The notes under the pieces: model-generated
What the model saw: the letters and a program-made list of their open reading frames with translations, nothing else
The model's database searches: none
Told to the model about the DNA's origin: nothing
Position numbers and translations under genes: made by a program
In this document: one piece after another, positions 1 to 32,252 of the stretch
How the letters are laid out: every line of letters starts with the position of its first letter
How positions within the stretch are numbered: position 1 is the stretch's first letter
Assembly (NCBI RefSeq): GCF_001476815.1
Contig: NZ_LDSL01000001.1
Location: 1 to 32,252, forward strand
Origin: Pseudacidovorax intermedius
Lineage (GTDB): Bacteria > Pseudomonadota > Gammaproteobacteria > Burkholderiales > Burkholderiaceae_C
Reading direction: 5' to 3'
DNA length: 32,252 nt

Positions 1-54
1 CAGCGTCTCGGCGCCGGCGGTGCTGCTGGTGCTGCCGCCGGCGCCGAGACGCTG
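1..54. repeat. Perfect 20-bp inverted repeat at the window edge
   Basis: Bases 1-20 are the exact reverse complement of bases 35-54, separated by a 14-base loop (21-34, TGCTGCTGGTGCTG). The right arm is in frame with the QseG-like gene (AETL leading into LAYADRV). The left arm gives a low-complexity run. It could be a genuine hairpin, or a fold-back artefact if base 1 is a contig end. Confidence 0.8.
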
Positions 55-462
55 ACCCGCGTGCTGGCCTATGCCGACCGCGTCCGCGGCCTGCAGACCA
101 GCGACGCCGTCGCCGAAATCGCCCGCCTGGGCGATCCCGGCGAATCCGCGCCGCTGCAGATGCAGCTGGCCCTGGCGCTGGCGCAGACCCGCAACCCGGC
201 CGACCTGGCCCGCGCCACCGCGCTGATGCAGCGCGTCGCCGCCAGCACGCAGGCCGACAGCCAGCCGCTGCAGGCGCTGGCGCGCGTGCTGGCTGCGCGC
301 TACCTGGAACAGCGCCGCGTCGAGGACGACCGCGACCGGCAGGTGGCCCAGCTCAAGGAAGCGCAGCGCCGCATCGACCACCTGAACGACCGCATCGAGG
401 CGCTGCGCGCCATCGAGCGCAGCTTCGGCCGGCCCAGCGGCACAGCCCGGCCGTCGCCCTGA
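1..462 (+). CDS. QseG/YfhG-like protein, C-terminal fragment
   Basis: The frame is open from base 1, so this is the 3' end of a gene that starts outside the window; the GTG at 61 is not a convincing start. The visible part is alpha-helical and alanine-rich, with an 'LAYADRVR' segment and a charged coiled coil near the end (roughly bases 300-420, heptad-like Leu/Ile spacing). It lies 43 bases upstream of glrR. In enterobacteria the order is glrK-yfhG(qseG)-glrR, where QseG is an outer-membrane lipoprotein working with the GlrK/GlrR system. The call rests on position and character; the signal peptide and lipobox cannot be seen. The first 20 codons are low-complexity Ala/Gly and lie within a perfect inverted repeat, so they may not be genuine coding sequence. 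Confidence 0.6.
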   Translation, partial: QRLGAGGAAGAAAGAETLTRVLAYADRVRGLQTSDAVAEIARLGDPGESAPLQMQLALALAQTRNPADLARATALMQRVAASTQADSQPLQALARVLAARYLEQRRVEDDRDRQVAQLKEAQRRIDHLNDRIEALRAIERSFGRPSGTARPSP

Positions 463-505
463 ACACCCGCCCCTGCGCCCCCTTCCACCCGACCCAGGCC
501 AAGCC

Positions 506-1924
<1,419 letters not shown>

Positions 1925-1966
1925 GTCCTTGATTTAGCTGGATTCCGTCCCCCGCACCCAAGGAGT

Positions 1967-1984
1967 TGTCGGGCTGCGGCGACA
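1967..1984 (+). promoter_or_regulatory. Predicted GlrR upstream activating site 2 (TGTC-N10-GACA)
   Basis: TGTC at 1967-1970, ten bases, GACA at 1981-1984: a second exact match to the GlrR operator, 67 bases after the first. It is centred about 130 bases upstream of the predicted sigma-54 start, a normal distance for enhancer-binding proteins. Confidence 0.75.
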
Positions 1985-1994
1985 AAAATCAGGG

Positions 1995-2021
1995 TTTTCA
2001 GCAGGTCGGGCTGAAAATTTT
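1995..2021 (+). terminator. Possible intrinsic terminator of glrR
   Basis: TTTTCAGC (1995-2002) and GCTGAAAA (2010-2017) form an 8-bp stem with a 7-base loop, followed by TTTT (2018-2021). The stem is half A/U, so it is weak. It would end glrR transcription before the opgH promoter. It may instead only provide bendable AT-rich DNA between enhancer sites and promoter. Confidence 0.4.
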
Positions 2022-2046
2022 GCAGAATCGGTCGAGAAAATCCTCT

Positions 2047-2059
2047 CAAGTCACTGATT
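2047..2059 (-). promoter_or_regulatory. Predicted IHF binding site
   Basis: On the minus strand this reads AATCAGTGACTTG, a perfect match to the IHF consensus WATCARNNNNTTR. It lies between the GlrR sites and the sigma-54 promoter, where IHF typically bends DNA to bring the activator to the polymerase. A weaker one-mismatch match lies at 1987-1999 on the plus strand. Confidence 0.65.
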
Positions 2060-2077
2060 CATAAGAACAAAGTTGTG

Positions 2078-2093
2078 TTGGCATGGGGATTGC
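2078..2093 (+). promoter_or_regulatory. Sigma-54 (-24/-12) promoter for opgH
   Basis: TTGGCATGGGGATTGC: the invariant GG (2080-2081) and GC (2092-2093) are exactly ten bases apart. The match to TGGCACG-N4-TTGC has one difference. Transcription would start at about 2105, next to the ATG of the small ORF at 2106. Confidence 0.8.
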
Positions 2094-2105
2094 CCTATAG
2101 CCTGC

Positions 2106-2309
2106 ATGACTCACCCCACCACCTCCCCTGTCATCCTGCGCCCGCAGCGTGATGCACTGCGCCGCAAGGCCGCGCAGACGTCCCGCGTTCGGGCCTTCCG
2201 GAGCCAGACCCACGCGCCGGCGCTGTCCGCCAGCGCCTCGGCGGACTGCGTGTTCAAGCGCCTCCCCGCCATCGGTGAGACCCCCATTTCGAATTTCCAG
2301 CACTGGTAA
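2106..2309 (+). CDS. Small ORF between the sigma-54 promoter and opgH (67 aa)
   Basis: I do not recognise a family. The ORF encodes 67 residues, basic in its N-terminal half, with no membrane segment, ending in 'ETPISNFQHW'. Third codon positions are about 85-90% G or C, like the neighbouring genes, which favours real coding. The ATG falls within a base or so of the start site predicted from the sigma-54 promoter, and no Shine-Dalgarno lies in front, so it would be read from a leaderless message. Its stop codon TAA (2307-2309) forms part of the TAAGG that serves as the opgH ribosome binding site, ten bases before the opgH ATG. That suggests translational coupling or a leader role. It could also be fortuitous. 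Confidence 0.5.
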   Translation: MTHPTTSPVILRPQRDALRRKAAQTSRVRAFRSQTHAPALSASASADCVFKRLPAIGETPISNFQHW

Positions 2310-2318
2310 GGCCTCGCC

Positions 2319-4328
2319 ATGAAACCGAACGAGTTCTCGCACCTGAAGGTCCTGACGCCCGAGCAGTTCCAGTCGCGCCGCCCTGCCGCGCGCGAGGAAC
2401 GCCATCCCAACGCGGTCACGGCGCCGCCGATCAACCGCGGCTCCATGACGCCCCGCCCCTGGCGCGGCTTCTGGAACAGCATCGGCACCGCCCTGCTGCT
2501 CAAGATGGGCGCCGGCCGCGCCCCCGCGGCCGCCCAGCCCGCCGGCCCCGTCCAGCCCTGGGAGCGCGCTGCCAAGCGCCGCCGCCTGACCTTCACGATG
2601 CTGGCCCTGCTCAGCACCGTGCTGGCCTCTGTGCTCTTCGCGCAGGTGCAGCCGGAATACGACAGCGCCCTGCTCGAGTACGGTCAGATCGCCCTGTACG
2701 GCCTGCTGTCCGGCTGGGTCGTCACCGGCTTCGTGACCGCGCTGATGGGCTTCTACGTGTCCGTGCGCGGCGACAAGTACGCCCTGTCGGCCAAGCAGGT
2801 CGTGGACCATCCGATGAACCCGGAGGCCCGCACCGCCATCATCATGCCGATCTGCAACGAGGACGTGGCCACGGTGTTCGCCGGCCTGCGCGCCACCTGC
2901 GAATCGGTGGCCAACACCGGCCACGCGAAGCAGTTCGACGTGTTCGTGCTGTCCGACAGCTACAACCCCGAGATTGCCAAGGCCGAACGCGCCGCCTGGG
3001 AAGAACTGCGCGCCGCCCTGGCCCAGACCTTCGCCGACAGCCCGAACAAGCCGCAGGTCGAGGTGTACTACCGCCTGCGCACCCGCCGCACGCACCGCAA
3101 GGCCGGCAACGTGGCCGATTTCTGCCGCCGCTGGGGCAAGGACTACCGCTACATGGTCGTGCTCGACGCCGATTCGGTGATGAGCGGCGACTGCCTGACC
3201 TCGATGGTCAAGCTGATGGAAGCCAACCCCACCGCCGGCATCATCCAGACCGCCACGCAGGCCATCGGCCACGTGACCCTGCACGCTCGCGCCCAGCAGT
3301 TCGCCAGCCGCGTGACCGGCCGCCTGTTCACCCTGGGCATGCAGTTCTGGCAGCTGGGCGAGTCGCACTACTGGGGCCACAACGCCATCATCCGCGTCGC
3401 GCCCTTCATGGAGCACTGCGCCCTGGCCCCGATCAAGGGCACGGGCGGCATGTCCGGCGGCATCATGAGCCACGACTTCGTCGAGGCCGCCCTGATGCGC
3501 CGCGCCGGCTACCACGTGTGGCTGGTGTCCGACCTGGTCGGCAGCTACGAGCAGCAACCGCCGGACCTGCTGGCCGAACTGCAGCGTGACCGCCGCTGGT
3601 GCCAGGGCAACCTGCAGAACGCCCGCCTGATGGCCGAGCCCGGCATCCACCCGGTGCACCGTGCCATGTTCGTGACCGGCACCATGGCCTATGTGTCCGC
3701 GCCCCTGTGGCTGGCCTTCATGACCCTGGGCACCGCCCTGTGGCTGACGGGTTCGCGCCTGATCGAGAACTGGTCGGTGCTGCCGATGGAACTGGCCGGC
3801 CTGTGGATCTGGACGCTGTGCCTGCTGTTCCTGCCCCGCCTGCTGGGCGTGGCCGCCGTGTTCATGCGCGGCGAGCAGAAGAACTTCGGCGGCGCCTTCA
3901 GCCTGTTCAAGAGCGCTGCGCTCGAAAGCGTCATGGCCATCGTGCAGGCCCCAGTGCGCATGCTGGCCCACTCGCTGTTCGTGATCGTCGCCCTGACCGG
4001 CATCAAGCTGGACTGGAAGTCGCCCCCGCGGGAAGCCGCTGCCGTGCCCTGGAGCGAGGCCTTCAACCGCCTGGCCCCGATGAGCGGCCTGATCGTGGTG
4101 CTCGCCTGCGGCGTGGCCCTGATCGACGCCAGCGCCCTGGTGTGGCTCATGCCCGTCGGCCTGCCGCTGCTGCTGGCCATTCCGATGGCCGTGCTGACCA
4201 GCCGCATCGACGTCGGCAGCGTGATGCGCGAGCGCCACTACCTGCTGATTCCCGAGGAATCGCGCTCGCCCGCCGTGCTGCGTCGCGCCTGGGCCCATGC
4301 CGACCGGCTGGCGCTGAAGGCAGCCTGA
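2319..4328 (+). CDS. opgH: Glucans biosynthesis glucosyltransferase OpgH (MdoH)
   Basis: Inner-membrane family-2 glycosyltransferase that builds the beta-1,2 backbone of osmoregulated periplasmic glucans from UDP-glucose. It has 669 residues against about 847 in E. coli; the cytoplasmic N-terminus and the C-terminal tail are shorter, but the core is complete. Two membrane segments lie at about 91-110 and 124-147. The catalytic domain follows, with PICNEDV at 177-183, LSDSYNP at 211-217, the DAD metal/nucleotide motif (283-285), the SHDF aspartate (386) and QRDRRW (422-427). A cluster of membrane segments fills the C-terminal third, and the protein stops soon after 'LLIPEE'. TAAGG seven bases before the ATG is a plausible ribosome binding site. 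The usual partner opgG is not adjacent. A sigma-54 promoter with GlrR sites lies upstream, and a terminator follows. Confidence 0.95.
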   Translation: MKPNEFSHLKVLTPEQFQSRRPAAREERHPNAVTAPPINRGSMTPRPWRGFWNSIGTALLLKMGAGRAPAAAQPAGPVQPWERAAKRRRLTFTMLALLSTVLASVLFAQVQPEYDSALLEYGQIALYGLLSGWVVTGFVTALMGFYVSVRGDKYALSAKQVVDHPMNPEARTAIIMPICNEDVATVFAGLRATCESVANTGHAKQFDVFVLSDSYNPEIAKAERAAWEELRAALAQTFADSPNKPQVEVYYRLRTRRTHRKAGNVADFCRRWGKDYRYMVVLDADSVMSGDCLTSMVKLMEANPTAGIIQTATQAIGHVTLHARAQQFASRVTGRLFTLGMQFWQLGESHYWGHNAIIRVAPFMEHCALAPIKGTGGMSGGIMSHDFVEAALMRRAGYHVWLVSDLVGSYEQQPPDLLAELQRDRRWCQGNLQNARLMAEPGIHPVHRAMFVTGTMAYVSAPLWLAFMTLGTALWLTGSRLIENWSVLPMELAGLWIWTLCLLFLPRLLGVAAVFMRGEQKNFGGAFSLFKSAALESVMAIVQAPVRMLAHSLFVIVALTGIKLDWKSPPREAAAVPWSEAFNRLAPMSGLIVVLACGVALIDASALVWLMPVGLPLLLAIPMAVLTSRIDVGSVMRERHYLLIPEESRSPAVLRRAWAHADRLALKAA

Positions 4329-4348
4329 GTCAGGCCCCTCGTCCAAAC

Positions 4349-4383
4349 AAAAACGCCCGCGAATTTCGCGGGCGTTTTCTTTT
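4349..4383 (+). terminator. Intrinsic terminator after opgH, probably bidirectional
   Basis: The near-perfect hairpin ACGCCCGCGAA / TTCGCGGGCGT has an A-run before it and TTTTCTTTT after it. It terminates opgH 20 bases past its stop. The A-run gives a T5 tract on the minus strand, so it can also stop leftward ffh transcription. Confidence 0.9.
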
Positions 4384-4391
4384 GGGAGATC

Positions 4392-4464
4392 GGTTCGGGG
4401 CTTGCCGAAGGGGGTATGGGTCGGAGGGCTTGCGCCCAGGCTTCGACAGGCTCAGCCCGAACGG
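4392..4464. repeat. REP-like doublet between opgH and ffh
   Basis: CTTCGACAGGCTCAGCCC at 4441-4458, continuing to 4464, matches a dispersed palindromic repeat that I recall from many proteobacterial genomes. At 4392-4410 a shorter, degenerate, inverted copy (GGTTCGGGGCTTGCCGAAG) forms its own TTCGG/CCGAA hairpin. Inverted pairs of this kind are typical of REP/BIME elements in convergent intergenic DNA. The rest of 4465-4519 shows nothing else. Confidence 0.55.
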
Positions 4465-4519
4465 ATTGGGATCAACCGGACCGGCGGACCCGGCGGATCC
4501 GATGGGACCGATGTCCGCC

Positions 4520-5914
4520 TCAGAAGGGCAGCTTGGGCCCGCCGGGGCCGCCCACGCCAGGCATCCCCGGCATGCCTTTCATGCCACCCAGGCGCTTCAT
4601 CATCTTCATGAGGCCGCCGCCCTTCATCTTCTTCATCATGCCCTGCATCTGCTCGAACTCGTTGAGCAGGCGGTTGACCTCCTGCACCTGCACGCCGGCA
4701 CCGGTGGCGATGCGTTTCTTGCGGCTGGCCTTGATGAGCTCGGGCTTGCGGCGCTCGGTGGGCGTCATGCTATGGATGATGCCCTCCTTGCGGCGGATGT
4801 CGCGCTCGGCGCGCGTCAGGTCGGCCTCGCTGGCCTTGGCGGCCAGTTGCGTCGGCAGCTTGTCCATGAAGCTGGACAGGCCGCCCATCTGCTTCATCTG
4901 CTGCAGCTGGGCCAGGAAGTCCTCCAGGTCGAAATGGCCGCTCTTGACCTTGGTGGCGAGCTTCTTGGCCGCCTCCAGGTCCACGCCGGCCGAGACCTGC
5001 TCGACCAGCGCCACGATGTCGCCCATGCCCAGGATGCGGCCGGCATGGCGCTCGGCGTCGAACACCTCCAGGCCGTCGATCTTCTCGCTGGTGCCGGCGA
5101 ACTTGATCGGCACGCCGGTGATCTGCCGCACCGACAGCGCGGCGCCGCCGCGCGAGTCGCCGTCCATCTTGGTCAGGATGATGCCGGTCAGCGGCAGCGC
5201 TTCCTTGAAGGCCTTGGCGGTGTTGACCGCGTCCTGGCCCTGCATGGCGTCGACGACGAACAGGGTTTCGACGGGATTCAGGGCGCCGTGCAGCGTCTTG
5301 ATTTCCTCCATCAGCACCTCGTCGATGGCCAGGCGGCCGGCGGTGTCGACCAGCAGCACGTCGAAGTAATGGCGCCTGGCGTGGTCCAGCGCGGCGCGGG
5401 CGATGTCCAGCGGCTTCTGGTCGGGCGTGCTGGGGAACCATTCCGCGCCCGCCTGCTTCGTCACCGTCTTGAGCTGCTCGATGGCCGCCGGGCGATACAC
5501 GTCGCCCGACACGGTCAGCACCTTCTTCTTGCGCTTCTCGATCAGGTGCTTGGCCAGCTTGGCGGTGGTGGTGGTCTTGCCGGCGCCCTGCAGGCCGGCC
5601 ATGAGCACCACAGCCGGCGGCTGGGCGTTGAGGTTGATGTCCGAGACGCCCTCGCCCATCGTCGCCGCCAGCTCGCGGTTGACGATGCCCACCAGCGCCT
5701 GGCCGGGCTTGAGGGAGCCCAGCACCTCCTCGCCCATCGCCTTGTCCTTGACGCGGTTGACGAAGTCGCGCACAACGGGCAGCGCCACGTCGGCCTCGAG
5801 CAGCGCCATGCGCACCTCGCGCATCATGTCCTGCACGTTGGTTTCGGTGATGCGCGCCTGTCCGCTCATCTGCTTGACGAGGCGGGAGAACTTGTCGGTG
5901 AGGGCGGTGGCCAT
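4520..5914 (-). CDS. ffh: Signal recognition particle protein Ffh
   Basis: SRP GTPase that binds 4.5S RNA and signal sequences and delivers nascent membrane proteins to FtsY. It has 464 residues from the start chosen. The N domain covers about 1-95. The G domain has P-loop GLQGAGKTT (107-115), DTAGR (190-194) and TKMDGD (248-253). The methionine-rich M domain ends in a Met/Lys/Gly-rich tail (MKKMKGGG, MKMMKRLGGMKG), as expected for the RNA- and signal-binding part. The frame extends ten codons upstream to an ATG at 5944, but family members begin 'MATALTDKFSRL', so 5914 is preferred; neither start has a good Shine-Dalgarno. It is divergent from the CcsA/YpjD-like gene, the same pairing as ffh-ypjD in E. 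coli. Confidence 0.95.
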   Translation of the reverse strand: MATALTDKFSRLVKQMSGQARITETNVQDMMREVRMALLEADVALPVVRDFVNRVKDKAMGEEVLGSLKPGQALVGIVNRELAATMGEGVSDINLNAQPPAVVLMAGLQGAGKTTTTAKLAKHLIEKRKKKVLTVSGDVYRPAAIEQLKTVTKQAGAEWFPSTPDQKPLDIARAALDHARRHYFDVLLVDTAGRLAIDEVLMEEIKTLHGALNPVETLFVVDAMQGQDAVNTAKAFKEALPLTGIILTKMDGDSRGGAALSVRQITGVPIKFAGTSEKIDGLEVFDAERHAGRILGMGDIVALVEQVSAGVDLEAAKKLATKVKSGHFDLEDFLAQLQQMKQMGGLSSFMDKLPTQLAAKASEADLTRAERDIRRKEGIIHSMTPTERRKPELIKASRKKRIATGAGVQVQEVNRLLNEFEQMQGMMKKMKGGGLMKMMKRLGGMKGMPGMPGVGGPGGPKLPF

Positions 5915-6022
5915 GGGGGTGTGGGAATGAGGGCTGGAGGGCATCGGCGCCGTTGCGGCGGCCGCGGGCCGTGGGTGGCACGGCGGGGTGTCTGCGGGCC
6001 CGGCCGGCAGGAGGCCAAAGGC

Positions 6023-6028
6023 TAAACT
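6023..6028 (+). promoter_or_regulatory. -10-like hexamer placing the CcsA/YpjD-like mRNA start at its ATG
   Basis: TAAACT lies six bases before the ATG at 6035. There is no Shine-Dalgarno within the normal window (an AGGAGG at 6009-6014 is about 20 bases away). No convincing -35 is visible. The geometry predicts a leaderless transcript. Confidence 0.45.
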
Positions 6029-6034
6029 CAGCGG

Positions 6035-6844
6035 ATGATTCTAGCGAGCCCCTCCCCACTCAGCGTGGCCCTGGGCATCGCCACGGCTGCGGCATACGGC
6101 GTGGCCGCCCTCCTCTCCGACCGGCTCAACCGCGGCGCCACGCAGGCCGTGGTGGCGGTGGCCTGGCTGCTGCACGCGGCAGCACTGGCCACCGGGCTGC
6201 TGCCGGGCACGCCGCACTTCGGCTTCGCCCCGGCGCTGTCGATGACGGCCTGGCTGGTGATGACCGTCTATGCGGTGGAGAGCCGGCTGTTTCCGGGCCT
6301 CACGGTACGGCGCGTGCTCGCCATGCTGGGCGCGCTGGCGGCCCTGCTGGCGGCGGCCTTCCCGGGCACGCCGCTGCACATGTCGGCCTCGCCCTGGCTG
6401 CCGCTGCACCTGGCGCTGGGCATCGCCTCCTACGGCCTGTTCGGCGCGGCCGTGGTGCATGCCTGGCTGATGACGCGTGCCGAGCGCCGCATCCGCCAGG
6501 CGGCCGATCCCCATGCCGGCCTGCCGCTGCTGACGCTGGAGCGCCTGACCTTCCGCTTCGTCACCGCCGGCTTCGTGCTGCTGTCGGCCACGCTGCTGGC
6601 CGGCCTGCTGTTCAGCGAGACGCTCTACGGCCCGCAGGTGCGCGCCTGGAAATGGGACCACAAGACGGTGTTCTCGCTGCTGGCCTGGCTGAGCTTCGCC
6701 ATCCTCCTGGCCGGGCGCCACCGCTTCGGCTGGCGCGGGCGCACCGCCAAACGGGTGCTCTATGCCGGCGCCGTGCTGCTGCTGCTGGCCTACGTGGGCT
6801 CGCGCTTCGTGCTCGAGGTGGTGCTGCACCGCGCGCCGGCCTGA
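6035..6844 (+). CDS. CcsA/YpjD-family inner-membrane protein
   Basis: A 269-residue integral membrane protein with about eight hydrophobic segments. The pattern is that of the cytochrome c assembly (CcsA/CcmC) fold as found in YpjD. Conserved features include a histidine in 'LPLHLALGIASYGLF' (mid-protein), 'SETLYGPQVRAWKWDHK' and 'SFAILLAGRHRFGWRGR' near the C-terminus. CcsA/CcmC relatives bind or export heme; YpjD itself is less well defined (in E. coli, as CorE, it is linked to divalent cation handling), so substrate and role are open. The divergent arrangement with ffh is conserved in proteobacteria. The next gene starts five bases after the stop, suggesting co-transcription with the PP0621-type gene and pilSR. 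Confidence 0.8.
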   Translation: MILASPSPLSVALGIATAAAYGVAALLSDRLNRGATQAVVAVAWLLHAAALATGLLPGTPHFGFAPALSMTAWLVMTVYAVESRLFPGLTVRRVLAMLGALAALLAAAFPGTPLHMSASPWLPLHLALGIASYGLFGAAVVHAWLMTRAERRIRQAADPHAGLPLLTLERLTFRFVTAGFVLLSATLLAGLLFSETLYGPQVRAWKWDHKTVFSLLAWLSFAILLAGRHRFGWRGRTAKRVLYAGAVLLLLAYVGSRFVLEVVLHRAPA

Positions 6845-6848
6845 ACGC

Positions 6849-7085
6849 ATGAAGTACCTGCTCGTGATCGCCGTGGTGGCCGTGGCCATCTGGATCTGGC
6901 GGCGCAACCGCCAGGACGAACTGGACGAGGCCCGCCCACGGCCGCAGCCGCGGCCGGCGGTCAAGGGCCCGCAGCCCATGGTGCGCTGCAGTCACTGCGG
7001 CATGCACCTGCCTGCGACCGAGGCCATCGACGGTCCGGGCGGCCCCTTCTGCAGCGAACGGCACCGCCAGGCCGCACGCCGATGA
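6849..7085 (+). CDS. PP0621-family small membrane-anchored zinc-ribbon protein
   Basis: 78 residues: one N-terminal membrane helix (about 3-14, LLVIAVVAVAIWIW), a short charged, proline-rich linker, then a candidate metal site CSHC followed by a third Cys in 'GPFCSERHR'. The histidine of that last motif could be the fourth ligand. It matches the small 'PP0621 family' proteins usually found between the ypjD-like gene and pilS in Burkholderiales. Function is unknown. Its stop overlaps the pilS start (ATGA), indicating translational coupling and a common operon. Confidence 0.8.
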   Translation: MKYLLVIAVVAVAIWIWRRNRQDELDEARPRPQPRPAVKGPQPMVRCSHCGMHLPATEAIDGPGGPFCSERHRQAARR

Positions 7086-8773
7086 GCGGCCAGCGGGCCC
7101 GGCCCGCCCATTCGGACTGGGCCGCGCTGGAGCCGCGGGCCGAGCGCAGCCAGGCCCTGCTGCGCGTGTGGCGCGGCTTCATGACGGCGCGGCCCGCGGT
7201 GGGCGTCCTGCTGCTGGTGCTGCAGGGCATCGCGGTCGCGCTCGGCCAGCCGCCGCACCTGCCCACGCTGGCCCTGACGACGCTGTACGCCGCCTTCGCC
7301 TTCGTCGAGCGCCTGCGCACGCCCAGCCGCCTGCCGCTGCGCCGGCTGGGCCTGAGCTGGCTGCGCTGCATCGGGCTGGACCTGGCGGTGTTCGCCCTGC
7401 TGCAGGGCCTGCAGGCGGGCGCCGTCAACTACACGCCGCTGTTCGCGCTGCCCATCCTGATGGCCGCCGTCGCCGGTGGCCTGCTGGTGGGCCTGGCCAC
7501 CACCTCGGCGGCCACGCTGCTGCTGCTGGCCGAGGCCCTGCGCTTCCAGTTCACCGCCGCGCCCGACGCGCCGGGGCGGCTGCTGCAGGCGGCGCTGACC
7601 GGCATCGGCCTGTACGTGCTGGCCTTCCTCGCCAACCAGCTGGCCCAGCGCCTGACCCGCGAGGAAGCCCGGGCCAGCCACAGCCAGGATTCGGCCGAGG
7701 TGCAGGCGCGCATCAACGTGCTGGTGATCGAAGCGCTGGCCGAAGGCGTGCTGGTGGTGGACGAAGGCGGCCGGGTGCACACCGCCAACCCGGCGGCCGA
7801 TGCCATGCTCGGCGGCGGCCTGGACGGCGCCGCGCTGCCGCGCGCGCTGGCCGCGAACCCGGCCTGGCAGCCGCTGGCGGAACTGGCGCGGCGCACCTTC
7901 GACGAACGCGCCGACCAGAGCGCCGACCTGCCCGTGGCCCAGCCGCACACCGCGCCGCGCGAGCTGCGGCTGCGCACCCGGCTCACCGCCGTCGAAGGCG
8001 CGCTCGACCGCGGCTTCTGCGTCATGTTCCTGCAGGACCTGCGTGCGCTCGAGGCCCGCATCCGCACCGAGAAAATGGCCGCCATGGGCCGCATGTCGGC
8101 CGCGGTGGCGCACGAGATCCGCAATCCGCTGGCCGCCATCACCCAGGCCAGCGCCCTGCTCGACGAGGACCTGGCCGAGCCTTCGCAGAAGCAGCTCAAC
8201 GCCATGGTGCAGCAGAACGCGCGCCGCCTCGGCCGCATCGTGGACGAGGTGCTGGACGTGGCCCGGGCCCGCCAGCAGGGCGGCGACCCCGGCCGCGGCA
8301 CGGCCCTGCCCCTGGCGGCCGGCGCCTATGCCATGGTCGACGAATGGAGCCGCCAGAGCGGCCGGACCCGGCCGGTGCTGCGGCTGGTCGAGCGGCTGCC
8401 GGCGGTGCGCTTCAACGAGGAGCACCTGCGCCGCATCCTGGTCAACCTGCTGGACAACGCGGCCCGCTACGCCGGGCCCGACGCGGCGGCGATCCAGGTG
8501 CACACCTTCGCCGCCGGCGACGGCCGGCCCACGCTGGTGGTCTGGAGCGACGGGCCGCCGCTGGAGCCTGGCGTCGAGCGCCACTTGTTCGAGCCCTTCT
8601 TTTCATCGGAAAGCCGGTCGAGCGGCCTGGGCCTGTTCATCTGCCGCGAGCTGTGCGAGCGCCACGGCGCCACCATCCGCTACGAGCGCCTGCGGCCCGA
8701 GCCCGGCGCGCCCGCCGGCAATGCCTTCGTGCTCGGCTTCGCCACGGCCGGCGAGGCGGCTTTGCCACAATAG
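7082..8773 (+). CDS. pilS: Sensor histidine kinase PilS
   Basis: A 563-residue membrane sensor kinase. The N-terminal 190 residues hold about six hydrophobic segments, as in PilS. A PAS-like domain follows (about 215-330, 'EALAEGVLVVDEGGRVHTANPAA'). Next come the dimerisation/phospho-acceptor helix 'AAVAHEIRNPLAAI' with His344 and an ATPase domain with N-box 'LVNLLDNAARYA', 'WSDGPP' and 'SGLGLFICRELCERHG'. PilS phosphorylates PilR, which activates pilin transcription with sigma-54 in Pseudomonas. Adjacency to pilR supports the name. No other pilus gene is in the window, so which pilus genes it controls is not shown. The start overlaps the PP0621-type stop by four bases. Confidence 0.88.
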   Translation: MSGQRARPAHSDWAALEPRAERSQALLRVWRGFMTARPAVGVLLLVLQGIAVALGQPPHLPTLALTTLYAAFAFVERLRTPSRLPLRRLGLSWLRCIGLDLAVFALLQGLQAGAVNYTPLFALPILMAAVAGGLLVGLATTSAATLLLLAEALRFQFTAAPDAPGRLLQAALTGIGLYVLAFLANQLAQRLTREEARASHSQDSAEVQARINVLVIEALAEGVLVVDEGGRVHTANPAADAMLGGGLDGAALPRALAANPAWQPLAELARRTFDERADQSADLPVAQPHTAPRELRLRTRLTAVEGALDRGFCVMFLQDLRALEARIRTEKMAAMGRMSAAVAHEIRNPLAAITQASALLDEDLAEPSQKQLNAMVQQNARRLGRIVDEVLDVARARQQGGDPGRGTALPLAAGAYAMVDEWSRQSGRTRPVLRLVERLPAVRFNEEHLRRILVNLLDNAARYAGPDAAAIQVHTFAAGDGRPTLVVWSDGPPLEPGVERHLFEPFFSSESRSSGLGLFICRELCERHGATIRYERLRPEPGAPAGNAFVLGFATAGEAALPQ

Positions 8774-8778
8774 CCCGC

Positions 8779-10327
<1,549 letters not shown>

Positions 10328-10344
<17 letters not shown>

Positions 10345-10924
10345 GCGGCCGGCCGGCGACGCCGCCTGGGACGGCGGCTGGCTGCGCACCGCGCGGCGGC
10401 TCGATTCGCCCAACTTCGGCCCGCGCCCGCCCGGCGCCTGCATCGACCTGCTGGTGGTGCATTCCATCAGCCTGCCGCCCGGCCGCTATGGCGGCGACGA
10501 GGTGCAGCGCCTCTTCACCAACCGGCTCGACTGGGATGCGCACCCCTACTTCGGGCAGATCCGCGGCCTGGAAGTCTCGGCCCATTTCTACATCCGCCGC
10601 GACGGCGCGCTCTGGCAGTTCGTGAGCGCGGACGACCGGGCCTGGCATGCCGGGGCCTCGCAGTGGCGTGGCCGCGCCAACTGCAACGACGACTCGGTGG
10701 GCGTCGAGCTGGAGGGCCTGGAAGGCGACCGCTTCGAAGACGCCCAGTACGACGTACTGGCCGTTCTGGCCGCGGCCCTCGCCGACCGCTACCCGATCGC
10801 CCACGTCGCCGGCCACGAACACATCGCACCCGGCCGCAAGCAGGACCCCGGCCCCGGCTTCGACTGGCGCCGGCTCGGCCGGCTGTTGCAGGGGCGCCGC
10901 ATCGCCCTGCCGCCGTCGCGCTGA
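10328..10924 (+). CDS. ampD: 1,6-anhydro-N-acetylmuramyl-L-alanine amidase AmpD
   Basis: Cytoplasmic zinc amidase of peptidoglycan recycling; it removes the stem peptide from 1,6-anhydroMurNAc peptides and thereby limits the AmpR inducer. 198 residues, close to the AmpD norm. Visible motifs are 'LLVVHSISLPPG' (first zinc His), 'VSAHFYIRRDGALWQFV', 'AWHAGASQWRGRANCND' and 'GHEHIAPGRKQDPGPGFDW' (second His and the Asp ligand). There is no signal peptide, consistent with the cytoplasmic AmpD rather than a periplasmic homologue. It starts inside the end of pilR; ATG 10328 and ATG 10334 are both possible and neither has a clear ribosome binding site. With mpl further right, the window holds two recycling enzymes. 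Confidence 0.93.
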
Positions 10925-11145
10925 AATTTTTCAATCGCTGCCGGCGCCGCGATGCCACCGCCGCCCGCCGGGGCCCGCGCGACGCGGTGCCGGCCGAAGC
11001 CACTGTCCATGCGGTTTTCGGCAGCAAACCGGCTGCCAGAGCGCATCCGCACTGCGTTCGCCGCGGCAACACCCACTGCCACTGGGCTCGCGCGGCAGAC
11101 CGGGAATTCGCGTGTCGGTCAAGGGTGTCCCGGCGACGCGACCAA
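10925..11145. other. Gap between ampD and the nrdA promoter, no gene seen
   Basis: The open frames here lack family resemblance and do not look like genes. There is a short AT-rich stretch (AAATTTTT) right after the ampD stop and GC-rich sequence beyond it. I see no convincing intrinsic terminator and no riboswitch I can name. The nrdA regulatory region begins at about 11146. Confidence 0.5.
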
Positions 11146-11161
11146 ACACTACAGGTAGCGC
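11146..11161 (+). promoter_or_regulatory. NrdR box 1
   Basis: ACACTACAGGTAGCGC, a partial palindrome close to the NrdR box pattern (ACACtAtAT-x-TAGTGT-like). It lies just upstream of the -35 element of the nrdA promoter and exactly 32 bases before box 2, three helical turns, as usual for NrdR box pairs. Confidence 0.65.
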
Positions 11162-11162
11162 A

Positions 11163-11191
11163 TTGGCACCCTCCAAAACACCAGATATAGT
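11163..11191 (+). promoter_or_regulatory. Sigma-70 promoter of nrdA
   Basis: TTGGCA (11163-11168), a 17-base spacer, TATAGT (11186-11191); each hexamer has one mismatch to consensus. Start at about 11198, leaving a leader of about 84 bases. The -10 lies inside NrdR box 2, so NrdR binding would block it. Confidence 0.75.
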
Positions 11192-11193
11192 GC
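11178..11193 (+). promoter_or_regulatory. NrdR box 2
   Basis: ACACCAGATATAGTGC, a good match to the NrdR box. It covers the -10 element of the nrdA promoter and is spaced 32 bases start-to-start from box 1. NrdR represses ribonucleotide reductase genes according to its bound adenine nucleotide. Confidence 0.75.
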
Positions 11194-11281
11194 CCTTCCA
11201 TCGGCGCTGCGCCCGGCCTTCCAGGCCCCTGCGGCCAGCCGCCCACCCGACATCCGACACCCCAAATACAAGAGGAAACGC

Positions 11282-14221
11282 ATGCAAGCTGCCTTGAACT
11301 CCCCTGCCTCCGCCACCCTCAACCCGCCCTCGGCCCCCGCCGGCCGCGACGTGGCGGGCACCACGGCCCCGGCCCTCGCCCACTACCAGATCATCCGCCG
11401 CAACGGCGCCGTGGTGCCCTTCGCACCCGAGAAGATCAGCGTGGCGATGATGAAGGCCTTCCTGGCGGTGCATGGAACCCAGGGCGCGGCCTCGGCCAGC
11501 GTGCGCGAGACGGTCGACGGCCTGACCCAGGCCGTGGTGCGCGCGCTGGTGCGCTCGCGTCCGGGCGGCGGCACCTTCCACATCGAGGACGTGCAGGACC
11601 AGGTCGAGCTGGGCCTGATGCGCGGCGGCTACCAGGAAGTCGCCCGCGCCTACGTGCTCTACCGCGAGCGCCGCGCGCAGGAACGCTCCAAGCACGTCGA
11701 GCAGACCGCCGCCGTCGCCGCCCCCCAGCTGCACGTGCTGGACGGCGGCGCGCGCGTGCCGCTGGACATGGGCGCCCTGCAGTCGCTGCTGCAGTCGGCC
11801 TGCACCGGCCTGGGCGAGGGCGTGAAGGCCGAGCCCATCGTGGCCGAGACCATGCGCAACCTGTACGACGGCGTGCCGCTGGACGAGGTGTACAAGGCGT
11901 CGATCCTGGCCGCCCGCACGCTGATCGAGAAGGACCCCGACTACACCTACGCCACCGCGCGCCTTCTGCTGCACACCATCGTCAAGGAGGTGCTGGGCCG
12001 CGAGACCACCCAGGCCGATATGGGCGCCGCCTATGCCGACTACTTCCCACAGTTCATCAAGAAGGGCGTGGAGAACGAGCTGCTCGACGAGAAGCTGCTG
12101 CAGTACGACCTGGCCCGCCTGGGCGCTGCCCTCAAGGCCGACCGCGACCTGAAGTTCGACTACCTGGGCCTGCAGACCCTGTACGACCGCTACTTCCTGC
12201 ACGTGCGCAAGAGCCGCATCGAGCTGCCGCAGGCCTTCTTCATGCGCGTGGCCATGGGCCTGGCGCTCAATGAGATCGACCGCGAAGCGCGCGCCATCGA
12301 GTTCTACGAAGTGCTGTCGAGCTTCGACTTCATGTCGTCCACGCCCACGCTGTTCAACAGCGGCACGCTGCGCTCGCAGCTGTCCTCCTGCTACCTGACC
12401 ACGGTGCCCGACGACCTGGACGGCATCTACGAGTCGATCAAGGAAAACGCGCTGCTGTCCAAGTTCGCCGGCGGCCTGGGCAACGACTGGACCCGCGTGC
12501 GCGCCCTGGGCTCGCACATCAAGGGCACCAACGGCGAATCGCAGGGCGTCGTGCCCTTCCTCAAGGTGGTCAACGACACGGCCGTGGCCGTCAACCAGGG
12601 CGGCAAGCGCAAGGGTGCCGTCTGCACGTATCTCGAAACGTGGCACCTGGACATCGAGGAGTTCCTGGAGCTGCGCAAGAACACGGGTGACGACCGCCGC
12701 CGCACCCACGACATGAACACGGCCAACTGGATCCCCGACCTGTTCATGCGCCGCGTGATGGAAAAGGGCAGCTGGACGCTGTTCTCGCCCTCTTCCGTGC
12801 CCGACCTGCACGACCTGTTCGGCGCCGACTTCGAGAAGGCCTACGTCGCCTACGAAGAGAAGGCCGCCCGCGGCGAGATCAAGCCCGCCAAGACGGTGCC
12901 CGCCACCGACCTGTGGCGCAAGATGCTCTCGATGCTATTCGAGACCGGCCATCCCTGGATCACCTTCAAGGACGCCTGCAACGTGCGCTCGCCCCAGCAG
13001 CATGCCGGCGTCGTGCACTCGTCCAACCTCTGCACCGAGATCACGCTCAACACCAGCGACACCGAGACCGCCGTCTGCAATCTGGGCTCGGTCAACCTGC
13101 TGCAGCACCTGAAGGACGGCGGCGTCGACCACGAGAAGCTCAAGAAGACCATCGCGGTCGCCATGCGCATGCTGGACAACGTGATCGACATCAATTACTA
13201 CGCCGTCAAGAAGGCCCGCGACTCGAACATGCGCCACCGCCCGGTGGGCCTGGGCCTGATGGGCTTCCAGGACGCGCTGTACGAGCTGCGCATCCCCTAC
13301 GCCAGCGAGCAGGCCGTCGACTTCGCCGACAAGTCGATGGAAGCCATCTGCTACTACGCCTACTGGGCCTCCACCGAGCTGGCCGCCGAGCGTGGCCGCT
13401 ACAACAGCTTCAAGGGCTCGCTGTGGGACAAGGGCATCCTGCCGATCGACTCGCTCGACCTGCTGGAAAAGGCCCGCGGCGGCTATGTGGAGGTGGACCG
13501 CTCGCGCACCCTCGACTGGGACGCGCTGCGCGCCAAGATCGCGAGGGACGGCATGCGCAACTCCAACTGCGTGGCCATCGCGCCGACGGCGACCATCTCC
13601 AACATCATCGGCGTCGATGCGTCGATCGAGCCCTGCTTCGGCAACCTGTCGGTCAAGTCCAACCTGTCGGGCGAATTCACCGTCATCAACCACTACCTGG
13701 TGCGCGACCTCAAGCGCCTGGGCCTGTGGGACGACGTGATGGTGATGGACCTCAAGCACTTCGACGGCTCGCTGCGTCCCATCGACCGCGTGCCGCAGGA
13801 CGTGAAGGCGCTGTACGCCACGGCCTTCGAGGTCGAGCCGCAGTGGCTGGTCGAAGCCGCCGCCCGCCGCCAGAAGTGGATCGACCAGGCGCAGAGCCTG
13901 AACATCTACATGGCCGGCGCCTCGGGCAAGAAGCTGCACGACACCTACACGCTGGCCTGGACCCGCGGCCTCAAGACCACCTACTACCTGCGCACCATCA
14001 GCGCCACGCACGCCGAGAAGTCGACCGTGCAATCGAGCCGCCTCAACGCCGTGTCCTCCGGCGGCGGCTCGTCGATGGCGATGCAGCCCGCCGCCGTCGC
14101 CAGCGCACCGAGCGCGCTCGAAGCCGCAGCCGCTGCCGCACAGGCGCAGATGAATGCGGTGCCCGCCACCGACATCAAGTTCTGCGCCATCGACGATCCG
14201 GGCTGCGAAGCCTGCCAGTGA
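11282..14221 (+). CDS. nrdA: Ribonucleoside-diphosphate reductase, alpha subunit (class Ia)
   Basis: Catalytic subunit reducing NDPs to dNDPs. 979 residues, longer than E. coli NrdA (761). The extra length is N-terminal: an ATP-cone at about 35-130 ('IIRRNGAVVPFAPEKIS') and a second, cone-like segment at about 150-245, similar to the long NrdA of Pseudomonas. Catalytic residues: Cys370 in 'SQLSSCYL', Asn582/Cys584/Glu586 in 'SNLCTEI' and Cys599 in 'AVCNLGS'. The C-terminus carries the redox pair Cys975/Cys978 (GCEACQ). An Ala-rich linker (about 935-960) precedes the tail, consistent with a mobile arm. AAGAGGA eight bases before the ATG is the ribosome binding site. A promoter with two NrdR boxes lies upstream; nrdB follows after 180 bases. 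Confidence 0.96.
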   Translation: MQAALNSPASATLNPPSAPAGRDVAGTTAPALAHYQIIRRNGAVVPFAPEKISVAMMKAFLAVHGTQGAASASVRETVDGLTQAVVRALVRSRPGGGTFHIEDVQDQVELGLMRGGYQEVARAYVLYRERRAQERSKHVEQTAAVAAPQLHVLDGGARVPLDMGALQSLLQSACTGLGEGVKAEPIVAETMRNLYDGVPLDEVYKASILAARTLIEKDPDYTYATARLLLHTIVKEVLGRETTQADMGAAYADYFPQFIKKGVENELLDEKLLQYDLARLGAALKADRDLKFDYLGLQTLYDRYFLHVRKSRIELPQAFFMRVAMGLALNEIDREARAIEFYEVLSSFDFMSSTPTLFNSGTLRSQLSSCYLTTVPDDLDGIYESIKENALLSKFAGGLGNDWTRVRALGSHIKGTNGESQGVVPFLKVVNDTAVAVNQGGKRKGAVCTYLETWHLDIEEFLELRKNTGDDRRRTHDMNTANWIPDLFMRRVMEKGSWTLFSPSSVPDLHDLFGADFEKAYVAYEEKAARGEIKPAKTVPATDLWRKMLSMLFETGHPWITFKDACNVRSPQQHAGVVHSSNLCTEITLNTSDTETAVCNLGSVNLLQHLKDGGVDHEKLKKTIAVAMRMLDNVIDINYYAVKKARDSNMRHRPVGLGLMGFQDALYELRIPYASEQAVDFADKSMEAICYYAYWASTELAAERGRYNSFKGSLWDKGILPIDSLDLLEKARGGYVEVDRSRTLDWDALRAKIARDGMRNSNCVAIAPTATISNIIGVDASIEPCFGNLSVKSNLSGEFTVINHYLVRDLKRLGLWDDVMVMDLKHFDGSLRPIDRVPQDVKALYATAFEVEPQWLVEAAARRQKWIDQAQSLNIYMAGASGKKLHDTYTLAWTRGLKTTYYLRTISATHAEKSTVQSSRLNAVSSGGGSSMAMQPAAVASAPSALEAAAAAAQAQMNAVPATDIKFCAIDDPGCEACQ

Positions 14222-14227
14222 TCGCGG

Positions 14228-14278
14228 CGCGCGACGCGCGTCGATGCATGCGTTCCTGCACGAAGCAGGAACGCATGC
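14228..14278 (+). repeat. Two hairpins between nrdA and nrdB
   Basis: Hairpin A is CGCGC-GAC-GCGCG (14228-14240). Hairpin B is a perfect 14-bp stem, GCATGCGTTCCTGC (14246-14259) against 14265-14278, with loop ACGAA. No T-tract follows, so neither is a standard terminator; they may stabilise or cut the nrdA end of the message and set the NrdA:NrdB ratio. A GATAAT at 14378-14383 with a weak -35 could be a separate nrdB promoter. Confidence 0.6.
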
Positions 14279-14401
14279 CTTCATGTCGGGGCATCGGACG
14301 ACAGACCCGATGCCCAGGCACAACAGAATTCAGCAACGACACAGCCGAAGAACTTTTCAAGCGCATGTCGTTGCTCTGATAATTGAGCATTGGATTTTTC
14401 T

Positions 14402-15601
14402 ATGTTGACCTGGGACGACGAAGTCAAGCCCGCCAATTCGGGCACGCTGTCGAATGCATCGGACATCGCCGCTGGCCGGCCGATGGCTTCCCCATCTTCT
14501 TCCGCTTCCTTTGCACAGCCCGCGCTGGCCACGCACAGCTTCGCCGCGCCTGCGCAGCCTGCCGCGACGGCCACCGCTGCAGCGCGCCGCGTGAATGCCG
14601 CCGACAAGCGCATCATCAACGGCCAGACCGACGTCAACCAGCTGGTGCCCTTCAAGTACAAGTGGGCCTGGGAAAAGTACCTCGCCACCTGCGCCAACCA
14701 CTGGATGCCGCAGGAGGTCAACATGAACCGCGACATCGCCCTCTGGAAGGACCCGAACGGCCTGACCGAGGACGAGCGCCGCATCGTCAAGCGCAACCTC
14801 GGCTTCTTCGTCACCGCCGATTCGCTGGCCGCCAACAACATCGTGCTGGGCACCTACCGGCACATCACCGCGCCCGAATGCCGCCAGTTCCTGCTGCGCC
14901 AGGCCTTCGAGGAAGCGATCCACACCCACGCCTACCAGTACATCGTCGAGTCGCTGGGCCTGGACGAGTCCGAGATCTTCAACGCCTACAACGAAGTCCA
15001 GTCGATCCGCGACAAGGACGAGTTCCTGATCCCGTTCATCGACGCGATCATGGACCCCGACTTCAAGACCGGCACGCCCGAGACCGACCAGACGCTGCTC
15101 AAGTCGCTGATCGTCTTCGCCTGCCTGATGGAAGGCCTGTTCTTCTACGTCGGCTTCACGCAGATCCTCGCGCTCGGCCGCCAGAACAAGATGACCGGTG
15201 CCGCCGAGCAGTACCAGTACATCCTGCGCGACGAGTCGATGCACTGCAACTTCGGCATCGACCTGATCAACCAGCTCAAGCTCGAGAACCCGCACCTGTG
15301 GACGCCCGAGTTCAAGGCCGAGATCAAGGCCCTGTTCCAGAAGGCCGTCGAGCTCGAATACCGCTATGCCGAAGACACCATGCCGCGCGGCGTGCTCGGC
15401 ATGAATGCCTCCATGTTCAAGGGCTACCTGCGCTACATCGCCAACCGGCGTGCCACGCAGATCGGCCTGGAAGCGCTCTTCCCGAACGAAGAAAACCCGT
15501 TCCCCTGGATGAGCGAAATGATCGACCTGAAGAAAGAGCGCAATTTCTTTGAAACCCGCGTGATCGAATACCAGTCGGGTGGTGCGCTCTCATGGGACTG
15601 A
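14402..15601 (+). CDS. nrdB: Ribonucleoside-diphosphate reductase, beta subunit (class Ia)
   Basis: Radical-generating di-iron subunit, 399 residues from the ATG at 14402 (the frame extends only to a TTG four codons earlier). Residues 1-65 are an Ala/Ser/Pro-rich extension; the ferritin-like core follows. Iron ligands can be followed: Asp140 ('[11 protein letters not shown]'), Glu171 and His174 ('[10 protein letters not shown]'), Glu244 ('EGLFFYVGF'), Glu278 and His281 ('RDESMHCN'). Tyr178, four residues after His174, is in the place of the tyrosyl radical of E. coli R2. This indicates class Ia rather than a radical-free Ic-type subunit. The ribosome binding site is weak. It follows nrdA, separated by two hairpins. 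Confidence 0.95.
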
Positions 15602-15621
15602 GCAATCCTCTTTCCTGAAGG

Positions 15622-15720
15622 ACGAATGGATCTGAGACCCGCCCCGAACGCCAGACGCACCCCAGAGTGCGGCGTCCGGGGCTTTCCCATTCGTGGTGGC
15701 GGGGTGTGCCCCGATGCCAC
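15622..15720 (+). other. Structured intergenic RNA region after nrdB
   Basis: Outer stem ACGAATGG (15622-15629) / CCATTCGT (15687-15694) encloses a long hairpin: GCCCCG (15641) / CGGGGC (15677), plus ACGC/GCGT and CGCAC/GTGCG inside. It is followed by a second hairpin GTGG-CGGGG-tgtg-CCCCG-CCAC (15693-15720), which shares its first bases with the outer stem. There is no U-run after either, only CTTTCCC inside the first. It may end nrdB transcription, form the 5' leader of the H1-like gene or be a small RNA. A third short hairpin (CACGGG/CCCGTG) lies near 15740-15754. Confidence 0.5.
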
Positions 15721-15795
15721 GGATCGCGGGCCGCAGGCACACGGGCGGCCCGTGCAATTCGAAGGTTGATTTCCAACTTGATCAAGGAGAAAGAA

Positions 15796-16359
15796 ATGGC
15801 AACTGCAAAGAAGGCGCCGGCCAAGAAGGTCGCTGCAAAGAAGGCCGCTCCGGCCAAGAAGGTCGCGGCGAAGAAGGCGGCTCCGGCCAAGAAGGCCGCC
15901 GCGCCGGCGAAGAAGGTCGCGGCCAAGAAGGCAGCGCCCGCCAAGAAGGTCGCCGCGAAGAAGGCAGCCCCCGCCAAGAAGGCGGCGCCGGCGAAGAAGG
16001 TTGCGGCCAAGAAGGCTGCACCGGCCAAGAAGGTCGCGGCGAAGAAGGCTGCGCCCGCCAAGAAGGCCGCCGCACCGGCCAAGAAGGTCGCGGCCAAGAA
16101 GGCAGCGCCCGCGAAGAAGGTCGCCGCCAAGAAGGCGGCACCGGCCAAGAAGGTTGCGGCCAAGAAGACGACGGCTGCCAAGACCGCTGCCCCCAAGGCC
16201 CCCGCCAAGAAGGCGGCGGCCAAGAAGGCATCGGCCAAGAAGCCTGCCCCTGCCAAGGCCCCTGCCCCTGCGGCCGCTGCGCCTGCCGCTGCACCCGCAG
16301 CCCAGACCACGCTGAGCCCGCAGGCCGCCTGGCCCTTCCCGACGGCCAGCAAGCCCTGA
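15796..16359 (+). CDS. Histone H1-like Ala/Lys-rich DNA-binding protein
   Basis: 187 residues, almost entirely tandem variants of AAPAKKVAAKK from residue 5 to about 140. A more proline-rich stretch follows, then the tail TTLSPQAAWPFPTASKP, which recurs in Burkholderiales H1-like proteins. The composition matches the C-terminal tail of eukaryotic H1 and the AlgP/HC1-like nucleoid proteins: highly basic, disordered, expected to bind DNA and condense the nucleoid. AAGGAGA six bases before the ATG is a strong ribosome binding site and fixes the start; upstream open frame is not coding-like. Near-identical repeat units make copy number prone to slippage. A strong terminator follows. Confidence 0.9.
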   Translation: MATAKKAPAKKVAAKKAAPAKKVAAKKAAPAKKAAAPAKKVAAKKAAPAKKVAAKKAAPAKKAAPAKKVAAKKAAPAKKVAAKKAAPAKKAAAPAKKVAAKKAAPAKKVAAKKAAPAKKVAAKKTTAAKTAAPKAPAKKAAAKKASAKKPAPAKAPAPAAAAPAAAPAAQTTLSPQAAWPFPTASKP

Positions 16360-16397
16360 GGCTGAACGAAGCGCCGCGTGAGCGGCCTTCGATCTCG

Positions 16398-16428
16398 AAC
16401 CCGGCGACCGCAAGGCGCCGGGTTTTTT
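16398..16428 (+). terminator. Intrinsic terminator of the H1-like gene
   Basis: AACCCGGCG (16398-16406) and CGCCGGGTT (16416-16424) form a 9-bp stem with a 9-base loop, running into T6 (16423-16428). It lies 40 bases after the H1-like stop, pointing rightward. Confidence 0.92.
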
Positions 16429-16467
16429 CATGGGCGCAGCGCGCGCCTCAAGCGCGGTGCACGTGGC

Positions 16468-17370
16468 TCAAAGGCCGAGCGCAGCGCGGTCCACCTGGTA
16501 GTTTTGCGGCCCGCGCTGCGCGATCTTGAGTGCGCCCAGGCGGTTGCCGAGCTCGGCGCAGCGCACGAGGTCCCAGCCCTGCTCCAGGCCATACAGCAGG
16601 CCGCCGCGCCAAGCATCGCCGCAGCCCGTGGGATCGACCACCGCCTCGGGCGCGACCGGCGCCACGCGTGTGGCCTCGCCGCCGACCCACACGTCGCAGC
16701 CTTCGGCGCCCAGCGTGACCACCATGCCGCGCACGCGGCGCGAGATCTCGGCCGCGCTCCAGCCGGTGCGCTCGCTGAGCATGCGGCCCTCGTAGTCGTT
16801 GACGACGACCCAGTCGGCCTGCTCGATGAAGTGCGCGAGCTCCTTGCCGTCGAACATGGGCAGGCCCTGGCCCGGGTCGAAGACGAAGGGAATGCCGGCG
16901 GCCTTGAACTGGGCCGCGTGCTGCACCATGGCCTCGCGGCCGTCGGGCGCGATGATGCCGAGGCGGATGTCCTCGCGCGGCGCGATGCGGTTGCGGTGCG
17001 CCTGCTGCATCGCGCCGGGGTGGAAGGCGGTGATCTGGTTGTTGTCGCGGTCGGTCATGATCATGGCCTGCGCGGTATAGCTGTCGTCGATCTGCAGGAT
17101 GAACTCGGTGCCCACGCCCAGCTCCTTGAGGCGCTGCACGTAGTCGGCGCCATCGCTGCCCACCGCCGCCATCGGCAGGGCGCGGCCGCCCAGCGCGTTG
17201 AGGCTGTAGGCGATGTTGCCGGCGCAGCCGCCGAAGTCGCGGCGCAGGGCCGGCACCAGGAAGGACACGTTCAGGATGTGCAGCTGGTCGGGCAGGATCT
17301 GCTCGGCGAAGCGGCCCTCGAAGGTCATGATGGTGTCGAATGCGAGCGAGCCGCAGATCACGGAAGCCAT
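16468..17370 (-). CDS. PfkB-family carbohydrate/nucleoside kinase
   Basis: 300-residue ribokinase-fold kinase. The N-terminal part has the substrate-binding GG motif in 'RRDFGGCAGNIAYSLNALGG' (about 44-62). The C-terminal signature is 'DPTGCGDAWRGGL' (about 244-256), with the catalytic Asp in GCGD; the usual motif is D-T-x-G-A-G-D, so a Cys replaces Ala. 'VVVNDYEGRML' matches the N-x-x-E-type nucleotide/Mg region. Substrate cannot be read with certainty; relatives in this position are annotated as adenosine kinase or generic carbohydrate kinase. It is the last gene of the leftward run behind DUF3426 (86-base gap) and has only a weak ribosome binding site. Confidence 0.85.
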   Translation of the reverse strand: MASVICGSLAFDTIMTFEGRFAEQILPDQLHILNVSFLVPALRRDFGGCAGNIAYSLNALGGRALPMAAVGSDGADYVQRLKELGVGTEFILQIDDSYTAQAMIMTDRDNNQITAFHPGAMQQAHRNRIAPREDIRLGIIAPDGREAMVQHAAQFKAAGIPFVFDPGQGLPMFDGKELAHFIEQADWVVVNDYEGRMLSERTGWSAAEISRRVRGMVVTLGAEGCDVWVGGEATRVAPVAPEAVVDPTGCGDAWRGGLLYGLEQGWDLVRCAELGNRLGALKIAQRGPQNYQVDRAALGL

Positions 17371-17456
17371 GGCGGGGTCAATCCTGCTGGAAGGTTGGAG
17401 GAATAGGAAAGGAAGACGGAAAGCGGCACGGGGCGGCGGCGTGGGCGCGCGTCCGG

Positions 17457-19058
17457 TCAGGGATAGAAGGCCAGCACGCTATGGCCGACCACGGCGGGCA
17501 GGGCGCGGCCGGGTGCGGGGCTGAGCTGCAGGGCCAGCGCGAGTTCGGCCTCGGTGCGGCCCGCGAGCGTGGCGCTGCGGCCCATCTGTGCCGGCAGGAT
17601 CACGCGGCGCACCACGGGCCGCTCGGAGCCGTCGAGCAGGGACAGCTCGATGGCCGGCATGGCCACGGCCTGGGCCGAGGCGTTGCGCAGCGTGAAGACC
17701 AGGCGATACCGGCCGTCGGCGCCGTCGCGCATCAGGGTGGAGCCGTCGACGCGGATGTCGTCGATGCGGCGCGGCGCCTCGAGGGTGCAGGCGGTGGCGC
17801 GGCACAGCGCCTCCAGCACCGGGCGCAGCGCCGGGCGCTCGGCCGCCCAGTGGTTGCGTTCGTGGCGCATGGCCTGCGCGGCCAGCAGCGCACCGAGCAG
17901 CAGGGCGGCTGCAGCCCAGAGGACGCGGGCGGTGCGCGACGACTGCGCGCGCGGCGCTGTGGCGGCGTCCGGGGTGTCGAGGAAGCTGGGCCGGGGAAGC
18001 GCGGGCGCCGCCGCGTCGGCGGTGGGGAGCGCCTCGGCATCGGGCACGCGCAGCGGCGAGGCCATGGGGGGAATGGGTTCGTGCGCGTCGGCGCGCTCAG
18101 GCGCTGGCTCGTCCACGTGTGTTTGCGGTGGCTCCGGCGCATCCGCGGGGGCCTGCGCCGCCATGGTCGCCGGACCCTCGGTGCGCGCCGGAACGTGCGC
18201 ATCGGCCACGTCCCGCGCGCCGGATGGCTCTGCCGCGTCGGTGTGCAGATGGGCGCCGAGGGACGGGGGCGCATCGTCGGCCGACCAGCCGGGCTCCACC
18301 GGCTCGGGGCGCTGCGCCCTGGCCGGCGACACGGCCTGCGCCGAGGCACCACGGCCGGGCCGCAGGAAGCTGGCGAGCGTGGTGGATTCGCCGGCAGCGG
18401 AAGGCCGGCCGCGGCGCAGCACGCGGCTGATCTGGGCTTCGGCGGGGGCGGGCAGCACGCGCGATGGCGGGCTCGTCGGCGCGGGTGCCGGGGCCGCCGC
18501 GCTGGGGCCCAGGGGCGGTGGCGCATCTTCCGCAGCGGGCGTGACGTCCAGCGTCGGCGCGGAGGATGCGGCGGACGACGGCCGGCCCGGGGTGGCGCCG
18601 GACGCAGGCAGGTCAAGCCATTCGACCGAAGGCCAGGCGGGCGGGGCCGCCGCCGGATGCGTCTCCTGCGCGCCGCCTGCGACCTCGTCCTCCCCGTCCG
18701 GTGGCGTCGCATCCTGGGCGTGCGTCGGCTCCCATCCATCGTGCGCGGCCGTTCCTTCCTGGGCGATCGGCGGCGCCGGCGTCTCCTGTCCGGGCAAAGA
18801 CAGGGCGGCGGCGTCGGGCAGCATCGCCGGCAATGGGGACGGAGACGGAGGCACCATCTGCACCGCGCCGGGCGCCGGACCGCCGGGGCCGGCCAGCGTC
18901 TTCCAGCGCCCGTCGGGCATCTGCTCCCGCAGGTCGGCCTGGGCATCGAACACCTCACCGCACCGGCCGCAGCGCACCCATCCTTCGGACAGGCGCAACT
19001 GGTCGCGCACCACCTTGAAGGCGGTGCTGCAGGACGGGCAGCGCGTGACGAGGCTCAC
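17457..19058 (-). CDS. Zinc-ribbon and DUF3426 domain membrane protein
   Basis: 533 residues starting at GTG 19058, with GGAGGT six bases before it. The N-terminus is an MJ0042-type zinc ribbon (C7-x2-C10 and C30-x2-C33). Then come about 330 residues of Pro/Ala/Glu-rich, low-complexity linker, one membrane helix (about 372-392, 'VLWAAAALLLGALLAAQAM') and a C-terminal DUF3426 domain of about 140 residues ('YRLVFTLRNASAQAVAMPAIELSLLDG'). The layout implies a cytoplasmic zinc ribbon and a periplasmic DUF3426 domain. No function is established for the family. The linker is unusually long. The GTG overlaps the stop of the 33-residue ORF before it (GTGA), so translation is probably coupled to prmA through that ORF. 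Confidence 0.9.
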   Translation of the reverse strand: MSLVTRCPSCSTAFKVVRDQLRLSEGWVRCGRCGEVFDAQADLREQMPDGRWKTLAGPGGPAPGAVQMVPPSPSPLPAMLPDAAALSLPGQETPAPPIAQEGTAAHDGWEPTHAQDATPPDGEDEVAGGAQETHPAAAPPAWPSVEWLDLPASGATPGRPSSAASSAPTLDVTPAAEDAPPPLGPSAAAPAPAPTSPPSRVLPAPAEAQISRVLRRGRPSAAGESTTLASFLRPGRGASAQAVSPARAQRPEPVEPGWSADDAPPSLGAHLHTDAAEPSGARDVADAHVPARTEGPATMAAQAPADAPEPPQTHVDEPAPERADAHEPIPPMASPLRVPDAEALPTADAAAPALPRPSFLDTPDAATAPRAQSSRTARVLWAAAALLLGALLAAQAMRHERNHWAAERPALRPVLEALCRATACTLEAPRRIDDIRVDGSTLMRDGADGRYRLVFTLRNASAQAVAMPAIELSLLDGSERPVVRRVILPAQMGRSATLAGRTEAELALALQLSPAPGRALPAVVGHSVLAFYP

Positions 19059-19156
19059 GGACGCACCTCCGAGGCGGCCGGACGGGCGAGCATCGGCCGA
19101 CCTCCGGCTTCGCCTGCGGGGGGAGGACCCTTCGGAGCGGCCGGCCGGGCGCTCAT
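19055..19156 (-). CDS. 33-residue bridging ORF between prmA and DUF3426
   Basis: No known family. The ATG overlaps the prmA stop (ATGA, 19153-19156) and its TGA overlaps the DUF3426 start (GTGA, 19055-19058), so ribosomes could pass through all three frames. The peptide is Pro/Ala/Gly/Arg-rich and contains two related halves (ARPAAPKG and ARPAASEV), reflecting an imperfect duplication of about 37 bases. The second half ends in the GGAGGT ribosome binding site of DUF3426. It may be a short real protein, or a coupling device with no functional product. Confidence 0.5.
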   Translation of the reverse strand: MSARPAAPKGPPPAGEAGGRPMLARPAASEVRP

Positions 19157-20046
19157 CCCGCGCGGCGGCCCGTCATCAGGATCCAGCCGTCCTCGGTGTC
19201 GGCCACCTCCAGCGCGAGCCAGGGCGCGTAGGCCGCCTTCAGCTCGTCGGCCTGGCGTGCCAGGATGCCGGCCAGCACCAGGTGGCCGCCGGCACGCACA
19301 TGGGCGCACAGCAGCGGCGCCAGCACCTTCAGCGGTGTGGCGAGGATGTTGGCCAGGACGGTGTCGTACTCGCCGCGGGCCAGCTCGGGCAGGCCGGGGT
19401 TGAGCCGAACCGCATTGGCCTCGGCATTGAGGCGGGTGGATTCGACCGCGGCCTCGTCGATGTCCACCGCGTCGATGTCCGGCGCGCCGAACTTGGCGGC
19501 GCCGATGGCCAGGATCCCGGAGCCGCAGCCGTAGTCGAGCACGCGCCGGCCCAGCACAGCGGCGGGCTGCCGGGCGATCCAGCGCAGGCACATGCGGGTG
19601 GTCGGATGGGTGCCGGTGCCGAAAGCCAGGCCCGGGTCGAGGCGGATCACCTGCACCGCCTGCGCGGGCGGTTCGTGCCAGGTCGGCACGATCCAGAAGC
19701 TGTCGGTGATCTCCACCGGGGCGAACTGCGACTGGGTGAGGCGCACCCAGTCCTGCTCGGGCACCTCAGCGATGCCGGCCAGGCTGCAGCCCTCGAAGAA
19801 GTCCTGCGCCTGCAGCAGGGCGGCCGCCTCGTCGGCCTTGGCACGGGTGTCGAAGAGGGCCACCACGCGCGAGCGCTGCCAGCCTTCGCGCGGCGGCGGC
19901 ATGCCGGGTTCGCCGAACAGGGCCTGCTCGGCCTCGGTGTGGGCATCGGCGTCTTCCACCGAGACGGACAGGGCATCGAGCGCATCGAGCGCATCGCCCA
20001 GCACTTCGACCCGGTCTTCGGGCGCCAGCAGCCGCAGTTCGAACAT
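19153..20046 (-). CDS. prmA: Ribosomal protein L11 methyltransferase PrmA
   Basis: Class I SAM-dependent methyltransferase that methylates ribosomal protein L11. 297 residues from the ATG at 20046, which has AAAGGCGA six bases upstream and gives the family N-terminus 'MFELRLLAPE'. The N-terminal substrate domain covers about 1-95. The catalytic domain carries 'LDPGLAFGTGTHPTT' (137-150), SAM motif I 'LDYGCGSGILAIGAAKFGA' (170-188), 'DAVDIDEAA' and 'VLANILATPL'. The frame remains open upstream to 20292, but that part is low-complexity (LVLVLVLV from a microsatellite) and not homologous. It sits in the accBC-prmA order typical of betaproteobacteria. A GC-rich hairpin lies between accC and prmA. 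Confidence 0.95.
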   Translation of the reverse strand: MFELRLLAPEDRVEVLGDALDALDALSVSVEDADAHTEAEQALFGEPGMPPPREGWQRSRVVALFDTRAKADEAAALLQAQDFFEGCSLAGIAEVPEQDWVRLTQSQFAPVEITDSFWIVPTWHEPPAQAVQVIRLDPGLAFGTGTHPTTRMCLRWIARQPAAVLGRRVLDYGCGSGILAIGAAKFGAPDIDAVDIDEAAVESTRLNAEANAVRLNPGLPELARGEYDTVLANILATPLKVLAPLLCAHVRAGGHLVLAGILARQADELKAAYAPWLALEVADTEDGWILMTGRRAG

Positions 20047-20092
20047 GAATCGCCTTTCACACGGCCCGCCCGCGCATCCGCGCCGGACCATC

Positions 20093-20130
20093 CAACAAGA
20101 ACGCCGCGGACCGGAGAGCCGGCCGCGGCG
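20093..20130 (-). terminator. Probable terminator of the accBC transcript
   Basis: CGCCGCGG (20102-20109) pairs with CCGCGGCG (20123-20130), with an inner CCGG/CCGG pair, an AGAG loop and one bulged A. On the minus strand the stem is followed by TTCTTGTT. The stem is strong and the U-tract imperfect. It lies 56 bases before the prmA start, so it would separate accBC from prmA or attenuate read-through. Confidence 0.5.
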
Positions 20131-20261
20131 CCAACAGTCATCCAAAGTATCGCCGGTGCCGCCTGCCGCGCCCAGACCATGTGCGCAGATGGCCACGCCA
20201 AGGCCAGCACCGGAAACAGGACGAGACGAGAACGCTGACAGGGACAAGCCCAGGACCTGGG

Positions 20262-20293
20262 CCAGCACCAGCACCAGCACCAGCACCAGCACC
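20262..20293. repeat. Hexanucleotide microsatellite (CCAGCA)5
   Basis: Five perfect CCAGCA units plus CC. Hexamer copy changes keep frame; on the minus strand in the prmA frame it reads Leu-Val repeats, upstream of the real prmA start. Confidence 0.95.
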
Positions 20294-20355
20294 TACTATC
20301 GCCGGCCCGCCCCGCACCACCCGAAGCCACCGGCCGCGGAGCAGGCCATGCGCGA

Positions 20356-20440
20356 ACATCCGCGGATCCGGCTCCGCCGGTCCGCAGGATGTGCCCCCCA
20401 CGGGGGGTAGGCGGAGCGCGAAGCGCGCAGCCTGGGGGGC
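20356..20440. repeat. REP-like composite element after accC
   Basis: Two structures in tandem. Arms at 20356-20372 and 20376-20392 (ACATCC...CCGGC / GCCGG...GGATGT) form a hairpin with two bulges and a TCC loop. At 20393-20440, C6 (20394-20399) can pair with G6 at 20402-20407 or with G6 at 20434-20439, around a GCGC-GAA-GCGC hairpin. The second block resembles a dispersed repeat that I recall from Comamonadaceae genomes. It abuts the accC stop codon directly. Confidence 0.6.
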
Positions 20441-21790
20441 TTACCTTTTATGCGCCGCCATCCACTCTTCCAGATAGTGGATGTTGGTGCCGCCCGCCAT
20501 GAACTTGGCGTCCACCATCAGCTCGCGGTGCAGCGGGATGTTGGTCAGGATGCCCTCGACCACCGTCTCGTTCAGCGCCGTGCGCATGCGGGCCATGGCC
20601 TGCTCGCGCGTGTCGCCGTAGACGATCAGCTTGCCGATCATCGAGTCGTAGTTCGGCGGCACGAAGTAGTTGGTGTAGATGTGCGAATCGACGCGCACGC
20701 CCGGGCCACCCGGCGGGTGCCACATGGTGATGCGGCCCGGCGAGGGCGTGAACTTGCGCGGGTCCTCGGCGTTGATGCGGCACTCGATCGCGTGGCCCTT
20801 GATCTGGATCTGCCGCTGCGTGAAGGGCAGCTTCTCGCCGGCGGCGACCATGATCTGCGTCTTGACGATGTCGATGCCGGTCACCAGCTCCGTCACCGGA
20901 TGCTCCACCTGCACGCGGGTGTTCATCTCGATGAAGTAGAACTCGCCGTTCTCGTACAGGAACTCGAAGGTGCCCGCACCGCGGTAGCCGATCTTCTTGC
21001 AGGCGGCAGCGCAGCGTTCGCCGATCTTCTCGATCAGCTTGCGCGGAATGCCCGGCGCGGGCGATTCCTCGATCACCTTCTGGTGGCGGCGCTGCATGGA
21101 GCAGTCGCGCTCGCCCAGGTAGACGGCGTTCTTGTGCTTGTCCGCGAGGATCTGGATCTCGACGTGCCGCGGGTTCTGGAGGAACTTCTCCATGTACACG
21201 GCCGGATTGTTGAAGGCCGCGGCCGCCTCGGCCTTGGTCATCTGGATGGCGTTGATGAGCGCAGCCTCGGTGTGCACCACGCGCATGCCGCGGCCACCGC
21301 CGCCGCCGGCGGCCTTGATGATCACCGGATAGCCGATGGCGCGGGCGATGCGCTTGTTGGCCGCCGCATCGTCCGACAGCTCGCCGTCGGAGCCGGGCAC
21401 GCAGGGCACGCCGGCCTTGATCATGGCCTGCTTGGCCGACACCTTGTCGCCCATGATGCGGATCGACTCGGGCGTGGGGCCGATGAACTGGAAGCCGCTC
21501 TGCTCCACGCGCTCGGCGAAGTCCGCGTTCTCGGACAGGAAGCCGTAGCCGGGGTGGATGGCCTCCGCATCCGTCACCTCGGCGGCCGAGATGATGGCGG
21601 GCATGTTCAGGTAGCTCTGCGACGACGGCGCGGGGCCGATGCACACGGCTTCCTCGGCCAGCTTGACGTACTTGGCCTCGCGGTCGGCCTCGGAATAGAC
21701 CATGACCGCCTTGATGCCCAGCTCGCTGCAGGCGCGCTGGATCCTCAGGGCGATCTCGCCGCGGTTCGCGACCAGGATCTTCTTAAACAT
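20441..21790 (-). CDS. accC: Biotin carboxylase subunit of acetyl-CoA carboxylase
   Basis: ATP-grasp enzyme that carboxylates the biotin on AccB in the first step of fatty-acid synthesis. 449 residues, the usual length. Visible are '[17 protein letters not shown]', '[15 protein letters not shown]', the glycine-rich ATP loop '[14 protein letters not shown]', '[17 protein letters not shown]' and '[16 protein letters not shown]'. The ATG at 21790 is fixed by GGAGG six bases before it and by the family N-terminus; the longer frame to 21838 is spurious. Just upstream is a truncated copy of the accC start (21874-21908), in a reading frame whose stop overlaps this ATG. accB precedes it in the same operon. 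Confidence 0.97.
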
Positions 21791-21908
21791 TGCAGCCTCC
21801 GCGGCTCGATCGCCCGCACGCTGCGCGTGCCAGTGCAATGTGTCGGCCTTCGGCCGTCCGCGCTTGAGCGCGAACGCCGCGGTTGGCGACCAGGATCTTC
21901 TTGAACAT
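21783..21908 (-). pseudogene. Truncated duplicate of the accC start, in a 41-codon ORF
   Basis: Nine bases after the accB stop, the minus strand repeats the first 34 bases of accC ([11 protein letters not shown]) with only two differences, both silent (TTC for TTT, GCC for GCG). It then continues into unrelated sequence with three small hairpins (CGCGCT/AGCGCG, CGGCC/GGCCG, GCACGC/GCGTGC). The frame runs 41 codons and ends at TAA (21785-21783), inside the ATGTTTAA of the real accC start, so the frames overlap by eight bases. The second half carries the strong GGAGG used by accC. It looks like a duplication/insertion relic that may now act as a coupling leader. Confidence 0.75.
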
Positions 21909-21916
21909 TCAGCGGC

Positions 21917-22378
21917 TCACTCGATGATGAACAGCGGCTGGCCGTATTCGACGGCCTGGCCGTTCTCGCCGAGGATCTGCTTCACGGTGCCGGACTTGTC
22001 GGCCTCGATCTCGTTGAGGATCTTCATGGCCTCGATGATGCAGAGGGTGTCGCCCTCCTTCACCTGGGCACCCACTTCCACGAAGGCCGGGGCGCCGGGG
22101 CTGGCCGAGCGGTAGAAGGTGCCCACCATGGGCGACTTCACCACATGACCGGTCGGCGCCGCTTCGGCCGGGGCCGCGGCCGCCTGGCCGACAGGCGCCG
22201 CCGCGGGCGCCATCGCGGCCGGGGCCGCCTGGGGCACGGCGGCCTGCACGTACTGAACCGGGGCGGCTTCGCCCGCCTTGACGATGCGCACCTTGCCTTC
22301 GGCTTCGGTGATCTCGAGTTCGGAAATATTGGATTCAGACACCAGGTCGATCAGTGTCTTGAGTTTGCGCAGATCCAT
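21917..22378 (-). CDS. accB: Biotin carboxyl carrier protein of acetyl-CoA carboxylase
   Basis: 153 residues. N-terminal helical segment '[23 protein letters not shown]', then an Ala/Pro-rich mobile linker (about 45-77), then the biotinyl domain (about 78-153) with the biotin-accepting Lys119 in '[14 protein letters not shown]'. The thumb insertion typical of AccB is visible as '[14 protein letters not shown]'. GGAGGATC directly before the ATG is the ribosome binding site. A promoter probably lies in the 99 bases behind the TlpA-like gene; TAGAAT overlapping that gene's stop (22474-22479, minus strand) is a candidate -10, with TTGGCA 19 bases further upstream. accC follows. Confidence 0.97.
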
Positions 22379-22477
22379 GATCCTCCAGCGCCGGCCTGCG
22401 AGGGCCGTCTATCGAACTTGCTTGAAATTCGGCGTACGTCGGCGTTTTGACGCCATCTGCCGAGAAGGTCGCGGATT

Positions 22478-23023
22478 CTAGCCGTGAACCACTGCGCGCT
22501 GCCAAGCCTGGAGATCGGCCGACTCGACCTTCCCCATTCTACGGGCGTGTACGCCGCCGCCTACATCCATCACCATCGTGAAGGGCAGCCCCCCGCTCTC
22601 GTTGCCCAGCGCCTTGACGAGGGTCAAGGCCTGCGCACCCGCCACGCCGATGGGAAAGCCGACCGGCACACGCCGCAGGAACCGATCGACAGGCTCGGCA
22701 CGATCGACGGCGATGCCCACCACTTGCCAGCCATTGGCCGCCTGTTCACGGTGGAAGCGATCCAGCAGCGGCATTTCCTCCACGCACGGCGGGCACCAGG
22801 TCGCCCAGAAATTGACCAGCGTGGGTTTGCCCCGCAGATCGGCCAGGACGAGCTCGCCGGTGCCGCCAGGCCGCGGCAGACGCAGGGACCAGAGCGCGTC
22901 GGGCACCTCGCCGCCTCGCGCGTCGGCACCGAGTTCGCCGTGCATCCACCAGGCCGCGCCAGCGCCAGCCGCGGCCACTGCCGCGGCGCCATAGGCCAGC
23001 CACTGGCGGCGATTCGCGCTCAC
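22478..23023 (-). CDS. TlpA-like periplasmic thiol:disulfide oxidoreductase
   Basis: 181 residues from a GTG at 23023 that overlaps the stop of the preceding gene (GTGA). The N-terminus 'NRRQWLAYGAAAVAAAGAGAAWW' has a twin Arg and a hydrophobic stretch, resembling a Tat-type or uncleaved membrane signal. The thioredoxin-fold domain carries 'LVNFWATWCPPCVEEMPLLDRF' with the CPPC active site, and 'GGLPFTMVMD' with the cis-Pro. Such proteins reduce disulfides outside the cytoplasm, for example for cytochrome c maturation; the specific partner is not shown. It is coupled to the conserved hypothetical gene upstream and is followed by accB. Confidence 0.87.
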   Translation of the reverse strand: MSANRRQWLAYGAAAVAAAGAGAAWWMHGELGADARGGEVPDALWSLRLPRPGGTGELVLADLRGKPTLVNFWATWCPPCVEEMPLLDRFHREQAANGWQVVGIAVDRAEPVDRFLRRVPVGFPIGVAGAQALTLVKALGNESGGLPFTMVMDVGGGVHARRMGKVESADLQAWQRAVVHG

Positions 23024-23610
23024 TCGTCGGCCTCCACCAGACGGCGTACGGCGGCCAGATCGCCGCGCGGCGTGCGCCCCTGGCTGTCGGGACGCAGGGC
23101 GCCGCGCAGGTCGTCCAGGTCGTAGACCATCAGATGCACGCCCACCTCGGTGCCCAGTTCGCGGCTGCGCGCGTGCACACTCAGCGCCTCCACGCTCTCG
23201 CCGTGGAAGCCGGTCACCGTGCGCGGTTCGTAATCGACCCGGTGGTCGATGAGGGCGATCTCCGCCGATTTGGAGTCATCGCAGAACAACTGGATGTAGA
23301 TGTCGCTCAGGCGGGTGGCGGTACCGTGCCAGACGGAGCCGCCCAGATGAGGGCGGAACGCCGCCATGTGCGTCATCCATTCCAGCGCCAGCCGGCGCAG
23401 CGCCTGCAGTTCGGCCGGCTGGGTGTCGGCGCAGAAGATGCGGATGTAGTCGCGCACCTCCTCTTCCACCTCGTCGTTGCCGGGCAGGGCGGTGCGCTGC
23501 GGCAGGCCCAGGTCGCGCAGGGCACGGCGCTTGGCGGGGCCGTATTCCAGGCCTTCCTCGACGATGAGGCGGGCGGCGGCGGCGGCGATGTCGCGCTTGG
23601 CGGAGTCCAT
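23020..23610 (-). CDS. Conserved hypothetical protein, nucleotidyltransferase-like motif
   Basis: 196 residues, soluble, no signal peptide. I recognise it only as a protein conserved beside mpl in Burkholderiales. The N-terminal part (about 1-85) is helical. The centre reads GGSVWHGTATRLSDIYIQLF (about 90-109), which resembles the G-S...S-D-I-D pattern of Pol-beta-type nucleotidyltransferases. The second acidic residue expected after Asp103 is Tyr105, so activity would be doubtful unless Asp111/112 or others substitute. The C-terminal half has 'LIDHRVDYEPRTVTGFHGESVEALSV'. CACAAT lies six bases before the ATG with no Shine-Dalgarno. It is divergent from mpl and coupled to the TlpA-like gene. 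The longer open frame reaching 25065 is a shadow of mpl. Confidence 0.75.
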   Translation of the reverse strand: MDSAKRDIAAAAARLIVEEGLEYGPAKRRALRDLGLPQRTALPGNDEVEEEVRDYIRIFCADTQPAELQALRRLALEWMTHMAAFRPHLGGSVWHGTATRLSDIYIQLFCDDSKSAEIALIDHRVDYEPRTVTGFHGESVEALSVHARSRELGTEVGVHLMVYDLDDLRGALRPDSQGRTPRGDLAAVRRLVEADE

Positions 23611-23616
23611 CGGCGC

Positions 23617-23673
23617 ATTGTGCCGCCGCACTGCGGCAACCGGGGCGGACGGCCCTGCGGCCCTTCCTAGAAT
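23617..23673. promoter_or_regulatory. Divergent promoters for the hypothetical gene and mpl
   Basis: Two -10-like hexamers face outward in a 69-base gap: CACAAT on the minus strand (23617-23622), six bases before the ATG at 23610, and TAGAAT on the plus strand (23668-23673), six bases before the mpl ATG. Neither gene has a Shine-Dalgarno, so both messages probably begin at the start codon. No good -35 hexamers are visible. Confidence 0.5.
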
Positions 23674-23679
23674 CCGGCG

Positions 23680-25098
<1,419 letters not shown>

Positions 25099-25119
25099 AC
25101 GAACGCCGGAGCCCGTGCC

Positions 25120-25641
25120 ATGAACCCGCCGCCGCCCCTCTCACGCGCCCGCCAGCTCATCGAGACGCTGCACCTGCAGCCCCATCCCGAGGGCGGCTGG
25201 TACCGCGAGGTGTTCCGCGCGCCAGCGACGGTGCAGCCCGGCGACCACCGCGGTCCGCGCGCCGCGCTGACCAGCATCTACTTCCTGCTCGAGGCCGGCC
25301 AGCATTCGCGCTGGCACCAGGTGCTGTCGGACGAACTGTGGGTGCACCTGGAGGGCGTGCCGCTCACGCTGTGGACCGCCGACGCCGCCTTCCGCACGCC
25401 GCCGGCCCACGTGCGGCTGGCCGCGGTGGACGTCCATGGCAGCCGGCCCCAGCACGTGGTGCCCGCCGGCCAGTGGCAGGCCGCACAGCCCGTGGCCATG
25501 CACAGCGCCGGCGACTACACCCTGGCCGCCTGCGCCGTCGCGCCCGGCTTCGACTTCGCGGACTTCACGCTGATGGACGCCCAGGGCGAACTGGCCGCCG
25601 CCGTGCGGCACCACTGGCCCGCACTGGCGGCCTTCATCTGA
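25120..25641 (+). CDS. Cupin_5 (DUF985) family protein
   Basis: 173 residues in a single beta-barrel cupin. N-terminal 'HPEGGWYREVFRAP', then 'TSIYFLLEAGQHSRWHQVLSDELWVHLEG', where His/Glu/His positions are likely metal ligands, and a C-terminal 'VAPGFDFADFTLMD' that is typical of this family. The activity of DUF985 cupins is not established. A CGGAG about ten bases before the ATG serves as ribosome binding site. It follows mpl closely and probably shares its transcript. Its TGA (25639-25641) touches the aroG stop (25642-25644, minus strand) with no base between, so no terminator fits in the gap. Confidence 0.85.
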   Translation: MNPPPPLSRARQLIETLHLQPHPEGGWYREVFRAPATVQPGDHRGPRAALTSIYFLLEAGQHSRWHQVLSDELWVHLEGVPLTLWTADAAFRTPPAHVRLAAVDVHGSRPQHVVPAGQWQAAQPVAMHSAGDYTLAACAVAPGFDFADFTLMDAQGELAAAVRHHWPALAAFI

Positions 25642-26757
25642 TCAGCCGCGCCGTTTCTTGACGGCCTGCGACAGCACATCGAGCAGGTTGCGCGAATCGT
25701 CCCAGCCCAGGCAGGCGTCGGTGATGCTCTGGCCGTACGCCAGCGCCGAGGGCTGGTCCTTGCCCGGCGAGAACTTCTGCGCGCCGGCCTGGAGATGGCT
25801 TTCCACCATCACGCCGAAGACCTTGCGGCTGCCGCCGGCGATCTGGTCGGCGATGTCGCGCGCCACGTCGACCTGCTTCTGGTGCTGCTTGCTGCTGTTG
25901 GCATGGCTGCAGTCCACCATCAGCGTGGGCGGCAGGCCGGCCGCCTCCAGGTCGCGGCAGGCGGCCTCGACGCTGGCGGCGTCGTAGTTGGGCGCCTTGC
26001 CGCCGCGCAGGATCACGTGGCAGTCCTTGTTGCCGTTGGTCTGCACGATGGCGACCTGGCCGTTCTTGTGCACCGACAGGAAGTGGTGGCCGCGCGCCGC
26101 CGCCTGGATGGCGTCGGTGGCGATGCGGATGTTGCCGTCGGTGCCGTTCTTGAAGCCGATGGGCGCCGACAGGCCCGAGGCCAGCTCGCGGTGCACCTGG
26201 CTCTCGGTGGTGCGCGCACCGATGGCGCCCCAGGCGATCAGGTCGCCGATGTACTGCGGCGAGATCACGTCCAGGAACTCGCTGCCCGCCGGAAGGCCCA
26301 GGCGGTTGATGTCGATCAGGAGCTGGCGCGCGATGCGCAGGCCCTCGTCGATGCGGTAGCTCTCGTCCAGGTACGGGTCGTTGATCAGCCCCTTCCAGCC
26401 GACGGTGGTGCGCGGCTTCTCGAAGTACACGCGCATCACGATCTCCAGCGAGTCGGCGTACTTGTCGCGCTCGGCCTTGAGGCGGCGGGCGTAGTCCAGG
26501 GCCGCGGCCGGGTCGTGGATGGAGCAGGGGCCCATCACCACCAGCAGCCGGTCGTCCGTGCCGGCCATGATGTTGTGGATGGCGTGGCGGGTGCCGGTGA
26601 TCAGCTTCTCGACGGCCGTGCCGTGGATGGGGAAGAAGCGGATGAGGTGTTCCGGAGGGGGCAGCACGTTGATGTCCTTGATGCGTTCGTCGTCGGTCTG
26701 GCTGGTTTTCTCGACGGGCGCATACCAGGGGTTGGCGTTGGCGTTGCTGCTGTTCAT
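25642..26757 (-). CDS. aroG: 3-deoxy-7-phosphoheptulonate synthase, class I (DAHP synthase)
   Basis: First enzyme of the shikimate pathway, condensing PEP and erythrose-4-phosphate. 371 residues, the class I (AroF/G/H) type. Visible motifs: 'VVMGPCSIHDPAAALDYARRL', 'IVMRVYFEKPRTTVGWKGLINDP', 'SEFLDVISPQYIGDLIAWGAIGARTTESQVHRELASG', 'PIGFKNGTDGNI' and 'VDCSHANSSK'. The Cys, His and Glu metal ligands of the family can be placed in these motifs. The ATG at 26757 has AGAGGA about ten bases before it; the longer frame to 26832 runs into the terminator stem. The name aroG is generic here, since the effector (Phe, Tyr or Trp) cannot be read. Upstream lie a terminator hairpin, an aromatic-rich leader peptide and a promoter, so attenuation is likely. 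Confidence 0.95.
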   Translation of the reverse strand: MNSSNANANPWYAPVEKTSQTDDERIKDINVLPPPEHLIRFFPIHGTAVEKLITGTRHAIHNIMAGTDDRLLVVMGPCSIHDPAAALDYARRLKAERDKYADSLEIVMRVYFEKPRTTVGWKGLINDPYLDESYRIDEGLRIARQLLIDINRLGLPAGSEFLDVISPQYIGDLIAWGAIGARTTESQVHRELASGLSAPIGFKNGTDGNIRIATDAIQAAARGHHFLSVHKNGQVAIVQTNGNKDCHVILRGGKAPNYDAASVEAACRDLEAAGLPPTLMVDCSHANSSKQHQKQVDVARDIADQIAGGSRKVFGVMVESHLQAGAQKFSPGKDQPSALAYGQSITDACLGWDDSRNLLDVLSQAVKKRRG

Positions 26758-26805
26758 GGGAACGGTCCTCTTGTGGGTGGATGTGTGACGGAAAGCGATG
26801 GGGCG

Positions 26806-26842
26806 AAAAAAAAACCGCCGGGCTTGAGGCACCGGCGGTTTT
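26806..26842 (-). terminator. Intrinsic terminator in the aroG leader (candidate attenuator)
   Basis: On the minus strand, AAAACCGCCGG, a 10-base loop and CCGGCGG run into T9 (stem 26815-26821 / 26832-26838; T-run 26814-26806). It lies 48 bases before the aroG ATG and 20 bases after the stop of the leader ORF. It may double as the end of tldD transcription. Its 5' arm can pair instead with CCGGCGG inside the leader ORF (26888-26882), which would prevent the terminator from forming. Confidence 0.9.
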
Positions 26843-26862
26843 GAGGGGTTGGGTTGTTGCGT

Positions 26863-26937
26863 TTACGCGCGCGCCTCTCGTCCGCCGGAATCCGGGAACC
26901 AAAAGTAGGCAAAGAAATAAGCGCGTTGGGCGAACAT
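26863..26937 (-). CDS. Aromatic-rich leader peptide of aroG (24 aa)
   Basis: The ORF ATG(26937)-TAA(26863) encodes 24 residues. Codons 7-14 read YFFAYFWF: seven of eight are aromatic, and Phe, Tyr and Trp are all present; one more Phe is at position 2. The ORF starts about two bases after the predicted transcription start and ends 20 bases before the terminator. Codons 17-19 (TCC GGC GGA) contain the segment that can pair with the terminator 5' arm, about 13 bases after the last Phe codon of the run. This is the layout of trp/phe-type attenuators. Caution: the core TTTCTTTGCCTACTTTT also resembles a dispersed motif that I recall from other proteobacterial intergenic regions. Confidence 0.7.
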   Translation of the reverse strand: MFAQRAYFFAYFWFPDSGGREARA

Positions 26938-26945
26938 GGAGCGCG

Positions 26946-26973
26946 ACTCTAGCACGTAAAAACGGGCTGCCAA
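26946..26973 (-). promoter_or_regulatory. Promoter of the aroG leader transcript
   Basis: Minus strand: TTGGCA (26973-26968), a 16-base spacer, TAGAGT (26951-26946). Start predicted at about 26939, two bases before the leader ATG. It lies just past the tldD stop codon. Confidence 0.65.
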
Positions 26974-26986
26974 GCTGTGTTTATGC

Positions 26987-28447
26987 TCAGGCCGTGCCGC
27001 CGACGGTGAGGCGGTCGATGCGCAGCGTGGGCTGGCCCACGCCCACGGGCACGCTCTGGCCTTCCTTGCCGCAGGTGCCGACGCCGGTGTCCAGCTTCAT
27101 GTCGTTGCCGATCATGCTCACGCGCGTCAGCGCGTCCGGGCCGTTGCCGACGATGGTGGCGCCCTTGACGGGGTAGAGCAGCTTGCCCTTCTCCACCCAC
27201 CAGGCCTCGCTCGCCGAGAAGACGAACTTGCCGCTGGTGATGTCGACCTGGCCGCCGCCGAAGTTGATGGCGTACAGGCCCTTGTCGATGCTGGCGACGA
27301 TCTCGTCCGGGTGGCGATCGCCGCCCAGCATGTAGGTGTTGGTCATGCGCGGCATGGGCAAGTGCGCATAGCTCTCGCGCCGGCCGTTGCCGGTGGGCGC
27401 CACGCCCATCAGGCGGGCGTTGAGCGAATCCTGGATGTAGCCCTTGAGGATGCCGTCCTCGATCAGCACGTTGCGCTGGCTGGGGTTGCCCTCGTCGTCC
27501 ACGTTGAGCGAGCCACGGCGGTCGGCGATGGTACCGTCGTCCAGCACCGTCACGCCCTTGGCCGCCACGCGCTGGCCGATGCGGCCGCTGAAGGCGCTGG
27601 AACCCTTGCGGTTGAAGTCGCCTTCCAGGCCGTGGCCGACGGCCTCGTGCAGCAGGATGCCGGGCCAGCCGGGGCCGAGCACCACGGTCATCTCGCCGGC
27701 GGGGGCCGGGCGCGATTCGAGGTTGGTCAGGGCCGAATTGACGGCATGGTCCACGTACTCGGCGATCTGCTCGTCGCCGAAATAGCCCAGGCCGAAGCGG
27801 CCGCCGCCGCCGCCGGAGCCGATCTCGCGCCGGCCGTTCTGCTCGGCGATGACGGTGACCGACAGGCGCACCAGCGGCCGGACGTCGGCGGCCAGGGTGC
27901 CGTCGGCACGGGCCACCAGCACCACGTCGTATTCGCTCGCCAGGCCCGCCATGACCTGCGCCACGCGCGGATCGCGGCTGCGGGCCAGCTTCTCGACCTT
28001 CTCGAGCAGGGCCACCTTCGCCGTGCTGTCCAGCGTGGCGATGGGATCGATGCCGCCGTAGAGCTGGCGGCTGCCCGCCACCTTGCGCGCGGGTGCCTTG
28101 ACGCGGCCCGACTTGCCGGCCGTGGCGATGGCGCGCACGGTGCGGGCGGCGTCGAGCAGCGAGGCTTCGGAGATGTCGTCGGAATAGGCGAAGGCGGTCT
28201 TCTCGCCGCTCACGGCCCGCACGCCCACGCCCTGGTCGATGGAGAAGCTGCCCGTCTTGACGATGCCTTCCTCCAGGCTCCAGCCCTCGGCGCGGGTGTA
28301 CTGGAAGTACAGGTCCGCGTCGTCCACCTTGTGGGCGCGGATCTCGGCCAGGGCCTTCGCCAGGTGCGTCTCGTCGAGCCCGAAGGGCGTGAGCAGAAGC
28401 TGCTGCGCCGTGGCCAGGCGCTCGATGGTGGGTTCGCGGGAGATCAT
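26987..28447 (-). CDS. tldD: Metalloprotease TldD
   Basis: Zinc protease that acts with PmbA (TldE) to degrade unfolded peptides, mature some microcins and turn over CcdA. 486 residues, the usual length. The HExxxH zinc motif is HEAVGH at 267-272, followed by 'GLEGDFNRKG'. The late cysteine ligand is Cys459 in 'GVGTCGKEGQ'. A glycine-rich stretch 'GSGGGGGRFGLGYFGDE' lies at about 210-225. AATAAT six bases before the ATG and no Shine-Dalgarno suggest a leaderless start. rodA is 111 bases upstream on the same strand, and the aroG leader begins right after the stop. PmbA is not in the window. Confidence 0.95.
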   Translation of the reverse strand: MISREPTIERLATAQQLLLTPFGLDETHLAKALAEIRAHKVDDADLYFQYTRAEGWSLEEGIVKTGSFSIDQGVGVRAVSGEKTAFAYSDDISEASLLDAARTVRAIATAGKSGRVKAPARKVAGSRQLYGGIDPIATLDSTAKVALLEKVEKLARSRDPRVAQVMAGLASEYDVVLVARADGTLAADVRPLVRLSVTVIAEQNGRREIGSGGGGGRFGLGYFGDEQIAEYVDHAVNSALTNLESRPAPAGEMTVVLGPGWPGILLHEAVGHGLEGDFNRKGSSAFSGRIGQRVAAKGVTVLDDGTIADRRGSLNVDDEGNPSQRNVLIEDGILKGYIQDSLNARLMGVAPTGNGRRESYAHLPMPRMTNTYMLGGDRHPDEIVASIDKGLYAINFGGGQVDITSGKFVFSASEAWWVEKGKLLYPVKGATIVGNGPDALTRVSMIGNDMKLDTGVGTCGKEGQSVPVGVGQPTLRIDRLTVGGTA

Positions 28448-28453
28448 CGGCCG

Positions 28454-28459
28454 ATTATT
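28454..28459 (-). promoter_or_regulatory. -10-like hexamer at the tldD start
   Basis: AATAAT on the minus strand, exactly six bases before the tldD ATG, in otherwise very GC-rich DNA. No -35 is recognisable; a CGCGCC/GGCGCG hairpin (28463-28477) lies just upstream. A leaderless message is predicted. Confidence 0.45.
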
Positions 28460-28558
28460 GCTCGCGCCTCCGGCGCGCGGCGGCCCGCGGACGCAGGGCC
28501 AGCGCGGCGATCAGGGGCAATGCCGGGCGCGCGGGCCGCCCCCGCGCCGCCGGGTCGG

Positions 28559-29713
28559 TCAGCTCTGCATCAGCCGCCGCGAACGCGCGATGGACATCAG
28601 GATGCCCAGCCCCAGCCCCAGCGTCACCATGGCCGTGCCGCCGTAGCTGATGAAGGGCAGCGGCACGCCCACCACCGGCAGGATGCCGCTGACCATGCCC
28701 ATGTTCACGAAGGCATAGGTGAAGAAGATCATCGTCACCGCGCCGGCCAGCAGGCGCGAGAACAGCGTCGGCGCCGACGAGGCGATGACCAGGCCGCGGA
28801 AGATCAGGAAGGTAAAGCCGCAGATCAGGAACAGGTTGCCGGCCAGGCCGAATTCCTCGGAATAGGCGGCGAAGATGAAGTCGGTGGTGCGTTCGGGGAT
28901 GAACTCCAGGTGCGTCTGCGTGCCCTGCATGAAGCCCTTGCCGCCCAGCCCGCCCGAGCCGATGGCGATCATGCCCTGGATGATGTGGAAGCCCTTGCCC
29001 AGCGGATCGCGGAAGGGATCGAGCAGCGTGCAGACCCGCTGGCGCTGGTACTCGTGCAGGATGCGCCAGTCCAGGCCATCGGCGCACAGCTGCGGCTCGT
29101 ACCAGACGATCAGCGTCACGGCGACGGCGATGACGATCACCGGCGGCACGATCAGCTTCCACGGCAGGCCGGCGAAGAAGATCACCGACAGCCCCGCCGC
29201 CAGCACCAGCAGCGAGGTGCCCAGGTCGGGCTGCTTCATGATCAGCCCCACGGGCACCGCCAGCAGCACGAAGGAGACGACGAAGTCCAGCGGCCGCAGC
29301 TGCCCCTCGCGCCGCTGGAACCACCAGGCCAGCATCATGGGCATGGCGATCTTGAGGATCTCGCTGGGCTGGATCACCAGCCCGACGTTGAGCCAGCGCG
29401 TGGCGCCCTTCTTGGTGACGCCGAACAGCGCCACCGCCACCAGCAGCGTGACGCCGAAGACGTACAGCGGCACCGCCAGGCTCATCAGCCGCTGCGGCGG
29501 CACCTGGGCCACCACGAACATGATGAAGGCGGCCAGCACCATGTTGCGGCCGTGGTCCACGAAGCGGGTGCCGCTGTCGTAGCCGGAGGAATACATGGCG
29601 ACCATGCCGGTGGCCGCCAGCAGCAGCAGCGCCAGCACCAGCAAAAGGTCGAAGCCCTGGAACACGGGCGCGATGCGGCGCAGGAGCGAAGGGCGCTGGA
29701 AGACGGCGGACAT
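28559..29713 (-). CDS. rodA: SEDS-family peptidoglycan polymerase RodA
   Basis: 384-residue polytopic glycosyltransferase of the rod-shape elongation complex. About ten membrane helices are visible. Typical SEDS signatures: 'GATRWLNVGLVIQPSEILKIAMP', 'KQPDLGTSLLVL', 'ERTTDFIFAAYSEEFG' (with the conserved Asp) and 'GILPVVGVPLPFISYGGTAMV' near the end. The large extracellular loop before 'ERTTDFIFA' holds 'DPFRDPLGKGFHIIQGMIAIGSGG'. It normally follows mrdA (PBP2) in mreBCD-mrdA-rodA clusters; here the upstream neighbour is a divergent hydrolase gene, so rodA has its own promoter (GATAAT ten bases before the ATG). tldD follows after 111 bases. Confidence 0.95.
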   Translation of the reverse strand: MSAVFQRPSLLRRIAPVFQGFDLLLVLALLLLAATGMVAMYSSGYDSGTRFVDHGRNMVLAAFIMFVVAQVPPQRLMSLAVPLYVFGVTLLVAVALFGVTKKGATRWLNVGLVIQPSEILKIAMPMMLAWWFQRREGQLRPLDFVVSFVLLAVPVGLIMKQPDLGTSLLVLAAGLSVIFFAGLPWKLIVPPVIVIAVAVTLIVWYEPQLCADGLDWRILHEYQRQRVCTLLDPFRDPLGKGFHIIQGMIAIGSGGLGGKGFMQGTQTHLEFIPERTTDFIFAAYSEEFGLAGNLFLICGFTFLIFRGLVIASSAPTLFSRLLAGAVTMIFFTYAFVNMGMVSGILPVVGVPLPFISYGGTAMVTLGLGLGILMSIARSRRLMQS

Positions 29714-29723
29714 GAGGCGCGCG

Positions 29724-29747
29724 ATTATCCGCGTCGCCCGCTACAGT
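29724..29747. promoter_or_regulatory. Back-to-back -10 elements between rodA and the YqiA-like gene
   Basis: In a 41-base gap, GATAAT on the minus strand (29724-29729) lies ten bases before the rodA ATG, and TACAGT on the plus strand (29742-29747) lies seven bases before the ATG at 29755. Each promoter's -35 region would overlap the opposite gene's promoter or coding start, so the two starts may compete. Leaders would be zero to about four bases long. Confidence 0.5.
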
Positions 29748-29754
29748 GCGGCGA

Positions 29755-30342
29755 ATGCCCACCACCCACCTGCTCTACCTGCATGGCTTTCGCTCCTCGC
29801 CGCAGTCGGCCAAGGCCCGGGTGATGGCGGCGCGTGTGGCCGAGCGGCATCCCGCGCTGCACTGGTGGTGCCCGCATCTGCCGCCCTCGCCGCGCGAGGC
29901 GGCCCAGCTGATCGCCGAAGGCACCGCCGACTGGCCGGCGGAAGGCATGGCGGTGGTCGGCTCCTCGCTCGGCGGCTTCTACGCCACCTGGCTGGCGGCG
30001 CGCACCGGCTGCCGCGCGGTGGTGATCAACCCCGCCGTCGATCCGGCGCGCGACCTCGCGGCCTACATCGGCGAGCAGACGGCCTGGCATGACCCCGAGG
30101 CGCATTTCTTCTTCCGCCCCGAGTACATCGACGAGCTGCTTGCCCTGCAGACCGGCCCGCTGCCGCACCCGGAGCGCCTCATGGCCGTCATCGCCAAGGG
30201 CGACGAGGTGCTGGACTGGCGCGAGATGACGGCGCGCTACCCCGGCAGCCAGCTGCGCGTGGTCGAGGGCGGCGACCATGCGCTGTCCGATTTCGAGACG
30301 GCCCACCTGGACGCCGTGATGGCCTTCCTGCAGCCGGCCTGA
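29755..30342 (+). CDS. YqiA/YcfP-family alpha/beta hydrolase
   Basis: 195 residues, a compact alpha/beta hydrolase of the YqiA esterase type. 'LLYLHGFRSSPQSAKA' forms the oxyanion strand/turn. The nucleophile elbow is GSSLGG with Ser71. 'DEVLDW' supplies a candidate acid and 'GGDHALSDF' the catalytic His. YqiA of E. coli hydrolyses short acyl-CoA or p-nitrophenyl esters, but the natural substrate is unknown. The ATG at 29755 is preferred over a GTG three codons earlier, since homologues begin close to 'LLYLHGF'. TACAGT seven bases upstream and no ribosome binding site suggest a leaderless message. The RNB gene starts 49 bases downstream with its own -10-like element. Confidence 0.88.
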   Translation: MPTTHLLYLHGFRSSPQSAKARVMAARVAERHPALHWWCPHLPPSPREAAQLIAEGTADWPAEGMAVVGSSLGGFYATWLAARTGCRAVVINPAVDPARDLAAYIGEQTAWHDPEAHFFFRPEYIDELLALQTGPLPHPERLMAVIAKGDEVLDWREMTARYPGSQLRVVEGGDHALSDFETAHLDAVMAFLQPA

Positions 30343-30379
30343 GCCCGCCGCCGCGGCCGATGCGCGCCAGGGCGCGTGT

Positions 30380-30385
30380 GACAAT
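30380..30385 (+). promoter_or_regulatory. -10-like hexamer at the RNB gene start
   Basis: GACAAT exactly six bases before the ATG at 30392, with no Shine-Dalgarno. The -35 region is not recognisable. Another case of the leaderless pattern in this window. Confidence 0.45.
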
Positions 30386-30391
30386 CGCCGG

Positions 30392-32252
30392 ATGTTTGTG
30401 TTGTTCGAAGAAGCCGGCAAGTACCTCGGCGGCCGCGTGCTGTCCGAGGCCGAAGCATCGGCGCAGGTGGAGCTGGAAAGCGGCAAGCGCGTCAAGGTCA
30501 AGGGCGCCAACATCGTGCTGCGTTTCGACAAGCCGGCGCCCGCCGAGCTGATCGCCGAAGCGCGCGCCCTGGCCGCCACGATGGACCTGGACCTGGCCTG
30601 GGAATTCGCGTCCGACGAGGAATTCGGCTTTGCCGAACTCGCCGCCGACTATTTCAGCGACAAGCCCACGCTGGCGCAGCAGGCCGCCGCCCTGTTCGCG
30701 CTGTTCGACGCGCCGCACTACTTCCGCCGCAGCGGCAAGGGCCGCTTCCGCAAGGCGCCGGCCGAGATCGTGCAGCAGGCGCTGGCCGCCATCGAGAAGA
30801 AGAAGGCCGTGCAGGCGCAGATCGCCGAATGGTCGGCAGAGCTGGTGGCCGGGCGCTGCCCCGATGCGATCCGCGAGCAGCTCTACCGCATCCTCTTCAA
30901 GCCCGACAAGAACGCGCCGGAGTACAAGGCCGTGGTCGAGGCCGCCCGCGCCGCGCATCGCCCGCCGCTGGAACTGCTGACCAATGCCGGCGCCATCGAC
31001 TCGGCCTACCAGTTCCACTGGAAGCGCTTCCTGTTCGAGAACTTCCCCAAGGGCACGGGCTTTCCGGCCTCGCTCACGGCACCCGCCGTCGCGGACGACC
31101 TGCCGCTGGCCGAGGGCGTCGAGGCCTTCTCCATCGACGACTCGCAGACCTCCGAGATCGACGATGCGCTCTCGGTGCAGGGCCTGGGCAGCGGCACCGT
31201 CACCGTCGGCGTGCACATCGCCGCACCCGGCCTGGCGCTGGCGCCCGGCGACGCGCTGGACCAGGTGGCGCGCACGCGCATGTCCACCGTCTACATGCCC
31301 GGCCACAAGATCACCATGCTGCCCGACGCCGTGGTGCAGACCTACACCCTGCTCGAAGGCGCGCCGCGCCCGGCGGTGTCGCTCTACGCCCGCTTCGACG
31401 AAGCCACGCTGGCGCTGCAGGGCATCGAGACGAAGATCGAGCGTGTGCCCGTGGTCGCCAACCTGCGCCACGACCAGCTGGATGCCGTCATCGACGAGGC
31501 CTGGCTGGAGGCGCCCGCCCCCACCGGCGGCCCCGACGCGGCGCAGCGCCTGCATGCGCCGCTGGCCTTCCTGTTCCGCCTGGCCCGCGCGCTCAAGGCG
31601 CAGCGCGAGGTGGTGCGCGGCAAGCCCGAGAGCTTCAACCGCCCCGACTACAACTTCCGCCTGGTCGGCCACGACGACCGGCCCGAGCCCGACGGCAGCG
31701 AGACCGTGCAGATCACCACGCGCCGCCGCGGCGCGCCGCTGGACCTGATCGTCTCCGAGGCCATGATCCTGGCCAACAGCAGCTGGGGCGGCTGGCTGGG
31801 CGAGCTGGGCGTGCCCGCCCTCTACCGCAGCCAGGCCAGCCTCGCGCCAGGCATCAAGGTGCGCATGGGCACCAAGGCCCTGCCGCATGCCGGCCTGGGC
31901 GTGAAGAGCTATGCCTGGAGCACCTCGCCGCTGCGCCGCTACACCGACCTGGTCAACCAGTGGCAGATCATCGCGGCCGCCCGCCACGGCAAGACCGCCG
32001 CGCTGGCCGCGCCCTTCAAGCCCAAGGATGCGGGCCTGTTCTCCATCCTGTCGGGCTTCGACGCGGCCTACACCACCTACAACGCCTACCAGTCCGGCAT
32101 GGAGCGCTTCTGGACGCTCAAGTACCTGCAGCAGCAGGGCATCCGCGAGCTGGAGGCGACGCTGGTGCGCGACGCCGGTGCCGGCGAGGCCCTGGCCCGC
32201 GCCGACACGCTGCCGCTGGTGCTTCCGGTGATCGGCGCCCAGGGCCTGCCGC
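30392..32252 (+). CDS. RNB-domain exoribonuclease (RNase II/R family), 3' end outside window
   Basis: The frame is open from the ATG at 30392 to the window end (620 codons), so the C-terminus is missing. The protein degrades RNA 3' to 5'. A small N-terminal beta-rich segment ('MFVLFEEAGKYLGGRVL', about 1-50) and a helical region precede the RNB domain, which begins at about 240. Catalytic acidic residues are visible in 'SIDDSQTSEIDDAL' (Asp249, Asp250, Asp257, Asp258). The RNA-binding signature 'STSPLRRYTDLVNQ' is at about 510-523. 'ARTRMSTVYMPGHKITMLP' fits the family. Any S1 domain would lie beyond the window. The N-terminus is simpler than that of E. coli RNase R, so RNase II-type or a clade-specific form is likelier. 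Confidence 0.92.
   Translation, partial: MFVLFEEAGKYLGGRVLSEAEASAQVELESGKRVKVKGANIVLRFDKPAPAELIAEARALAATMDLDLAWEFASDEEFGFAELAADYFSDKPTLAQQAAALFALFDAPHYFRRSGKGRFRKAPAEIVQQALAAIEKKKAVQAQIAEWSAELVAGRCPDAIREQLYRILFKPDKNAPEYKAVVEAARAAHRPPLELLTNAGAIDSAYQFHWKRFLFENFPKGTGFPASLTAPAVADDLPLAEGVEAFSIDDSQTSEIDDALSVQGLGSGTVTVGVHIAAPGLALAPGDALDQVARTRMSTVYMPGHKITMLPDAVVQTYTLLEGAPRPAVSLYARFDEATLALQGIETKIERVPVVANLRHDQLDAVIDEAWLEAPAPTGGPDAAQRLHAPLAFLFRLARALKAQREVVRGKPESFNRPDYNFRLVGHDDRPEPDGSETVQITTRRRGAPLDLIVSEAMILANSSWGGWLGELGVPALYRSQASLAPGIKVRMGTKALPHAGLGVKSYAWSTSPLRRYTDLVNQWQIIAAARHGKTAALAAPFKPKDAGLFSILSGFDAAYTTYNAYQSGMERFWTLKYLQQQGIRELEATLVRDAGAGEALARADTLPLVLPVIGAQGLP

Follow-up and report, generated by a model that had tools for sequence, protein, structure and literature searches.

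A leader region ahead of aroG

The window, by which we mean the whole stretch of Pseudacidovorax intermedius DNA that was analyzed (32,252 nucleotides), carries on its minus strand, in order, the gene tldD (26987-28447, recognized by NF008006), an extended -10 promoter, an ORF of 24 codons, a GC-rich hairpin with a T9 tract, and aroG (25642..26757). The product of aroG, which we propose as the regulated gene, is a class I DAHP synthase of 371 aa that scores above the cut-off of TIGR00034 (aroFGH), matches PF00793, and is the single DAHP synthase match in the source genome at E ≤ 0.001. A coordinate check places the aroG ATG at 26757 and agrees throughout with the positions that a first-pass annotation of this DNA had given for the leader, the terminator, and the aroG start. 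By aroG, the closest named relative is an uncultured Pseudacidovorax (98%), whose leader is MFAQRAYYFAYFWFPDSGGREARA.

The putative leader promoter (26946..26973, minus strand) begins 13 nt past the tldD stop codon with the -35-like hexamer TTGGCA (26973-26968), followed by a 16-nt spacer and the extended -10 TGC TAGAGT, of which TAGAGT occupies 26951-26946. It lies exactly where the first-pass annotation had put it, and it is the only site that the promoter scan returned, with 0.2 expected by shuffling. Upstream of the leader ATG, an extended -10 (TGnTAnnnT) is found in 122 of 130 relatives and in none of 1040 background windows, which by sequence is a clear promoter feature across the family. 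The -10 ends 8 nt upstream of the leader ATG in the window and 6–9 nt ahead of it in 118/130 relatives, which puts the expected transcription start a few bases from the ATG at most. The leader mRNA is thus probably nearly leaderless, and a start at or near the ATG would allow little space for a Shine-Dalgarno site.

The leader ORF, MFAQRAYFFAYFWFPDSGGREARA, comprises 24 codons plus TAA (26863..26937, minus strand), with its ATG at 26937 and the TAA ending at 26863. Within it lies the aromatic run YFFAYFWF (26896..26919, minus strand), which we propose as the site of ribosome stalling. The leader peptide matches no Pfam or NCBIfam family.

Conservation of the leader peptide

To describe the leader across the family we used 131 upstream regions from a family search in which 197 of 200 genomes have an aroG homologue, and we accepted ORFs of 8–45 aa with at least five aromatic residues in nine and a start 147–257 nt before the gene match. 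An aromatic leader ORF precedes aroG in 130 of these 131 loci; the ORF and run described in the first-pass annotation are therefore both present by coordinate and conserved upstream of aroG. An exact search for the peptide pattern YFFAYFW matched only 2 of 100 relative genomes, one of them the window's own. We rejected this as a sign of absence, because the pattern is too strict and the ORF is found in 130/131 loci.

When the 130 leaders are aligned on an anchor position, W, which is aromatic in all of them by construction, aromatic residues occupy W-2 in 93%, W-1 in 95%, and W+1 in 92%, and then only 4% at W+2. The anchor itself is Trp in 121/130, and within the run Phe is the most frequent residue. 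Clades differ in how F, Y, and W are ordered (YFFAYFWF, FYFYFWF, FYFWFFI, FFFFFYF), and some leaders from other families have no Trp, for instance FFFGFFLPLAEG. Among 80 named loci a looser rule (at least four aromatic residues in nine) finds an aromatic leader in 76, one of which (L259) looks doubtful. The four loci without a leader are L231, which has only 22 nt upstream, L269, L271, and L275. L269 is on chromosome 2 of Cupriavidus necator, and L271 and L275 come from two Polynucleobacter; other Polynucleobacter loci (L252, L264) have the leader. The absence in L269, L271, and L275 may be read as loss or replacement of this control.

Downstream of the run, it appears to be the RNA rather than the peptide that is conserved. 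Several leaders carry a frame shift or early stop right after the run (L020, SVPGG*; L074, SSKADERQLRAR; L022, SVLADER), and in these three loci GGCGG-NN-GAGAG is kept despite the altered frame; GGCGGNNGAGAG stays. The Ser codons that follow the run are of the TCN type in 102 cases among the listed codons at W+2, with no AGY among those listed. As proof of RNA pairing this codon choice is suggestive at most, because a change from TCN to AGY needs two substitutions.

A codon preference is also seen within the run. The Phe codon just before Trp (26902-26904 in the window) is TTT in 112 of the 121 leaders with Trp, and the aroG genes themselves (n = 28) use TTT 19 times and TTC 214 times, about eleven to one for TTC. 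The TTT before Trp could reflect either a preference for rare codons or one for U-rich, unstructured RNA.

Terminator and antiterminator pairing

The intrinsic terminator hairpin and its T9 tract span 26806..26842 on the minus strand, with the 3' arm at 26821-26815 and the T9 tract at 26814-26806, 48 bases ahead of the aroG ATG. The hairpin is seen in the fold of the window, and none of 200 shuffles of the stretch folds as well (z -3.1). A terminator scan of the window returned none, presumably because the scan's loop limit is 8. A hairpin of -12 kcal/mol or better stands behind the leader ORF in 130/130 relatives, compared with 4/130 after the same stretch is shuffled. A T-rich tail accompanies the hairpin in all 130, at a mean of -19 kcal/mol, confirming the strong terminator of the first-pass annotation.

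The sequence CCGGCGG in leader codons 17–19 (26888-26882) is identical to the terminator 3' arm (26821-26815) and has its pairing partner, CCGCCGG, in the 5' arm of the terminator. Directly behind CCGGCGG, GAGAGG can pair with CCUC or UCUCC immediately before the terminator arm, so the antiterminator probably extends beyond CCGGCGG. As we draw it, the 5' arm is CCGGCGG-ACGA-GAGG (26874..26888, minus strand) and the 3' arm, which overlaps the terminator 5' arm, is CCUC-AAAA-CCGCCGG (26832..26846, minus strand). That CCGGCGG might serve as an antiterminator was already proposed from the window's letters, and the pairing turns out to be conserved and to covary.

We measured covariation on an alignment of 99 rows (A2), fitted to a covariance model (R1, described below) without the antiterminator pairs. 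The antiterminator helix is paired in 90.8% of cells and has a covariation score of 0.101, against 0.065 when shuffled (0/500 shuffles reach it) and at most 0.041 for six slid versions; related sequences are not independent in such statistics. Of the 24 double-change cells, 20 come from a single pair, which is C-G in 49 rows, U-A in 20, U-G in 3, and unpaired in 25. Two further measures show no excess: further pair types number 7 versus 7.3 in shuffles (426/500 reach 7), and the count of pairs changed on both sides is 4, which one slid version (+3) exceeds with 5. The covariation expected of aroG leaders is thus present in the overall score, but it comes mostly from one pair.

The antiterminator core is nearly invariant, and its few changes are matched. 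Seven of 130 loci (L053, L066, L078, L108, L110, L111, L119) have CCGUCGG in the terminator arm; CCGACG appears in the leader of all seven and in none of the other 123, a count of loci rather than of independent events. Additionally, L101 has CCGGCGA in the leader with UCGCCGG. The leader-terminator duplex is also stronger than in synonymous recodings of the leader (mean z -1.1; in the best tenth at 41 of 107 loci). Comparison of the sequences therefore indicates an antiterminator pairing that covaries, mostly at one pair.

Predicted protector structures and ribosome position

Folding suggests two structures that could withhold the antiterminator arm. A local hairpin, UUCCCGG-AUU-CCGG-C-GGA (26881..26898, minus strand), can hide the arm, and a long-range stem may close around this hairpin through ACGCGC in codons 4–6 (26921..26926, minus strand) and GCGCGCG at the end of the leader ORF (26866..26872, minus strand), the exact partners of which vary. 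The stem between the first codons and the ORF end has at least three expected pairs in 98/130 relatives, with a mean of 6.2 expected pairs versus 4.1 when the partner is shuffled. The hairpin directly after the Trp codon, a predicted second protector, has at least four expected pairs in 117/130.

Masked folding of the window gives a probability of the antiterminator of 0.0 with nothing masked, 0.93 with the first codons masked, 0.42 with the local hairpin masked, and 1.0 with both. The protector that the first-pass annotation had proposed between ACGCGC and the end of the ORF thus holds up in the model, where masking raises the window from 0.0 to 0.93. The corresponding means over 120 relatives are 0.36, 0.69, 0.74, and 0.98. 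The stability of the local hairpin, which we considered as proof of a protector, was rejected as such, since it shows no excess over synonymous recodings (mean z +0.1; in the best tenth at 7 of 107 loci); in the window the hairpin is weaker than its recodings, at -5.9 against a mean of -9.5.

We then folded the leaders of 129 relatives up to the terminator 5' arm under an assumed ribosome mask that covers -18 to +12 relative to the A-site codon. With the A site at W-8 the antiterminator has a mean probability of 0.75; the mean climbs to 0.97–0.98 between W-2 and W before dropping to 0.72 at W+1, 0.31 at W+2, and 0.05 at W+3. The window behaves similarly, with 0.96–1.0 from W-6 to W, 0.43 at W+1, 0.01 at W+2, and 0.0 at W+3. 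With the ribosome at the stop codon the value is 0.42 in the window and 0.35 on average; without a ribosome it is 0.0 and 0.38, respectively. Because these two averages are intermediate, the default state is not clean in the model. Setting the footprint edge at +9 or +15 shifts the switch point about one codon either way among 61 relatives, or roughly one codon per 3 nt. Since the predicted probability falls just past Trp, where the aromatic codons end, the run would end about where stalling stops being useful, and the useful region upstream would be broad. With this assumed footprint, the calculation places the stall codons as an attenuator calls for.

Distribution and association with DAHP synthase

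A covariance model built from 66 leaders (R1) found matches in 63 of the 250 genomes searched from the order Burkholderiales, one place in each. We inspected all of these places: 61 of the 63 (30/30 and 31/33) are at a DAHP synthase, and they span 14 families. The motif is therefore not scattered beside unrelated genes; such scatter would have told against the first-pass annotation. The two exceptions, L193 and L195 (E 0.0036 and 0.006), have other ORFs next to them, and we dismissed them as chance matches. A broader model (R2) matched 71/250 genomes of the order, 61 of them at E < 1e-7 and ten weakly (E above 1e-4); five of the 61 strong-match genomes also have a weak second place. Among the weak R2 matches, L193 and L195 were those inspected, and both were rejected. 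The leader is found in Comamonas, Variovorax, Acidovorax, and Hydrogenophaga, among others.

A DAHP synthase homologue at E ≤ 1e-60 is present in 190 of the 250 genomes, against the 61 strong R2 matches; in the remaining genomes with a DAHP synthase the element is either lacking or too diverged. Searching the class with R2 matched 14 of 274 genomes, and the tie to a DAHP synthase was seen only in three genomes of the window's own family and two of another family, f63. In the latter two (L291, L292), which belong to the same class, the leader precedes a DAHP synthase of 61% identity. The leader also occurs, ahead of an aroG of 83% identity, on a contig named Solimonas sp. (L221). Solimonas is a gammaproteobacterium outside this order, and L221 would represent either transfer of the gene with its attenuator or a mis-assignment.

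Genomes with two DAHP synthases served as a control. In 12 such genomes the second copy is 54–59% identical, and 11 of the 12 have no aromatic ORF ahead of it; a lenient hairpin finder reports a candidate at three of the 12 paralogues (L279, L282, L290). The one paralogue with an upstream aromatic stretch, DWYPFCFFG, is L290, from genome G032, where the sole run of at least five Ts lies inside that ORF. This ORF might be there by chance, or might exert a control of its own.

A candidate attenuator and its inputs

The first-pass annotation had read this leader as an aromatic amino-acid attenuator, and conservation, specificity, covariation, and mask folding all support that reading. We consider it highly probable, from the sequence comparisons and the folding model, that the leader is a ribosome-mediated transcription attenuator of aroG that senses Phe, Tyr, and Trp, with the response to these amino acids being what we infer. 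RNA polymerase would start at or beside the leader AUG, with a ribosome translating the leader behind it. Under a shortage of charged Phe-, Tyr-, or Trp-tRNA, the ribosome would stall in the run, where it would hold the initial codons unpaired and, when close to Trp, also the 5' strand of the local hairpin. The freed CCGGCGG...GAGAGG would then pair with CCUC...CCGCCGG, the terminator would not form, and read-through into aroG would follow. When the amino acids are plentiful, the ribosome would pass Trp and either cover CCGGCGG or leave the arm in the protector structures; the terminator would then form, and transcription would stop about 50 nt ahead of aroG.

As to which of the amino acids dominates, we lean modestly toward a three-input sensor, in which codons for Phe, Tyr, and Trp lie together in a single run and the ribosome footprint sets where that run ends downstream. 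A shortage of any one would raise the attenuated DAHP synthase, and lineages would have adjusted how much each input counts by altering the residues in the run, to the point that leaders in some families have no Trp. The leaders without Trp, such as FFFGFFLPLAEG, and the prevalence of Phe in the run also fit a narrower possibility, which we take seriously while believing it less, that the same attenuator is effectively a Phe (or Phe/Tyr) sensor and that Trp shortage hardly matters in the cell. It has a precedent in the Corynebacterium aroR leader, which, according to a review, answers Phe limitation and not Tyr, though it has codons for both (PMC11802643). The Trp at the anchor in 121/130 leaders of the window's own family argues the other way, as it is the last codon for which the model predicts a fully effective stall.

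Two explanations do without sensing by charged tRNA. The leader could work mainly by means of a nascent arrest peptide, as TnaC does, rather than through uncharged tRNA; the conservation of the run at the peptide level and its sharp downstream edge are in keeping with this, but we think it improbable, given that clades arrange F, Y, and W in different orders and that the residues after the run differ and are sometimes removed by an early stop. We give still less credence to an ordinary tldD terminator with an unrelated aroG promoter downstream and an incidental ORF. The terminator does lie about 145 nt behind tldD on the same strand, yet the ORF, the extended -10, and the antiterminator pairing are conserved along with it, and covary.

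Relation to described systems

In Escherichia coli trpL and pheL, regulatory codons stand just before a 1:2 structure, with an alternative 2:3 antiterminator and 3:4 terminator. The leader described here likewise places its codons ahead of a predicted 1:2-type structure and has an alternative antiterminator and terminator; trpL and pheL differ in responding to one amino acid each and in controlling trpEDCBA and pheA. A single leader peptide coding for several end products is known from E. coli ilvGMEDA, whose leader has Ile, Val, and Leu codons and belongs to a different pathway.

The aroR-aroF attenuator of Corynebacterium glutamicum was reportedly described by Neshat et al. in 2014. It is described as having a Phe-Tyr-Phe leader peptide before a DAHP synthase gene and as acting by ribosome-mediated attenuation (PMC4046766, PMC7356990, PMC11802643), with transcription rising under Phe limitation and, in the review that reports this, without a Tyr response (PMC11802643). 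The two systems share an aromatic-codon leader peptide ahead of a DAHP synthase gene. By these descriptions, the actinobacterial leader has Phe-Tyr-Phe only, whereas the run of the window has Phe, Tyr, and Trp.

The uORFC-13-1 motif, a proposed uORF attenuator with a terminator before the Acholeplasma DAHP synthase gene aroF, is described with 24 representatives from Acholeplasma and environmental sequences and at least one Phe codon (PMC8632094). It resembles the present leader in having a candidate uORF and terminator ahead of a DAHP synthase gene; unlike the leader here, it has an RBS, and the section devoted to it gives a further paired substructure and names no antiterminator (PMC8632094). 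In Sinorhizobium meliloti, the trpL mRNA is reported to begin at the leader-peptide ATG (PMC7298713), much as the -10 position suggests for our leader; as presented there, trpL is a Trp leader of trpE(G) in an alphaproteobacterium. A 2005 table of predicted attenuators includes the gyrA-serC-pheA-tyrA-aroF cluster of Bordetella parapertussis, whose aroF, judging from the gene names used there, is not a DAHP synthase (PMC1173090).

In the part of the open full-text literature that we surveyed, we found no description of a DAHP synthase attenuator in Burkholderiales, although one may have been predicted earlier. The window has no match at gathering score to any Rfam family, the leader families Trp_leader and Phe_leader included; below that score, six other families appear at E 1.3 to 10.

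Significance

DAHP synthase controls how carbon enters all of the aromatic amino acids, and E. coli has three DAHP synthase isozymes under TyrR and TrpR. We regard the leader as very probably a real, conserved ribosome-mediated DAHP synthase attenuator of the classical kind, and as apparently new as a family; the part of most interest is the three-amino-acid input, which we infer. The RNA element has no match in Rfam, occurs in 14 of the order's families, and seems to have a single enzyme under its control. It offers a candidate RNA family, along with a testable example of attenuation by more than one amino acid, and more than 100 natural variants in which to measure how the identity and position of codons set the response.
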